This document shows, piece after piece, positions 1 through 64,000 of a DNA stretch of 64,000 nt. The translations under genes were made by a program, and so were the position numbers. The stretch spans positions 186,001 through 250,000 of the forward strand of contig NZ_CP014854.1 in the NCBI RefSeq assembly GCF_002214365.1, given 5' to 3'. The notes beneath the pieces are model-generated. The model did not search any database. It was given only the letters and a program-made list of their open reading frames with translations, and had not been told where the DNA came from. Origin of the DNA: Thermococcus celer Vu 13 = JCM 8558 (GTDB lineage: Archaea; Methanobacteriota_B; Thermococci; Thermococcales; Thermococcaceae). Every line of letters starts with the position of its first letter. Position 1 is the stretch's first letter.

Positions 1-1
1 C

Positions 2-172
2 CACCTCCACGTCATCCCGCGGTGGGAAGGGGACTGCAACCATCCCCGGGGTGGCGTCAGGAAGGCCGTGCTCGACGTCGCGGACGAGAACCTCGATCTA
101 AGGGAGCGGTGGGTGAGGAACGGGCTTACGGAAAAAGAAGTGGAGCGGCTGAGAAGAGCTTTTAAGCCTTGA
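2..172 (+). CDS. HIT-family nucleotide hydrolase/transferase, C-terminal part
   Basis: The frame is open from the window edge to a TGA at 170-172 and gives 56 residues. The first residues read HLHVIPRW, the end of the histidine-triad motif (His-x-His-x-His) that forms the nucleotide-phosphate active site of HIT proteins. This family hydrolyses or transfers nucleoside monophosphates in the cytoplasm. The rest is the charged C-terminal tail usual for archaeal members. The N-terminal two thirds lie upstream of the window, so the exact subfamily cannot be set. Confidence 0.8.
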   Translation, partial: HLHVIPRWEGDCNHPRGGVRKAVLDVADENLDLRERWVRNGLTEKEVERLRRAFKP

Positions 173-188
173 AGTGAGATAATCGGGC

Positions 189-476
189 TCAGTAGGTGTG
201 CGCATCCGTGTTCCTCAGGAGCTCGAGCAGTTTCAAGAACCTCTCGAGTTCCTCCTTCGAGAAGTGTTCCTCTGCCTCGTCCTCGGGATCGAGCCTGCTC
301 AGACCCTCCCTCACCTTCATCAGGTCGTCCAGATCCTCCTGAAGCTCCAAGGCGCGCTGGGTGAATTCGTAGCTCGTGTAAGGGCTCTCAAAGGTTCTGT
401 TCGAGTTGGCTATTATCGCTATCTTCAGGTTTGCTATCGTCTCGTCCACCAGTTCGATGAGTTCCCCGACCTTCAT
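189..476 (-). CDS. conserved hypothetical small acidic helical protein
   Basis: I do not recognise the family. The product is about 95 residues, rich in Glu and Leu with no Cys and no membrane segment, and looks all-helical (ELIELVDETIANLK near the start, a Leu/Glu-rich helix near the end). An in-frame GTG lies 9 nt further upstream; the ATG at 476 is preferred because GTGAT lies just before it as a weak ribosome site. The gene is divergent from the IorA gene, with AT-rich promoter sequence between them. A cytoplasmic structural or adaptor role is possible but nothing shows it. Confidence 0.6.
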   Translation of the reverse strand: MKVGELIELVDETIANLKIAIIANSNRTFESPYTSYEFTQRALELQEDLDDLMKVREGLSRLDPEDEAEEHFSKEELERFLKLLELLRNTDAHTY

Positions 477-658
477 TTCCATCACGTTATGAGGTACGCG
501 CCCGACTATTTAAGGCTTCTACGACGACGGGACGAAGCGGAGGTAACCCCCGCTCTGTAGGCGATGGCGTCACCGTTTTCGAAAATTTTTCATCAAACCC
601 CCGAGGTTTCTGAGCATAGAGTTTTAACCCTCGAGGAGGATACCCTACGGTGGTCATC

Positions 659-2566
659 GTGGAAGCGGTTGGGGCTCATCCTTCTGATTCACCAAAGCTG
701 AAATCTGGAAAGCGCGAGAAAAAGCTCCTCATGGGGAACGAGGCCATAGCCTACGGTGCCCTCGAGAGCGGCGTTGTTTTCGCAACCGGTTACCCGGGAA
801 CGCCCTCGACGGAGATCGTGGAGACCATAGCGAGGCTCAAACCGGAGGTCTTCGCCGAGTGGGCGCCCAACGAGAAGGTGGCCCTCGAGGAGGCGGCGGG
901 GGTCGCCTACACCGGCCTTCGAGCCTTGGTAACCATGAAGTGCGTCGGCCTCAACGTCGCGGCGGATCCGCTGATGAGTCTGGCCTACTCGGGCGTCGAG
1001 GGCGGACTCGTCGTTCTCGTTGCCGACGACCCCGGGCCGCACACCAGCCAGACCGAGCAGGACGACCGCTACTACGGAAAGCTCTCGCTCCTGCCGGTTC
1101 TCGAACCGTCTGATCCCCAGGAGGCCCACGACCTGATCATCTACGCCTACGAGCTGAGCGAGAGGTACAAGGTTCCCGTCATCTTCAGGACAACCACGAG
1201 GGTGAACCACACGACCGCGGACGTTGAGGTGGGAGGGTTCGTCGAGCTCGACAGAAAGCCGGTCTTCAAGAAGGACATCGAGCGCTACGTGAGGGCCAGC
1301 ATGGAGGGCAACAGGAAGAGGCATAGATGGCTCAACGAGACGCTGATGAAAATAGAGGAGGAGTTCAACTCGACCCCCTTCAACCGGATTGAGGGGGAGG
1401 GAAGGATCGGAATCATAGTCGAGGGGGCCCCCTACAACTACGTGAGGGAGATCCTGCCCAGGATCAACGGTGATTTCAGGGTTCTCAAGCTCTCGACGCC
1501 TCACCCGCTCCCGAGGAAGCTGATCACGGATTTTCTGAGGGAAGTTGATTCGGCGATTGTTATCGAGGAGGGGGCACCGTTCCTCGAGGAGGAGGTCAAG
1601 GTCGCGGCCTACGAGGCAGGCCTTAGCGTTCCGATACACGGCAAGAGGACCGGCCACCTCCCGCTCGAGGGGGAGCTGACGCCCTCGCTGGTCGAGAACG
1701 CGCTCTTGAAGCTTATCGGTGAGGAGAAGGAGGCCTACGAGAAGCCCGAGGAGGTCAAACTGGCGGAGAGCCTCGCCCCGAAGAGGCCGCCCGTGATGTG
1801 CCCCGGCTGTCCCCACAGGGGTAGTTACCGCGCCGCCCTCGACGCGCTCAGGGACCTAAAGCTCGGCCGCTACTCAGTCCCGATACACGGCGACATAGGC
1901 TGTTACGCCCTCTCCCTCCTCCCGCCGCTCGAGGCCATCTGGACGGAGTACGTCATGGGCGCGAGCATAAGCCTTGCCAACGGCCAGAGCATCGCCATGG
2001 GCAAGAAGATAATCGCGACCATCGGCGACTCCACCTTCTTCCACAACGGGATCCAGCCGCTGGTTGATGCGGTCTACAAGAACCTGAACGTCCTCGTCAT
2101 GATACTCGACAACAGGACGACGGCGATGACGGGCCACCAGCCCCACCCCGGAACGGGCGGGAGCGAAACGGGCAGGAAGTTCAACGAGATAGACATCGAA
2201 TCGCTGGTTAAGGCCCTCGGGGTGAGGTACGTCAGGACCGTTGACCCCTACGACCTAAAGGCCACGAGGGAGGCCATAAAAGAGGCCATGAAGGTCGAGG
2301 GGCCGGCGGTGATAATCGCCAAGAGGGAGTGCGTCATACCCGTGATAAGGCGCGGGGAGGTGGGTGAGAAGCCCGTCGTCGTCGAGGACAAGTGCACGGG
2401 CTGTAAAGCCTGCATCCTCCTCACCGGCTGTCCCGCCCTCGTCTACGACCCCGCCACAAAGAAGGTCAGGATAGACCCCCTGCTCTGCACGGGCTGCGGC
2501 GTCTGCAACCAAGTTTGTCCCTTCGACGCCATAGAGTTCCCGAGCGAGCTGGAGGAGAATCGGTGA
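659..2566 (+). CDS. iorA: indolepyruvate:ferredoxin oxidoreductase alpha-subunit family (IorA type)
   Basis: 2-Oxoacid:ferredoxin oxidoreductase large subunit, which decarboxylates aryl pyruvates to acyl-CoA with ferredoxin as acceptor. The N-terminal pyrimidine-binding domain begins near residue 25 with the GNEAIAYGALESG and YPGTPSTE motifs. The thiamine pyrophosphate domain carries GDSTFFHNG near residue 455 followed by ILDN near 484. Two ferredoxin-like [4Fe-4S] motifs close the protein (CTGCKACILLTGC and CTGCGVCNQVC). GTG at 650 is also in frame; GTG at 659 is chosen because GGTG sits 6 nt before it. No beta subunit (IorB) is adjacent, unlike the usual iorAB pair, and the N-terminus differs from the classic Thermococcus IorA as I recall it, so this may be a paralogue with another aryl or branched oxoacid substrate. 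Confidence 0.85.
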   Translation: MEAVGAHPSDSPKLKSGKREKKLLMGNEAIAYGALESGVVFATGYPGTPSTEIVETIARLKPEVFAEWAPNEKVALEEAAGVAYTGLRALVTMKCVGLNVAADPLMSLAYSGVEGGLVVLVADDPGPHTSQTEQDDRYYGKLSLLPVLEPSDPQEAHDLIIYAYELSERYKVPVIFRTTTRVNHTTADVEVGGFVELDRKPVFKKDIERYVRASMEGNRKRHRWLNETLMKIEEEFNSTPFNRIEGEGRIGIIVEGAPYNYVREILPRINGDFRVLKLSTPHPLPRKLITDFLREVDSAIVIEEGAPFLEEEVKVAAYEAGLSVPIHGKRTGHLPLEGELTPSLVENALLKLIGEEKEAYEKPEEVKLAESLAPKRPPVMCPGCPHRGSYRAALDALRDLKLGRYSVPIHGDIGCYALSLLPPLEAIWTEYVMGASISLANGQSIAMGKKIIATIGDSTFFHNGIQPLVDAVYKNLNVLVMILDNRTTAMTGHQPHPGTGGSETGRKFNEIDIESLVKALGVRYVRTVDPYDLKATREAIKEAMKVEGPAVIIAKRECVIPVIRRGEVGEKPVVVEDKCTGCKACILLTGCPALVYDPATKKVRIDPLLCTGCGVCNQVCPFDAIEFPSELEENR

Positions 2567-2669
2567 CGGCCTTGCGGCCGTCCTCTTTTCTTCGTCTTTA
2601 CGCTGGCCTTAACTCCCCAGCAGGGGATTAAAAACCTCAGAGACATTATAAAACGCTGAAACCCTTCCA

Positions 2670-3353
2670 TCACTCCCTCCAAGCCTCGAGGACCATGTAG
2701 CGCCTCACGAGGGGGTTGGGGTACAGCTCCCAGCCGATTCCGTCCGTTTCAGCCTCGACCTCTCCGAAGAGGCCGCCCTCCCTCGAGTCGAGGCTCTCGC
2801 CGCGGATCCTTCCGGGGCGAAGCTCCACCCGCATGTACCTCGGCAGGCCGACGATGACCTTCCCATGCTCCCTGGCGTAGTCGATGGCCCACTTCGCGGT
2901 GTAGATCCCGGAGTAGATCTCGGCTATCCTCACGGGAACGCTCGATTTCCCTATTGCTACGATATCTATCCCGGTCTCCTCCCAGAGCCTCCTGGCCAGG
3001 GGCCGAAGTTCCTTCGCCAGGTCCTTCCAGACCTCTTTACCCCTGTCGGTTATGGTCAGCGCCTCAATCGTCGGCTCGTCGAGCTTCCTGACCTCTACCC
3101 CCCCGATGGTGGAATCGAGGTGAATCACCTCGGGCTTTACCTCCCTCGCGAGCTCCACAGCCAGAAACGCCTCATCTTTAACGGCCTGCCTTCCGCTCAT
3201 GTCGTAGTCGAAGGGATTAGCGTACCTAACGACGCTCAGCGTTGCGGTCCTGTAGGGCTTCTCCACGAGCACCGCGGCGGTGGCTATCAAACCGACCGGC
3301 TCGTAGTCCTCCGTCAGCAGTGCGCCCCCGGTGTCAGCGGCCACTATCCTCAT
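2670..3353 (-). CDS. RNase H-like fold protein, DUF4152 type (PF2046-like putative exonuclease)
   Basis: The 227-residue product starts MRIVAADTGGA, an RNase H/RuvC-style first strand with an Asp at residue 7, and later has HLDSTIGGVEV and GIDIVAIGKSS, which could supply further acidic metal ligands. It resembles the Thermococcales DUF4152 family; I recall the P. furiosus member PF2046 as an RNase H-like putative nuclease, but could not check this. An upstream in-frame GTG exists at 3362. The ATG at 3353 is chosen because GGTGG lies directly upstream. It is convergent with the IorA gene and stands alone. Confidence 0.6.
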   Translation of the reverse strand: MRIVAADTGGALLTEDYEPVGLIATAAVLVEKPYRTATLSVVRYANPFDYDMSGRQAVKDEAFLAVELAREVKPEVIHLDSTIGGVEVRKLDEPTIEALTITDRGKEVWKDLAKELRPLARRLWEETGIDIVAIGKSSVPVRIAEIYSGIYTAKWAIDYAREHGKVIVGLPRYMRVELRPGRIRGESLDSREGGLFGEVEAETDGIGWELYPNPLVRRYMVLEAWRE

Positions 3354-3419
3354 CGCAACCACCGTTAAGGACCAATTACCAATATACGATTGAGTCGAAA
3401 GTTGGTTAGGGTGATAACG

Positions 3420-3854
3420 TTGAACGCTTCGGATAACGTGGTTTATGAAGCTTTGGGTTTTTACGTGGATAATCTCTGCGGTTCAATCTTCCTCGGAATG
3501 GCGAGGGGAGAGGCCGTTCTGTACAGGGATGGCACGCATCCACTGACCCCCGTGGGCAAACCCCCTCTCCTCAGCCTGTTCTACTCCAGGGGTAAACTGG
3601 AGGTAACAGGGATATGGAAGGAGGGGGGCGGGAGTGGGGCGTTCCTTCTGAGGATGGTTCCCTCGGAAGTCAAATCTGAATCCGGAGGGATCATACGAAT
3701 GACCTTCCGCCCGCGAGATGGAGGGCTGGTCCTGGTTACCCTGTACGGAAACAGAGGGCTGGCAGGGACGCTTGAAAGGGCGGTGAGGGACTGCCTGAAG
3801 GAAGAACAAAAGGGAGAAAGGATACTGTCCTCGATGCATCCTGAAGGGGACTGA
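3420..3854 (+). CDS. hypothetical protein
   Basis: Unrecognised protein of about 144 residues, beta-rich (FLGMARGEAVLYRDG, GIIRMTFRPRDGGLVLVTLYG) with a helical C-terminus and no membrane segment. The start is uncertain: TTG at 3420 has GGTGAT 4 nt upstream and is favoured; TTG at 3390 and GTG at 3411 are also in frame. It is divergent from the RNase H-like gene, sharing a short AT-rich spacer. Only Thermococcales-type codon use supports it as a gene, and the function is unknown. Confidence 0.55.
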   Translation: MNASDNVVYEALGFYVDNLCGSIFLGMARGEAVLYRDGTHPLTPVGKPPLLSLFYSRGKLEVTGIWKEGGGSGAFLLRMVPSEVKSESGGIIRMTFRPRDGGLVLVTLYGNRGLAGTLERAVRDCLKEEQKGERILSSMHPEGD

Positions 3855-3892
3855 TTCGGCACACACCAACGGAAATTCGGAGGGAATCAGCC

Positions 3893-4219
3893 CTACCGCC
3901 CGGTATCTGGGAGAGAATCAAGGAGTTTCTTCACCTCTATCCGTAGGGAGCCCAGGGTTTCTTCATCGGGAGTCGTAAGTCCCTCGTAACGCGAGATTAG
4001 ACCGTACACATCGGGATGTCTGCTCCTGAGGATGCCTATAAGCTCCCCCGCGGGCATGAGGAGTCCGGTGTCGAGATAGACGAGGTAAGCCCCGATGGTG
4101 TAGAGGGCGTCCATGCAGGCTGTGTAGGCCATATCAAGCCGCTTTTCTTCCAGGTAGTGATCTGCACGACGTATGTAGGTCAGAACCTTCTCCATCAGCT
4201 CCTTCTCCATCTCTCCCAC
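3893..4219 (-). CDS. small all-helical protein, possibly DUF357-like
   Basis: A 108-residue protein that appears entirely alpha-helical. The segment YLEEKRLDMAYTACMDALYTIGAYL looks like the two-helix core of the archaeal DUF357 or HEPN-like families, but the match is only by eye. There are no catalytic signatures and no membrane segment. The gene is divergent from the AI-2E-type transporter, and the spacer at about 4220-4265 holds a TATA-like ATTTTATAAGG. The biological role is unknown. Confidence 0.55.
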   Translation of the reverse strand: MGEMEKELMEKVLTYIRRADHYLEEKRLDMAYTACMDALYTIGAYLVYLDTGLLMPAGELIGILRSRHPDVYGLISRYEGLTTPDEETLGSLRIEVKKLLDSLPDTGR

Positions 4220-4265
4220 CGCGCATATTTTATAAGGAAAGGCCTAATAAATCCCTCGATGGGTC

Positions 4266-5309
4266 ATGAAAGTCGAGGGTGCCGTCTGGGCCGCAACGGT
4301 TCTCCTGATAATCTACCTCGCGTGGAGAACGGTTGGCCCGCTGATAACTCCGATATTCTTCGCCCTGATACTGGCCTACGCGGCCTACCCGATACACAAA
4401 CGGCTGAGCCCCAGGATCGGCGAGGTGGGCTCAGCGCTGGCCCTGACGGTGTTGATAGTCGGTCTCGGCGGTTTGATCACCTTCGAGCTCCTGATGGTGT
4501 CCGTTCAGGTCGCGGCCTCCCTCTACGGGAGCGTCGTTGAGTTCCTCGGCTGGCTCATGAACCAGCCCCTACCACCGAAGATCCTCGACTTCCTCGGGAG
4601 CTTCTCCAACCAGCTGATCCCGAAGCTTTCGGAGTACATATCAAAACGGGCCTTCTCCATTCCAACCTATCTCTTACAGCTCCTCGTCTTCCTCTTCACG
4701 TTCTACTACGCCCTGGCCTTCTCCCGCGAGATAACCGAGGAGATACGCCTGCTCATTCCGGAGAGAAACCGCCGCCTCGGAGAACAGATACTGGAGAGCC
4801 TCAATAAAACACTTGGCGCCCTGGTGAGGGCCTGGCTCGTCCTCAACGTCATGAAGGGCTTCCTGATGACGCTCGGGTTCATTATCTTCGGCGTCTCCGA
4901 CCTCTACACGGCGATAGTGGCGGGTTTCCTGACCTTCGTCTTCTCCTTTGTCCCCCTCTTCGAGGGCTGGATGATATGGCTCATCGCCGGGGCGTACTTC
5001 GCCAAGGAGGGCATGTACCTGCACGCGGTTGGCATCTCGCTCTACGGCTTCCTCCTTGTCTCACCGATGCCCGACTACACGGTGAGGCCCATGATGGTGG
5101 CGAAAGACGCCAACCTCGACGAGACCCTCGTCTTCATAGGGATGGTCGGCGGAACCTGGGCCATGGGCGTGAAGGGACTGATAATAGGCCCGATAGTCCT
5201 TAACCTCCTCCTCGTGCTCCTGAAGGAGTGGAAGGGGGAGCTATCTAAAGAACCCTCACGCCCGCTTCCTCAAGCTCCCTCAAAGCCCGCTCCTCGTCCT
5301 CAGGCCTGA
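4266..5309 (+). CDS. AI-2E family transporter (DUF20 permease)
   Basis: Integral membrane protein of 347 residues with about seven or eight hydrophobic helices, the pattern of the AI-2 exporter/UPF0118 family: paired N-terminal helices, a central amphipathic region rich in Pro and Leu (about residues 95-130), then a C-terminal block with FVFSFVPLFEG and GGTWAMGVKGLIIGP, which match the family's conserved P-x-x-G and G-x-x-G-x-x-G-P motifs. The substrate in archaea is unknown; some members act as sodium/proton antiporters. The last 65 nt overlap the 3' end of the convergent nicotinamidase gene. A Pro/Ala/Ser-rich tail follows the last helix. Confidence 0.85.
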   Translation: MKVEGAVWAATVLLIIYLAWRTVGPLITPIFFALILAYAAYPIHKRLSPRIGEVGSALALTVLIVGLGGLITFELLMVSVQVAASLYGSVVEFLGWLMNQPLPPKILDFLGSFSNQLIPKLSEYISKRAFSIPTYLLQLLVFLFTFYYALAFSREITEEIRLLIPERNRRLGEQILESLNKTLGALVRAWLVLNVMKGFLMTLGFIIFGVSDLYTAIVAGFLTFVFSFVPLFEGWMIWLIAGAYFAKEGMYLHAVGISLYGFLLVSPMPDYTVRPMMVAKDANLDETLVFIGMVGGTWAMGVKGLIIGPIVLNLLLVLLKEWKGELSKEPSRPLPQAPSKPAPRPQA

Positions 5310-5781
5310 TGCCCTTCACCGCATCCCGCAGAAGGTAGACCTCGAAGCCGAGTTTAACCGCGTCCAGGGCGGTTGCCCTCACGCAGTACTCGGTCGCAAC
5401 ACCGCAGATGTAAACCCTCTTAACACCGCGTTTTTTGAGGATTTCGGCCAGCCCCGTACCCTCGAAACCGGAGTATGCTTCCTTATCGGGCTCGGTGGCC
5501 TTCGAGACGATGACGGCGTCCGCCGGCAACTCCACCACGAACTCGGCCCCCTCCGTCCCCCGGACGCAGTGCTTCGGCCACGGGCCTCCCCTCTCTTTGA
5601 AGCTGATGTGGTTCTCAGGATGCCAGTCGCGGGTGGCCACTACCAGAGCCCCCCTCTCCATGAAGGCCTTGATGTATTCGTTGCACCGGGGGATTATCCT
5701 ATCCCCCTCCGGAACCGGCAGAGCACCGCCGGGCATGAAATCGCGCTGCATGTCCACAACTATCAACGCCTCCTCGGGCAT
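5245..5781 (-). CDS. pncA: nicotinamidase
   Basis: Hydrolyses nicotinamide to nicotinate plus ammonia in NAD salvage. The catalytic triad is visible as Asp10 (VVDMQRDF), Lys94 (SKATE) and Cys133 (ATEYC), and the metal ligands as Asp52, His54 (RDWHP) and His71. These positions match the P. horikoshii enzyme PH0999. The length of 178 residues is normal. The ATG at 5781 is chosen over GTG at 5790 because GGTGAT lies 5 nt before it. The 3' end overlaps the AI-2E-type transporter gene tail to tail. The salvage route complements the nadA/B/C synthesis genes further along the window. Confidence 0.95.
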   Translation of the reverse strand: MPEEALIVVDMQRDFMPGGALPVPEGDRIIPRCNEYIKAFMERGALVVATRDWHPENHISFKERGGPWPKHCVRGTEGAEFVVELPADAVIVSKATEPDKEAYSGFEGTGLAEILKKRGVKRVYICGVATEYCVRATALDAVKLGFEVYLLRDAVKGIRPEDEERALRELEEAGVRVL

Positions 5782-5874
5782 TTCCATCACCGAAGATAGA
5801 TTCGCGTGAGGGGTTAAAACCGTTATCTAAAGGGGCCCCGTTACGAAGCTCCGGTCAGGTGAAGGGCATCAGAA

Positions 5875-6273
5875 CTAAAGCTCGAGCCTCTCGCGGAAGC
5901 GGGACATGTCAACGCCCTTGTCCATGCCGAAGAGGTAAGCCAGAACCCTCTCGTCGAGGTCGCCGTAGCGTTCGCGCATCGCCCTTATCCCCTCGATGAC
6001 GTCCTCCACCTCCCAGCCGAGGACGGAGGCGATGTAATCCACCATCTCGCCGAAAATGTCCTCGCTTCTCTTCTCCTCGCCCAGAAGGGCCTCGTTCACG
6101 ACGAGCCTCCCGTTTCGCTCTTCGATAAGGCCCCCCTCTATGGACCTCGCTATGAGCTCCTTGGCCGACTTAACGTCCATTATGCGAAGGGTGAAGGCGA
6201 GTATCCCGACGAGCTCGCTTCGCGTGAACTCAGCCGAACCCTTATGCTCAACGGCCCTCTTGAGCGGGTGCAA
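5875..6273 (-). CDS. DUF2240 family protein
   Basis: A 132-residue soluble protein. The first half resembles a winged-helix module (FTRSELVGILAFTLR, then VKSAKELIARSIEGGLIEERNGRLVV), the pattern of the archaeal DUF2240 family. The second half is helical and ends in an acidic tail. Winged-helix content suggests nucleic-acid or protein binding, but no function is known to me. It lies alone between the nicotinamidase gene and a low-GC patch. Confidence 0.65.
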   Translation of the reverse strand: MHPLKRAVEHKGSAEFTRSELVGILAFTLRIMDVKSAKELIARSIEGGLIEERNGRLVVNEALLGEEKRSEDIFGEMVDYIASVLGWEVEDVIEGIRAMRERYGDLDERVLAYLFGMDKGVDMSRFRERLEL

Positions 6274-6299
6274 GCTATCACCTGACCTTTTTAGGGTTC

Positions 6300-6789
6300 C
6301 GGAATAAATAAACCTTTCCCGTTAACGGTTTAAACCAGTATGATCTTTGGTTTGTATAATATTGTCAAAACTCTGGTTCCATCCCGAGGTGTTCTCCGGC
6401 GTGTTTTCTTTCGATCTACATCGCTCAGGTATCCTCTTTGGGTCACTCAACCTCCGGGCATTTCATCAGGCGCGCACCTGCTTTTTATCCTCTTTTTGTT
6501 CCATCTTTCTAAGGTCTTCGTATCCACCCTAATCCTCTCAGTCCTTGAGAGTTCATTAACTCCAAACTTCTCTTTAGCTCATGCCACACCAGGATACATG
6601 GATGCTCTTACAGGATTGTGGAGAGGATTAGAATGGCTTCATGCCGAAGTTGGAATCGCATTTGGAGTTGATAGACCAGGCAGAAGCCATATTGATGGAG
6701 TTAAATTATCAAATAAAGGGATACTGGTCCCCAGGATCTTTACGTGGTTGCAATATCGAATCTTAATGATAAATTTTGGATTATCATAG
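6300..6789 (+). other. low-GC patch with competing reading frames (possible gene remnant)
   Basis: About 490 bp clearly poorer in GC than its neighbours, using codons such as ATA, TTA and AGA. A frame from 6340 to 6789 stays open for 149 codons but its product is rich in Trp and hydrophobic residues and looks unlike a folded protein. In its second half another frame reads MPKLESHLELIDQAEAILM and ends shortly before, which looks more natural. The two frames compete, so either could be the remnant of an acquired gene. No family was recognised. Confidence 0.35.
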
Positions 6790-6838
6790 GCAAAGAAGAT
6801 AAAAGTGTTATCACCACAGTCATCCCATGGTGGTGAAG

Positions 6839-7222
6839 GTGGAGCAGAGAACCCACAGGTTAGCGTCCGAAAGGCTCGTTGGGAAGCCCGTCAGGATAGA
6901 GAAAAACCACGCGGAAGTCCTGTTGAAGACCACGGAGGAGATGGCCGTCGACGATTACGGGCTGGTCCACGGCGGCTTCACCTTTGGACTGGCGGACTAC
7001 GCGGCCATGCTCGCCGTTAACGAGCCGACCGTCGTCCTCGGAAAGGCAGAGGTGAGGTTCCTGAGGCCCGTGAAAGCTGGAGACGAACTGCTCGCGAGGG
7101 CGGAAGTTACGGAGGACCTCGGGAGGAAGAAGGTGGTGAAGGCCGAGGTCTTCAGGGACGAGGAGAAGGTCTTCGAGGGAACCTTCCACTGCTACGTGCT
7201 TGAGAGGCACGTCCTCGGATGA
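6839..7222 (+). CDS. hotdog-fold thioesterase (PaaI-like)
   Basis: Acyl-CoA thioesterase of the single hotdog domain type. The motif GLVHGGFTFGLADYAA (near residues 45-60) contains the conserved H-G-G and the long central helix with an acidic residue; the C-terminal strands GKAEVRFLRPVKAGDEL and ELLARAEV complete the fold. The substrate is unknown. Two starts are possible: ATG at 6827, or GTG at 6839 which has GGTGG shortly upstream and gives MEQRTHRL. It is followed closely by the PadR gene but has its own terminator-like TTTTTTAAG element between them. Confidence 0.8.
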   Translation: MEQRTHRLASERLVGKPVRIEKNHAEVLLKTTEEMAVDDYGLVHGGFTFGLADYAAMLAVNEPTVVLGKAEVRFLRPVKAGDELLARAEVTEDLGRKKVVKAEVFRDEEKVFEGTFHCYVLERHVLG

Positions 7223-7226
7223 CCAA

Positions 7227-7272
7227 AATTTTTTAAGCCCTAATATCGTGTTTCGATATCGGTGTTCGATAT
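7227..7272 (+). promoter_or_regulatory. padR promoter and candidate PadR operator
   Basis: A TATA-like AAATTTTTTAAG (about 7226-7236) is followed by ATATCG at 7243-7248 and CGATAT at 7254-7259, an inverted repeat with a 5-nt spacer. The octamer TTCGATAT occurs at 7252-7259 and again at 7265-7272, overlapping the start codon. PadR proteins usually repress their own operon by binding dyads near the start site, so this is the likely operator. Confidence 0.5.
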
Positions 7273-7561
7273 GAAGTACCGGGATTTCCTGACCCTGCAC
7301 GTCCTCCACCACGCGAACGAGGGGCCCGTGACGGGTTCCTTCATGATGGAAGAACTGAGAAGACACGGCTACCGTGTAAGCCCCGGTACCATCTACCCCC
7401 TCCTCCACTCCCTTGAGGGGAAAGGCCTCCTGAAGGGCCACCGGGAGGTCAGGAATGGGAGGCGGGTTCGGATCTATGAGATAACGGAAAGGGGAAAAAA
7501 AGTATTGGAAGAAGGCAGGAAAAAGCTTAGGGAACTGTGTAAGGAACTCCTGGAGGAATGA
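7271..7561 (+). CDS. PadR family transcriptional regulator
   Basis: A 96-residue winged-helix repressor. The motifs GYRVSPGTIYPLLHSLEGKGLL (recognition helix and wing) and RRVRIYEITERGKKVLEE are the PadR signature. Members sense small lipophilic or phenolic compounds and repress adjacent efflux genes. ATG at 7271 with GGTG upstream is preferred to GTG at 7262. Four nucleotides separate it from the MFS gene, so the two form an operon, and the repeat in the promoter suggests autoregulation. Confidence 0.88.
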   Translation: MKYRDFLTLHVLHHANEGPVTGSFMMEELRRHGYRVSPGTIYPLLHSLEGKGLLKGHREVRNGRRVRIYEITERGKKVLEEGRKKLRELCKELLEE

Positions 7562-7564
7562 GAG

Positions 7565-8746
7565 ATGGGGAATGAAGAAAAGAGGATCTTCGGCGTCAGC
7601 TGGACCGTCTTCATGCTCGGAATAGTCAGCTTCCTCAACGACATGAGCAGCGAGATGATAATACCCATTATGCCGAGCTACCTGACCGAGGTACTCGACG
7701 CTGGCAAACTCCTCAGCGGCTCGGTCATGGGCGCTATAGAGAGCATGAGCTCGCTCTTCAAGGTCGCCTTCGGCTACGTGAGCGACCGCTTCAGAAAGCG
7801 GAAGGTTTTTGTCTTTACGGGCTACGCCCTCTCCACCCTCGCCAAGGGAGCCCTCGCGTTCACCCGCTACTGGTGGGACTTCCTCATAATGAGGACCCTG
7901 GACAGGGTGGGCAAGGGAATACGAACCGCCCCGAGGGACGCGTTGATAGCCGAGTCGAGCGAGAAGGGAAAGACCGGGAGATCCTTCGGCTTCCACAGGA
8001 TGATGGACACCCTCGGCGCCGTCGCAGGCCCACTGGTGGCGATAGGCTTAATCGAGCTCCTCAAAGGGCTTCCCGCCGAAAGGGCCTACCGCTACATCTT
8101 CCTGCTCTCGGCCGTACCCGGGATAATATCGCTTCTCGTGATAGCCCTCTTCGTAAGGGACAGGGGCGGTGAGGTCAAGAAGAAGATAAAGGGCATATCA
8201 ACGCTAAAAGATAGGAACCTGCAGCTCTTCCTGACAGTCGTCGCGATCGGTGCCCTCGGGAGGTACAGCTACGCGTTCACGATGTGGAAGGCGCAGGAAC
8301 TCGGCTACTCAATCGTCCAGAGCATAGCCTTCTACGCCCTCTTCAACCTCGTCTACGCCCTCTCGGCATACCCAATCGGAACTTACTCGGACGGCTTTGG
8401 CAAAAAGAGGATGATAACCCTCGGCTTCGGGGTCGCGGCCCTCGCCGCCCTCGCCTTCGCCTACGCCCGGGACCTCTACACCCTCCTCCTCGCCTTCGCG
8501 GTCTACGGCGTCTACATCGCCATCGAGGACACGGTTCCGAGGGCCTACATGGCTGACCTCGCGAGGGAGTACGAGAAGGGGACGGTGATAGGGGCCTACC
8601 ACACCGTCTTCGGCGTCTTCGTCTTCCCCGCCTCGGTCATAGCGGGCTTTCTGTGGCAGAGTTATTCACTGACGAGCGCGTTCACCTTTTCAGCCCTGAT
8701 GAACGTCGTTGCGATGGTTCTGATGGCGTTCGTTAGGGAGGGCTGA
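7565..8746 (+). CDS. MFS transporter, probable multidrug/small-molecule exporter
   Basis: A 393-residue major facilitator protein with twelve predicted membrane helices. The cytoplasmic loop after helix 2 carries GYVSDRFRKRK, the MFS loop 2-3 signature, and helix 4/5 carries DRVGKGIRTAPRDALIAES, a motif typical of one subgroup of prokaryotic MFS proteins. Cotranscribed with the PadR repressor, which suggests substrate-induced efflux. The transported compound cannot be told from the sequence. Confidence 0.87.
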   Translation: MGNEEKRIFGVSWTVFMLGIVSFLNDMSSEMIIPIMPSYLTEVLDAGKLLSGSVMGAIESMSSLFKVAFGYVSDRFRKRKVFVFTGYALSTLAKGALAFTRYWWDFLIMRTLDRVGKGIRTAPRDALIAESSEKGKTGRSFGFHRMMDTLGAVAGPLVAIGLIELLKGLPAERAYRYIFLLSAVPGIISLLVIALFVRDRGGEVKKKIKGISTLKDRNLQLFLTVVAIGALGRYSYAFTMWKAQELGYSIVQSIAFYALFNLVYALSAYPIGTYSDGFGKKRMITLGFGVAALAALAFAYARDLYTLLLAFAVYGVYIAIEDTVPRAYMADLAREYEKGTVIGAYHTVFGVFVFPASVIAGFLWQSYSLTSAFTFSALMNVVAMVLMAFVREG

Positions 8747-8821
8747 GCCTTTCCTCTATTTTTGGATTGACTCCCTTTACTCCCTTAGAACCGACAAAAA
8801 GGGCAGGAACAAAGGGAAAAA

Positions 8822-9037
8822 TCAGGCGCCGAGCTTTTCAAGCTCCTCCTTTCCTATCAACAGCGGCCTGGCAGACTCGATGACGTAGCTCAGCTCCCAC
8901 TTAACCTCACCGCGGCTCATGAGCTCGGCGTAGCGCTTCGCCATCTTTTCCGCTTCCTCGAGTGAGGGAGCCTCCACGATCCTCCTCACGTACCACTTCA
9001 TGTCGCCGAAGCGAAGCTTGAACTCCGCCATGTACAT
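8822..9037 (-). CDS. small conserved hypothetical protein
   Basis: About 71 residues. The N-terminal half reads as a beta-strand then a helix (FKLRFGDMKWYVRRIVEAPSLEEAEKMAKRYAEL), a ferredoxin-like half-fold arrangement. There are no cysteines or membrane segments. GGTGGT lies 4 nt before the ATG at 9037, which is preferred to the in-frame GTG at 9046. It forms a probable minus-strand pair with the next small gene. I do not recognise it. Confidence 0.55.
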   Translation of the reverse strand: MYMAEFKLRFGDMKWYVRRIVEAPSLEEAEKMAKRYAELMSRGEVKWELSYVIESARPLLIGKEELEKLGA

Positions 9038-9076
9038 GGGCACCACCGGAGGGAGTTGGAGGGGAAGTATAAAAAC

Positions 9077-9331
9077 CTAAGGCTCCATCGCCCTGTAGAC
9101 TTCGCCATCCCGAACCGCTTCGAAGACCTTTCCGCCCCCTTTGGTTCTCAATTCGACGATTACCCTCTCGGGCTCTCTTTCGACCTCTTCCTCGACCTTC
9201 CTCCCGCTCAGCACCTGGATGAAGGCATCGCCGAGCCGCTCGAACTCGAACACGAGGGCATCGTCCTCCCAGCGGTGGCCGCGGTAAGAAACGCCGCCCA
9301 TCCTGAAGGTAACCTCAAGAACGATTCTCAT
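9077..9331 (-). CDS. small conserved hypothetical protein
   Basis: An 84-residue, mostly beta protein (MRIVLEVTFRMGGVSYRGHRWEDDALVFEFE, then a charged helix and RVIVELRTKGGGKVFEAV). GGAGG lies 6-7 nt before the ATG at 9331, so this start is preferred to 9337. Together with the downstream small gene it may form a two-gene unit, separated by about 40 nt. The function is unknown and no family was recognised. Confidence 0.55.
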   Translation of the reverse strand: MRIVLEVTFRMGGVSYRGHRWEDDALVFEFERLGDAFIQVLSGRKVEEEVEREPERVIVELRTKGGGKVFEAVRDGEVYRAMEP

Positions 9332-9636
9332 CAACATTCCTCCAAACGTTTACATCACCACATCGGGGTTGAGGGTTAAAAAGGTTGTCTAAGGGGAGGA
9401 GCGCAGGGACCAGCGTTCAACATGGCGAGCTTTCAAAAGAGACGGGATGGTCCATTTTCCTTAATCGAAGTGGGAGATGATAGCGCCCCACAAAATTAGG
9501 CTAAGAACGGATTAAAACCGGAAATCAGAACCATGTGCAAACAGTTAATATTTAACCTAAAGATACGAAATAAAAGTTCCGAACTAATCTATTCCAAAAA
9601 ATTTATAGAGTGGCAAAGTAAACATGGGTTGGGGAC
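9332..9636. other. AT-rich intergenic region with a plus-strand promoter
   Basis: About 300 bp without a convincing gene. The right part is AT-rich and ends with AAAAAATTTATAGAG (about 9595-9609), a good archaeal TATA box for the gene at 9637. No repeat or RNA fold stands out. Confidence 0.5.
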
Positions 9637-9915
9637 GTGATAGTCGGGTACAGGATAAACGGGATCGAGCTCTCACCGAGTTACGAGTTCGAGAACCTGG
9701 CGAGGCTTTACGTTGTCAGCGTCCCCGCGCCATCCAGCACGTCAACCGGCACGCATGTTCATTCAGCGTCCCCCGAGGGCACACCGTCAACCTGTAATGG
9801 GAGGTCCAGCCCTTACTGGATCCTCCCCGTTGCGATTATTCTAACGCTCGTACTGGCGCTGGCGTACTACAGAAAGACGAAGAGGGGAGAGAAGGAAAAG
9901 GACAAAGGTCCGTGA
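9637..9915 (+). CDS. small single-pass membrane protein
   Basis: A 92-residue protein with a short N-terminal soluble part, a Ser/Thr/Pro linker (about residues 30-58, including PAPSSTSTGTHVHS), one membrane helix (about 61-81, WILPVAIILTLVLALAYY) and a Lys-rich tail. This is the layout of the C-terminal stalk and anchor of archaeal surface proteins, so it could be a remnant of a larger secreted protein or a genuine small anchor. The start is GTG with only a weak GGGGA site close by; a TATA box lies about 30 nt upstream. Confidence 0.45.
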   Translation: MIVGYRINGIELSPSYEFENLARLYVVSVPAPSSTSTGTHVHSASPEGTPSTCNGRSSPYWILPVAIILTLVLALAYYRKTKRGEKEKDKGP

Positions 9916-9978
9916 GCGGAATAGAGTTTCAGGCTCCGGGGCAGATGAAGGGGATAGAGGGTCCCGGATCTCAAAGGC

Positions 9979-12210
9979 TCATCCAGAGGCCGACTTCCTC
10001 AGCCTGACCACCTGCTTTGCAAACTCCTCCAGGACCTCCTTCCTCATGCCCTCGAAGAACTTTATGGAGCCGGCGTAGCTGTGGCCGCCTCCCTCCACCC
10101 CGGCACTCGGCAGGGCCTCCTGCAACCTCGGGATTATCTCGTTGAGGTCGAAGTTGTAAGCCGCCATCCCGTCGGCGGCCCTGACGACGGCGAAGTCCGG
10201 GCCGTAGGCGAGCGTCAGTATCGGCGCGTCCTCGCCGTACTTCTCCTTGAAGTGGTCGTGTATCAGGCCGGAGAGCTTGCCCGGGCTCGGGTAGGAGAAC
10301 TTCGGGGCGAAGAGCTCTATGTCTATCGTGTTGAACCTTATCCCGTTGGGGAGGACGACGCTCTTGACGTGGGGCAGGGAAGCCTTCAGGGCCTTCTCCT
10401 GCTTCTCCCTGACCTCGGGATAGACGGCGTCGATTAGCTCGCGGTGCCTCTGGAGGTTGCCCGTCAGGAGGAGTATCTCGTCTATCACCCCGTGTCCGTC
10501 CATGAACTTCCAGAAGTAGGCCTCGTGGTCGATCACCTCGGCTATCTTCTTGAGGTCCTCCTCCGTTAGGCCCTTCGCCTTCCTCGCTATCTCGAGGTAC
10601 TGGTAGAACTCGGGGGCCTTGCTCCTGTCTCCGGTTCCCGCTATGGCCGGCAGGTGCTTTATCCTGTCCTCAACTTCGGGGTTTATGAAGCGGGCCACCT
10701 CCGTCGCCAGCATTCCGGCGGTGAGCTCGTAGTAGCCGCGCTTCACATGGTGGGGGTTGACGTGGACATCCACGTAGTCATCAACCTTCGCCTTATCCTC
10801 GCTCACCCACTCGCGCGGGTCGTGGTGGTCTATGACGACTATCGGAACGCCGTAGGCCCTTATGCGCCTGTACGCCGGAATGTCCTCGCTCGTTCCCCCG
10901 TTGTCCACTATGACGAGGAGAGGTAGCGGGTCGCCGAACTTCTCGTGGTCCTCTATCATGAAGATTATGTCCTTGAGCACGTCCTCCAGCTCGTAGAAGG
11001 GCGCCCTGCTCGGCCTCCTCTTGAAGAGCTTCCATCTCGCACCGGAATCTGGTGAGACCTCCTCTATGAGAGGGACTATCGCGTACTCGAGGGCCAGACC
11101 GGAGGTGTAGCCGTCGGTGTCCGCGTGGTGCCTCAGCAGGATGGGCCTGCCCTCGTATATCGCCCTGCGTATCATGAACGCCGCCTTCATTATCCTGGGC
11201 TTGAGCTTCTCGAGGACCTCGCTCTGAACGAGGAAACCGACGTCCTCCGGCTGCGCGCGCCTGTCGAGTTCCTCCTCTATGCGCTTCTTGACCTCCGCCG
11301 CCTCCGGCCCCCAGAGCCTCGTAATGTCACTGGTCTCTATCTGTATCTCGCCCGAGTGGAAGGCCACCTTCCCGATGACCTCGACGACGTCGCCGACGTT
11401 TATCTTCGGGTAGGCCCTCACCCCCGGGGCCTCGAAGGCGGCCGCCCAGGTTATTCCCGTCCCGTCGGTTATCGTGAAGACTGTCGGCCCGCCAGTGACC
11501 TGTATCTGGGTGACCTTGCCGCGGAGTTTGACGGTTTCTCCCGCCATGTCCTTGCTCAGATCCTGGATGAGCGTTACCGGGAGCTCCTTCCTGACGGTTA
11601 CCTCCTTGTAGTTCCTGAGGGCCGACTCGATGAGGTCAACCTCACCCCTATCGGGCTTCACATCGAGAACCTGGACGAGTATCTCCTCACCGGGCTTGTA
11701 CTTCCTGCCGCCGAGGAGGTCCTTCTTCCGTATCAGGCCCCTAACGTGCGGGTTCAGTTTAACGAAGACGCCGAAGCGCTCCACCCTGTCGATGGTTCCT
11801 TTGTAGACGTTGCCCACCTCTATGTCCTCGACGTCGCAGGTCTTGTCGAGAACGTAAACCACCTTGTACTTCCTCATGCAGTCCGGGCAGACCCACGTGG
11901 TCTCCATGCCCGGCTCCCAGGGCCCCTTAACCTTGCCGCAGATGTCGCAGGCCAGAACTCTCCCGGTTCCACCGCAAGTCGGGCATGTGTCGTAAACGGG
12001 AACGGTTCCCTTGCCGTGGCACTCGGGACAGGGTATCTCGTCAACCTCGTCCTCAACGCCGAAGTAATCGAGGTTCCGGTAACCCTTGAGCTTCTCGCCG
12101 ACTTTGAAATCAGCGGGAACGTAACCCCAGCCCCCGCACACAGGGCATTCCTTCTCGCCCGCCTTGACCTTCCCGGTTCCACCGCACTCGGGACACTCTT
12201 TAACCACCAT
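9979..12210 (-). CDS. DHH-family phosphoesterase with zinc-finger, S1 and OB domains (HAN-like nuclease)
   Basis: A 743-residue multidomain nuclease. Order: DnaJ-like CxxCxGxG zinc repeats and further CxxC pairs (about 5-120), an S1 RNA-binding domain (about 130-200, VYKGTIDRVERFGVFVKL), a tRNA-anticodon-type OB fold (about 215-300), a DHH catalytic domain (HHADTDGYTSG, DNGG, VIDHHDP) and DHHA1 near the end (GGGHSYAGS). This order matches the second RecJ-like protein of Thermococcales, which I recall as the Hef-associated nuclease HAN of T. kodakarensis, implicated in stalled-fork repair. ATG at 12210 is chosen since GGTG lies 8 nt upstream. The TATA-like element GTTATAAGTC lies upstream on this strand near 12262-12272. 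Confidence 0.85.
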   Translation of the reverse strand: MVVKECPECGGTGKVKAGEKECPVCGGWGYVPADFKVGEKLKGYRNLDYFGVEDEVDEIPCPECHGKGTVPVYDTCPTCGGTGRVLACDICGKVKGPWEPGMETTWVCPDCMRKYKVVYVLDKTCDVEDIEVGNVYKGTIDRVERFGVFVKLNPHVRGLIRKKDLLGGRKYKPGEEILVQVLDVKPDRGEVDLIESALRNYKEVTVRKELPVTLIQDLSKDMAGETVKLRGKVTQIQVTGGPTVFTITDGTGITWAAAFEAPGVRAYPKINVGDVVEVIGKVAFHSGEIQIETSDITRLWGPEAAEVKKRIEEELDRRAQPEDVGFLVQSEVLEKLKPRIMKAAFMIRRAIYEGRPILLRHHADTDGYTSGLALEYAIVPLIEEVSPDSGARWKLFKRRPSRAPFYELEDVLKDIIFMIEDHEKFGDPLPLLVIVDNGGTSEDIPAYRRIRAYGVPIVVIDHHDPREWVSEDKAKVDDYVDVHVNPHHVKRGYYELTAGMLATEVARFINPEVEDRIKHLPAIAGTGDRSKAPEFYQYLEIARKAKGLTEEDLKKIAEVIDHEAYFWKFMDGHGVIDEILLLTGNLQRHRELIDAVYPEVREKQEKALKASLPHVKSVVLPNGIRFNTIDIELFAPKFSYPSPGKLSGLIHDHFKEKYGEDAPILTLAYGPDFAVVRAADGMAAYNFDLNEIIPRLQEALPSAGVEGGGHSYAGSIKFFEGMRKEVLEEFAKQVVRLRKSASG

Positions 12211-12572
12211 GAACATCACACCCCAGAAAGGTTTCTCACCGCGGAACCTTAGACGGTCAGAGACTTATAACCTTTCTCCCTTCACCGAAGTTATAAAAGA
12301 TACGGCCGAGGGCGGATGCGACGGTATAAACCCCGTTCCCAAAACAAACGAGTGCACTGTGTCCATGATCTCCTATGCAACCCGTTAAACCACCCGGGCA
12401 CCGGGTTGTGTTACATCCTGATGGTTTTCAGGTTTATGGGCGCGATTCCAGAACCGAAAAATTTATTAAAAAATTGGTAATTATCCAAATGTTCAAATCG
12501 AAGGTACGTTCGATGGATAAAATTAAGGGCGTAGAATCGGAAGGGAGATAAAATAAGTAGAGGGTTTTCTTT
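12211..12572. other. AT-rich intergenic region with a hairpin
   Basis: No convincing gene. Plus-strand TATA-like boxes occur near 12288-12298 and 12458-12470. At 12481-12520 a two-part hairpin forms: TTATCC pairs with GGATAA (12481-12486 with 12515-12520) and ATCGAA pairs with TTCGAT (12497-12502 with 12509-12514), with an asymmetric bulge. It could be a small RNA or an operator of the flanking genes. Confidence 0.4.
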
Positions 12573-14039
12573 TCACATTCCTCTCATGAACTCCTCCACT
12601 GCGATGGCGGTCTCTTCGTGGGTCTTCCCCGCGAGGATAATGACCTTATACCTGGAGTTGTGCGGATTGTTGAGCTCCTTTACCACGTAGCCCTTCTTCA
12701 TAACTTCGTCCTTAATGGAGTTGATGGTCTCATTCCCGTAGACCTGCTCCAGAAGGGCCCAGGCCTTGTTGCTGACCCAGCCGCCGACTATTATGACGTT
12801 CTTATCCGAGGGAAGGCTCGTGAGCTCGGTGTCGTTGATTATGAACTTATAGACGTCATCCGTGGCCTCTATCTTGGGTGCGACTACGGACACGGTCTTT
12901 TTAACGGACGTAACGCGGACGAAGCGATAGCCCTCAACGCCCGTTACCTCGCCCTTATCGTTCTTCGTGAAGAGGGGTCTTAACTCAAGTCCCCAGTCCG
13001 TGGGCAGTTTTACCGACGAACCTTCACCGGCGAAGACCCGCTTGAACCCGGCACTCTCGTTAACGTGGAGGTAGAGCACGTACAGGTTGTTGGCGGGGTC
13101 GATGTCCCAGACCCACTGCCCGCTGTAAACGTCGCCGTCCCCGTACTGCTTGACCTTCTCGTAGTACTGGTAGTCGTAGATAACGCTCTTGGTGCCCCCG
13201 ATGCCGACGAAAAAGCCAGTCGGGGTGAAGACGAACAGGTTCCTGACGCCGCTTTCGAGGAGTTCGTTTATCCTGCTCTCCGGGTACGTACTGAAGGGTT
13301 CGAAGTCCTCGTTGCCGTTGGCATCGACGTACATGATATAATAGGAATTCTTCTCCATGGTCTTCTGCTTCAGAAGGCCGCTCGGGTAGGTCAGGTCAAC
13401 GAGCATCTCCTCCTGGTTAACGTTTATGTCAACGAACTTTATGCTCCAGGCGCCAACGCTGAGGGTATCACCGAGGGAACTCGAGACCCCGCTCACGTTC
13501 AGGGCCGAGTAGAAGTACATCGTGTCCTTGCCGTTAACCGTGGTGGAGACAACCTTGTAGTTACCCCCGATGTCCAGGGGAGTTGTGTTCTCGTTGAATA
13601 CTATCTCCACGCTCCTATCCTTGAACTCGGCGGCCTTTTTGGTGGAGTTAAAATCTACGCGCGAGAAGTTGACCTGGATGACTATACCCTTTCCAACCGG
13701 CTCCTCACTGACGTTGAGGCCGACGTCGGGCATGTCACGGGAATTGAGCTTGTAGGTCTGGTTTTCATCGGCTATAAGAACGCTGTGGTATTCCACGGGT
13801 ACGAAGACGGTTTTCGTGTACGTTCCCTGGGAAATACCGCGGAGAACGAGGAAGGCACCGAGCCTCGAACCGCTTATGGCGTCTTCGCCGATGTGAAGAG
13901 GAACCCCGTTCACTATCTTGGTGGTGGGTAGCACGATCACCGTGTTGGAGGAGTTGATTCCCGTAACGGCGGCGTTGATCGGCGCAAGGAGCAGGCCCAG
14001 AACCACCAGGCCCACGAAGGAAACTAAAGCCTTTCTCAT
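12573..14039 (-). CDS. S-layer protein-like secreted glycoprotein
   Basis: A 488-residue secreted protein. A signal peptide is clear (MRKALVSFVGLVVLGLLLAP, cleavage likely near INAA). The body is beta-rich with several N-x-S/T sequons, as expected of a glycosylated cell-surface protein. The C-terminal region (SDKNVIIVGGWVSNKAW and VIILAGKTHEETAIAVEEF) matches the conserved S-layer C-terminal module of Thermococcales/Methanococcales proteins. Length is below that of the main S-layer protein, so this is likely a paralogue. There is no C-terminal membrane anchor. It is divergent from the DUF2391 gene with only about 60 nt between them. Confidence 0.75.
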   Translation of the reverse strand: MRKALVSFVGLVVLGLLLAPINAAVTGINSSNTVIVLPTTKIVNGVPLHIGEDAISGSRLGAFLVLRGISQGTYTKTVFVPVEYHSVLIADENQTYKLNSRDMPDVGLNVSEEPVGKGIVIQVNFSRVDFNSTKKAAEFKDRSVEIVFNENTTPLDIGGNYKVVSTTVNGKDTMYFYSALNVSGVSSSLGDTLSVGAWSIKFVDINVNQEEMLVDLTYPSGLLKQKTMEKNSYYIMYVDANGNEDFEPFSTYPESRINELLESGVRNLFVFTPTGFFVGIGGTKSVIYDYQYYEKVKQYGDGDVYSGQWVWDIDPANNLYVLYLHVNESAGFKRVFAGEGSSVKLPTDWGLELRPLFTKNDKGEVTGVEGYRFVRVTSVKKTVSVVAPKIEATDDVYKFIINDTELTSLPSDKNVIIVGGWVSNKAWALLEQVYGNETINSIKDEVMKKGYVVKELNNPHNSRYKVIILAGKTHEETAIAVEEFMRGM

Positions 14040-14103
14040 CGTTTATCACCGATTTAAAGTGCATCTCAACCTTTATAACCTTTCCCCGGAAGTTATTTCC
14101 GCG

Positions 14104-14643
14104 ATGATGAGTGAATCCAATGCTGACCGGATGATGAACCCCGAACCTGAGCACCGGATTGAAGACGAAGGGCGAACCAAAATGGAGGAGCAACTCAAAG
14201 AAATCTATTCAAGCATTGAGGAGCTGAGAAGGGAGACGGAGGAAAGGAAGACCCCGGACAGGCTCGGATGGGACGATATAGCCCAGGAAGCAATAGGGGC
14301 GGTTACCTTTGCCTTACCCTTCGTGTTTACGTCGGAACTATGGGAGATAGCCAAGGACACATCGGTTGAGCGCTCCATCCTCATACTCCTGATGACCCTC
14401 GGTATAGCCTACCTGTTCATCGTCAAATCGAGGATAGGAAACCTGAAGAAAGAGGAATTGTTCCACATCCCTAAGAGGCTCCTTACGGTTATCGTCATAG
14501 CCTACATGATATCGGCGGGGTTGATATACCTGTACGGGATAAACGGACTGGCGGATTTCACGGTGGGTCAGTATTTCAACGCCACCGTACTCATAAGCAC
14601 CTTCGCCGTGATAGGCGCGATAACGGTTGACATGGTGAGGTGA
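14104..14643 (+). CDS. DUF2391 family integral membrane protein
   Basis: A 179-residue protein. The first 60 residues are a charged coiled coil (EEQLKEIYSSIEELRRETEERK), followed by four membrane helices (about 65-170) with ALPFVFTSELWEIA, the family's recognisable motif. The function of the family is unknown. The start is uncertain: ATG at 14104 or 14107 or the later ATG at 14125, none with a strong ribosome site. Its stop codon abuts the ATG of the next gene, so the two are translationally coupled. Confidence 0.7.
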   Translation: MMSESNADRMMNPEPEHRIEDEGRTKMEEQLKEIYSSIEELRRETEERKTPDRLGWDDIAQEAIGAVTFALPFVFTSELWEIAKDTSVERSILILLMTLGIAYLFIVKSRIGNLKKEELFHIPKRLLTVIVIAYMISAGLIYLYGINGLADFTVGQYFNATVLISTFAVIGAITVDMVR

Positions 14644-15672
14644 ATGAGGATAGTAACGGGCGATAGATTCGAGGCCTTTGTTGATGAGAAGACCTTCCTC
14701 TTCCCGGAATATCGAAAAAACCGCGACGAGCTTGTGGCTTTCGTGGACTCCCTAAGGGGGGACGAGACCGTCGTCACCTCGAGCCTCGAGCTCATAGATT
14801 TGATCGCCCGGAGGTTCTGGAGGGGCGAGGAGAACGTTCTAATATACTCTGACACGGGAAAGGGCCTCACCCTCAGGGAGGCCTACGAACTCAGGAAGTA
14901 CCTCGACTTCGACGTCCGCGGCGGCTTCTCGGGTGAGGAGGCGAAGACGGGCGTTCTATTCGTCGAGGGTAAAACCGACGCCAAGTTCTTCAAGGCGGTC
15001 TTTAAGAAGCTCTTCGAGTTCAGGGAGAGCAGGGAAGCGCCGTTTAACCTGAGGTTCATCGAGAGGGTCTTCGAGCGCGACAACTTCGACCTGCTGAGGA
15101 GAGATGACGGTTACCACCTCGCCGTGATCCCGAGCGAGGGCAACTCCGGGGTGATAAGGAACCTCGGGAACTTCCTCAGGGCGATGGAGGTCTTTGACTT
15201 CGCCGTCGATAGAATCGGGGCCGCGGTGGACATCGACGAGGACAGGGAGAGCGCGCTCTCCTCGATAACCGGAAAGCTCTCGGGCTTTAAAACAAAGAAG
15301 ACGCCCCACGGCTACCTCGTTGGGAGAACCGAGGTGGTTCCGCTGGTGATAGGCCTGCCCTTCAGGGATGAGATCATAGACTGGAAGAAGCCCACCGTCG
15401 AGGACCTGATGCTCCACCTCATAGCTAAGGAGGGGCTCCTTGAGAGGGTAAGGCCCGGGCTGGAGGCGCTCAACGGGAGCCTCGGGAGGAAGCTGAAGCC
15501 CAAGGAGGTCATGTACCTCGCGCTCTCTGCCTACGGTCACTGGGGGAACCTGGAGGGCTTCTACGAGCTCTTCGTTATGCGCTCCCGCTTCAGGAACCTG
15601 AAGGCCGTCCTGAGGGAGGCGGGTCTCATGGAGGGCCTGATGTACCTCGCGGGTTGGGAGAAAAGGAGGTGA
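14644..15672 (+). CDS. TOPRIM-domain protein (DUF3226-like)
   Basis: A 342-residue protein. A TOPRIM core begins near residue 100 with VLFVEGKTDAKFF (conserved Glu) and has AAVDIDEDRESA near residue 195 (the DxD metal site), the arrangement of TOPRIM nucleases/primases such as OLD-type and DUF3226 proteins. The N-terminal 95 residues form an extra alpha/beta domain that I do not recognise. GGTGA overlaps the upstream stop. Coupling to a membrane DUF2391 protein suggests a joint role, but none is known to me. Confidence 0.65.
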   Translation: MRIVTGDRFEAFVDEKTFLFPEYRKNRDELVAFVDSLRGDETVVTSSLELIDLIARRFWRGEENVLIYSDTGKGLTLREAYELRKYLDFDVRGGFSGEEAKTGVLFVEGKTDAKFFKAVFKKLFEFRESREAPFNLRFIERVFERDNFDLLRRDDGYHLAVIPSEGNSGVIRNLGNFLRAMEVFDFAVDRIGAAVDIDEDRESALSSITGKLSGFKTKKTPHGYLVGRTEVVPLVIGLPFRDEIIDWKKPTVEDLMLHLIAKEGLLERVRPGLEALNGSLGRKLKPKEVMYLALSAYGHWGNLEGFYELFVMRSRFRNLKAVLREAGLMEGLMYLAGWEKRR

Positions 15673-15713
15673 GTTCTATTTTCCAGATTTATCCTTGAGA
15701 AGGGGGTGGTGGA

Positions 15714-16415
15714 GTGAGGCTCGTCTCGTTCGACGTCTGGAACACACTCCTCGACATCAACGCCATGCTCGACGCCATGGCCGTGGAGCTGAGCAAACTG
15801 ATGGGGGCCTGTATAGTGGACGTCGTTGAGGGGATGCTGTTGACCCGCGAGAGGATAAAACGCATGAGGGCCAGAACTCAGGGGGATCCGGAGAGGGTCC
15901 TCGAGGAGAGCCAGGGAATGCTGGCGGAACTTCTGGGAATCGACGTTGAGCTCGTCAGGCGGGCCGCCGCGAGGGCAGTCCTGGGGGTTGACGAGGAGAT
16001 GGTCCTTCCCGGGGCGAGAGAAGCCCTCGAGGGCGTCAGAAAGAAAGGTATGAAGGTCACTGTCACGGGCAACGTGATGTTCTGGCCCGGATCCTACACG
16101 CGGCTCCTCCTCGAGAGGCTCGGCCTGATGGATTACATCGACAGAACGTTCTTCGCCGACGAGGTCGGGGCCTTTAAACCGATGCCCGAGATGTTCGGGA
16201 AACCGATGGAGACCTTCAGGGTCGAACCGGACGAGGCCATCCATATCGGGGACACCTACGCGGAGGACTTCGAGGGGGCGCTGAAGGCGGGAATGTGGGC
16301 CGTCTGGATAAACCCCGGGGCCGAGAAGGTAAGGAGGATCCACGAGCGCGGCTTCGAGGTCCCATCCGTGGAGGGGATTTTGGAGGTGCTGGAGAGGGTG
16401 GAGGGAAGCATTTAA
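15714..16415 (+). CDS. HAD superfamily hydrolase
   Basis: A 233-residue haloacid dehalogenase-like hydrolase with a helical cap (about residues 15-95). Motif I is FDVWNTLLD with the nucleophile Asp6; the usual second Asp of phosphatases is a Trp here, as in some archaeal HAD and dehalogenase-like groups. Motif II is VTGN, motif III includes FKPMPEMF (Lys), and motif IV is HIGDTYAEDFEGA. The replaced second Asp weakens a plain phosphatase call. The substrate is unknown. GTG at 15714 has GGTGGTG just upstream. Confidence 0.82.
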   Translation: MRLVSFDVWNTLLDINAMLDAMAVELSKLMGACIVDVVEGMLLTRERIKRMRARTQGDPERVLEESQGMLAELLGIDVELVRRAAARAVLGVDEEMVLPGAREALEGVRKKGMKVTVTGNVMFWPGSYTRLLLERLGLMDYIDRTFFADEVGAFKPMPEMFGKPMETFRVEPDEAIHIGDTYAEDFEGALKAGMWAVWINPGAEKVRRIHERGFEVPSVEGILEVLERVEGSI

Positions 16416-16457
16416 CTCTATGAGCCCAAAATAAAACCGGTGAGGGACACTCTTCCA

Positions 16458-16704
16458 ATGATAAGGCGTGATGAGAGTCTCAATGAGCATCTCATTCCAG
16501 TACTCTTGCTAAAGCTTGCCTTTCGCCTTCGCCTACTTCCTAACGGAGGCGATCTTCAAGTTCCCGGACGTTTTTCTTAGGGGAATCACCAGCGGGGACG
16601 TAGGTGTCCCGATATTCCTCCCCATCGTCCTCCTCTGGTACCTGCCAACCCCCATGGGCTTAGCGATAGCCGCAAAAGTCATCCAGAGAGGAGAAAATGA
16701 TCCT
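16458..16704 (+). pseudogene. possible frameshifted small membrane protein remnant
   Basis: Reading from ATG at 16458 gives MIRRDESLNEHLIPVLLLKLAF; dropping one base at 16524 continues as AFAYFLTEAIFKFPDVFLRG and a second hydrophobic helix (PIFLPIVLLWYLPTP). Joined, this is a natural-looking two-helix membrane protein, but the second frame then runs without a stop across the antisense of the polymerase gene. A frameshifted, 3'-eroded remnant is the simplest reading. No family was recognised. Confidence 0.35.
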
Positions 16705-19029
16705 TCACCCCTTCCCCGCGTTGAGCCACGCACCCAGGCCCACCTGCCTCGTCTTCTGGTATTTCAGGTCCTCCTTGCGGTAGCCGAAGGCCTTCAGGAT
16801 CCTCTCGACGGCTGGCAGAACCTGGTTCTCGATGTAGTAGTCGGCGTCGTACCTGTGCTTAGTCGGGTCGAACTCGTCGAAGGGAATCGCCCTGTCCCCT
16901 ATCCTTCCGGAGCCCTTGAGGACGATGTAGCTTATCACCGTCCCGGGGCGTATCCTTACCCCCCTCCCGGCCAGGCGCTTCGCCACCGCCACGTGCGGTC
17001 CCGTGGCTTTGTAGTCCCTCAAATCCCTCGTTATCTGCTCGTGGATCACCAGTTTCTCCGGCGGAACCTCGTACTTGCTCAGCTTTTCGGTTACCTCCCT
17101 GACGATTCTAACGGCCTCCTCGACGTCACCGTGCCTCAGTATCGCCTCCAGGACCCTCGCCTGCGTCTCCTTGGCCACCTCGCTCCAGTCCCGCCTGACT
17201 ATCTCGAGGCCGCGCGTGGTTATCTTGCCCTCCTCGTCTATGACCGCGTACTTCTTCTTCGTCACGAAGAAACCCCTCAGGTAGAACCCCTCGTACTCGA
17301 GCTCCAGGAGGCCGGGGAGCTTGGGGTTGATGTATCTCAGGAACCCCCTCGCCCTCTCCTTGACGGTCCCGGCGTCCGCCCCGGGGATCGTGGCGTGCAG
17401 TCCGTCCGTGTCCGCGTAGAGCACCTTGAAGCCGAACTTCTCCTCGAGCTCCCTGATGACCCTATCGATGTACTCCCTGCCCCAGGCGGTAACGCTCTCC
17501 GCGCACTCCCTGCAGTACCACCTCGCCCTCGCGTAGCCGTAGTATCCGTAGAAGCTGTTGGCCAGTATCTTGATGGCCCTCTGCCTGTAATCGAGGAGCT
17601 TCCGCTCAACGGGATCCACAGAGGCCTTCATCCTCCGCTTTATCTTCTGCCTCTCCTCAAGCAGGCCTCCGAGCAGGCTCGGGATGAAGCCCGGAAAATC
17701 TTTGCAGAACTTATGCCCCACCTGGGGGGCGACGTCGTAGTTCTCACAGCCCTCCCTGTTTAGGGTATCGGGCGAGACGTTGTGGGTTATGATGATGGAG
17801 GGGTAAAGAGAGCGAAAGTCGAGGTACACGATGTTCTCCCATAAACCCCTCTCCGGCTCCTTAACGTAACCACCGGCGTAGCCACGCCTCCTGATCTCCA
17901 CTTCCCGGCCGCTCGGCTTGTTCGGGGCCAGTTCGTTCCTCTCGTAGGCCTTCCTCAGGAGGAACCACTCGACCAGGTTGCCGGTGCTCGAGCGGGAGAC
18001 GTCCCAGAGACCCTGGCCGATGAGCCTCGAGAGCTGGGCCTCCATCGGGAAGAACTCCCTCCCGAGCTCGAAGGTAACCTTTGCGTCCTCCATGGAGTAG
18101 CGGGCAACCCTCTCAAGACCCTCGCCGGTTTCCCAGGCCTCCACTATCTCCCCGGCGTAGACCTTCTCCTTTGGCCTCCCGAAGATGGCCTCGTAGACCG
18201 CCTCGAGCGTGTAGGTCGGCAGGTTCACGGTGCGCCTTATCACCGGGTAGAGGTCGAAGTGTATCCTCCCCTTCACCTCGACGGCGAAGCGGTCGCCCAT
18301 GCGCTGGATCTTGGGCTCGCTCCCGTCCCTCCCGAGGATGAACTTCAATCCAAGCTCCTCGGAGCGTCTCTTCAGGTAGGCGAAGTCGAAGTTGTCGCCG
18401 TTGTAAGTTACGAGCACGTCCGGGTCCTTCTCCTTCACCACCTGGAGGAAGCGCTTTATCATCTCCTTCTCGGTCGAGACGACGTCGACGTAGGGGAGGT
18501 CGATCTTCTTCCAGGTTATGACCCTCGCCCCGTCCCCGTCGGCGTAGCTTATCATCAGGATCGGCCCCTCCCCGAACTCGTCTCCCTCGTGGTAGAGGGT
18601 CTCGATGTCGAAGGCCATCAGTTTGAGCTCCTCCTCCCCCTCCATCGGGACGAGCCCCTTATCGATGAGGTAGCGCTTGGCGAAGGGGATGTCGTACTCG
18701 TAGATATCAACGACGGCCGGATGCTTCCTTATCTCGTCCCTTATCGCCGGAACGTCCTGCGGGTGATTGAAGTAGAGCTTCCAGACCTCTATCGGCCTGT
18801 TGAGGAACTTCTTTTCGACCTTCTCCACCCGCTTAACCCTGACGGCCTTCCCGTGGCGCTCAACGGTTATCCTCTTCACCTCCTCGATGGCCGAATCGTC
18901 CTTCAGGAGGGCGTAGATGTAGGGCTCGAAGTCCCTGTCGTAGTCGATTCTGAACTCGCCCTTCTCCTTCCTGAATATCCTCACGACGGGCTTCCCATCT
19001 TCGGTGATGTAGTCAGCGTCCAGGATCAT
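16705..19029 (-). CDS. polB: family B DNA polymerase (replicative/repair, proofreading)
   Basis: A 774-residue archaeal PolB close to the 9°N/KOD enzymes. The 3'-5' exonuclease motifs are Asp141/Glu143 ([10 protein letters not shown]), [10 protein letters not shown] and YSMEDAK; polymerase motifs are [10 protein letters not shown] (A), [13 protein letters not shown] (B) and YADTDG (C). Val93 sits in the uracil-sensing pocket that stalls the enzyme at deaminated bases. No intein interrupts motif A or C, the sites occupied in KOD-like genes. The C-terminus ends in the PIP-like region usual for the family. It acts at replication forks with PCNA. It is monocistronic with a short upstream spacer. 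Confidence 0.97.
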
Positions 19030-19175
19030 GTTACCACCGTTGGATTATCGAGCTTGAGACTAATAAACTTCGCCGTTGGGTTCAGGAAAGGAAAGAGAAA
19101 AAGAGCAACGATCAGGACTTCGTAATCTTCCCGCGACCTCCTCATGTCAGCGGTGTTCGTGGGTCTCCAGTGATT

Positions 19176-19791
19176 TCACTTATCTTTCCATTTTATATTC
19201 GGGGCTAAAATTGCGTCCTGAATGGTGGAGATTGGGCTTAGGCGGTACCTGAAGTTGCAGGAAACTTTGTATTCCAAGAAAAGCCTCTTGCTGTCCCGCG
19301 CGGGGAGTAGAGTAAATCCAAATGTGTTGTTACCCTGAGTAACATGTTTCTTAAGGCATGAGGGAGATACCGTGGAGTTCATCGGGTTTACACAGACCTC
19401 GCAGGTCCCGTCGAGCTTTGAAACCACGTTGAACTCAAGGCTGTTTCTGGAATGGGTTAGATAAGCCGTACCGTGGATGGATGGACGGCACCATGACGGC
19501 AAAGGGAAGTGGGACAAGGGAAATGACGGAAAACAGCACAACCACCAAGGGTTTTCTCGCACGCCTTAGAAGGAACCCAAGGTAATATACCGGAATCGCG
19601 GCGAGGAGTAGCGTTCCGAACAGGGAGAACTCCTTATGGACCCAGTACAGGGAGTCCAGCAGGGCAAGCAGGGGAAGGAACACCGCAAGGATCAGGATCC
19701 CGAGGTACAGTTTCCACCGGCCGGGGGACTTGAAGTAGTACCCCGCCAATCCGATTCCAAGCAGGACCGCCAGCAATCCTTTCCACTTCAT
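19176..19791 (-). pseudogene. membrane protein with a frameshift in a tetranucleotide tract
   Basis: From ATG 19791 (AAGGAG 9 nt upstream) a frame gives four hydrophobic helices (MKWKGLLAVLLGIGLAGYY onward) and stops at 19435. The frame shift falls within (TGGA)3 at 19474-19485. Removing one 4-nt unit would join IHG to TAYLTHSRNSLEFNVV, giving a longer protein that ends at 19176 with a soluble C-terminal domain containing four or more Cys (CEVC, SCLKK, SCNF). The join is clean and the far part reads as a protein, so the split is probably a slippage event. The family is not recognised; the shape is a membrane protein with an extracellular Cys-rich domain. Confidence 0.55.
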
Positions 19792-19903
19792 GACGTTCAT
19801 CTCCTTAGATTGAACAAAAGAGAACATGAAAGTTACACTCTCACCCAGCTTAACATCCACCGATAATCATCACATTTTTAAGCTCTCCTGCAGAGCCCCT
19901 CTC

Positions 19904-21259
19904 ATGGAGCTGTTTTACAGGGTGAGCCTTCAGGAGATAGTCGCCGACGCGCTGAGCCTCGTTGAGGAGCGCGAGCTGTCGTCGAAGCACGCCCTCGAGC
20001 GGGTTTTTAGAAAGGTGGCCGGGAATGACAGGGAAAAGGCTCGAGGGCTGGCCCATGCATACGTCTTCGAGATAGAGAAGTGGAGGGGAAAAATAGACTT
20101 CATAATAAACTCCATCCTCAGGGGCTCCACCGTTGAGGACCTCGACCCCTACCTGGCGAACCTCCTCAGGATAGGAACCTTCGAGATCCACTTCAGAAAG
20201 GTGCCCCCCGCGGTGGCCACGGACTCGATAATACGCGTCGTGAAGGAGCGCTTCGACCTCTCCCGGGCCCGCTTCGTCAACGCCCTCATGCGTTCTATCG
20301 AGGGATTCGACGTTGAAAGGGCCCTCAAGAAACTCAAGGAGAGGGACAGGATCGGGTGGTTGAGCGTCCGCTTCTCTCACCCGAGGTGGTACGTTGAGTA
20401 CGCTATCGACCTGCTCGGCTACGACGAGGCGGTAAAGCTCCTCCTGAGCAACAACAGGCCCCAGCGTTATTACGTGAGGGCGAACACCCTCAAGACCGAC
20501 GTCGACTCGCTGAGGGACTACCTCGAGGAGAACGGCGTGAGGACAGCCCTAACTCCTGTTCCCGATGTCCTCAAGGTCCTCGAGTACAGAAAACCGGTGA
20601 CGAGGCTCGAATGGTACAGAGAGGGAAAGTTCGTCATCCAGGACCTGGCGAGCGCCTACGTTGCCCACGTTTTGAATCCCGAGCCGGGCGAGAGGGTTCT
20701 GGACTTAGCCGCGGCCCCGGGGAGCAAGACGTTCCACGCGGCGGCGCTGATGGAGAACAGGGGAGAGATAGTGGCGGTCGATTACTCCTACGACAGGTTG
20801 ATGCGCATGAGGGAGAAGATGAAGCTCCTGGGTATCGAAAACGTTAAACTCGTCCACGCAGACGGGCAGAGCTTCAGGGACGGAGAGGGGTTCGATAGAG
20901 TAATCCTCGACGCGCCGTGCTCGAGCTCCGGAACCTACCGCCAGTTCCCTGAGGTGAAGTGGCGCTTCAACGAGGATAAGATCCGGAAGATAATAAGCGT
21001 TCAGCGCAACATGCTCCGCAACGCGTACGAGAACCTCCGGGATGGCGGGGAGATGACCTACTCGACGTGCTCCATCAGGATAGACGAGGACGAGGAGAAC
21101 GTCCTCTTCGCGCTTGAGAAGGTCGGGTTAGAACTGGTAAAGCACGACTTCGGGTGGGGCGACAGGGGTTTCCTGGAGATCGGTGATTGGGTCTTCAGGA
21201 CGTGGACGCACAGGCACGACTGCAACGGCTTTTTCATTGCGAAACTTAGGAAGGCTTAA
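19904..21259 (+). CDS. RNA cytosine-C5 methyltransferase, NOL1/NOP2/Sun family with NusB-like domain
   Basis: A 451-residue S-adenosylmethionine-dependent m5C RNA methylase. The N-terminal 150 residues resemble the NusB-like RNA-binding domain fused in RsmB-type enzymes. The methylase motifs are DLAAAPGSKTFHAA (SAM-binding, motif I), ILDAPCSSSGTYR (motif IV, PC) and YSTCSI (motif VI catalytic TC). It probably methylates rRNA or tRNA. The ATG at 19904 is preceded closely by a TATA-like CATTTTTAAG, which suggests a very short leader. Confidence 0.9.
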   Translation: MELFYRVSLQEIVADALSLVEERELSSKHALERVFRKVAGNDREKARGLAHAYVFEIEKWRGKIDFIINSILRGSTVEDLDPYLANLLRIGTFEIHFRKVPPAVATDSIIRVVKERFDLSRARFVNALMRSIEGFDVERALKKLKERDRIGWLSVRFSHPRWYVEYAIDLLGYDEAVKLLLSNNRPQRYYVRANTLKTDVDSLRDYLEENGVRTALTPVPDVLKVLEYRKPVTRLEWYREGKFVIQDLASAYVAHVLNPEPGERVLDLAAAPGSKTFHAAALMENRGEIVAVDYSYDRLMRMREKMKLLGIENVKLVHADGQSFRDGEGFDRVILDAPCSSSGTYRQFPEVKWRFNEDKIRKIISVQRNMLRNAYENLRDGGEMTYSTCSIRIDEDEENVLFALEKVGLELVKHDFGWGDRGFLEIGDWVFRTWTHRHDCNGFFIAKLRKA

Positions 21260-21265
21260 AAAAGG

Positions 21266-21883
21266 CTAAACAATGGGTTTTCTCCTCACGGGCCCCCAGG
21301 GTTTCTCCTCCTCGAAGACCTCCGCGGCGAAACGGTAAACCCTCGTGTCCTCGTCGAGCCAGCAGTCCGGGGGAAGCCCGGCCTTCCAGCAGGTCTGGGC
21401 CAGGAACTCCTCCTCGTCCCAGCCCCACTCCACGGGCACCTGGGGAAGGAGCAGGCCGGAGTATATGCCCTTCTCGACTATGAGACCGTCCCTCCCGACC
21501 TTTATCTTCCCCGGCCTCTCCGCCGGCGGCCCCTCTATCAATTCGGGGGGAGTCAGAACGCTCACCTCGACGACGAGGTCGTCCAGTTCGCTCTCCCTGA
21601 CGGGGGGAAAGCGCGGGTCGTCGACGGCCGCGTAGATGGCCGCCTTTATGGTTGCCTCGACCAGAGGGTATATCGGCAGGGGAAAGCCTATGCATCCCCT
21701 GAGCGCGGCCTGAGGGGGAGCGTGCCGTCTGTTGAGGGTCACGAAAACGCCCATCTTTTCCCATAGCTCCGGAGGGGTGTCCCCGGGCGGTTTTATGGTC
21801 CTTCCGTTCCTCACGTACTCCTCCACGGCCCTCCTCGCGAGCCTCACCAGGAATTCACCCCACTCGTCCCGGATTCTGTACAT
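21266..21883 (-). CDS. AMMECR1 domain protein
   Basis: A 205-residue soluble protein of the AMMECR1 family, close to PH0010 of P. horikoshii. The family motif [14 protein letters not shown] near residue 65 and DDPRFPPV are plain. The function of the family is unsettled, and its fold is known from PH0010. The start ATG at 21883 has GGTGA 5 nt upstream; an in-frame upstream start (21898) is less likely. It converges on the m5C methylase gene with a few nt between the stops. Confidence 0.93.
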
Positions 21884-21978
21884 TATCCTCACCCCCAATC
21901 CCTATGTTGGAGCACCGTTATTTACCTTTCCCGTAAGGCTTAAAAGATTGCCGAAAAAAGTTAAGTCGGGTGTCGAAG

Positions 21979-22281
21979 ATGGTGATAGTGGAGTTCATCA
22001 TCGTCCCCCTCGGCGAGAGGAGCATCAGCCGGTACGTTGCCGAGGTAGTAAAGCTTTTAGATAAAAAAGGTGTTAAATACCAACTGACGCCGATGTCAAC
22101 CGTGATGGAGGTTCCAACTGTTGGGGACGCGTTCGCCATCATAGAGGAGGCACACGAGCTGATGTTCAAACTCGGTGCAGAGAGGGTCTCGACGACGGTT
22201 AGAATCGACGACAGGCGCGATAGGGAGAGGAAGATGGAAGACAAGGTAAAATCCGTGATGGAGAAGGTCCGGGGTGGTTGA
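21979..22281 (+). CDS. MTH1187 family thiamine-binding protein
   Basis: A 100-residue ferredoxin-like protein of the MTH1187/YkoF type (DUF77). The motifs EFIIVPLGE, SISRYVAEVVKLLD and KYQLTPMSTVMEV are conserved in the family, whose members bind thiamine or its pyrimidine moiety. The start at ATG 21979 has GGTG close upstream. It overlaps the DUF373 gene by 8 nt, so a coupled operon continues into that gene and the coiled-coil gene after it. Confidence 0.85.
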   Translation: MVIVEFIIVPLGERSISRYVAEVVKLLDKKGVKYQLTPMSTVMEVPTVGDAFAIIEEAHELMFKLGAERVSTTVRIDDRRDRERKMEDKVKSVMEKVRGG

Positions 22282-23416
22282 GATTAAGGCCCTGATCTTA
22301 GCGATAGACCGTGATGACGACTTCGGGAAGAAGGCGGGCGTTGAGGGTCCCGTCGTCGGAAGGGAGGCGTGCATAGACGCGGCCCTGAAGCTCAGCCTGG
22401 CCGATCCGGAGGACAGCGACGCCAACGTGGTCTACGCGGCCGTTAAACTCCACGACGAGCTGAAGGAGAGAGGGGAGTTCGATGAGGTCGAGGTGGCCCT
22501 CATAACGGGTCACCCCAAGGTGGGCGTCAAGAGCGATGTGGAGCTGGCGCGACAGCTGGACGAGGTTCTGAAGGGGTTCCCGGCCGATGGGGTGATACCC
22601 GTCACGGACGGGGCGGAGGACGAGCAGATATTCCCGATAATCACCTCGAAGGTCCCGATTATAAGCTCCCACCGCGTCGTCGTCAAGCAGAGCGAGGGCA
22701 TAGAGACGACCTACTACATCCTCTACCGCTACACAAGGGAGATACTAAGCGATCCCGAGGTGGCAAAGGTGGTCCTCGGGATCCCGGGGATGATACTCCT
22801 GCTCTACGGGATAGCGAGGCTCATAGGCGTCTGGTACCCTAACAGCGTTAAGATAGTCTCGGCCACGATAACCGGGACGATACTCCTCCTGACGGGTGGC
22901 TATTTCTTCACTAAGGGCTTCCGGTTCAACTTCAGGGAGACCCTCACGAAGCAGTTCGTGTTCGTGATCTCGGTGGCCGCCGGGATTTTGATAATCGTGG
23001 GCGGTTCCATAAACGCCTACTTCCGGCTTGAGGAGTACTCAAGGCAGTTAATCGGCGGCTATCCGGGAACACAGTTGCTGGCGATCCTTATTTACCTGAA
23101 CGCCATAGGGGCACCGCTTATAACAGGAATATCCACTATGATAGCCGGAAAGATCATACAGTCCTACCTACGGAAGGATCACCACATATGGTACCAGGTT
23201 TCGGCCTTACTCCTTATGCCGGCTCTCTGGATAACGATAGACCTGACGACGAGGTACGCTATGGCCATACTAACGATATCCAACATAGACGTCTTCGCGA
23301 AACTCATCGCCGCCATTATCGATGTGGCCGTGGCGATTCTCGTTGGAGTGTACATGAGGGGAAAGGTAAGGGGATGGATGAGCGTTGAGGCTGGAACGAG
23401 CACTCGAGGAGTATGA
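22274..23416 (+). CDS. DUF373 family membrane protein
   Basis: A 380-residue protein of the archaeal DUF373 family. The N-terminal 150 residues are a soluble domain (LILAIDRDDDFG, VALITGHPKVGVKSD, DGAEDEQIFPIITSKVPII) and the rest consists of six or seven membrane helices. The function is unknown. The GTG start lies inside the end of the MTH1187 gene, and its own 3' end overlaps the coiled-coil gene by about 30 nt, which argues that the three products work together. Confidence 0.85.
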   Translation: MVEIKALILAIDRDDDFGKKAGVEGPVVGREACIDAALKLSLADPEDSDANVVYAAVKLHDELKERGEFDEVEVALITGHPKVGVKSDVELARQLDEVLKGFPADGVIPVTDGAEDEQIFPIITSKVPIISSHRVVVKQSEGIETTYYILYRYTREILSDPEVAKVVLGIPGMILLLYGIARLIGVWYPNSVKIVSATITGTILLLTGGYFFTKGFRFNFRETLTKQFVFVISVAAGILIIVGGSINAYFRLEEYSRQLIGGYPGTQLLAILIYLNAIGAPLITGISTMIAGKIIQSYLRKDHHIWYQVSALLLMPALWITIDLTTRYAMAILTISNIDVFAKLIAAIIDVAVAILVGVYMRGKVRGWMSVEAGTSTRGV

Positions 23417-24446
23417 GAAGAGGCGAAAGAAGGCCGAGAAAGAGGTCGAGAAGGCAAGGAAGCGTTACAACAAACGCCTGGAGAAGAAGATAAAGCAGAT
23501 TCTGAAGAGTATAGAGGAGCTGGAGAGAAAGGAGATCCCCAAGAAGGTCGACGAGAACCTCCGAAAGATGGTCGCGGCCGAGAGGAAGAACTACGTCACC
23601 GCACTGAGGAACGCGCTGAGGGGCATAGGGGACATGGACGACCTCGGAAAGCGCCTCCCCGATCTGGCCAAGCTCCACGTGGGACACGGGAGGTACCTGC
23701 TCATACTCTTCGAGAAGGATGTCTACGCAATTAACCGCCTGCTCAAGGAGCTGAACGAGGAGTACTTGGAGTACTACAATGAGCTGAGCAAAAAGGGACT
23801 GCCGGACCTTCGTCTGAGGGAGCTCATCGAGGAGGAGAGGGAAACCCGAAAGAGCATCTTCAGGCTCGAGGAAGAAAAGAGGAAGCTTCTGAAGGAGATG
23901 CGGAGTAAAGAGGAGAAACTCAAAGAGTTCTACGCCAGAAACAAACTCAGGGAGCTCGAGGAGGAGATAAAAAGCCTTTCCTCATCGATAAGGAGTGCCG
24001 AGATGGAGGTTCGCTCGAAGGCCTCAAAACTCCAGAAACCGATAAAGAGGATGCGCCTCCACGAACCCATCGCACGGGAGCTGATAGAGGACAGCGGAGT
24101 TGCCCTCAGAAAGCCAGACGAGTTCCTCACCCTCCTCCAGAAGGTACATCCAAGACTGGAGGGCAAGTACAGAAAAACCGCCAGATGGCTGATGGAAAAC
24201 CTCAAAGAGAGATCCGAGGCCATCGCCCGGGAGAAGGAAGGGCTTTTAGAGCTCGAGAGAAAAAGGGACGAGATTCTGGCCGGCGGGGAGGAGAAAAAGA
24301 AGGAGGTATGGGAGCTCGAGCGCCTCATCGAGGAAAAGGAAGCGGAGATACAAAAGCTAAGGAACAGGCTGGAGCACCTCGAGAGGGAACTAAACGAGAG
24401 CCTGAGGAAACTCGAGGAGATACTCGGGGAGAGGATCGAGCGATAG
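23385..24446 (+). CDS. long coiled-coil protein
   Basis: A 353-residue, highly charged protein, nearly all Glu, Lys, Arg and Leu heptads, with a central part (about residues 70-120) that is less coiled. There is no membrane segment or catalytic motif. It begins at TTG inside the DUF373 gene, so it is probably translationally coupled. It resembles cytoskeletal or tether-type coiled-coil proteins by composition only; I do not recognise a family. Confidence 0.7.
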   Translation: MRLERALEEYEKRRKKAEKEVEKARKRYNKRLEKKIKQILKSIEELERKEIPKKVDENLRKMVAAERKNYVTALRNALRGIGDMDDLGKRLPDLAKLHVGHGRYLLILFEKDVYAINRLLKELNEEYLEYYNELSKKGLPDLRLRELIEEERETRKSIFRLEEEKRKLLKEMRSKEEKLKEFYARNKLRELEEEIKSLSSSIRSAEMEVRSKASKLQKPIKRMRLHEPIARELIEDSGVALRKPDEFLTLLQKVHPRLEGKYRKTARWLMENLKERSEAIAREKEGLLELERKRDEILAGGEEKKKEVWELERLIEEKEAEIQKLRNRLEHLERELNESLRKLEEILGERIER

Positions 24447-24486
24447 GTTTATGAGTTAGGTTTCCCTAATTCTTTCGGTGGTCAGG

Positions 24487-25332
24487 ATGTTCAAGATCGA
24501 TAGACTCCGCTTCGGAACCGCCGGCATACCCCTCTCGACACCGAGGCGCTCAACGATAGACGGCATACTGCAGGTTAGAAAGCTGGGGTTAGATGCCATG
24601 GAGCTCGAGTTCGTCAGGGGCGTCAACATGAAGCCGGAACTCGCGAAGAAGGTGAAGTACGTCGCCAAAAAGAACGACGTCGTGCTAACGGCCCACGCCC
24701 CCTACTACATCAACCTCAACGCGGCCGAGAAGGCCAAGGTCGAGGCGAGCAAAAGGCGGATAATCCAGAGCGCCGAGCGGCTTTATCAAGCCGGCGGCTG
24801 GAGCGTCGTCTTTCACGCGGGTTACTACCTGAAGCAGAACCCGGCGAAGGTCTACGGGAGGATAAAAAACGAGCTCAAGGAAGTCATCAAGACCCTTCAG
24901 GACAGGGGCATCGAGATATGGGTGAGGCCCGAGATAACCGGGAAGCCGACCCAGTTCGGGGACCTGAAGGAGCTCGTCAACCTCAGCGAGGAGCTCGAGA
25001 TGGTGCTGCCGACGATAGACTTCGCCCACTGCCACGCAAGGAACGCCGGGAAGTTCAACACCGTTGAGGAGTGGCGTGAGATGCTGGGCTTCATGGAGGA
25101 CCGCCTCGGCCGGGAGGCCCTCGACAACATGCACATCCACATGAGCGGCATAAACTACACCGCCAAGGGCGAGAGGAACCACCTGCCCCTCAGGGAGAGC
25201 GACATGAACTGGGAGGACCTGATGAGGGTCCTCAAGGAGTTCAGGGTCAGGGGGGTACTGATAAGCGAGAGCCCCAACATCGAGGAGGACGCGCTCAGGA
25301 TGAAGAGAAAATACGAGGAGGTAAAGGTCTGA
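24487..25332 (+). CDS. nfo: deoxyribonuclease IV (AP endonuclease family 2)
   Basis: A 281-residue TIM-barrel enzyme of the xylose isomerase-like AP endonuclease class. The motif FRFGTAGIPLS at the start, the metal residues in TAHAPYY, VFHAGYY, HCHARN and HIHMSG, and the SESPNIE end are typical. It cleaves at abasic and damaged sites in DNA. The start ATG at 24487 is preceded by GGTG. The preceding operon ends 40 nt upstream, and a short TTTAT-type promoter lies between. Confidence 0.82.
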   Translation: MFKIDRLRFGTAGIPLSTPRRSTIDGILQVRKLGLDAMELEFVRGVNMKPELAKKVKYVAKKNDVVLTAHAPYYINLNAAEKAKVEASKRRIIQSAERLYQAGGWSVVFHAGYYLKQNPAKVYGRIKNELKEVIKTLQDRGIEIWVRPEITGKPTQFGDLKELVNLSEELEMVLPTIDFAHCHARNAGKFNTVEEWREMLGFMEDRLGREALDNMHIHMSGINYTAKGERNHLPLRESDMNWEDLMRVLKEFRVRGVLISESPNIEEDALRMKRKYEEVKV

Positions 25333-26385
25333 TCAAGCTTTGCTCAGCCGCCCGTAACGCCCAAGGATCTCGAGGGTCTCCTCGACGGGGAGGGCGTACC
25401 TCACCCTGCCGTTTCTTCCCCTCGTCGTCTTCGCCTGCAGGAGGGAGTTTACTATCGCTTCCTCCGTGGAATCCACCGCGGCTATGAATAGCCTGTTGAG
25501 GGCGTCATCGGGCAGAAAACCGATGGCCTGGACTTCCTTACCTGTTGGAACCGTCTGGGCCGTCGAGAAGGCCAGGATTATGTCCCCGCTCCCGTTGTGG
25601 CCGTAGGAACCCGTTCTGGCGAGACCGAGGACGGCCCTCCTGGCGAGCCTCGTTAGTTGTCTCGAGGTCAGCGGAGCATCCGTGGCCACAACGATGGATA
25701 CGCTCCCCCTAACTCCCATCGCCAGCCCCCTTCCGGGGTAGTCCCTCAGCTCCCACCCCACAGGGACACCGGCTACGATTAAATCCTCCCGCTTACCGAA
25801 GTTGCTGAGGACGAGGGAGGCAACCGTGTACTCCTCACCGCCTATCTCCACGACCCTCGAGGACGAGCCGATCCCGCCCTTGAACTCGAAGGCACTCATT
25901 CCGGTGCCCGCTCCCACGGAACCTTCCTCGAAGTCGAGTGAGGCATTTTTAAAGGCTTCGAAGACGTGTTCTTCCCCCACGGCCCGTTTTTTGTTGTCGT
26001 TTAGGTAGCCGTCGTTGCACTCCATCACCACAGGATTAACCGAGATGGCTTCGGGGTTCGCCCCGGCCCAGAGGCTCACCAGTGCATCCGCCACGCGGTA
26101 GCCGTTGAGGGTGCTCGTCAAAGCTATGGGTGTCTCTAAGTAGCCGAGTTCCTCAATTTGGACGAAGCCTATCGGTTTGGAGAAGCCGTTGAAGGTGTAG
26201 ACCCCCGCGAAGAGTCTCTCCTCGTAGGGGTTCCTGACCGGCGGCAGGAGGAGCGTAACGCCCGTCCTGATGTCCTCTCCCTCGATTATGGTTGAGTGGC
26301 CGACTTTAACGCCCAGATCTGCTATGGAGTTCCTCTTCCCGTGCCCGTAACGACCCATCCTTATCCCGAGATCGGGGGCCTTCAT
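25333..26385 (-). CDS. DmpA/S58-type aminopeptidase
   Basis: A 350-residue protein of the peptidase family S58/P1 (DmpA), which self-cleaves at Gly-Ser to expose an N-terminal serine. The pattern LARTGSYGHNGSGDIILAFSTA near residue 240 contains the conserved GS and NGSGD. Early motifs NSIADLGVKVGHST and ISVNPVV are family-typical. It hydrolyses N-terminal residues of peptides or amides. ATG at 26385 (GGTGGT upstream) is chosen over the earlier start. It lies divergent from the ABC permease gene. Confidence 0.85.
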   Translation of the reverse strand: MKAPDLGIRMGRYGHGKRNSIADLGVKVGHSTIIEGEDIRTGVTLLLPPVRNPYEERLFAGVYTFNGFSKPIGFVQIEELGYLETPIALTSTLNGYRVADALVSLWAGANPEAISVNPVVMECNDGYLNDNKKRAVGEEHVFEAFKNASLDFEEGSVGAGTGMSAFEFKGGIGSSSRVVEIGGEEYTVASLVLSNFGKREDLIVAGVPVGWELRDYPGRGLAMGVRGSVSIVVATDAPLTSRQLTRLARRAVLGLARTGSYGHNGSGDIILAFSTAQTVPTGKEVQAIGFLPDDALNRLFIAAVDSTEEAIVNSLLQAKTTRGRNGRVRYALPVEETLEILGRYGRLSKA

Positions 26386-26468
26386 GGTACCACCGGTGAA
26401 GGTTCGCGGCCGGGGTTTAAGGACCTTGCCAATCAACCCTTATAAAGGGCAAAAACCGAGTTATCACC

Positions 26469-28094
26469 ATGGGCTCGAGGCTCCCGAAACTCCTCCTGCT
26501 GATCCCGCTGGCGTTCCTGGTGGTCTTCTTCTACGTTCCCTTAGTCAGCATTCTTAAAACCGGGCTCTGGGAGAACGGCTTCACGCTCGGGCACGTCACT
26601 TCCGTCCTCTCGAACGACTACCACCGGCGGGTGATCCTCTTCACGATAGGCCAAGCCATAGCCTCGACTCTCCTAACGCTGGCCCTCGGCCTTCCCGGGG
26701 CTTACATATTCGCGAAGTACAACTTCCCGGGGAAGGACACGGTGAAGGCCATCCTGACGGTTCCCTTCGTCGTGCCCAGCGTGATGGTGGCCCTGGGTTT
26801 CATACTCCTCTTCGGGAAGAGCGGGCTCGTAACGGGGCTTCTCGGAAGGGACCCCGGGATCCTGTACTCCTGGAAGGGCATACTCCTCGCCCACGCCTTC
26901 TACAACTTCCCGATAGTCGTACGCATGGTCTCGGCTCTCTGGGAGAGGATAAACCCGCACTACGAGGAGGCCGCCATGGCGCTGGGGGCGAGGGGGTGGA
27001 GGCTATTCTGGAGGGTTACCCTGCCGATGATCTCTCCCGCTATCTTCGCCTCGGCGATGCTCACCTTCGTCTTCTGCTTCCTCAGCTTCTCGATCCCGCT
27101 CATAATCGGCGGCTACCGCTACGCCACGATGGAGGTGGACATCTTCACCTCGATAATGGTTCTGCTGGACTTCAGAACGGGTGCCGCCATGGCCATCATT
27201 CAGATAGCCCTGAGCATGGCCTTCATGTACCTCTACCTTAAGGCCCTCGATGCCTACGCCAGGCGCGAGGAGCAGAGGATACTCAGGAAGCCGGTTCGCT
27301 TCACGAGGGGTGACTGGTTGAGCCTCAAAGGGCTTTTCGTCGCGGTTTACACCCTCATCGTCTTCGTCTTCATAGTGTCGCCGCTTTTGGCCGTCCTCTA
27401 CGATTCCCTGCGCTTCAACGATTCATGGAGCCTTGAGAACTACAGGCGGCTGTTCTCCTCGGGCTATAACCCGATGTTCGGGGCTACAACGCTCGACGTT
27501 ATCAGAAACTCCCTGACCTTCGGGCTGGCGACCGTTTTCCTCTCGGTTCTCGTGGCGCTCCCGGTAGCCTACGCGCTCCATCGCTGGAACTTCCGCGGGA
27601 GGAGGCTCTTCGACGTCCTCGTCATGCTCCCCCTGGCGAGCTCGCCCGTGACCCTCGGCCTCGGCTACATAAGGGTCTTCCACACCACGCGCCTCTACTA
27701 CACTGTCTGGATAGTGATCGCGGCGCACACCGTCATAGCCTACCCCTTCGTCCTGAGGGCCGTTTCGACGTCCCTGAAGAAGATAAGGCCCAACCTCTGG
27801 GAGGCCGCCCTAAGTTTGGGGGCGAGGGAGTGGAGGGCGTTCCTCAGGGTCGAGCTCCCGCTGGCGGTCGGCGGGGTCATCGTCGGGGCCATCTTCGCCT
27901 TCGCCATCAGCATAGCCGAGCTCGGGGCCACATATATGCTGGCCAGACCCGAGTACACCACCATGACCGTCGCGGTTTACAAGTTCCTTGGGGCGAGGCA
28001 GTTCGGTCCCGCATCGGCCCTGGCGGTTCTCCTGATGGTGCTCTCAACCCTCTCCTTCCTGATAATCGAGAAGGCCGGTGAGGAAGTATGGTGA
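26469..28094 (+). CDS. ABC importer permease (two fused inner-membrane domains)
   Basis: A 541-residue permease with two complete membrane-domain repeats, each with the EAA loop: [21 protein letters not shown] near residue 165 and [21 protein letters not shown] near 440. Fused double permeases of this size are typical of ThiP-like thiamine and iron(III)/phosphonate importers. It overlaps the ATPase gene by 7 nt. No substrate-binding protein gene is adjacent, so the cargo is unknown; a thiamine-related cargo is an inference. Confidence 0.85.
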
Positions 28095-29092
28095 ACGTGG
28101 AACTGAGGGGCATCGTGAAGGGATGGGATGAATTTCGGCTCAGGATAGATGAGCTGAGGGTGAAGGACGGCGAGTTTCTCACGCTCCTCGGGCCGAGTGG
28201 ATGTGGAAAGACGACAACGCTGAGGATAATCGCGGGATTCGAGAAACCGGACGGGGGGGAGGTGCTCTTCGATGGGAGGCCCGTAAACGACCTGGCCCCC
28301 TACGAGCGCGGAATCGGCATAGTCTTCCAGGACTACGCGCTGTTCCCCCACATGACGGTGTTCAGGAACGTCGCCTTCGGCCTCGAGATGAAGGGGCTTC
28401 CGAAGGAAGAAATCAAGCGGAAGGTGGGACGGGCGCTCAAGCTCGTCGGGCTGGAGGGCCTCGAGAACCGCTATCCGGAACAGCTGAGCGGCGGCCAGCA
28501 GCAGCGCGTGGCCCTCGCGAGGGCCCTCGTGGTCGAGCCCGACCTCCTCCTCCTCGACGAGCCACTGAGCAACCTGGATGCAAAGATACGGGAACGGCTC
28601 AGGGGGGAGATAAGGAGGATACAGCGCGAGCTCGGGATAACGACTATATACGTCACCCACGACCAGGAGGAGGCCATGGCCATAAGCGACAGGATAGCCG
28701 TGATGAACGTCGGCAGGGTGGAGCAAGTCGGGAAGCCGCTGGAACTCTACTACCATCCGAGGACGGAGTTCGTGGCGCGCTTCCTGGGTTTAAGCAACAT
28801 ACTGGAGCTCAAGGCGGAGAACGGGAGGGCCCGCATCGGGAAACTGTGCTTCGACGTCGGGAGGGAGGGGAAGGTCAGGGTCTTCTTCCGACCGGAGAGC
28901 GTCCACGTAAAACCGGGCGATAGCGCGGAGGTTCTCGATTATGAACTCCTGCCCGGCAGGATTAGGTTGAAACTCGGAATAGATGGGGAGGTTATCTTAG
29001 CGGAGCGCTTTCTCAACGAGCTACCCTTCGACGTCGAGAACCTCCCGGGGAGGGTGGACGTTGAGGTGAGGGGCTTCTCTGTGCTGGAGTGA
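28088..29092 (+). CDS. ABC transporter ATP-binding protein with TOBE domain
   Basis: A 334-residue nucleotide-binding subunit. Walker A is GPSGCGKTT near residue 38, the signature is [15 protein letters not shown], Walker B is [13 protein letters not shown] and the H-loop is [10 protein letters not shown]. The C-terminal third has the TOBE-type tail seen in MalK/PotA/ThiQ-type importers, which can regulate transport. It is coupled to the double permease. Cargo is not known. Confidence 0.92.
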
Positions 29093-29145
29093 CGGTTTTC
29101 CTCCTTCCGGGCCCGCGTTATGCCCGATGCCCGTTTTCCAGGTCG

Positions 29146-29175
29146 TTAAATCCATTCGATGGATTTAGTTTTTTC
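29146..29175 (+). terminator. hairpin and U-tract after the ABC operon
   Basis: The inverted repeat AAATCCAT, loop TCG, ATGGATTT (29148-29166) forms a 9-bp stem counting the flanking T/A pair and is followed at once by a T-run (AGTTTTTTC). It resembles a bacterial-type intrinsic terminator, although archaea often need only the T-run. Confidence 0.5.
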
Positions 29176-29307
29176 AATCCACCCTGTGCCCTCAGAGGAC
29201 CCAATCAACCCGATTTGATTCAACTCTGTTTTAACATTTTTCCATCAAAAAAACCTTTAAAAAACCAAGTTATTAGCAAAAATCAGTTAATCAAAGGGGT
29301 GAGGCTC

Positions 29308-30645
29308 ATGGGATGGTTCGAGGACTACTTCGAGTTTGAGAGGTACGGCACGGATATGAGGACCGAGGTGCTCGCGGGGGTAACGACCTTCATGACGATG
29401 GCCTACATCCTCTTCGTGAACCCCGCGATACTCAGCGATGCCATGGGGAAGGAGGCCTTCAACTCGCTCGTTGCCGTCACGGCCCTGGCCGCGGGCTTCG
29501 CGACTCTCCTCATGGGGCTCTACGCCAAGAAGCCCTTCGCCCTCGCCCCAGGGATGGGGCTGAACGCCTACTTCGCCTACAACGTGGTACTCGGCATGGG
29601 CTACGACTGGCGCGTGGCCCTCGCGGCGGTCTTCGTTGAGGGCCTGATCTTCATCGTCCTGAGCGTTACGAAGGTGAGGAGCGCGATAATACACGCGATA
29701 CCGCTAAGTCAGAAGTACGCGGTGGGCGCGGGGATAGGCCTCTTCCTGACCTTCATAGGGCTCAACGACGTCGGCCTGTTAACGGCCAAGGTCACGGAAA
29801 CGGGGGTTCTCCAGTTCACGGGCCTCAACGGCACCGCGCTGGCGAGCAAGGAGATAATCCTTTTCTTCTTCGGGCTGTTCCTGGCGGCAGTCTTGATATC
29901 CCTCCGCATCAAGGGGGCCCTGCTTGTATCCATCCTTACCACCGCCGTGCTCGGCTGGATAACCGGCGCCGCCCCGTGGCCGGAGCACCTGCTCTCGACA
30001 CCGAATTTGAGCTACACCTTCATGAAGATGGACCTGAAGGGACTCCTCAACGTAGGGGCGATAGGGGTTGTCTTCGCCTTCTTCATGGTGGACTTCTTCG
30101 ACACCCTCGGAACGGTCACCGGGCTGAGCGCAAAGGCCGGCTTTCTGACGAGGGACGGGAAGGTTCCGGATGCCGAGAAGGTGCTCCTAACCGACGCTAT
30201 AGGCACGACCGTCGGCGCGATCCTCGGAACCTCGACCGTTACGACCTACATAGAGAGCGCCGCAGGCATAGAGGAGGGCGGAAGAACCGGGATGACTGCG
30301 CTCGTCACTGGCCTGCTCTTCCTCGGCGTGGGCCTCTTTATAGCGCCTCTCGCCCAGGCGATACCGGCCTTCGCCACCGCCCCGGCCCTCGTGGTAGTGG
30401 GTTACTACATGCTGAGCGCGGTCAGGGAGATCGACTTCAGCGACCACACCGAGGCCATTCCAGCCTTCCTCGTGCTCGTGACGATACCCTACACCTACTC
30501 GATAGCGGATGGCATCGGCGCGGGCTTCATCAGCTACACCCTGCTCAAGCTCTTCAGCGGCCGTGGAAAAGAGGTTCACCCGCTGATGTACGTCCTCGCG
30601 GCCATATTCGTGGCCTACTTCGCCTACCTCAGCGGGCTCTTTTGA
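29308..30645 (+). CDS. AzgA-type purine (adenine/guanine/hypoxanthine) permease, NCS2 family
   Basis: A 445-residue membrane protein with about 13-14 helices. The N-terminal part ERYGTDMRTEVLAGVTTFMTMAYILFVNP and the motif APGMGLNAYF are NCS2/AzgA signatures, and ESAAGIEEGGRTG in the second half supplies the substrate-binding loop. It imports purine bases. The ATG at 29308 has GGGGTG upstream. The preceding AT-rich 200 nt hold a promoter (TATA-like TTTAAAAAA near 29256-29264). It fits with the purine genes later in the window. Confidence 0.88.
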   Translation: MGWFEDYFEFERYGTDMRTEVLAGVTTFMTMAYILFVNPAILSDAMGKEAFNSLVAVTALAAGFATLLMGLYAKKPFALAPGMGLNAYFAYNVVLGMGYDWRVALAAVFVEGLIFIVLSVTKVRSAIIHAIPLSQKYAVGAGIGLFLTFIGLNDVGLLTAKVTETGVLQFTGLNGTALASKEIILFFFGLFLAAVLISLRIKGALLVSILTTAVLGWITGAAPWPEHLLSTPNLSYTFMKMDLKGLLNVGAIGVVFAFFMVDFFDTLGTVTGLSAKAGFLTRDGKVPDAEKVLLTDAIGTTVGAILGTSTVTTYIESAAGIEEGGRTGMTALVTGLLFLGVGLFIAPLAQAIPAFATAPALVVVGYYMLSAVREIDFSDHTEAIPAFLVLVTIPYTYSIADGIGAGFISYTLLKLFSGRGKEVHPLMYVLAAIFVAYFAYLSGLF

Positions 30646-30711
30646 GCCCGATTTTTAAATTCTTTGAGGGCTCCTTTGACGGCTGGTAAAAAGATGTAAC
30701 AGGCGGAGGAA

Positions 30712-31149
30712 TCACTCAGGTTCTTCTTTCTCGACCAGCTTCTCCTTGAGGAACTGCTTGAGCACGTAGGGGCACTCCTCCTGGATGAACTGCGCGAACT
30801 CCCTTATCCTTTTGACGGTTATCCCGCTGACGTAGTGCTCGAACTGGCAGGCGTCCCTCTCAGCCGTCTCCCGCGGAATACCGAGTATGTCCGTGAAGAA
30901 CTGAGTGAGGAGAAGGTGCTTTGAGTAGGTGTCCTCGGCTATACGCCGGCCCTCGTTCGTGAGAAGGATCCTGTCGTACTTCTCGTACTCGATGAGCCCC
31001 TTCTCGCTGAGCTTTTTCAGTGCGTCCACAACGCTCGGGGGTTTTACCCTCATCATCCTGGCAATGTCCTTAACTCGGATAACCCCCTTGTTCTTGTGGA
31101 GGATGTACATGGCCTCGAGGTACTCCTCTTCCCTCTTGCTTACATTCAA
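30712..31149 (-). CDS. DtxR/MntR-type metal-responsive regulator
   Basis: A 145-residue regulator of the DtxR family. The N-terminal winged helix (MNVSKREEEYLEAMYILHKN, then KDIARMMRVKPPSVVDALKKL) and the metal/dimerisation region with ERDACQFEHYVSG (Cys-x-x-Glu-His) are plain; these residues form the metal site. It lacks an SH3-like domain, so it resembles the short MntR/TK0107-type proteins. The TTG at 31149 has GGTGAG 4 nt upstream. It is divergent from tRNA-Lys. Confidence 0.88.
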   Translation of the reverse strand: MNVSKREEEYLEAMYILHKNKGVIRVKDIARMMRVKPPSVVDALKKLSEKGLIEYEKYDRILLTNEGRRIAEDTYSKHLLLTQFFTDILGIPRETAERDACQFEHYVSGITVKRIREFAQFIQEECPYVLKQFLKEKLVEKEEPE

Positions 31150-31162
31150 CGGTCTCACCTTA

Positions 31163-31175
31163 TTAGGCTACCCAA
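31163..31175. promoter_or_regulatory. candidate DtxR-type operator
   Basis: TTAGGCTACCCAA is a near-palindrome (TTRGG-N3-CCYAA) very like the archaeal DtxR/MntR box TTAGG-CTA-CCTAA. It lies between the minus-strand TATA (about 31179-31186) and the dtxR-type start at 31149, where a bound regulator would block its own transcription. The TATA of the divergent tRNA lies 50 nt away. Confidence 0.55.
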
Positions 31176-31223
31176 AAATGTTTAAGTAGTTTTCGCAACC
31201 CGCGGTTAGGGATTAGGGTAAAG

Positions 31224-31255
31224 CTTATAAAATCCCTCCGGAATCCCCATGTGAC
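31224..31255 (+). promoter_or_regulatory. tRNA-Lys promoter
   Basis: CTTATAAAA at about 31224-31232 is a strong TATA box. It lies about 25-30 nt before the first base of the tRNA, the usual archaeal spacing. Confidence 0.7.
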
Positions 31256-31257
31256 AT

Positions 31258-31335
31258 GGGCCGGTAGCTCAGCCTGGTTAGAGCGCGGGGCTTTTAACCC
31301 CGTGGCCGCGGGTTCGAATCCCGTCCGGCCCGCCA
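31258..31335 (+). tRNA. tRNA-Lys (anticodon UUU)
   Basis: A clover leaf folds: acceptor GGGCCGG/CCGGCCC, D stem GCTC/GAGC, anticodon stem CGGGG/CCCCG with loop CTTTTAA (anticodon TTT), T stem GCGGG/CCCGT with loop TTCGAAT, discriminator G and encoded CCA. No intron is seen. It reads AAA/AAG codons. The spacer after it is the hairpin-rich non-coding region. Confidence 0.95.
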
Positions 31336-32140
31336 TAACGAAAGACAAGGGGGCTCCGCCCCCACACCCCCGGAACAGGTTCTTGTTTCGTAAAGCGCCC
31401 TTCTCATCCTTGTTCGAACATCCTTCAGCCCTTTGCTCCGCAAAGCGCTGGCGGAAATAGGCGTGGCTCCTTTTAGGATGGTTGTGATGTGTTTGCATTG
31501 TAAAGAAGTTTTTGAGTTTGGAATTCGCCGTTAACGTGTTACTGGTGGCGGGTTTGCTTTTGGATGGCGCTCCTTCGGAGCGCGGGAGAATCCTAAACCC
31601 CTTGAATTTGCCCTTTTAATCTCGAATTCGGAGTTCAATGGCCGTTTGAGGGTGCAAACACTCACGGGAGGGCAGTTAAAAGGAATCACGATTTTTTTCG
31701 CCAGCCTTCAGCCCTTGCTTCGCAAGCGCTGGCGGAAGTTCAGGTGCTTCTCAGAGACGCCAGCTATCAAGTTGGATTGCTTTTAATCGGCCCGTTTTGT
31801 ATGGTTTCACTCCCACAAGGCGTTCGGAGAACGCCAGAATAAAAAGTGAAACCTGTTCAGGGATTGGTCTTAATGCTAATCCCTCTTTGATTCTCCAACT
31901 TTTAGAGTGCACGCTCTCATCCCAGCCTTTTATGAGAAAGGGCTTTTTTCGCCAGTCTTTTCGTAAAAGGCTGATTACAACCCTTTTGAAAAGCGTTGAC
32001 GGAAAAATTTGCGTGCGGTTTTAAAGTTCGATGTTTTAGCGTGGATCAACGTTTAGTTTGTTATTGCATTTCCCAAAAGCCCCGCGGGGAAAGATTTATA
32101 AATGGCCCGTCCAATGCCCACCAGTGATTAAAAACCACCT
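31336..32140. repeat. non-coding region with a series of hairpin repeats
   Basis: About 800 bp with no convincing gene. Short GC hairpins occur at 31349-31363 (GGGGGC/CGCCCCC), 31431-31445 (CTTTGC/GCAAAG), 31567-31583 (GCGCTCC/GGAGCGC), 31699-31734 (outer CGCCAGC/GCTGGCG, inner CTTGC/GCAAG) and 31803-31853 (outer GGTTTCAC/GTGAAACC, inner GGCGTTC/GAACGCC). The segments at about 31421-31456, 31699-31734 and 31950-32002 share diverged copies of one unit ending in CGCTGGCGGAA or similar. This could be a structured RNA locus, MITE-like elements or decay after tRNA-linked insertion. Confidence 0.5.
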
Positions 32141-32158
32141 TTCTCGGAGGTGTTCGCA

Positions 32159-32338
32159 GTGGAACCCAAGTTCGAGGTACCCGTATGCACGTCATGTGGA
32201 AAGGAGATAACCCCAAGGGAGCACGCCACTCACTTCGTCTGCCCGAACTGTGGCGAGGCGATAATCTGGCGCTGCGAGTCCTGCAGGGTTTTGAGCGTCC
32301 CCTACAAGTGCCCCAAGTGCGGCTGGGAGGGGCCGTGA
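32159..32338 (+). CDS. small zinc-ribbon protein
   Basis: A 59-residue protein with four CxxC pairs (CTSC, CPNC, CESC, CPKC), enough for two zinc sites. It belongs to the archaeal small zinc-finger proteins of the HVO_2753/DUF1610 kind, often found beside aEF-1beta. The GTG at 32159 follows GGAGGTG by 6 nt. Twenty nt separate it from the aEF-1beta gene, so they form an operon. Confidence 0.85.
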
Positions 32339-32357
32339 ACTGAAGAGGTGATAAAAA

Positions 32358-32633
32358 ATGGCGGATTTCAACCTCGTTGGCGTTATAAAGGTCATGCCGA
32401 CCGATCCGGACGTGAACCTCGACGAGCTCGAGGAGAAACTCAAGGCGGTTATACCCGAGAAGTTCGGCCTCGCCAAGGTCGAGCGCGAGCCCATAGCCTT
32501 CGGTCTCGTCGCCCTCAAGTTCTACGTCCTCGGAAGGGACGAAGAGGGCTACTCCTACGACGAGGTCGCCGAGCTCTTCAGGGAAGTTGAGAACGTCGAG
32601 AGCGCGGAAGTTGAGACCGTTTCGAGGATCTGA
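32358..32633 (+). CDS. ef1b: translation elongation factor aEF-1beta
   Basis: A 91-residue guanine-nucleotide exchange factor for aEF-1alpha. It shows the ferredoxin-like fold: NLVGVIKVMPTDPDV, then EKLKAVIPEKFG, PIAFGLVALKFYVLGRDEEG and VESAEVETVSRI at the C-terminus, conserved in archaea. Length is normal. It is cotranscribed with the zinc-ribbon gene. Confidence 0.95.
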   Translation: MADFNLVGVIKVMPTDPDVNLDELEEKLKAVIPEKFGLAKVEREPIAFGLVALKFYVLGRDEEGYSYDEVAELFREVENVESAEVETVSRI

Positions 32634-32735
32634 ATCCTCGTCCCTTTTCTCTATATGCCCCCGAACGCGGCTTCATAGTTTCATTGCAATGCTCCTAAAG
32701 GCTCACACGATAAAAGGGCAGAAGAGGATATGGAC

Positions 32736-33761
32736 TCAAAGCCCCAGCTCAAGGCTCAGCTTCGGCCTCTTCCACTCGTCGAGGGTCGAGCGGAGGTCCT
32801 CGTTCTCCACCCTGGAGTAGAGCTCTTCGAAGCGCTTCTTCGCTTCCTCATCCCCGCCCTTCCAGCGCGCCAGCTCTCCAATCGCCCTGAAGAAGTAGGC
32901 AGTATCGTCCTCGAAGAGCTCCGCAAGGGTCTCCACGTTCCCTGCCACGGTTTCGTAGGCCCCTTCGTTGAAGAGTCCCTCTATGAAGTCAACGAGCGTT
33001 TCGAACACGAGGTCAAAAATCTCGTCGTTCACGTTTATCGCCTTCAGCAGGGCGTCCCGCATGGCCCTGAACGCCTTTCCGTAGTCCTCTTTACCCGCGG
33101 ATATCTCCGCCTCCACGAGCTTCGCGTTGACCTCTATCTCGTCGTCCCTCGGGTTCCTGAGGACCTCCCCGATGAGCTTCCCGGCCGCGTCGTAGTCCCC
33201 GAGCTCGTACTTAAAGTGGGCCAGGTCAAGGAGGCTTATGAGGCGGTTCTTATCGTCCCCGAGCCTCTCGAAGATCTCCCCGGCCTTCTCCATGAGCTCT
33301 ATCGCCTTCTCCGTCTCACCGATCTCATCGTAGTTTACCGCAAGGTTCGCGAGGGTCAATGCTATCTCCCTCTCGTTCTTCAGAACTTCCTCCTCAAGCT
33401 TGAGGAGGTCCTCGTAGGTCTCTATCGCCTTCTCGGGCATGCCGAAGTGCTCGTAGGCATCGGCCAGGTAGTAGAGGGCGGTCGCGTGCTCCTCCGGATC
33501 GTCCTTTTTACGCTCGAGTATCCGTTTGTAAAGGCCAATGCCTTCCTCCAAATCGTCCAGGTGGGCGTAAACGTGGGCTATCTCGTGGGCGAGGTCGTAG
33601 GGGTCATCGCAGTCCGGGACGACCTCCCCAAGTCTCTTCAGCTCACCCCTCAGCTTTTCCTCGTCTTCGATGCCCTCTATGTAATCGTCAAACAGCTCCA
33701 GGAGCCTTTCGCAGTCCTTCTCGCTCAGAGCCTTCTCCCACTCGGCTTTAACGTCGGTCAT
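32736..33761 (-). CDS. TPR-repeat protein
   Basis: A 341-residue acidic protein with repeated helix pairs: LYYLADAYEHFGMPEKAIETYEDLL near residue 97, ALTLANLAVNYDEIGETEKAIELMEKA near 137, and related helices further on. Tetratricopeptide repeats serve protein binding. No catalytic domain is seen. GGTGGT lies 4 nt before ATG at 33761, so this start is favoured over 33770. The partner is unknown. The gene is divergent from the thermosome. Confidence 0.75.
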   Translation of the reverse strand: MTDVKAEWEKALSEKDCERLLELFDDYIEGIEDEEKLRGELKRLGEVVPDCDDPYDLAHEIAHVYAHLDDLEEGIGLYKRILERKKDDPEEHATALYYLADAYEHFGMPEKAIETYEDLLKLEEEVLKNEREIALTLANLAVNYDEIGETEKAIELMEKAGEIFERLGDDKNRLISLLDLAHFKYELGDYDAAGKLIGEVLRNPRDDEIEVNAKLVEAEISAGKEDYGKAFRAMRDALLKAINVNDEIFDLVFETLVDFIEGLFNEGAYETVAGNVETLAELFEDDTAYFFRAIGELARWKGGDEEAKKRFEELYSRVENEDLRSTLDEWKRPKLSLELGL

Positions 33762-33810
33762 CTTCACCACCGACCCCCGTTGGGGAGACGGGTTAAAAAG
33801 GTATGGGACC

Positions 33811-33912
33811 GAAAAATTTATAAATAGCCCAAAGGAACACTAAACCGAAAACACGGATTGTAACTAAAACCTCTCCACTCATAAAAACAAAAACGACGGG
33901 AGGTGGGGGGAG
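33811..33912 (+). promoter_or_regulatory. thermosome promoter and leader
   Basis: AAAAATTTATAAATA at about 33813-33826 is a strong TATA box; a start site near 33845 would give a leader of about 70 nt ending in GGAGGTGG before ATG 33913. Confidence 0.6.
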
Positions 33913-34060
33913 ATGGCCCAGCTCGCCCTCGGGGAGGAACCCGACCCGGAAGCCCTCGCAAAGCTCACAAAGAGACTCATGAGAACGGAGCTCGTTTACT
34001 GGAGCTACACCCCAGCCATAACTGTGTGCAACAGATGTGGATACTCGGAGGTGGGGGGAG
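33913..34060 (+). pseudogene. nrdD C-terminal fragment inserted at the thermosome start
   Basis: After MAQLA (the thermosome N-terminus) the frame reads LGEEPDPEALAKLTKRLMRT, then [19 protein letters not shown], which matches the C-terminal glycyl-radical/zinc region of anaerobic ribonucleoside-triphosphate reductase (NrdD). A 29-bp stretch covering the thermosome ribosome site and first five codons (33899-33927) is repeated at 34047-34075, so the fragment is bracketed by two copies. Whether this is a real insertion or an assembly error is open. Confidence 0.6.
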
Positions 34061-35322
34061 ATGGCCCAGCTCGCCGGACAGCCGGTTGTTATTCTGCCCG
34101 AAGGGACTCAGAGGTACGTTGGAAGGGACGCGCAGAGGCTCAACATTTTGGCCGCAAGAATAATAGCCGAGACCGTCAGAACCACCCTCGGCCCCAAGGG
34201 AATGGACAAAATGCTCGTCGACAGCCTCGGAGACATAGTCATCACCAACGACGGTGCGACCATACTCGACGAGATGGACATCCAGCACCCGGCCGCGAAG
34301 ATGATGGTTGAGGTTGCGAAGACTCAGGACAAGGAGGCCGGTGACGGTACCACCACGGCTGTGGTTATCGCTGGAGAGCTCCTCAGGAAGGCTGAGGAGT
34401 TGCTCGACCAGAACATTCACCCGAGCATCATAGTTAAGGGTTACACAATGGCCGCCGAAAAAGCCCAGGAAATACTCGACGAGATAGCCAGGGATGTCGA
34501 CGTTGAGGACGTCGAGACGCTGAAGAAGGCCGCCGTCACCGCCATCACCGGAAAGGCCGCTGAGGAGGAGCGCGAGTACCTCGCCGGCATCGCCGTTGAG
34601 GCGGTCAGGCAGGTGGCCGAGAAGGTTGACGGCACCTACAAGGTCGACCTCGACAACATCAAGTTCGAGAAGAAGGAGGGCGGTAGCGTCAGGGACACCG
34701 AGCTCATCCGCGGCGTCGTCATCGACAAGGAAGTCGTCCACCCCGGAATGCCCAAGAGGGTTGAGAACGCGAAGATAGCACTCATAAACGAGGCCCTCGA
34801 GGTCAAGGAGACCGAGACCGACGCCGAGATAAGGATCACCAGCCCTGACCAGCTCCAGGCCTTCCTCGAGCAGGAGGAGAGGATGCTCCGCGAGATGGTC
34901 GACAAGATCAAGGAGGTCGGCGCGAACGTCGTCTTCGTTCAGAAGGGAATCGACGACCTCGCCCAGCACTACCTCGCCAAGTACGGCATAATGGCCGTCA
35001 GGCGCGTTAAGAAGAGCGACATGGAGAAGCTCGCCAAGGCCACCGGTGCCAAGATCGTCACCAGACCCTCGTTAAGGTCATCGCCGCCCACAAGGAGAAG
35101 GGAGCCACCATCGGTGTCGACGTCTTCGAGGGCGAGCCGGCCGACATGATGGAGCGCGGCGTCATCGCCCCGGTCAGGGTTACGAAGCAGGCCATCAAGA
35201 GCGCGAGCGAAGCCGCGATAATGATACTCCGCATCGACGACGTCATAGCCGCCAGCAAACTCGAGAAGGAGAAGGAAGGCGGCGCTGGCGAGAACGAGAA
35301 CTTCGGAAGCGACCTCGACTGA
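34061..35322 (+). pseudogene. thsB: thermosome (group II chaperonin) subunit, internally deleted and frameshifted
   Basis: ATP-dependent protein-folding ring subunit. The N-terminal equatorial and apical parts are intact (residues 1-333: [23 protein letters not shown], then [10 protein letters not shown]). At about 35060-35068 the sequence jumps to [13 protein letters not shown] in another frame and then runs to a normal C-terminus (EKEKEGG...NFGSDLD) at 35322. Compared with the usual 545 residues about 125 codons (roughly 380 bp) are missing, from the late apical/intermediate into the equatorial domain. As read, the intact frame ends with an out-of-frame tail at 35149. Thermococci carry more than one chaperonin gene, so loss may be tolerated. 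Confidence 0.75.
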
Positions 35323-35444
35323 GGGCTTTGAACCTTAACTTCTTTCCCTTCTCTCCGGTTTTGTCGATTTTCCGGCGCGCTTCTGGGCAACCTTTTTTAA
35401 AGAACTCCCGTTCTCATTCCGGGACAGATACCGAGGTGTTCTCC

Positions 35445-36512
35445 ATGAGGGTGGTGGGAGTCGATCCCGGAACGAAGAGCTTCGACGTTATAGGACTCGA
35501 GGATGGGGGGATAAAGCTCGACCTCACATTCCCGAGCGAGGTGGTCGCGGAGGCACCCGAGAGGATCGTGAAGGCCATCGCGGACTTCAACGCCGACCTC
35601 GTGATCGGGCCCTCCGGCTACGGGGTGCCGCTGAAGCACATAAGCGAGTTAACCGAGCGGGACCGCTTCGAGATGACCCTCGTCAGGGAGGAGGAGCTGA
35701 AGGAGATCCCCGTCCTCATAGGGTTGCAGAGGATGGTAAGCGAGATGGCCGAGAGGGGCATGAACGTCTGGTTCATTCCCGGTGTCATCCACCTCCCGAC
35801 GGTGCCGGAGTGGAGGAAATACAACAGGGTTGACATGGGGACGGCAGACAAGATGGCCATAACCGTTCTCGGCATCTACGACCAGGCGAAGAGGCTCGGA
35901 ATCGGGTACGGGGAGGTTTCCTTCGTCCTCCTCGAGGTGGGCTTCGGCTACAACTACGCCGGGGCGGTGAAGGGCGGAAAAATCGTCGACGGCATAGGCG
36001 GAACCATCTTCCCGGGCCCGGCCTACGTGAACGGCGGTGCCCTCGACGGGGAGGTCGCCTACCTGATGGGAAAGCTCAAGAAGTGGCACCTCTTCTGGGG
36101 TGGGGCCACTGTGATAGCCGCCAACGGGATACTCCCGCCGGAGGAGTTCGCGGAGAGGCTCGACGAGGAACCGTTCGCAAAGGCCTGGGAGGCCATGAAG
36201 GACGGCTTTTTAAAGGCCGTCGCGAGCGAGCTGGCCGTCGTTGGTAACGCCAAGGAGATAATCCTCTCCGGCAGGCTGATGCGCATAGATGCCCTCCGGA
36301 AGGACGTGGAGGACCTCTTCGAGGAGCGTTTTGGCCTTCCCGTCGTGAAGCAGAGGGGCCTCGAGGGAAAGGCGAAGGAGGCCGCGCAGGGGAGCGCGAT
36401 AATAGCGGACGGCCTCGCCGGTGGGGAGTTCAGGGAGCTCGTGGAGCACGTTGAGATAAGGAAGAGCCGAGGGAGCGTTCTCGACTACGTGAGGCTCCCG
36501 CTGGAGGTATGA
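35445..36512 (+). CDS. DUF1464 family protein (ASKHA-like fold)
   Basis: A 355-residue archaeal protein of the DUF1464 family. It begins MRVVGVDPGTKSFDVIG, a phosphate-1-type motif of the ASKHA (sugar kinase/actin-like) fold, and later shows GGATVIAANGIL and IILSGRLMRID (adenosine-type motif). It may be an ATP-binding sugar kinase-like protein, but no substrate is known. The ATG at 35445 has GAGGTG upstream. It stands in a short run just after the thermosome gene. Confidence 0.8.
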   Translation: MRVVGVDPGTKSFDVIGLEDGGIKLDLTFPSEVVAEAPERIVKAIADFNADLVIGPSGYGVPLKHISELTERDRFEMTLVREEELKEIPVLIGLQRMVSEMAERGMNVWFIPGVIHLPTVPEWRKYNRVDMGTADKMAITVLGIYDQAKRLGIGYGEVSFVLLEVGFGYNYAGAVKGGKIVDGIGGTIFPGPAYVNGGALDGEVAYLMGKLKKWHLFWGGATVIAANGILPPEEFAERLDEEPFAKAWEAMKDGFLKAVASELAVVGNAKEIILSGRLMRIDALRKDVEDLFEERFGLPVVKQRGLEGKAKEAAQGSAIIADGLAGGEFRELVEHVEIRKSRGSVLDYVRLPLEV

Positions 36513-36527
36513 GCAGTTTTAGCGTTT

Positions 36528-37127
36528 CTATTTTAGTTTCGCCCCGACCTCATCTTCCAATCTTTTCAGCTTTCCCTTGAAGCGCCTCAGCTGGGCGTTG
36601 GCGATTCCGACGATCCTCTCGATGTATTCCCCATCGACCCAGAGCTCCCCGTCCTCACCGAGCGGGACGTCCATCCTCTCTGTGGAGCGTATCTCGACGA
36701 GGAGCTTTCTGTGACTCACGCTCTTTATGTTCGAGTACTTGAAGCCGAGGCCCACCGCGAGGTTCAGGAGTCCAACGGCATCCTCCACGCTCCTCGCCGC
36801 GACGTGCAGGATGGGGCTCCTCACCAGGAACCAGAGCTGGCCTTTCCGATGTTTCCCGATGGCCTCGAGCACCTCGTCGACGGAGACCTCGCGGTGCCAC
36901 TTGCCCAGCCAGACGGAGTTGACCTTGTCGCCGAAGTAGGGCATCTCCATCACCGATACCCTGCCGGAGCAGGAGGAGGTCGTGAAGTAGTTATCGAGCG
37001 AGTTTATCCTCTCCAGGAGCGGGATAACGTCCTCGTCCACCTTCTTCTCGGACAGGGCCTTTCTCAGACCCGCCATGGCCCTCGCCTTCTGCCCGTCGAA
37101 GTTCTCGGTGTAGAGGAACACCCTCAC
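36528..37127 (-). CDS. taw3: tRNA wybutosine-synthesising enzyme Taw3/TYW3
   Basis: A 199-residue methyltransferase of the TYW3 family that methylates the wyosine precursor at position 37 of tRNA-Phe. The motif NYFTTSSCSGR near residue 47 and the later helices (LWFLVRSPILHVAARS) are typical. The start is GTG at 37127, overlapping the stop of the helicase gene by a few nt; GTG at 37121 is an alternative. The two minus-strand genes are coupled. Confidence 0.88.
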   Translation of the reverse strand: MRVFLYTENFDGQKARAMAGLRKALSEKKVDEDVIPLLERINSLDNYFTTSSCSGRVSVMEMPYFGDKVNSVWLGKWHREVSVDEVLEAIGKHRKGQLWFLVRSPILHVAARSVEDAVGLLNLAVGLGFKYSNIKSVSHRKLLVEIRSTERMDVPLGEDGELWVDGEYIERIVGIANAQLRRFKGKLKRLEDEVGAKLK

Positions 37128-39103
37128 ACCCCCAGTTCGCCGGCATCGACGATAACCTCTTTCTCACGCACGAACTCCACCAGCCGCTTATAGGTCGGAT
37201 GGGCGACAAGCGTCGATGAGTCGCCCACAACTATGAGCTTCCGTTTGGCCCTCGTCAGCGAGACGTTCAACCGCCTCAGGTCCTTCAGGAAGCCGAGCTC
37301 GCCCTTCCCGTTGGAGCGGACGAGGGACAGAACGATCACCTCCTTTTCCCTCCCCTGGTAGCCGTCGACGGTCTTCACCTCGACCTCCTCTGGCAGGAGC
37401 GAGCGTATCAGCTCGCGCTGGTCGTCGTAGGGCGTGATGACCCCGATCCATCCCGGGTCGACGCCGAGCCCCAGCAGTCCGTTGACGATTTCCTCCACGA
37501 GTTTGGCCTCCAGCGGGTTCTCCCTGCTCTCGCTCCCGTAGCGCCGCCTCTCGAAGCGGTCGTCCCTCCTCGAGGTGTCCACGAAGACGAGGACGTTATC
37601 GGGTTTCAGAACCTCACTGGACGGGCCTTCCGGGGGTTCCTCAACCCCGAGGTCGGCGAGGGTTATTCCCCTAACGCTCCCGTCGGCCCTCACCCTTCCG
37701 CCGTAGAACTCCTTACTCGGGAACTCCATGAGCCTCTCGTTCATCCTGTACTGGATCTCGAGCATCTCGCTCTTTCCGGGATGGCGTTCGATGAGGCCCT
37801 CGAAGAGTGTTTTACTCAGCTCCCTCGCCTTCTCGCTCAGTATCGTCGGGGGCAGCTGCCTGTGGTCGCCGCCGAGAACGAAGCGCTTGGCCCGGTTTAT
37901 CGGGATTAAAACGCTCGGGATGGTCGCCTGCGTCGCCTCGTCGATTACCGCCACGTCGTAATCGGCGTAGTCTACGACGTCGAGGGCCGCCGAGGAGTTG
38001 GTGGTCAGGACGACGTCGGCCTCCCCAATTATCTCCCTCGCTATCCTCTCCTCGAGCTTCATCGCGTCGTCGAAGGCCTTTCTTACCCCCTCGTTTAGCT
38101 TAATCCACTCGGCCATCTCCCTTATCAGGCGGGCGGGAACCCCTCTCGTTCCAACTCCCTTAGAGGCCAGTCGCAGTATCTCGCGGTCGCTCAGGCCCCG
38201 CCGGTATCTGGGTGCGGGCTTCGTGAAGGTGTCCCGCTTCTCCTTGAGGCTCTGGGCCGTGGCGTAAAGCTCCCTCAGCTCACCGTAGAGCTCGTGCTGG
38301 GTTATCAGGTACGCCAGGGTGGTCTCGTGAAGGCCCCGCGAGACCCTACTCGGGTGGCCAACGCGCACGACCCCAACGCCCGAATCGACGAGCCTCTCCA
38401 CGAGGTTGTCCACCGCCACGTTGCTCTCCGCCGTTGCGAGGACCTTATTCCCCCTCTCCACCTCCTGCCTTATCAGCTCCACCAGTGTTCTGGTCTTCCC
38501 GGTTCCGAAGGGGCCGTGGACGAGGAAGAAGTCGGGACTGCCGAGGGCCTTCGAGATGGCCCGCCTCTGGCTCGCGTTCAGGCTTCTATCGAAAGGCTCG
38601 AAGGGAACTTCCTCGCTTCCCTCCGGCTCCCTCAGGCCGAGGTAGAACTCGAGGGCTCTCCTCCCGCCCTCGCGCAGGTTATCGAGGTTCTCGAGCCACC
38701 TCTTAAAGGTTATGTCGTTCGCGTAGAGGTCAAGCCGAACCCCCTTCAGCGCCCACTCCGGGACCGTCTCGAGGGCGACCGTCAGGAAGCGCTTTCCCTT
38801 CTCGGTCACGGTTCCGACCAAATCGCTCTTAAGGGGGTCTCTTTTGCTCACCACGACGAGGTCGCCGACGCTTATCTCGGTCTCTATCTCCCTCTCGCGC
38901 CCGTACCGGACGAGGAAGTAGCCGAGCTCCTCGCCGACCACCTTCCCGTTGAGGCCCAGAACGGCCCTCCCGACCTTCTCGCGCTCCCTTCCAGAGAGCC
39001 GCCTCATCTCGGCCCTCATCGCCTCTATCTCGGCCTTCCTCTCCATCTCGACGAGGGTCTTGAGGTGAGAGATGAATCCCCTTAGCGTTTCGTTCTCCAT
39101 CAT
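37124..39103 (-). CDS. superfamily 1 DNA/RNA helicase (IGHMBP2/Upf1-like)
   Basis: A 659-residue helicase. Walker A is GPFGTGKTRT near residue 200, motif II is VIDEATQ, motif III GDHRQLPPT, motif V/VI VKTVDGYQGREKEV and VSLTRAKRKL. The N-terminal 150 residues are an OB-like/stalk domain found in the IGHMBP2/SMUBP2 group, which acts on RNA and DNA with 5'-3' polarity. The archaeal function is not settled. ATG at 39103 or 39100 with GGTG upstream. Confidence 0.88.
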   Translation of the reverse strand: MMENETLRGFISHLKTLVEMERKAEIEAMRAEMRRLSGREREKVGRAVLGLNGKVVGEELGYFLVRYGREREIETEISVGDLVVVSKRDPLKSDLVGTVTEKGKRFLTVALETVPEWALKGVRLDLYANDITFKRWLENLDNLREGGRRALEFYLGLREPEGSEEVPFEPFDRSLNASQRRAISKALGSPDFFLVHGPFGTGKTRTLVELIRQEVERGNKVLATAESNVAVDNLVERLVDSGVGVVRVGHPSRVSRGLHETTLAYLITQHELYGELRELYATAQSLKEKRDTFTKPAPRYRRGLSDREILRLASKGVGTRGVPARLIREMAEWIKLNEGVRKAFDDAMKLEERIAREIIGEADVVLTTNSSAALDVVDYADYDVAVIDEATQATIPSVLIPINRAKRFVLGGDHRQLPPTILSEKARELSKTLFEGLIERHPGKSEMLEIQYRMNERLMEFPSKEFYGGRVRADGSVRGITLADLGVEEPPEGPSSEVLKPDNVLVFVDTSRRDDRFERRRYGSESRENPLEAKLVEEIVNGLLGLGVDPGWIGVITPYDDQRELIRSLLPEEVEVKTVDGYQGREKEVIVLSLVRSNGKGELGFLKDLRRLNVSLTRAKRKLIVVGDSSTLVAHPTYKRLVEFVREKEVIVDAGELGV

Positions 39104-39170
39104 CCTCTCCCACCTTGAACTGCGGACTGAATTTTTAAACCCTTGGGAAACCCTTTATTTTGTCGGACAT

Positions 39171-39796
39171 ATGGGGACGACGGTTAAGGTTTCCGCGAGG
39201 ATACCCAGGGGGTCCGCGGAGAGGATGGACAGTCTCATTGAACAGGGCATCTACCCGAACAGGAGCGAGATAATAAAGGAAGCCCTCAGGGAGTTTCTTC
39301 TCAGAAAGAGACCGAGAACGGCCGAAAATTCCGAGATTAAGCCATACCTCAAAGCCGTTGAGGGAATCCTCCGCAGGGACTGGGAGAGCGCGGCGGACGA
39401 GTACTGGGACGACGTGGGGGAGTCCCCTATGATTCCACCGGGTGAGCTCCCCCAGTGGAAGATAGTCCTCCTCGGTTTTCCTTTTGTGGACCTGACGAAC
39501 CGAAAACTCCGCCCCGTGCTGATTGTTTCAAACGACGAGATCAACAGAACCTCAAACGCCGTTGTGGCGCTCCAGATAACGTCGAACCTCGGAAGCGGTT
39601 TCCGGAGTACAACGTCAGGGTACCCGATTAAGACGTTGTACGTTACGCCGGGACAAAGCCGCTGAGGCCCAGCCTGATAAAGCCGTACGTTGTTTTTGCC
39701 CTTGAGAAATCCCTCGTCAGAAAAAGGATCGGCGTTCTCAGGAAAGAAAAAATCGAAGAGGTCAAGGAAGGCCTTAGACGGGGCTTCGGCCCCTGA
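39171..39796 (+). pseudogene. decayed RHH antitoxin/PemK-like (MazF) toxin fusion
   Basis: Residues 1-48 are a ribbon-helix-helix antitoxin DNA-binding domain (TTVKVSARIPRGSAERMDSL). From residue 98 the frame reads QWKIVLLGFPFVDLTNRKLRPVLIVSN, a PemK/MazF-type endoribonuclease start, in the same frame. The intact frame ends at 39665 after a likely one-base shift near 39597-39603. In the shifted frame the toxin continues FPEYNVRVPD, hits TAA at 39629-39631, then reads VVRYAGTKPLRPSLIKPYVVF and an EEVK-type tail to 39796. Together this is a broken toxin joined to its antitoxin. Sequencing error could explain one shift, but not also the in-frame stop. Confidence 0.6.
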
Positions 39797-39888
39797 GGTC
39801 AGCCCATGCGAGTTTCCTCACCGCTCGGACGAAACTTCCCTCATCATCCCGAACGAGATAGAAAAGAGGGCTTAAAAGGCTAAGCCCT

Positions 39889-40207
39889 TCAGAAGAGCAC
39901 CGAAACCATGTCCCTGTGGAAGGACCTCAAAGCTCTCCAGTGCCTTTCCTGGAGCTCGCCGTCCCAGGAGACCCGCTCGTAGAACCCCTCGAGGTCGTCG
40001 AGCAGGTACTCGAGGTACTCGCGCCTGCCCCCAGAAACCCCGTTGCTCAACAGCTTGCCCCTCAAAAACGGCATGACCTCCGACGGCCTTCCAAGAGCCG
40101 CCCAGAACAGACCTTCCTTCAGGATCTCGTACAGCACTTCCTCGAAGTCAGACCTCTCGGAGGGTTTGGCCCTCCCCCCTTGCGTTCACGATCTCCACGG
40201 CTTCCAT
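39889..40207 (-). CDS. small protein split by a G-run frameshift
   Basis: The 82-residue frame ending at 39889 (from 40137) lacks a good start, while a perfect GGTGGT-ACCC-ATG site stands upstream at 40207. The upstream frame reads MEAVEIVNARG and ends early. Shifting by one base in the six-base run of G on this strand (40174-40179 as C on the plus strand) joins it to AKPSERSDFEEVLYEILKE and the rest, giving a protein of about 107 residues. The reading is helical and acidic; family not recognised. The intact start site suggests a recent change or a sequencing error. Confidence 0.55.
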
Positions 40208-42055
<1,848 letters not shown>

Positions 42056-42213
42056 GTTCGTCCTTCCCCCAATCCTTTCTTCCAGTTTTTCTAACCTCCC
42101 TCCTCTTTGGGTTTGGGCTTCGGATGAGACTTCCTCACCCGCTTTTTAACGCTCACGTTGAGCCGCATCAAAAACCGTTTAAGCCCTCCCGCCTACCCTC
42201 CGCGGGTGGTCGG

Positions 42214-43608
42214 ATGAAGGTTGGAATAATCGGAAGCGGTGCCGCGGGGTTGACGGCCGCGGTGGCCCTCGCGAGGCTTGGCTTCGACGTAACGGTCATC
42301 GGGCCGGGGATAAGGGAGAGCAACTCCTACCTGGCACAGGCTGGAATAGCCCTTCCCATTCTCGAAGGCGATTCTCCGAAGGCCCATTTCCTCGACACGG
42401 TGAAGGCCGGAAAGTACCTCAACGACGAGGAGGCGGTCTGGAGCGTCATCTCAAAGGCGAGCGAGGTTTACAGCTTTCTAACCTCGCTGGGGCTGGAGTT
42501 CGAGACGAACGAGACGGAGGGCGGCCATTCCTTCCCGCGCGTCTTCACGATAAAGAACGAGACCGGGAAGCACATGACGAAGGTCCTTTACATGGCCGCG
42601 AGGGAAGAGGGCGTTCACTTCGTCGATGGCTTCGCGGAGGAGCTCGCCGTAAGGGACGGGAAGGCCTACGGCGTTTTCCTCAACGGGGAGCTCCTGAGGT
42701 TCGACGCAACTGTTGTGGCAACGGGCGGCTTTTCGGGTCTCTTCAAATACACCGCGGGCTCCCCAGCTAACCTCGGCCTCCTCATCGGGGACGCCGTAAC
42801 GAAGGGTGCCCCCGCGAGGGATCTCGAGTTCGTCCAGTTCCATCCGACGGGCTACATCGGGAGGAATGGCGTTTTTTTAATCAGCGAGGCCGTTAGGGGG
42901 GCCGGGGCGAGACTTTTAGCGGACGGCGAGCGCTTCGTGGACGAGCTCTCCACGAGGGACATCGTCGCGAGGGCCATCTACCTCCAGATGATAGCAGGAA
43001 GGAAGGTTTTCCTCGACGCTACGGGGGTGGAGGATTTCAAGAGGAGGTTCCCGCAGATATACGCCTTCCTGAGGAGGGACGGCATCGATCCGGCAAGGGA
43101 CCCGATCCCGGTCTCTCCAATAGCCCACTACACCATCGGGGGCATAGCGACCGACCTCTGGTACAGGACGCCCGTGGAAGGGCTCTACGCAATCGGAGAG
43201 GCCATGAGCAACGGCTTCCACGGCGCCAACAGGCTCGCCAGCAACTCACTCCTCGAGTGCATCGTGAGCGGGCTCGAGGTTTCGAGGACGATAGCGCGCG
43301 ACAGGCCCAGAGAGGGCGAGGTTCCGGAGGTCCCTTACCGCTTCGACTCCCTCGGGGACGTCGATTCCCTCAGGGGGCTCCTCTGGGAGCACGCGGGTAT
43401 CGTGAGGAACGCCGGGAGCCTGAGGGAAGGACTGGAAAAGCTCGATTCTATAGAGGCGGACGAAAGGCTTAAACTGCTCGCGAGGGGGGTTCTCGAGTGC
43501 GCGCTGGCGAGGGAGGAGAGCAGGGGCGCCCACTACCGCGAGGACTTCCCTTTCATGAGGAAGAACTTTGAGAGGCCGGGCTTTTTCAAGGGGAGGTGCG
43601 GGCTTTAG
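42214..43608 (+). CDS. nadB: L-aspartate oxidase
   Basis: A 464-residue FAD enzyme that makes iminoaspartate from L-aspartate for quinolinate synthesis. GSGAAGLTAAVALARLG near residue 7 binds FAD, and SNSYLAQAGIA, VVATGGFSGLF, QFHPTG, HYTIGGI and GANRLASNSLLE are family motifs. The start ATG at 42214 has GGTGG upstream. It heads the nadB-nadA-ATPase-nadC group. A short dinucleotide-binding part is complete. Confidence 0.92.
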   Translation: MKVGIIGSGAAGLTAAVALARLGFDVTVIGPGIRESNSYLAQAGIALPILEGDSPKAHFLDTVKAGKYLNDEEAVWSVISKASEVYSFLTSLGLEFETNETEGGHSFPRVFTIKNETGKHMTKVLYMAAREEGVHFVDGFAEELAVRDGKAYGVFLNGELLRFDATVVATGGFSGLFKYTAGSPANLGLLIGDAVTKGAPARDLEFVQFHPTGYIGRNGVFLISEAVRGAGARLLADGERFVDELSTRDIVARAIYLQMIAGRKVFLDATGVEDFKRRFPQIYAFLRRDGIDPARDPIPVSPIAHYTIGGIATDLWYRTPVEGLYAIGEAMSNGFHGANRLASNSLLECIVSGLEVSRTIARDRPREGEVPEVPYRFDSLGDVDSLRGLLWEHAGIVRNAGSLREGLEKLDSIEADERLKLLARGVLECALAREESRGAHYREDFPFMRKNFERPGFFKGRCGL

Positions 43609-43880
43609 GGAGAACCAGTAGTAGTTGAAACCAGGAGGGGTCTTCCGAGAGACGTCTCGAGCGCGAGCTTAAGACCCACGAAGTCACAGTGGAGGAACTT
43701 GAAAAATTGCTTAAGGTCTGAACGGACTAACCTTTTTCAGGGTTTCTCCATAGTCCGGACGGGATTCCCCTATCACAAGCAAAGCTTGAGGTATGTGGTC
43801 TTTAGGTCGAATCAAAACCCGTTGCGGCGCACCTCTGAAAGCTTTTATACCCCCAACCGTATCATCCCCCAGGTGGGAGC

Positions 43881-44789
43881 ATGGAGAAAGGGGAACTCGT
43901 ACGGGAGATTGAACGCCTGAAGGAGGAGAGGAACGCGATAATCATGGCCCACAACTACCAGTTGCCCGAGGTTCAGGACGTAGCCGATTTCCTCGGGGAC
44001 AGCCTCGAGCTCGCGAGGAAGGCGGTGAACGTTGACGCAGACGTGATAGTGTTCGCGGGCGTCGATTTCATGGCCGAGACAGCCAAGATCCTCAACCCGG
44101 ACAAGACCGTCCTTCTACCGACAAAGCGGGCCACCTGCGCCATGGCCAACATGCTGAGGGTCGAGCACATCCTCGAGGCCAAGAGGCGGTATCCCAACGC
44201 GCCGGTGGTTCTCTACGTGAACACCACCGCCGAGGCCAAGGCCCACGCGGACGTCACCGTTACCTCGGCAAACGCGGTGGAAATCGTGGGAAAGCTCGAC
44301 TCGGATGTAGTCATCTTCGGCCCGGACAGGAACCTCGCCCACTACGTGGCAAAGCGGACGGGCAAAAGGATAATTCCCGTCCCGGAGGACGGGCACTGCT
44401 ACGTGCACAGGAAGTTCACCCTCGAGGACGTGGAGCGGGCCAGAAAACTCTACCCCAACGCCAGGCTGATGGTTCACCCCGAGTGCAAGCCGGAGGTTCA
44501 GGAGGAGGCGGACATCATCGTCTCGACCGGCGGGATGATAAGGCGCGCGCGGGAGTGGGACGAGTGGGTTGTCTTCACGGAGCGCGAGATGGTCTACCGC
44601 CTGCGGAAGCTCTACCCGGACATTAAGTTCCACCCGGCCAGGGAGGACGCCACATGCATTGGAATGAAGGCCATAACGCTCAAGCACATATACGAATCCC
44701 TGCGGGACATGAAGTACGAGGTTGAGGTGCCGGAGGAGATAGCGGAGAGGGCGAGGAGGGCCATCGAGAGGATGCTGGAGATGAGTTAA
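43881..44789 (+). CDS. nadA: quinolinate synthase
   Basis: A 302-residue [4Fe-4S] enzyme that condenses iminoaspartate with dihydroxyacetone phosphate to quinolinate. Cluster ligands are Cys86, Cys173 and Cys259 by spacing ([22 protein letters not shown]), one more than the usual numbers of the P. horikoshii enzyme by three residues. YNTTAEAKA and SANAVEIV motifs are present. The ATG follows GGTGGGAGC. A TATA box (AGCTTTTATA) lies near 43842-43851. Confidence 0.95.
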
Positions 44790-44867
44790 GTTCGGAGGGA
44801 AAGATTTCGAGATTTTTTGTTAATTGAAGAGGGAAACTTTTTAAGGATTTTTACCTCTCCATTTAAC

Positions 44868-46169
44868 ATGAATCGAGAGGAAACGATATCCCAGATTCTA
44901 ATGGACTACATCAACATCGACGTTGAGGGCGTCGAGCGCGAGCTTGAGGTTCCCGAGAAAATCCCTGTGAACAAGGCTGTAACGATAATAGGCCCGAGGA
45001 GGGCGGGAAAAACGTTCTACATTCTCCAGAGATTTTCCAGGCTCAGGAGAGCTGGTAAAGCGGCCCTCTTCTTCCCCCTCGACGACGACAGGATATACCC
45101 GCCGACGCTCGAGGACCTTTCAACCCTCGTGAAGCTCTTTTACGAGCTCTTCCCCGACGCGGACGAGAAGTACCTGTTCCTCGACGAGGTTCAGGAGGTT
45201 GAAAACTGGGAGCTCTTCGTCAAGCGGGCCGCTGAGAGGGAAGGGTTCAGGGTTTACCTGACAGGGTCCTCTTCGAAGCTCCTCGGGAGCGAGATAGCGA
45301 CGGCCCTCAGGGGGCGGACCCTGACGTTCGAGATACTGCCCTTCAGTTTCCGGGAATTCCTGAGGGCCAAGGGGGCCAAGTTCGGCAGACATCCATCCAC
45401 AAGGGAAGAAGCGACCCTTAAAGCCCTTCTAAAGGAGTACCTAAAGTTCGGGGGTTTTCCCGAGGTCGCTCTCATCGAGGACGAGTTCCTGAAACGGAAG
45501 GTCCTCTCTGAGTACGTGGACGTTATGCTCTACCGCGACATCGTGGAGAGGCACGGTATAAAGAACCTCAAAGCCGTCAGGCTGTTCCTGAAGCTCCTCG
45601 TAACGTCCTTCGCGAAGGAGTTCTCGGTGAACAGAACCGCGAGGTACATGAAGGACATGGGGGTAGATGTCAGCAGGAACACCCTCTACAGTTACTTCGA
45701 CCACTTCGAGGAGGCCTACGTGGTCTTCCCGCTCAGGAAGTTCTCCCACAACCTGAAGGAGGTTGAGAAGAGCCTTCCAAAGGTCTACATCGTTGATACC
45801 GGCCTGATAAACGCCTACTCCCCGCGCTCGGATGTTAGCATGGGCAGGCTGATGGAAAACGCGGTTTTCCTTGAGCTCAGGAGGCGGGGAAGGGAGCTCT
45901 ACTACTTCAAGGACGAACGCGGCAGGGAGGTTGACTTCCTCGTGAAGGACGGCGACGGTGTTTCGGAACTCATACAGGTCAATTACTCCATCGAGGAACC
46001 CGAAACGTTTAAACGGGAGGTTTCCGCACTTCTCAGCGCCTCGGAGAGGCTCGGCTGTGAAAACCTGAGGATAATAAACTGGGGCAGGGACGACACCGTT
46101 GAGGCCGGGGGGAAGGAGATAAGGCTCGTTCCCCTCTGGAGGTTCCTGCTCGGAGGTGAGGAAGAATGA
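44868..46169 (+). CDS. AAA ATPase with DUF4143 nuclease-like domain
   Basis: A 433-residue protein of the archaeal ATPase/DUF4143 group. Walker A is GPRRAGKT (residues 42-49), Walker B KYLFLDEVQEVENW, and sensor region LTGSSSKLL. The C-terminal third contains FLELRRRGRELYYFKDERG and EVDFLVKDG-ELIQV, the PD-(D/E)xK-like core of DUF4143. The role is unknown; it lies between nadA and nadC and overlaps nadC by 4 nt (ATGA), which couples them. A TATA (ACTTTTTAAG) lies near 44836, about 30 nt before the start. Confidence 0.82.
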   Translation: MNREETISQILMDYINIDVEGVERELEVPEKIPVNKAVTIIGPRRAGKTFYILQRFSRLRRAGKAALFFPLDDDRIYPPTLEDLSTLVKLFYELFPDADEKYLFLDEVQEVENWELFVKRAAEREGFRVYLTGSSSKLLGSEIATALRGRTLTFEILPFSFREFLRAKGAKFGRHPSTREEATLKALLKEYLKFGGFPEVALIEDEFLKRKVLSEYVDVMLYRDIVERHGIKNLKAVRLFLKLLVTSFAKEFSVNRTARYMKDMGVDVSRNTLYSYFDHFEEAYVVFPLRKFSHNLKEVEKSLPKVYIVDTGLINAYSPRSDVSMGRLMENAVFLELRRRGRELYYFKDERGREVDFLVKDGDGVSELIQVNYSIEEPETFKREVSALLSASERLGCENLRIINWGRDDTVEAGGKEIRLVPLWRFLLGGEEE

Positions 46170-46996
46170 CGCGGATTTCCTATCTCCTGCGCTTCGTTGA
46201 GGAGGACGCGCCCTTCGGCGACGTCACGAGCGAGGCGGTCATCCCCGAAGGGACGAAAGCAAGGGCCGTTATAATAGCCAAGCAGAGCGGCGTCATAGCG
46301 GGCGTTGGGGAGGCCAAGGCCCTCTTCGAGCACTTCGGCGTTAAGGTTGAGGTCAAAAAGCGCGACGGCGATGAGGTCAGGGAGGGCGACGTTATCATCG
46401 AGCTCCTCGGTGATGCCCGGGCGATTCTGCTCGTCGAGAGGACGGCCTTAAACGTCATGGGCAGGATGAGCGGCATAGCCACGGAAGTGAGGAAGCTCGT
46501 GGAGAAGGTCAAGGCCGTGAACCCGAAGGTCAGGGTCGCCGGAACGAGGAAAACCCTGCTGAAGCCGATGGACAAGAGGGCCATCCTCATCGGTGGGGGC
46601 GAACCCCACAGGTTCAGCTTAAGCGACGCGATTCTAATAAAGGACAACCACTTAGCGCTGGTTCCGCTTGAGGAGGCGATAAGGCGCGCGAGGGAGTTCA
46701 GCGTCTACAAGGTCGTCGAGGTCGAGGTTGAAAGGCTGGAGGACGCGCTCAAAGCGGCCAAAGCCGGGGCCGATGTTATAATGCTCGACAACATGTCACC
46801 GGAGGAGATAGCCGAAACGGTCGAAGCGCTTAGGAGGGAGGGTCTCCGCGATAGGGTGAGGATAGAGGTCAGCGGCGGGATAACGCCCCAGAACATCACC
46901 GAGTACGCGAGGCTCGACGTCGACGTGATAAGCCTCGGCTACCTGACGCACAGCGTGAGGAACTTCGACGTGAGCTTGGAAATCCTGAAGGAGTAA
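46166..46996 (+). CDS. nadC: nicotinate-nucleotide pyrophosphorylase (quinolinate phosphoribosyltransferase)
   Basis: A 276-residue enzyme that turns quinolinate and PRPP into nicotinate mononucleotide. GTRKTLLKPMDKRAILIGGGEPHR and LSDAILIKDNH are the PRPP/quinolinate site, and ADVIMLDNMSPEEI the end of the barrel. The 3' end (46912-46971) is repeated perfectly at 53053-53112; downstream of it this copy ends LEILKE while the distant copy ends LEIIGKV. The left end here may have come with the island, leaving the original tail at the far side. Confidence 0.94.
   Translation: MTRISYLLRFVEEDAPFGDVTSEAVIPEGTKARAVIIAKQSGVIAGVGEAKALFEHFGVKVEVKKRDGDEVREGDVIIELLGDARAILLVERTALNVMGRMSGIATEVRKLVEKVKAVNPKVRVAGTRKTLLKPMDKRAILIGGGEPHRFSLSDAILIKDNHLALVPLEEAIRRAREFSVYKVVEVEVERLEDALKAAKAGADVIMLDNMSPEEIAETVEALRREGLRDRVRIEVSGGITPQNITEYARLDVDVISLGYLTHSVRNFDVSLEILKE
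46912..46971. repeat. left copy of a 60-bp direct repeat (att-like, island boundary)
   Basis: The sequence from GCTCGACGTCGACGTGATAA to AACTTCGACGT is identical to 53053-53112. It spans codons near the end of nadC. Repeats at a gene 3' end that bracket a foreign segment are the pattern of site-specific or homologous integration that preserves the target gene. Confidence 0.75.
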
Positions 46997-47338
46997 AAGA
47001 ATTAAGGTCTAATGCCTATCCTTAACCATCCCTAAAAAGGATTTCAGTTCCAAAATCGGATGAGCGGACTCTAATTTTAGAACTCTCCTCCCTTAACTGT
47101 CCCGAACCGGCGCTCCGGCCCAAAAGTAATGTGAATAAAAATCCAGCCCCAAGGACTCAAAGGCAGAAACACAGCCAGTTCCTGTGAAAAGGCTTAAGAG
47201 CTGAAACCACCCTTTCCCTCTTTTTTTCTAAAGTATTATCAGAAACTTAAACCTAACGTTCAACATGCTTATCCTGACAGTATGATATCGATGCTGTCGG
47301 TATGCTTTCACTTTAATCACCCTCCGGGGATACATAGT
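46997..47338. other. AT-rich left spacer of the island
   Basis: About 340 bp with no convincing gene, between the end of nadC and the Enzyme I stop. A T-run at 47220-47230 could end nadC transcription. Near 47275-47305 two copies of CTG(A/T)C(A/G)GTATG surround GATATCGAT (47284-47292); GATATCGAT occurs again at 52934-52942 beside the repressor gene. Confidence 0.45.
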
Positions 47339-48979
47339 TTATGATAAAAGACTGGGATCGTCTGAGGTTTTAGCTTTCATATTCCCCTTCTTGACAGTTT
47401 GAATTTCATAAATCTTCCTTTTTATGAAGGGAACCTTAAAGGATGAAACGGAGAATTTTTTAACACCAAATTGCAGTAATATCTCCACAGCATCTTCTTT
47501 TCCTGCCAGTTCCCCGCAAACGCTAACTGGCAGATTGAAGTTTCTAGCTTTTTCAGCTATAGTGGTGATAATCTCAAAGATTATCTCGTGCTCGTCTTGG
47601 TAATATTTGGATACTGAAGGATTGTTCCTATCTGCCGCAAAGATATATTGCGTCAGGTCATTTGTGCCTATGCTCACAAAGTCAATATGGGGATTAATCT
47701 TATCGATGAGCCATATTATCGAAGGCACCTCTACCATAATGCCCAGCTTGAAGGACCCTATTTTCCTTCCTTCAGTTAAAAGATCTTCTTTTGTTTCGTG
47801 GATGATCCTGAGCAGTCCTTTGATGTCTTCAGGCAAAGTAACCATCGGAACTAAAACTGAGAGATTGCCATAGGGTGATGCTCTGAGGAGTGCTCTCAGT
47901 TGGGTTTTTAAAATCTCTTTGTGCTTCAGGAGTAAACGGATCCCCCTTAATCCTAAAAATGGGTTTTCCTCATCATCTACTGGCAGGTATTCAAGTTTCT
48001 TGTCTCCTCCAATATCTAATAACCTAATGACAACTTCTTCAGGATAAAATGTTTCTAGAGCCTTCTTATAAACGAGATATTGCTCCTCTTCAGAGGGGGG
48101 ATTATCCCGCCCAACGAATAGGAATTCTGTTCTAAAAAGGCCAATTCCGTCTGCTCCTTTCCTTTTGGCAACCTCTATTTCTTGGGGCACACTGATATTT
48201 GCCATTATCTTTATGTCGTCAAACTTGAGCCTGCCGTATTTTTCTATTTTCTCTTTTTCTTTTGTGTACCTTTTTGTTATCTTTTCAAATTCTCGAATAT
48301 TTGCGTCATCAGGGTCTATAACGATCCTACCGATTACCGCATCAACAAAAACCGTCTTTCCCTCATACTCTGAGAGGTCAGGAAGCCGGATTATGTACGG
48401 GATTTCAAACGCCCGAGCGAGAATGGCGGCGTGAGTCGTGTGAGAGCCTTGGGTGGAAAGGAGAGCCTTGACGCCAAGAGTGCTCAACTTTATGATATCA
48501 GAGGGGAAAAACTCCTCACTATATACCACATTACTCTTTAAATTATCAAGTCCTTCAGGAGATTCAAGAAGAAGGTTTCTAAATAGGTCTTTAATATCGT
48601 CAACTCTCTGTTGTATGAGAGGATTACCGGTGCTCAACAATAATGAGATTATTTCGTCGCGAATATACTTGTAGTCTTCAATCATTATCTTCCCATCCGC
48701 GCTTGCATCTTCCAGTTTTTTCCAAAGAAACGGATCCTCAAGAAGGAGCTGATGAACCTGCGAAATTTCCTGTACCTCCTTTGGCAATGAGGGGTCACTT
48801 ATAATTTTGCTCAACTCGGAAGAGAGAGTTTTTGCGGCAAGTTTGATATCCTCTAGGTTGATAAACTGTTTTTCTGTTGTTTTTTTTCTCTTTAGTACTC
48901 TAAGAGTACCCAATCCATAGCCTTCAGATATTATATTGCCCCTTGGAATTTGGATTACTTTATTTTTTTGCCTCTCCAT
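47339..48979 (-). CDS. ptsI: PTS Enzyme I (phosphoenolpyruvate-protein phosphotransferase)
   Basis: A 546-residue Enzyme I that takes phosphate from PEP and passes it to HPr. The phosphorylated His is His183 in STQGSHTTHAAILAR, aligned with the usual GGRTSHTSIMAR although the preceding glycines differ. The PEP-binding barrel shows LFRTEFLFVGRD, GIMVEVPSII, IGTNDLTQY and the catalytic CGELAG. Length is slightly below the bacterial 570. ATG at 48979 has GGAGG 8 nt upstream and overlaps HPr by 20 nt. Codon use is AT-rich, unlike the flanking genes. Confidence 0.93.
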   Translation of the reverse strand: MERQKNKVIQIPRGNIISEGYGLGTLRVLKRKKTTEKQFINLEDIKLAAKTLSSELSKIISDPSLPKEVQEISQVHQLLLEDPFLWKKLEDASADGKIMIEDYKYIRDEIISLLLSTGNPLIQQRVDDIKDLFRNLLLESPEGLDNLKSNVVYSEEFFPSDIIKLSTLGVKALLSTQGSHTTHAAILARAFEIPYIIRLPDLSEYEGKTVFVDAVIGRIVIDPDDANIREFEKITKRYTKEKEKIEKYGRLKFDDIKIMANISVPQEIEVAKRKGADGIGLFRTEFLFVGRDNPPSEEEQYLVYKKALETFYPEEVVIRLLDIGGDKKLEYLPVDDEENPFLGLRGIRLLLKHKEILKTQLRALLRASPYGNLSVLVPMVTLPEDIKGLLRIIHETKEDLLTEGRKIGSFKLGIMVEVPSIIWLIDKINPHIDFVSIGTNDLTQYIFAADRNNPSVSKYYQDEHEIIFEIITTIAEKARNFNLPVSVCGELAGKEDAVEILLQFGVKKFSVSSFKVPFIKRKIYEIQTVKKGNMKAKTSDDPSLLS

Positions 48980-49226
48980 CCAGAATTCCCTCCACAATTT
49001 CGATAACTTTTTCAGCGTCTTCTCCGCTTACGATAACCTCAACTTCAGCGCCAGGGTCGACTCCTAAGCTTAGGATGTTTAAGATGCTCTTTGCATTCGC
49101 CTTCATGCCTTTATACACAATATAGACCTCACTGGAAACCCCTAAAAGAGCTTTAACCAGCTCAGATGCCGGACGGGCATGAAGTCCTTCTGGGTTTTTG
49201 ACAACAACTTTTTTTCTAATTTTCAT
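48960..49226 (-). CDS. ptsH: PTS phosphocarrier protein HPr
   Basis: An 88-residue HPr. The phosphorylation site is His16 in EGLHARPASELV, and the regulatory serine position is Ser47 in ANAKSILNILSLGV, although no HPr kinase is present nearby. It carries phosphate from Enzyme I to the EIIA protein. It lies between EIIBC and Enzyme I and overlaps the latter. Confidence 0.95.
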   Translation of the reverse strand: MKIRKKVVVKNPEGLHARPASELVKALLGVSSEVYIVYKGMKANAKSILNILSLGVDPGAEVEVIVSGEDAEKVIEIVEGILDGEAKK

Positions 49227-49271
49227 ATTATCCCTCCGTTACGATATGAACAAAGAAATTAAAGAAGATGA

Positions 49272-50702
49272 TCAAGCAAAAGCTACCTCTCTACGTGTGT
49301 ATCTCTTCACGGCAATAACTACCAGTGCTGTAATTATTGTTCCAATTGCTATCACACCTAGGTAAGTGATTGGGTGATTGACGACGTTTGGTAAGATTAT
49401 TGCGAATATTCCTCCATGAGGTGCCCTAAGTTCCAGATTTAGTGCCATTGAGAGTGCCCCTGTAATTGCTGATCCTGTCATTATAGATGGGATTACTCTG
49501 AACGGGTCTGCTGCAGCGAATGGGATCGCACCCTCTGTAATGAAAGATATTCCCAAGATCCATGCAGCTCTTCCTGCCTCAATTTCCTCTTCTGTAAACA
49601 GCTCTTTCTTCAGGGTTGTGGCAAGTGCAAGACCGAGAGGTGGTGTCATACCCGCTGCCATAACTGCTGCCATTGGTGTGTAAATTCCTTCTCCGAGAAG
49701 ACCAACCGCAAACGTGTAAGCAGCTTTGTTAACGGGACCACCCATATCAAAAGCCATCATAGCTCCAAGTATCAATCCGAAAGTTATGGCGCCCGCAGTA
49801 CTTACAGTGGAGAGCCAGGTTCTTAGGCTCGCTTCAACGGAGGATATTGGGTTACCGATTATGTATATCATTAGAACCCCTACAACAAATACTGACGTTA
49901 GTGGAATTACGAAGATTGTGTAAACTCCACTTAAAAGGTCGGGAATTTCTACTTTTTTCATGTATTCTACAAGATATCCGGCTATATATCCCGCCACGAT
50001 ACCTCCAAGAAATCCTGCACCCATGTCTACCGCTAAAAAGCCACCAACCATACCTGGGGCAAGGCCTGGCTTATCTGCAATAGAGTACGCTATGTATCCC
50101 GCAAGCACTGGAACAAACAATTTAAATGCTGCCCCGCCACCCATTTTCATGAGTGCCCAAGCTAGTGTTCCTTCCTTCTCAAACGCGTGGATACCAAAAG
50201 CGAACGAGAGCGCTATCAACACACCTCCCGCTACGACGAAGGGTATCATAAAGGAAACTCCTGTTAGTAGGTGTCTATATGCACCACTTACCGCGTTTAC
50301 CTGAATTATGTCGTGGCTTTCTCTTGTCTTTTTAGGGGGGTTTGCGGGTTGCTCTTTTCTGCGGGTGGGCTCTTCCTTTGCAAGTTCAATGGCCTTCAGC
50401 AAGACTTCTTTTGCATTCTTTATGGCTTCCTGAAGTGGAACTTCCACTATTGGTTTACCTTCAAACCTAGAGAGATCAACTTTCGTTGCGGCAGCGACTA
50501 TCACAGCATCTGCTTCCTCAATGTCCTTCTCTGAAAGCTGACTTTCAGTTCCTCTTGCTCCTTGGGTCTCAACTTTTATTTCAACACCCAGTTCCCTAGC
50601 GGCTTTCTCTAAAGCCTCTGCTGCCATATATGTGTGGGCTATTCCAGTTGGACAGGCTGTAGTGGCCGCAATTTTTATTTTTCGATTTTCTTCGTCTGGC
50701 AT
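49272..50702 (-). CDS. fruA: PTS fructose-specific EIIBC permease
   Basis: A 476-residue fructose-type EII. Residues 1-105 are the EIIB domain with phosphocysteine Cys17 in TTACPTGIAHTYMAAEALE; a Lys/Glu/Pro linker follows; the EIIC membrane domain from about 150 has LLTGVSFMIPFVVAGG and EGAIPFAAADPFRVIPS, the fructose-family signatures. It imports fructose (or a related hexose) while phosphorylating it at C1. No EIIA domain is fused; it is a separate gene next door. Confidence 0.93.
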   Translation of the reverse strand: MPDEENRKIKIAATTACPTGIAHTYMAAEALEKAARELGVEIKVETQGARGTESQLSEKDIEEADAVIVAAATKVDLSRFEGKPIVEVPLQEAIKNAKEVLLKAIELAKEEPTRRKEQPANPPKKTRESHDIIQVNAVSGAYRHLLTGVSFMIPFVVAGGVLIALSFAFGIHAFEKEGTLAWALMKMGGGAAFKLFVPVLAGYIAYSIADKPGLAPGMVGGFLAVDMGAGFLGGIVAGYIAGYLVEYMKKVEIPDLLSGVYTIFVIPLTSVFVVGVLMIYIIGNPISSVEASLRTWLSTVSTAGAITFGLILGAMMAFDMGGPVNKAAYTFAVGLLGEGIYTPMAAVMAAGMTPPLGLALATTLKKELFTEEEIEAGRAAWILGISFITEGAIPFAAADPFRVIPSIMTGSAITGALSMALNLELRAPHGGIFAIILPNVVNHPITYLGVIAIGTIITALVVIAVKRYTRREVAFA

Positions 50703-50746
50703 CTTTCAACACCTCCCAACACTTTCGATCGGATAACAAATCCGCA

Positions 50747-51208
50747 TTATCCTTCAATGTTCTTACTCAAAATCTCCACAATCTCGTGAGGGCTTTTTGC
50801 CCTCATCAGGGCCTCCCTAAACTCTTCATGGACGAGTCTTCTGGAGAGGGAACTTAGTATTTTCAGATGAAGATCTCGTGCATTCTCAGGAACCCCTATC
50901 AAGAACACCAAATGGACGGGCTTATCGTCTATGGCCTCAAAATCAACACCTCTACTTGATTTTCCGATGGCCACTACAGGGGACACTACAGCAGAGCTTT
51001 TAGCGTGAGGTATTGCAACACCAAACCCAACTCCAGTTGGTGTTATCTGCTCCCTTGCCCATACATCTTCGAAGAACTTCTCCTTATCCTTGACAACTCC
51101 ATATTCGTAAAGTAAATCAATGAGTTCAAGTATAACTTCTCTCTTGTTTCTCTTCTTTAGTTCCATTTTAATTAGCTCCTCTCGAATTACCTCTTTAATC
51201 TCAGTCAT
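50747..51208 (-). CDS. PTS EIIA protein, fructose/mannitol family
   Basis: A 153-residue EIIA of the PtsN/fructose type. The phosphorylated His is His68 in GFGVAIPHAKSSAV; the later helices (DLHLKILSSLSRRLVHEEFREAL) are typical. It takes phosphate from HPr and gives it to Cys17 of EIIBC. The start overlaps the end of the kinase gene by 4 nt. Confidence 0.92.
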   Translation of the reverse strand: MTEIKEVIREELIKMELKKRNKREVILELIDLLYEYGVVKDKEKFFEDVWAREQITPTGVGFGVAIPHAKSSAVVSPVVAIGKSSRGVDFEAIDDKPVHLVFLIGVPENARDLHLKILSSLSRRLVHEEFREALMRAKSPHEIVEILSKNIEG

Positions 51209-52149
51209 TGTTTATCCCCCTCTGTAATCTCAATCCTCGAAAGTAATGCCCGAAAAACTTCTAAATCAATCGGACCCGTATCTTCCGATATTATTGAGGT
51301 AGAAGCAGTAGCCGTTGCAATTTTGATAGCATCAACAATACCAAGCCCTTTTTCAAAAGCGTGAGCAAAACCTGCCACTAATGCATCTCCTGCACCTACA
51401 GGAGTTTTTACATCTTCAATATAAAGAGGCTCAGCGTAATATGCTCTTTCTGAAGTTATTGTAACACTTCCCCGCGCTCCCATAGAAACACATATGACGC
51501 TTATTCCATATTTATCCATCAACTCTCTAGCCGCGGCCACTATTTCACGAATTTCTTCAAAATTCTTCCCAAGTAGCTGTGAAAATTCTTGGAGATTAGG
51601 TTTTATCATAAACGGGGAAGCTTCGATCCCCTGTTTTAACGCATCTCCGCTTGCATCAAGGATGACTTTTGTATTCTCTCGAATTTCTGTGATAATCTCC
51701 TTGTAAGCAGAAACTGACAATCCCTGAGGGAGGGAACCAGATAATACTGTGACATCTGCTCGTTTAGAATATTGAGAAATCTTTTGTTTTAAGACTTCAA
51801 AGAGTTGTTTGCTAACTTCAGGACCTCCTTCATTAATCTCAGTAAGCCGTCCAGTACTAGTTTCTATTAATTTTATGTTCTCCCGAACATCCACTTGGGG
51901 AATAACTACAAAATCATATTTTATTCCCAAAGATGAAAGATAGTCCTCAAACACAAGCTTGCTTTTCTCTCCAATAAACCCCACAACTGTAACCTCTGCG
52001 CCAAGTGCTCGAGCATTTTTAGCTACATTAATGCCTTTTCCTCCAATGTTTCTACTGACATCTACGGCCCTATTAGTTGCTCCAAGTTTTAGTTCCTCAA
52101 CAAAAAGGGTCTTGTCAATAGCCGGATTCATTGCAACAGAAAGTATCAC
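51205..52149 (-). CDS. fruK: 1-phosphofructokinase (PfkB family)
   Basis: A 314-residue PfkB-type kinase that turns fructose 1-phosphate, the PTS product, into fructose 1,6-bisphosphate with ATP. GGKGINVAKNARALGA near residue 36 and the anion hole/catalytic motif TPVGAGDALVAGFAHAF near 250 are plain. The GTG at 52149 has GGAGGTG 7 nt upstream; the longer frame to 52209 is unlikely. It overlaps the repressor gene as GTGA. Confidence 0.9.
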   Translation of the reverse strand: MILSVAMNPAIDKTLFVEELKLGATNRAVDVSRNIGGKGINVAKNARALGAEVTVVGFIGEKSKLVFEDYLSSLGIKYDFVVIPQVDVRENIKLIETSTGRLTEINEGGPEVSKQLFEVLKQKISQYSKRADVTVLSGSLPQGLSVSAYKEIITEIRENTKVILDASGDALKQGIEASPFMIKPNLQEFSQLLGKNFEEIREIVAAARELMDKYGISVICVSMGARGSVTITSERAYYAEPLYIEDVKTPVGAGDALVAGFAHAFEKGLGIVDAIKIATATASTSIISEDTGPIDLEVFRALLSRIEITEGDKQ

Positions 52150-52916
52150 CTGCCCACACCTCCCAGTGTTATAAGCTGAATCTTCCGTTCTTTGAACGCC
52201 GTAATCCACTTAGGATCAATTCCAGAGTCTGTTATTATCGCAGAAACCTCCTTTGGTTCTGCAAATTTCACAAAAGCAGTCCTACCAAACTTCGAATGAT
52301 CCACCACAATATATGGCGTCGAGGCAATTTTAATCATTATCCTCTTAATTTCAGCTTCCAGCAAGTTTGTAGTTGTTATTGCATCTAACGTAATACCATT
52401 AGCCCCAACGAAAGCCATATCTGCATGTAACTTAGACAAGGTATTCTCTGCTATTGGGCCCACCAAAGCAAGTGTCCCCTTTTTAAGAGTTCCCCCTGTA
52501 AGTATTACTTCCACGTTTTTTCGTATAGAGAGTTCCCTAACTATAAGGGGGGAATTCGTGATTACCGTGATATTTTTATCTTCAAGGTTTCGGGTTATCT
52601 CTAGAGTAGTCGTCCCAGAATCCAAAACTATGATGTCCCCATCCTTCACGAGATCATTAACTAATTTCCCGATTTCTTCCTTGGCGGATTTCTCAAGAGA
52701 TTCTTTCTCAAAGAACGTAGGTTCATAAGAAAGGTACTCTATTGCTATAGCTCCCCCATGAGTCCGAATTATCTGTCTTTTACTTTCTAAAAATGCCAGG
52801 TCCCTCCTTATCGTGGGTTCGGAAACATTGAGTATTTTAGCTAACTCAGAAACAGTCATGCTCTTGTGCCTCCGTAGGAACTCCAAGATTTTAGCTCTTC
52901 GCTCTTCTGCAAACAT
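52146..52916 (-). CDS. DeoR-family transcriptional regulator of the PTS operon
   Basis: A 256-residue bacterial-type sugar repressor. The N-terminal HTH (MTVSELAKILNVSEPTIRRDLAFLESK) and the DeoRC sensor (VLDSGTTTLEITRNL, VITNSPLIVRELS, HADMAFVGANGI, VVDHSKFGRTAF) are complete. Such regulators sense a phosphorylated sugar, here probably fructose 1-phosphate. Heading the operon, it probably controls itself. ATG follows GGTGATGCTACC, a typical Thermococcales ribosome site. Confidence 0.9.
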   Translation of the reverse strand: MFAEERRAKILEFLRRHKSMTVSELAKILNVSEPTIRRDLAFLESKRQIIRTHGGAIAIEYLSYEPTFFEKESLEKSAKEEIGKLVNDLVKDGDIIVLDSGTTTLEITRNLEDKNITVITNSPLIVRELSIRKNVEVILTGGTLKKGTLALVGPIAENTLSKLHADMAFVGANGITLDAITTTNLLEAEIKRIMIKIASTPYIVVDHSKFGRTAFVKFAEPKEVSAIITDSGIDPKWITAFKERKIQLITLGGVGR

Positions 52917-53045
52917 GGTAGCATCACCTAATCGATATCGATCAAAATCTTATTATTATGATTGTTTGTGATTGTTTATGATTATATAATATATAAGTGT
53001 TATGGTGCTGGATAAGCATGCCCTCAGGATAATTGGGGTATCATC
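52917..53045 (-). promoter_or_regulatory. PTS operon promoter with DeoR-type operators
   Basis: On the minus strand a TATA region (TTATATATTATATAAT, about 52981-52996) precedes three 10-nt repeats whose plus-strand form is RTGATTGTTT at 52958-52967, 52968-52977 and, degenerate, 52978-52987. A 12-bp palindrome ATCGATATCGAT lies at 52931-52942. Bacterial DeoR-type repressors bind such tandem TGATTGTTT sites. They overlap the TATA and start site, so binding would block transcription. Confidence 0.6.
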
Positions 53046-53050
53046 TTGCG

Positions 53051-53140
53051 AAGCTCGACGTCGACGTGATAAGCCTCGGCTACCTGACGCACAGCGTGAG
53101 GAACTTCGACGTCAGCCTCGAAATAATTGGAAAGGTCTGA
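53051..53140 (+). pseudogene. orphan nadC 3' end (right boundary of the island)
   Basis: Thirty codons encode KLDVDVISLGYLTHSVRNF and onwards to a TGA at 53138-53140, an almost exact copy of the nadC C-terminus ending in LEIIGKV. There is no start or upstream gene body. The perfect 60-bp identity (53053-53112) to the nadC copy marks the right edge of the PTS island. Confidence 0.85.
53053..53112. repeat. right copy of the 60-bp direct repeat
   Basis: Identical to 46912-46971. The two copies lie 6141 bp apart and bracket the AT-rich PTS segment; sequence outside the repeat diverges at once on both sides. Confidence 0.75.
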
Positions 53141-53221
53141 ACTCCCCCTGGATTTCCTTTCCATGTTTTCCCGAGACTTAAGTGTTCGATTGTGTTTTGG
53201 ACTTCATATCCCGGCTTTCCG

Positions 53222-53896
53222 CTATCCCCTCTCCGCCCCTTTGCTAAGTTCCTTCAGTTCTCGCAGCAGTTTTTTGTAATCGTTTATCATCTTGCCGTAC
53301 TCTTTGATGCCGCTCTCCTCGAATATCTGAGTGGCGGATTCCAACTCACGAACGGCCCCCTCAACGGTCTCAACCACAACCCCCACGAACTCTCCAACGG
53401 GTACCCTGCACACCCTCCTGTAATTCAGGCTTACGAGGTACGTATACCCGTCCTCTTTGAAGAGGTAAACACCCAGGGTGGGGTCGTAACTTCCAAATGA
53501 TGACGCCAGGAACGGTTTTGATGTTAGCTCTCTGAATTTATCGCCCAATAACCCTTTGAGGATTCCAACGTCCCTGCTAAGCCATTCCGGAATGTCCCTT
53601 ACCCCCCTGCACTCCAGCCCGTGGAATTCCAAGTTTTCTGGGATTTCTCCGGTTATGGCGTAGAATCCAAAGCGGAGCAGCTCGTAGAGGAATTCGTTGA
53701 AGTAAACGGTTGCGTTGAATACCTCCCTACCATCACAATAAATAACGACGTCGTACCCATTCAGCGTTGTTCCGATTATTGACTCACTTGGATAATCATG
53801 TCCCTTTCCGTCCATTACCACCTCTTTTGCTCTCCTTTTCAGCGGGCCGAACGAGTCATCAAGCACAAAAACGGCCCTGAACTCACCCGTTAGCAT
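53222..53896 (-). CDS. conserved hypothetical protein
   Basis: A 224-residue protein, mixed alpha/beta: an N-terminal beta part (GEFRAVFVLDDSFGPLKRRAKEVV), a middle helical part (FNEFLYELLRFGFYAI) and a Lys/Glu-rich C-terminal helix. No membrane segment or known motif. The start at 53896 (or GTG 53899) is unsure. It returns to host-like GC just past the island. Function is unknown. Confidence 0.6.
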   Translation of the reverse strand: MLTGEFRAVFVLDDSFGPLKRRAKEVVMDGKGHDYPSESIIGTTLNGYDVVIYCDGREVFNATVYFNEFLYELLRFGFYAITGEIPENLEFHGLECRGVRDIPEWLSRDVGILKGLLGDKFRELTSKPFLASSFGSYDPTLGVYLFKEDGYTYLVSLNYRRVCRVPVGEFVGVVVETVEGAVRELESATQIFEESGIKEYGKMINDYKKLLRELKELSKGAERG

Positions 53897-53931
53897 CACC
53901 TCGATCTTTTGAATAAAAATAAAAACATTGC

Positions 53932-54272
53932 TCAGTCCCAGTCCACCGGAAATGCCGTCACTATTCTGTACAGACCACTGGGCAACCGCTCGATAACAAC
54001 CCTCAGTTTGTTCTTAGCACCAACCCCAGGGTAATACTTCTCGATTATGTCTGTTCTTTCCGTCACAATACGGTTTGCCAGTTTCGATGGTCGTCTTTAT
54101 CATCTGGAAAATCATGTCCGCGGTTAGATGTCGGAACTTTGACTTACGCTTCCATGTTTCTTTGGAGATATGTCTATCGATTATGTGTTTTGCCCCGTTC
54201 TTATCAATAGTGACGTCCCCCTCAGGGAAGTTTCGATGTCTCGTTGTTTCTGGGTTCTACCGTCAACTCTCC
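53932..54272 (-). pseudogene. degraded small nuclease-like gene, possibly BECR-fold
   Basis: Three segments on the minus strand read as one protein with two frame shifts: a leader ending LTVEPRNNETSKLP, then EGDVTIDKNGAKHIIDRHIS to MIKTTIETG (shift near 54224), then ANRIVTERTDIIEKYYPGVG and VVIERLPSGLYRIVTAFPVD to the stop at 53932-53934 (shift near 54076-54082). The HIIDRH and G-L-Y-R-I-V-T patterns resemble the Barnase-EndoU-ColicinE5-RelE (BECR) nucleases of phage and toxin systems, but only by eye. No good start remains. Confidence 0.4.
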
Positions 54273-54363
54273 CTTTCTTGATGTCCGGTCACCCCGCCAC
54301 AAACCTTATATTCAAGTTTTTCCTTGAGATTAATGCAAGTCAAAACTTGAGAAGGTGATGGCG

Positions 54364-55371
54364 ATGGGGAAGCTCCACGTTATAGAGGCCAAGGGTACGG
54401 ACAGGCTGAAGCGCGGTTTTGCCAGGATGGTTAAGGGCGGGGTCATAATGGACGTCACCAACGCCGAGCAGGCCAGGGTGGCGGAAGAGGCCGGCGCGGT
54501 CTCGGTCATGGCCCTCCACCGGGTTCCGGCGGACATCAGGAAGGCCGGCGGAGTGGCGAGGATGGCGCCGATAGAGAAGATCCAGGAGATAATGGACGCG
54601 GTTACGATCCCCGTCATGGCGAAGGTCAGGATAGGCCACGTGGCCGAGGCCAGGATCCTGGAGAGCCTCGGGGTCGACATGATAGACGAGAGCGAGGTTC
54701 TGACGCCCTCCGACCCGTTCTTCCACATCGACAAGCGGGAGTTCAAGGTGCCCTTCGTCTGCGGCGCCAGAAACCTCGGCGAGGCCGTGAGGAGGATATG
54801 GGAAGGCTCCGCGATGATAAGGACGAAGGGCGAGGCGGGGACAGGTAACGTAGTGGAGGCGGTGAGGCACGTCCGTCTCGTCGCCGAGGGGATAAGGCAG
54901 GTGCAGGCCATGACAGACGAGGGGATTTACGGAGTCGCCGAGAAGTTCGCCGAGCCCTATCTGAGGCTGTCCCTCAACGTCAAGGAGATAGCTGGTCTCC
55001 CGGCGAAGGTACTCGATAACGAGCCGGTCTACGGCGACTACACCTACCGCGAGATAGTGGAAGGGCTCTACGGGATATTGCTCGAGATCAAGAAGCTCGG
55101 CAGGCTTCCTGTTGTGAACTTCGCCGCAGGAGGGATCGCGACGCCGGCGGACGCGGCGCTCATGATGGAGATGGGAATGGACGGCGTCTTCGTTGGTTCC
55201 GGCATCTTCAAGAGCTCCAATCCCGAGAAGATGGCGAGGGCCATAGTCGAGGCCGTCAACCACTGGGACGAGCCGGAGGTCCTGGCCGAGATAAGCAGGG
55301 AAATCGGGGAGCCCATGAAGGGGCAGGAGATAGAGGAGCTCCAGGTCCGCCTCGAGGAGAGGGGCGTCTGA
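54364..55371 (+). CDS. pdxS: pyridoxal 5'-phosphate synthase lyase subunit PdxS
   Basis: A 335-residue TIM-barrel enzyme that builds PLP from ribose 5-phosphate, glyceraldehyde 3-phosphate and ammonia. The substrate lysine is Lys87 in VMAKVRIGH and the second lysine lies in [32 protein letters not shown] is the conserved phosphate site. ATG at 54364 has GGTGAT 4 nt upstream. It pairs with pdxT, which supplies ammonia. Confidence 0.97.
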
Positions 55372-55404
55372 TCCCCTTTTCTTTTGCCTTCCGGGGGTGA
55401 TAAA

Positions 55405-55998
55405 ATGGTTAAGGTGGGAGTTGTGGGTCTCCAGGGCGACGTAGAGGAGCACATTGGGGCGGCAACGAAAGCTCTGAAGAACCTCGGGGTTTCGGGGGAG
55501 GTGCTCTGGCTCAGGAAGCCGGCCCAGCTCGAGGGGGTCTCCGCGGTGATAATCCCGGGCGGCGAGAGCACGACGATATCCCGGTTGATGGTGAAGAACG
55601 GTCTCCTCGATCCTCTGAGGAAGCTCGGCGGGGAGGGTCTCCCGATAATGGGCACCTGCGCGGGCCTGATAATGCTCTCGAGGGAGGTTATCGGCGCCAC
55701 GCCGGAGCAGAGGTTCCTCGGGCTCCTCGACGTCCGCGTCAACAGAAACGCCTACGGGAGACAGGTGGACAGCTTCGAGGCGCCGGTGAGGTTATCCTTC
55801 AGCGATGAACCCTTCCCGGGCGTCTTCATCCGCGCTCCGAGGATAGTCGAGACCCTGAGCGATGAGGTGAGGCCGATAGCGTGGCTCGGTGACAGGGTTG
55901 TGGGCGTCGAGGAGGGCAACGTCATCGGTCTCGAGTTCCACCCCGAGCTGACGGACGACACGAGGGTCCACGAGTACTTCCTGGAGAAGGCGATATGA
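55405..55998 (+). CDS. pdxT: pyridoxal 5'-phosphate synthase glutaminase subunit PdxT
   Basis: A 197-residue class I glutaminase feeding ammonia to PdxS. The nucleophile is Cys86 in GTCAGLIML; the His and Glu lie in EFHPELTDD near the end. MVKVGVVGLQGDVEEH starts the chain and IIPGGESTT is conserved. GGTGAT lies just before ATG 55405. Operon with pdxS. Confidence 0.96.
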   Translation: MVKVGVVGLQGDVEEHIGAATKALKNLGVSGEVLWLRKPAQLEGVSAVIIPGGESTTISRLMVKNGLLDPLRKLGGEGLPIMGTCAGLIMLSREVIGATPEQRFLGLLDVRVNRNAYGRQVDSFEAPVRLSFSDEPFPGVFIRAPRIVETLSDEVRPIAWLGDRVVGVEEGNVIGLEFHPELTDDTRVHEYFLEKAI

Positions 55999-56094
55999 GC
56001 TGGATTTTCGTTCCAGACGTATTTCAGGCACCTTTTTGCTAATTTCTCCGAAAACCTTTTTATTCCTGCCGTTGGAACGTGCAAAGGTGGTAAC

Positions 56095-58086
56095 GTGAGC
56101 GGGCCCAAGACGGTTGTGTGTCCCTTCTGCGGCTTCGGATGCAGGCTCCTCGTTGATCCAGAGACGATGAAGGTCAAACCCCACAGGGGCGAGCCGAACA
56201 GGGGCAAGCTATGTCCCAAGGGGCTTCACTCAACGGAGTTCGTCCTTTCCGGGGACAGGGTCAAGCGCCCCCTGAAGCGTGAGGGCTCGCGGATGCGGCC
56301 GGTGAGCTGGGGACGGGCCATAGATGAGATATCCGCTAAACTCCTCGAAATCCGCGAGCTTTACGGGGCCGACGCTGTGGCCTTCCTGGCCTCCTCCAAG
56401 GTCAGCAACGAGGAGAACTACCTCCTCCAGAAGATAGCGCGGCTCTTCGGCACCAACAACATAGACAACTGCGCCCGTCTCTGCCACGAGGCGAGCGTCC
56501 ACGCCCTCAAGATGACCGTCGGGGCCGGGGCGCAGACCAACCCCTACGCGGATCTCGAGGGGTTCGGCGCGATACTCATCTGGGGCTACAACCCGGCCGA
56601 GACCCACCCGGTAGTGATGGACTACATCCTGAGGGCCCGGAAGAACGGGGCGAGGATCATCGTCGTTGACGTCAGGAAGACGAGGACGATGGCCTTCGCC
56701 GATTACGGGCTCATCGTCCGCCCGGGAACGGACATAACCCTCGCGAACGCCATGATGAACGTGATAATCCGCGAGGAGCTCCACGACGAGGACTTCGTGA
56801 GGGGCAGGACCACGGGCTTCTCCGAGGTCAGGATGGCCGTGAGGAAGTACACGCCGGAGTACGCGGAGAAGATCACCGGAGTTCCGGCGGGGGTTATCCG
56901 TGAAGTGGCGAGGACGTTTGCCCTGGCCGGTAGCGGGGCGGTGATGTGGGGGATGGGACTGACCCAGCACGTCTCAGGCGTCGAGAACGTCATGGCCGTC
57001 ATAGACCTCGCCCTGCTCCTCGGTTACATCGGCGAGAGGGGTGGCCTCTACCCCATGCGCGGCCAGAACAACGTTCAGGGGGCGGCGTACATGGGGGCGC
57101 TCAGCGAGTTTCTGCCGGGCTACGTCCCCCTGACGGACGAGAGGTTCAGGAAGCGCGTGGCGAAGATATGGGGAGTGGAAGACCTCCCGACGGAGCGCGG
57201 CCTCTACCTGACGGAGCTCTGGGAGGCCGTTGAGAGGGGTGACCTCAGGGCCCTCTACGTGGTCGGGGAGAACCCGGCGGTGAGCGAGCCGAACTTCATG
57301 GAGGTGCGGAGGGCCCTCAGAAAGCTCGACCTCCTCGTCGTTCAGGACCTCTTCATGACACGGACGGCGAGGTACGCCCACTACGTCCTCCCGGCCAGCG
57401 CCTTCTGCGAGAAGTCCGGGAGCTACATGAACAGCGAGCGCAGAATCCAGTGGAGCCAGAGGGTTTGCGAGCCATACGCGGACTCAAGGCCCGACTGGGA
57501 GATACTGACCGACCTCGGAAGGGCCCTTGGCCTGCCCGGTTTCAACTATTCGAGCGTCGAGGAGATAACCGAAGAGTACTTCCGCCTCTTCCCCTCGCTG
57601 GAGGAGAGGAGCGTTGAGGAGCTCAAGAACGGCGACGGTATCTTCCTCCCGAGGAAGAGACTCCACACCTGGGAGTTCGCGACACCCGACGGGAAGGCGA
57701 GGTTCATCGCCGTGGAGCAGGTGGGGCCGTGGGAGAGGCCGGACGGGGAGTACCCGTTCATACTGACCACCGTCAGGGTGATAAGCCACTACAACACGGG
57801 CGAGATGACGCTCAGGAGTCCGTCGCTCCTCAGGTTGATGGGGGAGCCCAGGGCGGTGATAAACCGGGACGACGCTGAAAAGCTCGGAATCCGCGAGGGC
57901 GATTGGGTCGAGATAGAGACGAGGCGCGGCAGGATAAGGATGAGGGCGGGTATGGGGGACGTCCAGCCGGGCCTCATCGCCGTTCCCTTCCACTTCAAGG
58001 CCAACAGGGTAACGAGTCCGGCACTGAACAAGGCGGGAACCCCGGAGTTCAAGTTCGCGGCGGCGAGGATACGGAAGCTGAGATAA
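56095..58086 (+). CDS. fdhA: formate dehydrogenase alpha subunit-like molybdopterin/tungstopterin oxidoreductase
   Basis: A 663-residue bis-molybdopterin (probably W) enzyme that oxidises formate. The N-terminal [4Fe-4S] cluster ligands are Cys9, Cys12, Cys16 and Cys40 (VCPFCGFGC and GKLCPKG). The metal ligand is Cys130 in NCARLCHEA, encoded by a normal Cys codon, not selenocysteine. Later domain motifs include MGMGLTQHVSGVEN, MRGQNNVQGA and HYNTGEMT. No beta subunit or hydrogenase genes are adjacent, so electron partners are unknown. The start is GTG after GGTGGTAAC. Confidence 0.9.
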   Translation: MSGPKTVVCPFCGFGCRLLVDPETMKVKPHRGEPNRGKLCPKGLHSTEFVLSGDRVKRPLKREGSRMRPVSWGRAIDEISAKLLEIRELYGADAVAFLASSKVSNEENYLLQKIARLFGTNNIDNCARLCHEASVHALKMTVGAGAQTNPYADLEGFGAILIWGYNPAETHPVVMDYILRARKNGARIIVVDVRKTRTMAFADYGLIVRPGTDITLANAMMNVIIREELHDEDFVRGRTTGFSEVRMAVRKYTPEYAEKITGVPAGVIREVARTFALAGSGAVMWGMGLTQHVSGVENVMAVIDLALLLGYIGERGGLYPMRGQNNVQGAAYMGALSEFLPGYVPLTDERFRKRVAKIWGVEDLPTERGLYLTELWEAVERGDLRALYVVGENPAVSEPNFMEVRRALRKLDLLVVQDLFMTRTARYAHYVLPASAFCEKSGSYMNSERRIQWSQRVCEPYADSRPDWEILTDLGRALGLPGFNYSSVEEITEEYFRLFPSLEERSVEELKNGDGIFLPRKRLHTWEFATPDGKARFIAVEQVGPWERPDGEYPFILTTVRVISHYNTGEMTLRSPSLLRLMGEPRAVINRDDAEKLGIREGDWVEIETRRGRIRMRAGMGDVQPGLIAVPFHFKANRVTSPALNKAGTPEFKFAAARIRKLR

Positions 58087-58176
58087 CGGGAGAGCTACGG
58101 GATAGCTAAGCTCAGAAACGAGAAGATCGAGGAAGTCAAGGCCGCGCTCGGGGGAGCCCTTGGAATCAGACCTTAA
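58087..58176 (+). pseudogene. PemK/MazF toxin C-terminal remnant
   Basis: Directly after the FDH stop, 29 in-frame codons read RESYGIAKLRNEKIEEVKAA and end near GIRP. The EEVK helix is the usual last helix of PemK/MazF-type toxins and matches the tail of the decayed toxin at 39760. No start or body precedes it. Confidence 0.5.
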
Positions 58177-59500
58177 AGGCCCACTCGGGGTACTCGCCCG
58201 TGAGGCACGCGGTGCAGAGGTTTTTCATTCCAACCGCCCTTCTGAGCCCCTCGACGCTGAGGTAGGCCAGGCTGTCGGCCCCTATCGCTTTCCTCACCCT
58301 TTCAACCCCGCCGAAAGCCGCTATGAGCTCGTGCCTCGTCGGGATGTCAACTCCCATGTAGCAGGGGTACCTTATCGGCGGCGATGCCACCCGGACGTGC
58401 ACCTTCCGCGCGCCGGCCTTCCTGAGCATCGCCACTATGCGCCTCATCGTGGTACCCCTGACGATTGAATCATCGACGAGGACGACGCTCTTCCCTTCTA
58501 CCACCTCTTTCACCGGCGAAAGCTTCAGCCGGACCTTCAGCTCGCGGTAGAACTGCCCCGGGGTTATGAAAGTCCTCCCTATGTAACGGTTCTTTATCAG
58601 TCCCTCCGAGTAGGGGATCCCGCTCACCTGCGAAAAGCCGAGGGCGGCCGCCCTGCCCGAGTCGGGCACGGCCACGACGACGTCCCCATCGGCCGGGCTC
58701 TCCTTGGCCAGCTCCTGCCCCATCCGGACCCTCGCGAGGTACACGTTAACGCCGTCTATCGTGCTGTCCGGGCGGGCGAAGTAGATGTACTCGAAGACGC
58801 AGTGGTGATGCCTCTCCCTGGCTATAACCCTGTTCTCAACCTCCCCCTCCGAGAGGAGAAAGACCTCCCCGGGTCTTACGTCCCTCGTCTCATCGACGAA
58901 GAGCCTCAGCGCAGAGTCCTCCGAGGCGAAGTAGTGGCCGTCCCCCCGGCCGTAGCTCAGCGGCCTGAAGCCGACGGGGTCCCTCGCGACGAGTATCTTT
59001 CCATCGAAGAGAAAGGCCACGGAGTAGGCCCCCCGGACCTCCTCAAAAACGGCCCCCATGGCCTCGAACTCGTCCCCGGTCTCGCGGAAGTGCCGAAGGA
59101 ACGAGATCCCCAGGAGCTCCGAGTCAACGGAGTGCCTGAAGCGGGCTCCGAGCCCCTCGTAGTGCCGTCTGAGCGGGAGAAAATTGGTCAGGGTCCCGTT
59201 GTGGGCCACGGCTACGGTCTTTCCACAGCAGGCCGCCTCCAGCGGCTGGGTCTCCGTGGGGGAACCCGAAGTGGAGTAGCGGACATGGGCTATCGCCATC
59301 CCCGACCTCAGCCTCGCAATCTCGCCGTTCCTGAAGACCTCGGAGACGAGCCCCCTCCCCGAGACCGTCCGTATCCGGTGCTTCCAGACGCTTATCCCCG
59401 CGCTCTCCTGTCCGCGGTGCTGGAGCGCCATGAGCGCGTAGTAGGCCTTCCTCGGTGCGTTCTCTGTAACCGCCGCAAAGACCCCGCACTTCTCCCTCAT
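58166..59500 (-). CDS. purF: amidophosphoribosyltransferase
   Basis: A 444-residue enzyme for the first purine step, making phosphoribosylamine from PRPP and glutamine. The N-terminal glutaminase nucleophile is Cys5 ([11 protein letters not shown]) after removal of a short propeptide; RGQESAGI and AHNGTLTN follow. The PRPP motif is [15 protein letters not shown] near residue 345. The ATG is preceded by a GGGG site only. Divergent from purC. Its 3' end overlaps the toxin remnant. Confidence 0.95.
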
Positions 59501-59658
59501 GGAAACCCCGCCGTTTTGGTTTTAGCATTTAACTTTTAAATGTCAATGAAAGCGGACTTCGACGCGATATTTTAGCTTTTCGTGTTTAAAAGCTTTGCCC
59601 ACTTATTGACATTTAAATGTTAAAATAATCCTTAAATAGAGGTTAACTTTACATTAAA
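59501..59658. promoter_or_regulatory. purF-purC divergent promoter with inverted palindromic sites
   Basis: TTTAAATGTCAAT at 59535-59547 is the exact reverse complement of ATTGACATTTAAA at 59605-59617. The second site extends into the self-palindrome ACATTTAAATGT (59609-59620). Both face the two gene starts, the pattern of a shared purine regulator. No such regulator gene is seen in the window. Confidence 0.55.
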
Positions 59659-60366
59659 ATGGTGAAGACCGTGCGGGTTTACGAAGGCAAGGCCAAGAGG
59701 ATAGTCCCCCTCGACGAGGGGAAGGTGATTATGGAGTTCAAGGACGATGCCACGGCCTTTAACGGCGGAAAAAAGGGAGAATTCAAGGGCAAGGGCTCGC
59801 TCAACGCCCAGATAAGCGCGGTTCTTTTCAGGGTTCTCGAGGAGAGGGGCGTAAAGACCCACTTCATCGGCGTCGCCGGCGACAACAGGCTCATCGTCGA
59901 GCGGCTGAGGATGTATCCCCTCGAAGTCGTGGTCAGGAATGTCGTCGCCGGGAGCCTGAAGAAACGCCTTCCCCTTGCGGAAGGGACCGAACTGGCGGAG
60001 CCGATAGTCGAGCTCTACTACAAGGACGACGACCTCGGAGACCCGATGATAAACCGTTACCACGCGAAGGCCCTCGGGATAAGCGAGGGGGAGATAGATG
60101 AGATGGAGCGCATCGCCCTTAAGGTCAACGAGATCCTGAAGGAGTACTTCGCCTCGCGCGGGGTGGTGCTGGTCGACTTCAAGCTGGAGTTCGGGAAGAA
60201 CGGCAGGGGGGAGATAGTCCTCGGTGACGAGATAAGCCCGGACACCTGCCGCCTCTGGGATGCGAGAACGAAGGGGAGCCTCGACAAGGACGTCTTCCGC
60301 TTCGATAGGGGCGACCTAATGGAAGCCTACGGGGAGCTTTACAGGCGGCTCGTGGGGGACTCGTAG
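59659..60366 (+). CDS. purC: phosphoribosylaminoimidazole-succinocarboxamide synthase
   Basis: A 235-residue SAICAR synthetase. YEGKAKRI near residue 7, AFNGGKKGEFKGKG, EVVVRNVVAGSL and DEISPDTCRLWD are signatures. It uses ATP to join aspartate to the CAIR product. The start lies at 59659, closely after an AT-rich promoter; an alternative GTG start a few codons on exists. Divergent from purF. Confidence 0.95.
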   Translation: MVKTVRVYEGKAKRIVPLDEGKVIMEFKDDATAFNGGKKGEFKGKGSLNAQISAVLFRVLEERGVKTHFIGVAGDNRLIVERLRMYPLEVVVRNVVAGSLKKRLPLAEGTELAEPIVELYYKDDDLGDPMINRYHAKALGISEGEIDEMERIALKVNEILKEYFASRGVVLVDFKLEFGKNGRGEIVLGDEISPDTCRLWDARTKGSLDKDVFRFDRGDLMEAYGELYRRLVGDS

Positions 60367-60506
60367 GTTATGAAGACCGTGTAACAGCCCTTCCCGTCCT
60401 CCTCTATCACTATTTTCCTCAGTCCGATCCCGTACTCCTCAACGGCCTCCTTTACGATCCCGGGCAGGTTCTCGAGGAACCCCTTCCTCTTAATCGTGAG
60501 CTCCAT
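60339..60506 (-). CDS. small conserved hypothetical protein
   Basis: A 55-residue protein read on the minus strand, with GGTGGT 3 nt before ATG 60506. It begins MELTIKRKGFLENLPG and runs to SRL; the reading shows a helix and two strands with one Cys. It overlaps the purC end by 28 nt. Not a PurS-type protein by sequence. Family unknown. Confidence 0.55.
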   Translation of the reverse strand: MELTIKRKGFLENLPGIVKEAVEEYGIGLRKIVIEEDGKGCYTVFITYESPTSRL

Positions 60507-60536
60507 GCCACCACCAAGGAAAGTTGGGGACGGGCC

Positions 60537-61538
60537 TTAAAGCCCTATCCCGTAGTTTCCCACGACTATCCCCGGTTCCTCCGTGACGGTTCCAAGATCG
60601 AAGACCTCAAAGTGCTTACCCAGGATCTCAAGGGCTTCTTCCCTCTCCCTCCATGGCACTATGACCGCCATACCAACGCCCATGTTGAAGACCCTGAACA
60701 TCTCCTCCAATGGGACGCCGTTCTCGTGGATGAGCCTGAATATCCCCTCGATGGGCGGCATCTCAAGGTAGAAGCCGTGGTTCGTGAGGCGTTTGAGGTT
60801 GGTTAGACCGCCGCCGGTTATGTGCACCAATCCGTGGACCTCAACGCTTTCCAGGAGTTCCAGAACGGGCTTCACGTAAATCCTCGTCGGCTCCAGGAGC
60901 CACTCCCAGAGTTCCCTCCCTTCGTACTCGTAGTCGAGCCCGTACTTCGGGATGAGGAGCTTTCTGGCCAGCGTGAGGCCGTTGGAGTGTATCCCCGAGC
61001 TGGCAACACCGATAACCGCGTCTCCGGGCTTTATCTTCTCGCCGGTTATCACGCGCTCCCTCCGAACGATGCCCACGGCCGTCCCCGCGAGGTCGAAACC
61101 CCTTACAAGGTCGGGCATCACCGCCGTCTCCCCGCCGACTATTGAGATTCCGGCCTGCCTCGCCCCCTCGTAGAGCCCCCTGGCTATCCCGGCGAAAACC
61201 TTCTCATCGGGCTCCCTCACCGCGAGGTAGTCGACGAGCGCCACGGGCTCGGCCCCAACGCATATCAGGTCGTTGACGTTCATCGCCACCATGTCGATGC
61301 CTACGGTGTCGAACTTCCCGACGGCCTCGGCCACGAGAACCTTGGTCCCCACCCCGTCCGTCGTCATCGCGAGGTAGAAGTCGCGGAAATCCATCAAGGC
61401 GGCGTAGTGGCCTATCTCCCCCGGCTCGCCGATTTTGCCCTTCCTGAACTTGAAGGTCGCCTTTGCGAGATCTATGATCCCCCTCAAGGCCCGCGAGGTC
61501 TTTTCGTCGTCCACCCCGGCTTGAGCGTAGGTAAGCAT
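60537..61538 (-). CDS. purM: phosphoribosylformylglycinamidine cyclo-ligase
   Basis: A 333-residue AIR synthetase. [15 protein letters not shown] near the start, [37 protein letters not shown] and [13 protein letters not shown] are the family motifs. ATG at 61538 has GGTGAT upstream and fits the start of the family, so the longer frame to 61586 is not used. Divergent from purT. Confidence 0.95.
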
Positions 61539-61580
61539 GCTATCACCGCGTGGGAGTTGGGGGCCGAACCTTAAAAGCTT

Positions 61581-61593
61581 TGCCATTTTAATG
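61581..61593. promoter_or_regulatory. purM-purT candidate operator
   Basis: TGCCATTTTAATG lies here and the same 13-mer lies at 63468-63480 between purE and purD. CATTTTAATG is close to the ACATTTAAATGT core seen by purC. The repeat in two purine intergenic regions suggests a common regulator. Confidence 0.5.
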
Positions 61594-61656
61594 CTTAAAA
61601 AGGCTTAAATATAATGAATTTTCAACATTTTTACGTCAAAGCATGAGGTGATGGTG

Positions 61657-62946
61657 ATGATAAAACCCCGGGACGAGCTTGGAACCGCCATGACGGATTC
61701 CGCCGTTAGGATAATGCTCCTCGGGAGCGGTGAGCTCGGAAAGGAAATAGCCATCGAGGCCCAGAGGCTGGGCGTTGAGGTAGTGGCCGTGGATAGATAC
61801 GCCAACGCTCCCGCGATGCAGGTTGCCCACCGCTCCTACGTCGGGGACATGAGGAACGCCGACTTCCTGTTCTCGGTGGTCGAGCGCGAAAAGCCCGACG
61901 CGATAATCCCCGAGATAGAGGCCATAAACCTCGACGCCCTCTTCGAGCTCGAGAGGGACGGCTACTTCGTTGTCCCCAATGCAAAAGCGACCTGGATAGC
62001 CATGCACCGCGAGAGGACGAGGGAGACGCTCGCGAAGGAAGCCGGAGTTCCCACCTCGCGTTACGCTTACGCAACAACGCTCGACGAGCTCTACGACGCC
62101 TGCGAGAGGATAGGTTACCCCTGTCACACGAAGGCCATAATGAGCTCCTCGGGAAAGGGCTCCTACTTCGTCAGGGGGCCGGAAGACGTCCCGAAGGCGT
62201 GGGAAATAGCCAAGAAGAAGGCCCGCGGCAGCGCTGACAAGATAATCGTGGAGGAGCACATCGACTTCGACGTCGAGATAACGGAGCTGGCGGTCAGGCA
62301 CTACGACGAAAACGGCGAGCTCGTCACGACCTTTCCGAAGCCCGTGGGGCACTACCAGATTGATGGCGACTATCACTCAAGCTGGCAGCCTGCGGAAATA
62401 AGCGAGAAGGCCGAGCGCGAGGTTTACCGCATAGCCAAACGGATAACCGACGTCCTCGGCGGTCTCGGGCTCTTCGGCGTCGAGATGTTCGTGAAGGGCG
62501 ATAGGGTCTGGGCCAACGAGGTCTCGCCGAGGCCCCACGACACGGGGATGGTAACCTTGGCCTCTCATCCCCCCGGCTTCTCCGAGTTCGGACTGCACCT
62601 GAGGGCCGTTCTGGGGCTTCCGATTCCGGGGGAGTGGGTCGATGGATACCGCCTGTTCCCGATTGTAGCACCTGCGGCGACCCACGTCATCAAGGCCAAC
62701 GTCCCCGGTTATTCCCCGCGCTTCCGCGGCTTAAGCAGAGCTTTAAGCGTTCCGAACGCCACAATCAGGCTCTTCGGAAAGCCCGAGGCCTATCCCGGAA
62801 GGAGACTGGGGGTCGCGCTGGCGTGGGATAAGGACGTTGAGGCCGCGAAGAGGAGGGCCGAGAGGATCGCGCACACCGTTGAGCTGAGGACGAGGAGCGG
62901 GGGGTGGCAGAGCCAGGAGTTTATTAAAAAGATGCACCTGCTCTGA
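61657..62946 (+). CDS. purT: formate-dependent phosphoribosylglycinamide formyltransferase 2
   Basis: A 429-residue ATP-grasp enzyme that formylates GAR using formate and ATP, without tetrahydrofolate. MLLGSGELGKEIAIEAQRLG, KAIMSSSGKGSY and VEMFVKGDRVWANEVSPRPHDTG are family motifs. ATG at 61657 follows GGTGAT. Using formate links it conceptually to the formate dehydrogenase in the window, but that is inference. Confidence 0.96.
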   Translation: MIKPRDELGTAMTDSAVRIMLLGSGELGKEIAIEAQRLGVEVVAVDRYANAPAMQVAHRSYVGDMRNADFLFSVVEREKPDAIIPEIEAINLDALFELERDGYFVVPNAKATWIAMHRERTRETLAKEAGVPTSRYAYATTLDELYDACERIGYPCHTKAIMSSSGKGSYFVRGPEDVPKAWEIAKKKARGSADKIIVEEHIDFDVEITELAVRHYDENGELVTTFPKPVGHYQIDGDYHSSWQPAEISEKAEREVYRIAKRITDVLGGLGLFGVEMFVKGDRVWANEVSPRPHDTGMVTLASHPPGFSEFGLHLRAVLGLPIPGEWVDGYRLFPIVAPAATHVIKANVPGYSPRFRGLSRALSVPNATIRLFGKPEAYPGRRLGVALAWDKDVEAAKRRAERIAHTVELRTRSGGWQSQEFIKKMHLL

Positions 62947-62994
62947 TTTTTCTTTTTAAAGTCTTTTAAAAAAATAAATTAAAAAATAAAGCCA

Positions 62995-63426
62995 CTAGCC
63001 CCTCATCTTTTCCCTGTACTCCTCAAGCTTTTTCTTCATGCTTTCATCTTTTAGCGCCAAAATCTCAATTGCGAGCAAAGCCGCGTTCTTCCCGTTATCT
63101 ATCCCGACGGCGGCTACCGGAACACCCGGGGGCATCTGGGCCATGCTCAGGAGGGCGTCGAGACCGCCGAGCTTCGCCGAGACTGGGACCCCTATCACGG
63201 GTTTGGTCGTGTGGGATGCGATAACGCCCGGCAGGGCGGCACTTAAGCCCGCTATGGCTATGAAAACGTCGTAGTCTCTCTTTGCCAGCTCCTCGACCTT
63301 CTCCGGGTTCCTATGGGCGGATGCAACCTCAACGTCGTATTCAACTCCAAACTCCTCCAGGACTTTGGCAACCTTCTCGGCGATGTGAGAGTCGCTTTTG
63401 CTTCCCATCACCACGAGCACCTTCAT
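62995..63426 (-). CDS. purE: N5-carboxyaminoimidazole ribonucleotide mutase
   Basis: A 143-residue Pur[11 protein letters not shown] near residue 7 and [12 protein letters not shown] are the class I motifs, with [24 protein letters not shown] and [22 protein letters not shown] at 63426 follows GGTGA. Divergent from purD. No separate PurK is visible in the window. Confidence 0.95.
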
Positions 63427-63467
63427 GGCCTTCACCGGTCTCTGTTCTCCCCAGCCCTTATAAGTTT

Positions 63468-63480
63468 TGCCATTTTAATG
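63468..63480. promoter_or_regulatory. purE-purD candidate operator
   Basis: The same 13-mer TGCCATTTTAATG as at 61581-61593. It lies between the two divergent purine genes. Confidence 0.5.
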
Positions 63481-63531
63481 TAAAAACAAAGCTTAAAAAT
63501 TGAATTTTTTGACTTATAAATGGTGAAACCT

Positions 63532-64000
63532 ATGAAGGTTCTGCTCGTTGGAGGCGGCGGCAGGGAGCACGCCATAGGCGAGGCGCTCGTGAGGGGTGGT
63601 GCCGAGCTCTACGTTGTCTCAAAGCACAGAAATCCGGGGCTTCTCAAAATCGCGGAGGGCTACGCCCTCGCCAGGGAAACGGACGTGGAAAGGGTTCTCG
63701 CCCACGCCGAGAGGTTCGGGGTCGACCTTGCCTTCATCGGCCCGGAGGCCCCGCTCGAGAGGGGAATCGTAGATGTCCTTGAGGAGAACGGGATCCCCGC
63801 GGTTGGTCCCTCAAAGGAGGCGGCCCGGCTCGAGACGGACAAGGCCTTTGCGAGGCACATGATGGAAAAATACGAAATTCCGGGGAGGAAGCACTTCAGG
63901 GTCTTCGACGACGTTTCCGAGATGCGCTCGTGGGTGGACGACTTCGGAAGGCCCGTCGTCGTAAAACCCCTCGGACTGACAGGGGGTAAGGGCGTTAAAG
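63532..64000 (+). CDS. purD: phosphoribosylamine-glycine ligase, N-terminal part
   Basis: First 156 residues of GAR synthetase; the gene runs past the window edge. MKVLLVGGGGREHAIGEAL, FIGPEAPLERGIVDVLEE and PVVVKPLGLTGGKGV (ATP-grasp loop) are plain. ATG at 63532 has GGTGAAA upstream, so the ATG at 63520 is less likely. It joins glycine to phosphoribosylamine made by PurF. Confidence 0.94.
   Translation, partial: MKVLLVGGGGREHAIGEALVRGGAELYVVSKHRNPGLLKIAEGYALARETDVERVLAHAERFGVDLAFIGPEAPLERGIVDVLEENGIPAVGPSKEAARLETDKAFARHMMEKYEIPGRKHFRVFDDVSEMRSWVDDFGRPVVVKPLGLTGGKGVK

Follow-up and report, generated by a model that had tools for sequence, protein, structure and literature searches.

REP elements end in hairpins that carry a conserved mismatch. 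The REP palindromes tagged with CGTC include RPE-4 and RPE-6 of Rickettsia and dRS3 of Neisseria, and the passage concerned reports CGTC repeats from five bacterial phyla, none of them archaeal (PMC3733652). For archaeal tRNA introns, transfer and an origin from mobile elements have been proposed in the relevant passages of two papers (PMC3293823, PMC8371274). A passage of the second paper also notes that Thermococcus has few or no transposable elements, although its chromosomes rearrange (PMC8371274). According to a passage of another paper, rearrangement breakpoints of Thermococcales lie within tRNA gene pairs, and a supplementary legend locates the crossover in the 3′ half of the tRNA together with the conserved sequence behind it (PMC5495485).

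The window analyzed here is a stretch of 64,000 nucleotides from Thermococcus celer Vu 13 = JCM 8558. It contains an 805-base spacer between tRNA-Lys(ttt) and the genes for a Zn-ribbon protein and an EF-1beta-like protein. An earlier note on this DNA had described a series of hairpin repeats behind tRNA-Lys. The repeats are real, but rather than a local series they are members of a dispersed family, mostly anchored at tRNAs, which here stand in tandem. Two foldback units (265-282 nt) and a third, partial one make up the array (31336-32061). Its features are as follows.

31258..31335, plus strand: tRNA-Lys(ttt), the anchor gene (ARAGORN, Rfam RF00005)
31336..31390, plus strand: second post-tRNA repeat block, TAACGAAAGACAAGGGGGCTCCGCCCCC.., like a block elsewhere in the same genome (boundaries by eye)
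about 31392-31398, plus strand: AAAGCGC, remnant of a P1 3′ half after the second repeat block
31426..31456, plus strand: P1 hairpin of unit A (P1 model and alignment matches)
31457..31689, plus strand: P2 foldback of unit A (MFE fold, z -3.03; genomic copies)
31567-31583, plus strand: apical stem of the unit A foldback, GCGCTCC ttc GGAGCGC
31690..31708, plus strand: truncated P3 end of unit A, fused to P1 of unit B (sequence; full-P3 alignment and model)
31709..31737, plus strand: P1 hairpin of unit B (P1 model and alignment matches)
31738..31940, plus strand: P2 foldback of unit B, core 31804-31852 (consensus fold, covariation, shuffles)
31941..31973, plus strand: P3 hairpin of unit B, TTTTTTCGCCAGTCTTTTCGTAAAAGGCTG (P3 alignment and model)
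31978..32004, plus strand: P1 hairpin of unit C (P1 model and alignment matches)
32005..32061, plus strand: rest of the 5′ part of unit C (locus L031 matches 31978-32061)

We read these units as a noncoding palindromic element, REP- or MITE-like, which is mobile or spread by recombination and prefers tRNA 3′ ends. We give this reading a probability of about 0.5. A strict site, a fixed orientation, a variable occupancy, hairpin ends and no coding capacity together point to a non-autonomous palindromic element. We are highly confident of the family as such, of its preferred site and of its pairing, and moderately confident that the units are mobile; transposition itself we infer.

The copies share a layout: hairpin P1 opens the unit, P2 follows as a long nested foldback, and hairpin P3 closes it. 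Unit A extends from 31426 to 31707, unit B occupies 31709-31973 and unit C, in which no P3 was seen, runs from 31978 to about 32061. The P1 consensus is CARCCCTTTn..AAAGCGYTGRCGGAAA, with a C.C mismatch inside the stem in 59 of 60 copies (the search pattern favours the mismatch). The nine listed copies of the T. celer genome form 8-10 pairs with one mismatch and have loops of 3-6 nt. P3 reads TTTTCGCCAGCCTTTTCCCAAAAGGCTG in T. celer and TTTTGGTCAAGCTTTTTCCAAAAGCTTG in relatives, where a pattern scan found it at only 28 of 44 P1 loci. Unit A folds nearly from end to end, and 2 of 200 dinucleotide shuffles folded equally well; for unit B (z -4.85) none of 200 did. The core of unit B pairs GTTTCAC (31804-31810) with GTGAAAC (31846-31852), and its apical pairing GGCGTTC/GAACGCC lies within 31819-31835. 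The nested pairings previously pointed out correspond to this anatomy: at 31699-31734 the next unit's P1 is fused to a truncated P3 (TTTTTTCGCCAGCCTT), and 31803-31853 is the core of the unit B foldback. The three unit copies mentioned with them were found as AAGCGCTGGCGGAA at 31443, 31724 and 31991 (identity 100, 100 and 86%).

The ORF list of the spacer contains short frames only. No part of the array scored above the Rfam gathering threshold, which in the window was exceeded only by the tRNA and by the C/D-box sRNA sR46 (14100-14152). Just upstream of tRNA-Lys, a 148-aa minus-strand ORF (window 30712-31158) is of the DtxR-like iron-dependent repressor type (PF01325, PF02742).

The earlier note had suggested a search for other genomic copies, and the T. 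celer genome holds them. The array sequence gave 27 matches there, window included, and the 25 listed (71-100% identity) lie in the window and in 11 other places. Ten of these 11 further whole or partial copies stand behind a tRNA gene, the exception being L025, and at three of the 11 places the pieces come in a different order. In congeners, the same search gave mostly short matches. Among 19 P1 hits of the T. celer genome at E<=1e-5, nine are directly behind a tRNA, seven are in arrays started by a tRNA and three are neither. A hairpin of at least 8 pairs starts within 9 nt of the tRNA 3′ end at 12 of the 46 T. celer tRNAs, compared with 15 of 1088 in the control; nine of the 12 are P1, one is of a second type and two belong to another block. 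The second repeat block of 31336-31390 (TAACGAAAGACAAGGGGGC..) was seen directly behind seven T. celer tRNAs. Outside the window, blocks like it stand behind Ile-gat, Arg-tct, Val-cac, Arg-ccg, Val-tac and Arg-tcg, and at several tRNAs the block seems to take the place of the 5′ arm of P1.

The P1 model (R1) matched 47 of the 48 genomes of the genus, T. celer included, with 2 to 31 copies per genome in these 47, and 15 of 33 other genomes of the family. One genome (G018), with a 99% identical EF-1beta, had zero P1 hits. In seven relatives of our choice, mostly P1-rich, 57 of all 70 P1 hits at E<=1e-5 start 1-6 nt behind a tRNA, and all 57 are on the tRNA strand. The gap is 1 nt in two cases, 2 nt in nine, 3 nt in 45 and 6 nt in one; the usual place of the units is CCA + 3 nt on the tRNA strand. 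By eye, the remaining 13 hits include two behind C/D-box-like sRNAs (L271, L272), one behind a stop codon and several in antisense shortly ahead of a ribosome-binding site. At five loci (L279, L298, L309, L323 and L327), P1 was seen by eye in antisense, directly upstream of RBS-like sequences of protein genes, where it may affect translation.

The exact P1 pattern was also searched over the GTDB r220 contigs. It gave 112 stretches with 116 instances, whereas about 0.03 chance matches were expected by our own arithmetic. Among the matches listed (80 of 112), all 80 are archaeal and spread over many phyla, including Aenigm-, Alti-, Pace-, Woese-, Parv-, Nano- and Bathyarchaeota, Methanophagales and one Thermoplasmata bin; many hits come from metagenome bins. 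Behind a tRNA are 21 of the 116 instances (12 in loci titled Thermococcus or Thermococcaceae, 3 in loci with other titles and 6 in loci with no title listed). Thirteen, outside Thermococcus, are inside a tRNA gene, where deleting P1 and the bases following it lets ARAGORN find a tRNA; none of 190 control anchors gave one. Of 693 variants, only 2 and 7 support the calls at L147 and L174, and the anticodon of L146 is mostly unclear. No tRNA was assigned to the other 82 instances, and at L157, L158 and L200 P1 is 46-69 nt away from a tRNA and antisense to it. L144 is an example of an intron-like tRNA with P1 near the anticodon-loop junction. At L160, L176 and L253 it is inside the archaeal RNase P RNA, near the 5′ end. 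A match to a group II intron was noticed at 51-125 of L160, whose contig carries an RNase P RNA gene. At L155 and L159, P1 is within ORFs matching PaREP1 (PF05942), and the same insert, 33 nt in frame and encoding QPFKKALTE[KN]A, is present in L240. Alignment of L155 with L205, which is without the insert, delimited exactly 11 residues, QPFKKALTEKA.

A literature search by titles and abstract beginnings revealed no paper on the P1 element within the collection and terms searched, and six literal 14-base P1 strings were absent from the same collection. P1 is apparently a widespread and undescribed mobile palindrome of archaea. Its copies inside the tRNA genes of other phyla make it a concrete candidate source of archaeal tRNA introns. 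A wider reading, which we hold tentatively and at somewhat less than even odds, is that P1 is the recognition end of an archaea-wide palindromic mobile DNA. Such DNA would home to tRNA and other structured-RNA genes (at CCA+3, the D, anticodon and T loops and RNase P RNA) via a putative shared enzyme, seeding tRNA introns in some phyla and, in Thermococcus, foldback cassette arrays that are rearrangement points.

The preference for one site might instead reflect a cis-acting element of the tRNA 3′ end, a terminator or a trailer-processing hairpin homogenised among tRNA loci. The fixed 3-nt spacing and the T-runs after P1 in several T. celer copies are consistent with such a function. However, no U-tract follows P1 immediately, most T. 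celer tRNAs are without a hairpin of at least 8 pairs (only the 12 of 46 have one, nine of these being P1), and P1 also occurs inside tRNA genes, RNase P RNA and a PaREP1 ORF and, by eye, in antisense before ribosome-binding sites. We regard a cis-acting element as quite improbable.

At one orthologous site, the number and type of the units vary among relatives. This is the tRNA-Gln(ttg) locus, where tandem units fill 1077 nt in G010, whereas G093 has 320 nt with one unit of a different P1 type (CAAACTT..AAGTTTGATCAAGG), both between matching flanks. Still other units are present in G020 and G022, and in G052 the P1 is limited to CAGCCCTG. At this locus, intact units begin 2-3 nt behind CCA. 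Units led by a hairpin of a second type (CAAACTT..AAGTTTGATCAA or GAAACTTTG..CAAAGTTTCATCAAA) were observed at the same post-CCA place in L117, L120 and L122 and at the tRNA-Gln loci of G093, G020 and G022.

The tRNA itself differs at the EF-1beta/Zn-ribbon locus. In a survey with ARAGORN, in which long-intron calls were ignored, tRNA-Lys(ttt) was upstream in L114 (T. celer), L120 and L130, and tRNAs for Glu and Ile were upstream in L117, L119 and L122; in the other 24 of 30 loci, the upstream stretch (up to 1.5 kb) had no credible tRNA. This variation fits the tRNA breakpoints described in the passage of PMC5495485, at which a tRNA-anchored repeat family would supply shared sequence. It would also suit a passive spread of tRNA flanks by tRNA-to-tRNA recombination, either homologous or by a pTN3-type integrase, with no mobility of the units' own, and the crossover position given in the supplementary legend of that paper agrees with this. 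However, passive spread leaves unexplained the P1 copies after sRNAs and stop codons, those within the tRNAs of other phyla, and the maintained pairing. Of the explanations weighed here, we consider it the least probable.

The pairing was assessed on an alignment (A3) of 27 units, five from T. celer and 22 from relatives. From the 44 P1 loci of relatives, 16 without P3 by pattern and one duplicate were dropped, and L010, L012, L015, L094 and L096 were excluded for odd P3 ends; L008 was kept although it looks aberrant. Among loci L002-L020, no P1 was found by pattern in L004, L005, L009 and L014. P1 is misaligned in A3, and the pairing counts are limited to P3, the apical stem and the core of P2. 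RNAalifold gave 16 pairs, 12 of which have double changes. Pairing holds in 97.2% of the alignment cells; shuffles reach 85.4%, and sliding the alignment leaves at most 50.5%. The covariation score was 0.423 versus 0.204 in shuffles and was reached by none of 500 shuffles; the number of further pair types (21) was no better than in shuffles (20.8). Compensatory changes in the units are strong. The pairing that the earlier note took to be maintained is indeed kept, including across relatives, where it had proposed a covariance analysis. With only short ORFs present, its judgement that the spacer is too structured to be neutral and too irregular for a gene also holds.

Among 60 copies, the variable stem of P1 is CAGC/GCTG 35 times and CAAC/GTTG 20 times, alongside five further forms; in the archaea-wide set the two forms account for 78 and 37 of 115. 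The variable pair is never G-U or A-C among these 115, though the pattern permitted both. The two main types may be two old lineages, and the 115 copies are therefore not 115 events. Over 59 units, the two strands folded with mean z values of -3.08 and -3.11. In 46 of these units the sense strand gives the better fold, but shuffles give the same mean difference, and no excess strand asymmetry was detected (p = 0.64). Equal folding relative to shuffles on both strands speaks for structure kept as DNA rather than specifically for a transcript, and selection at the RNA level gave no signal by this measure.

These results bear on another explanation, in which the units are structured noncoding RNAs co-transcribed with the tRNA, freed by 3′ processing (or by splicing, if P1 is intronic) and acting in trans or as selfish RNA. 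The strong covariation is what such an RNA would show; P1 is on the tRNA strand in 57 of 57 post-tRNA hits and starts at likely processing points, namely after CCA, after the C/D-sRNA-like L271 and L272 and near the anticodon-loop junction (L144). On the other side are the absence of excess stability of the sense strand, the absence of G-U at the variable P1 pair, and the differences in occupancy and type between species. We consider an RNA unlikely, if slightly less so than the other two alternatives.

Under the mobile-element reading, the units would be selfish non-autonomous DNA elements, moved or exchanged as folded or cruciform DNA, with P1 and P3 as the recognised ends and tRNA genes as the preferred target. 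They might be copied by a trans-acting recombinase or transposase, or their spread might be helped by tRNA-to-tRNA recombination. As a by-product, the arrays would place shared sequence at tRNA genes, the reported rearrangement points of Thermococcales.

Candidate movers were searched for. Y1_Tnp (PF01797) is present in 11 of 46 genus genomes and has no match in the T. celer genome, the richest in P1; a Y1 transposase or RAYT of the own genome was thus rejected as the mover. The integron integrase TIGR02249 had no match over the cut-off in seven genomes, which dismissed an integron; each of the seven has one weaker, below-cut-off tyrosine-recombinase match, probably XerA by our naming. Among 64 loci outside Thermococcus, ORF clusters beside P1 recur at 4 loci at most and are, by eye, housekeeping genes and PaREP1; a recurrent partner protein was accordingly discarded. 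Plasmid or phage carriage was likewise not supported, as blastn of plasmid and phage collections was without a match. None of 23 units (one locus counted twice) had a target duplication of 2-9 nt with a right-end jitter of 0-3 nt, and no pair of empty and filled sites was found at base resolution.

Compared with the CGTC REPs in the passage of PMC3733652, P1 is similarly a short, imperfect, dispersed palindrome tagged at one end, which also occurs in ORFs and for which no dedicated transposase was found. The stem has 8-9 bp and the loop 4-5 nt in CGTC REPs, against 8-10 pairs and 3-6 nt in the nine listed T. celer P1 copies. On the reverse strand of A-type P1 (CCGTCAACGC), a CGTC tag precedes a stem starting AA/TT, and 31 of 115 P1 copies read GTTGACGG (reverse strand CCGTCAAC). 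The other 84, reading GCTGGCGG (78) or GTTGGCGG (6), carry CGCC; this G-type P1 departs from the CGTC REPs, and P1 further differs from them in being archaeal, in favouring tRNA genes and in forming an end of a unit of about 270 nt in Thermococcus. With GTAG REP/RAYT and IS200/IS605 ends, the units share hairpin ends with a conserved mismatch and no target duplication, but they are without a GTAG foot, their two ends are inverted, and their own genome is without a Y1 transposase.

Like DDE-type MITEs, the units are noncoding, about 270 nt long and present in many copies, with inverted ends and an internal foldback; unlike them, they have no target duplication, a strict tRNA site and terminal hairpins. 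Their tandem arrays resemble integron attC arrays, as cassettes of variable number and order bounded by imperfect palindromes, although the units are noncoding and the seven genomes each have only the weaker XerA-like match. P1 shares insertion at several tRNA gene positions with archaeal tRNA introns, as described in the passages of PMC3293823 and PMC8371274, and differs in being one conserved hairpin across phyla and, in Thermococcus, in standing behind the tRNA rather than inside it. In how it probably works, the element resembles REP, RPE and MITE, although it departs wholly or partly from what defines each of these three.
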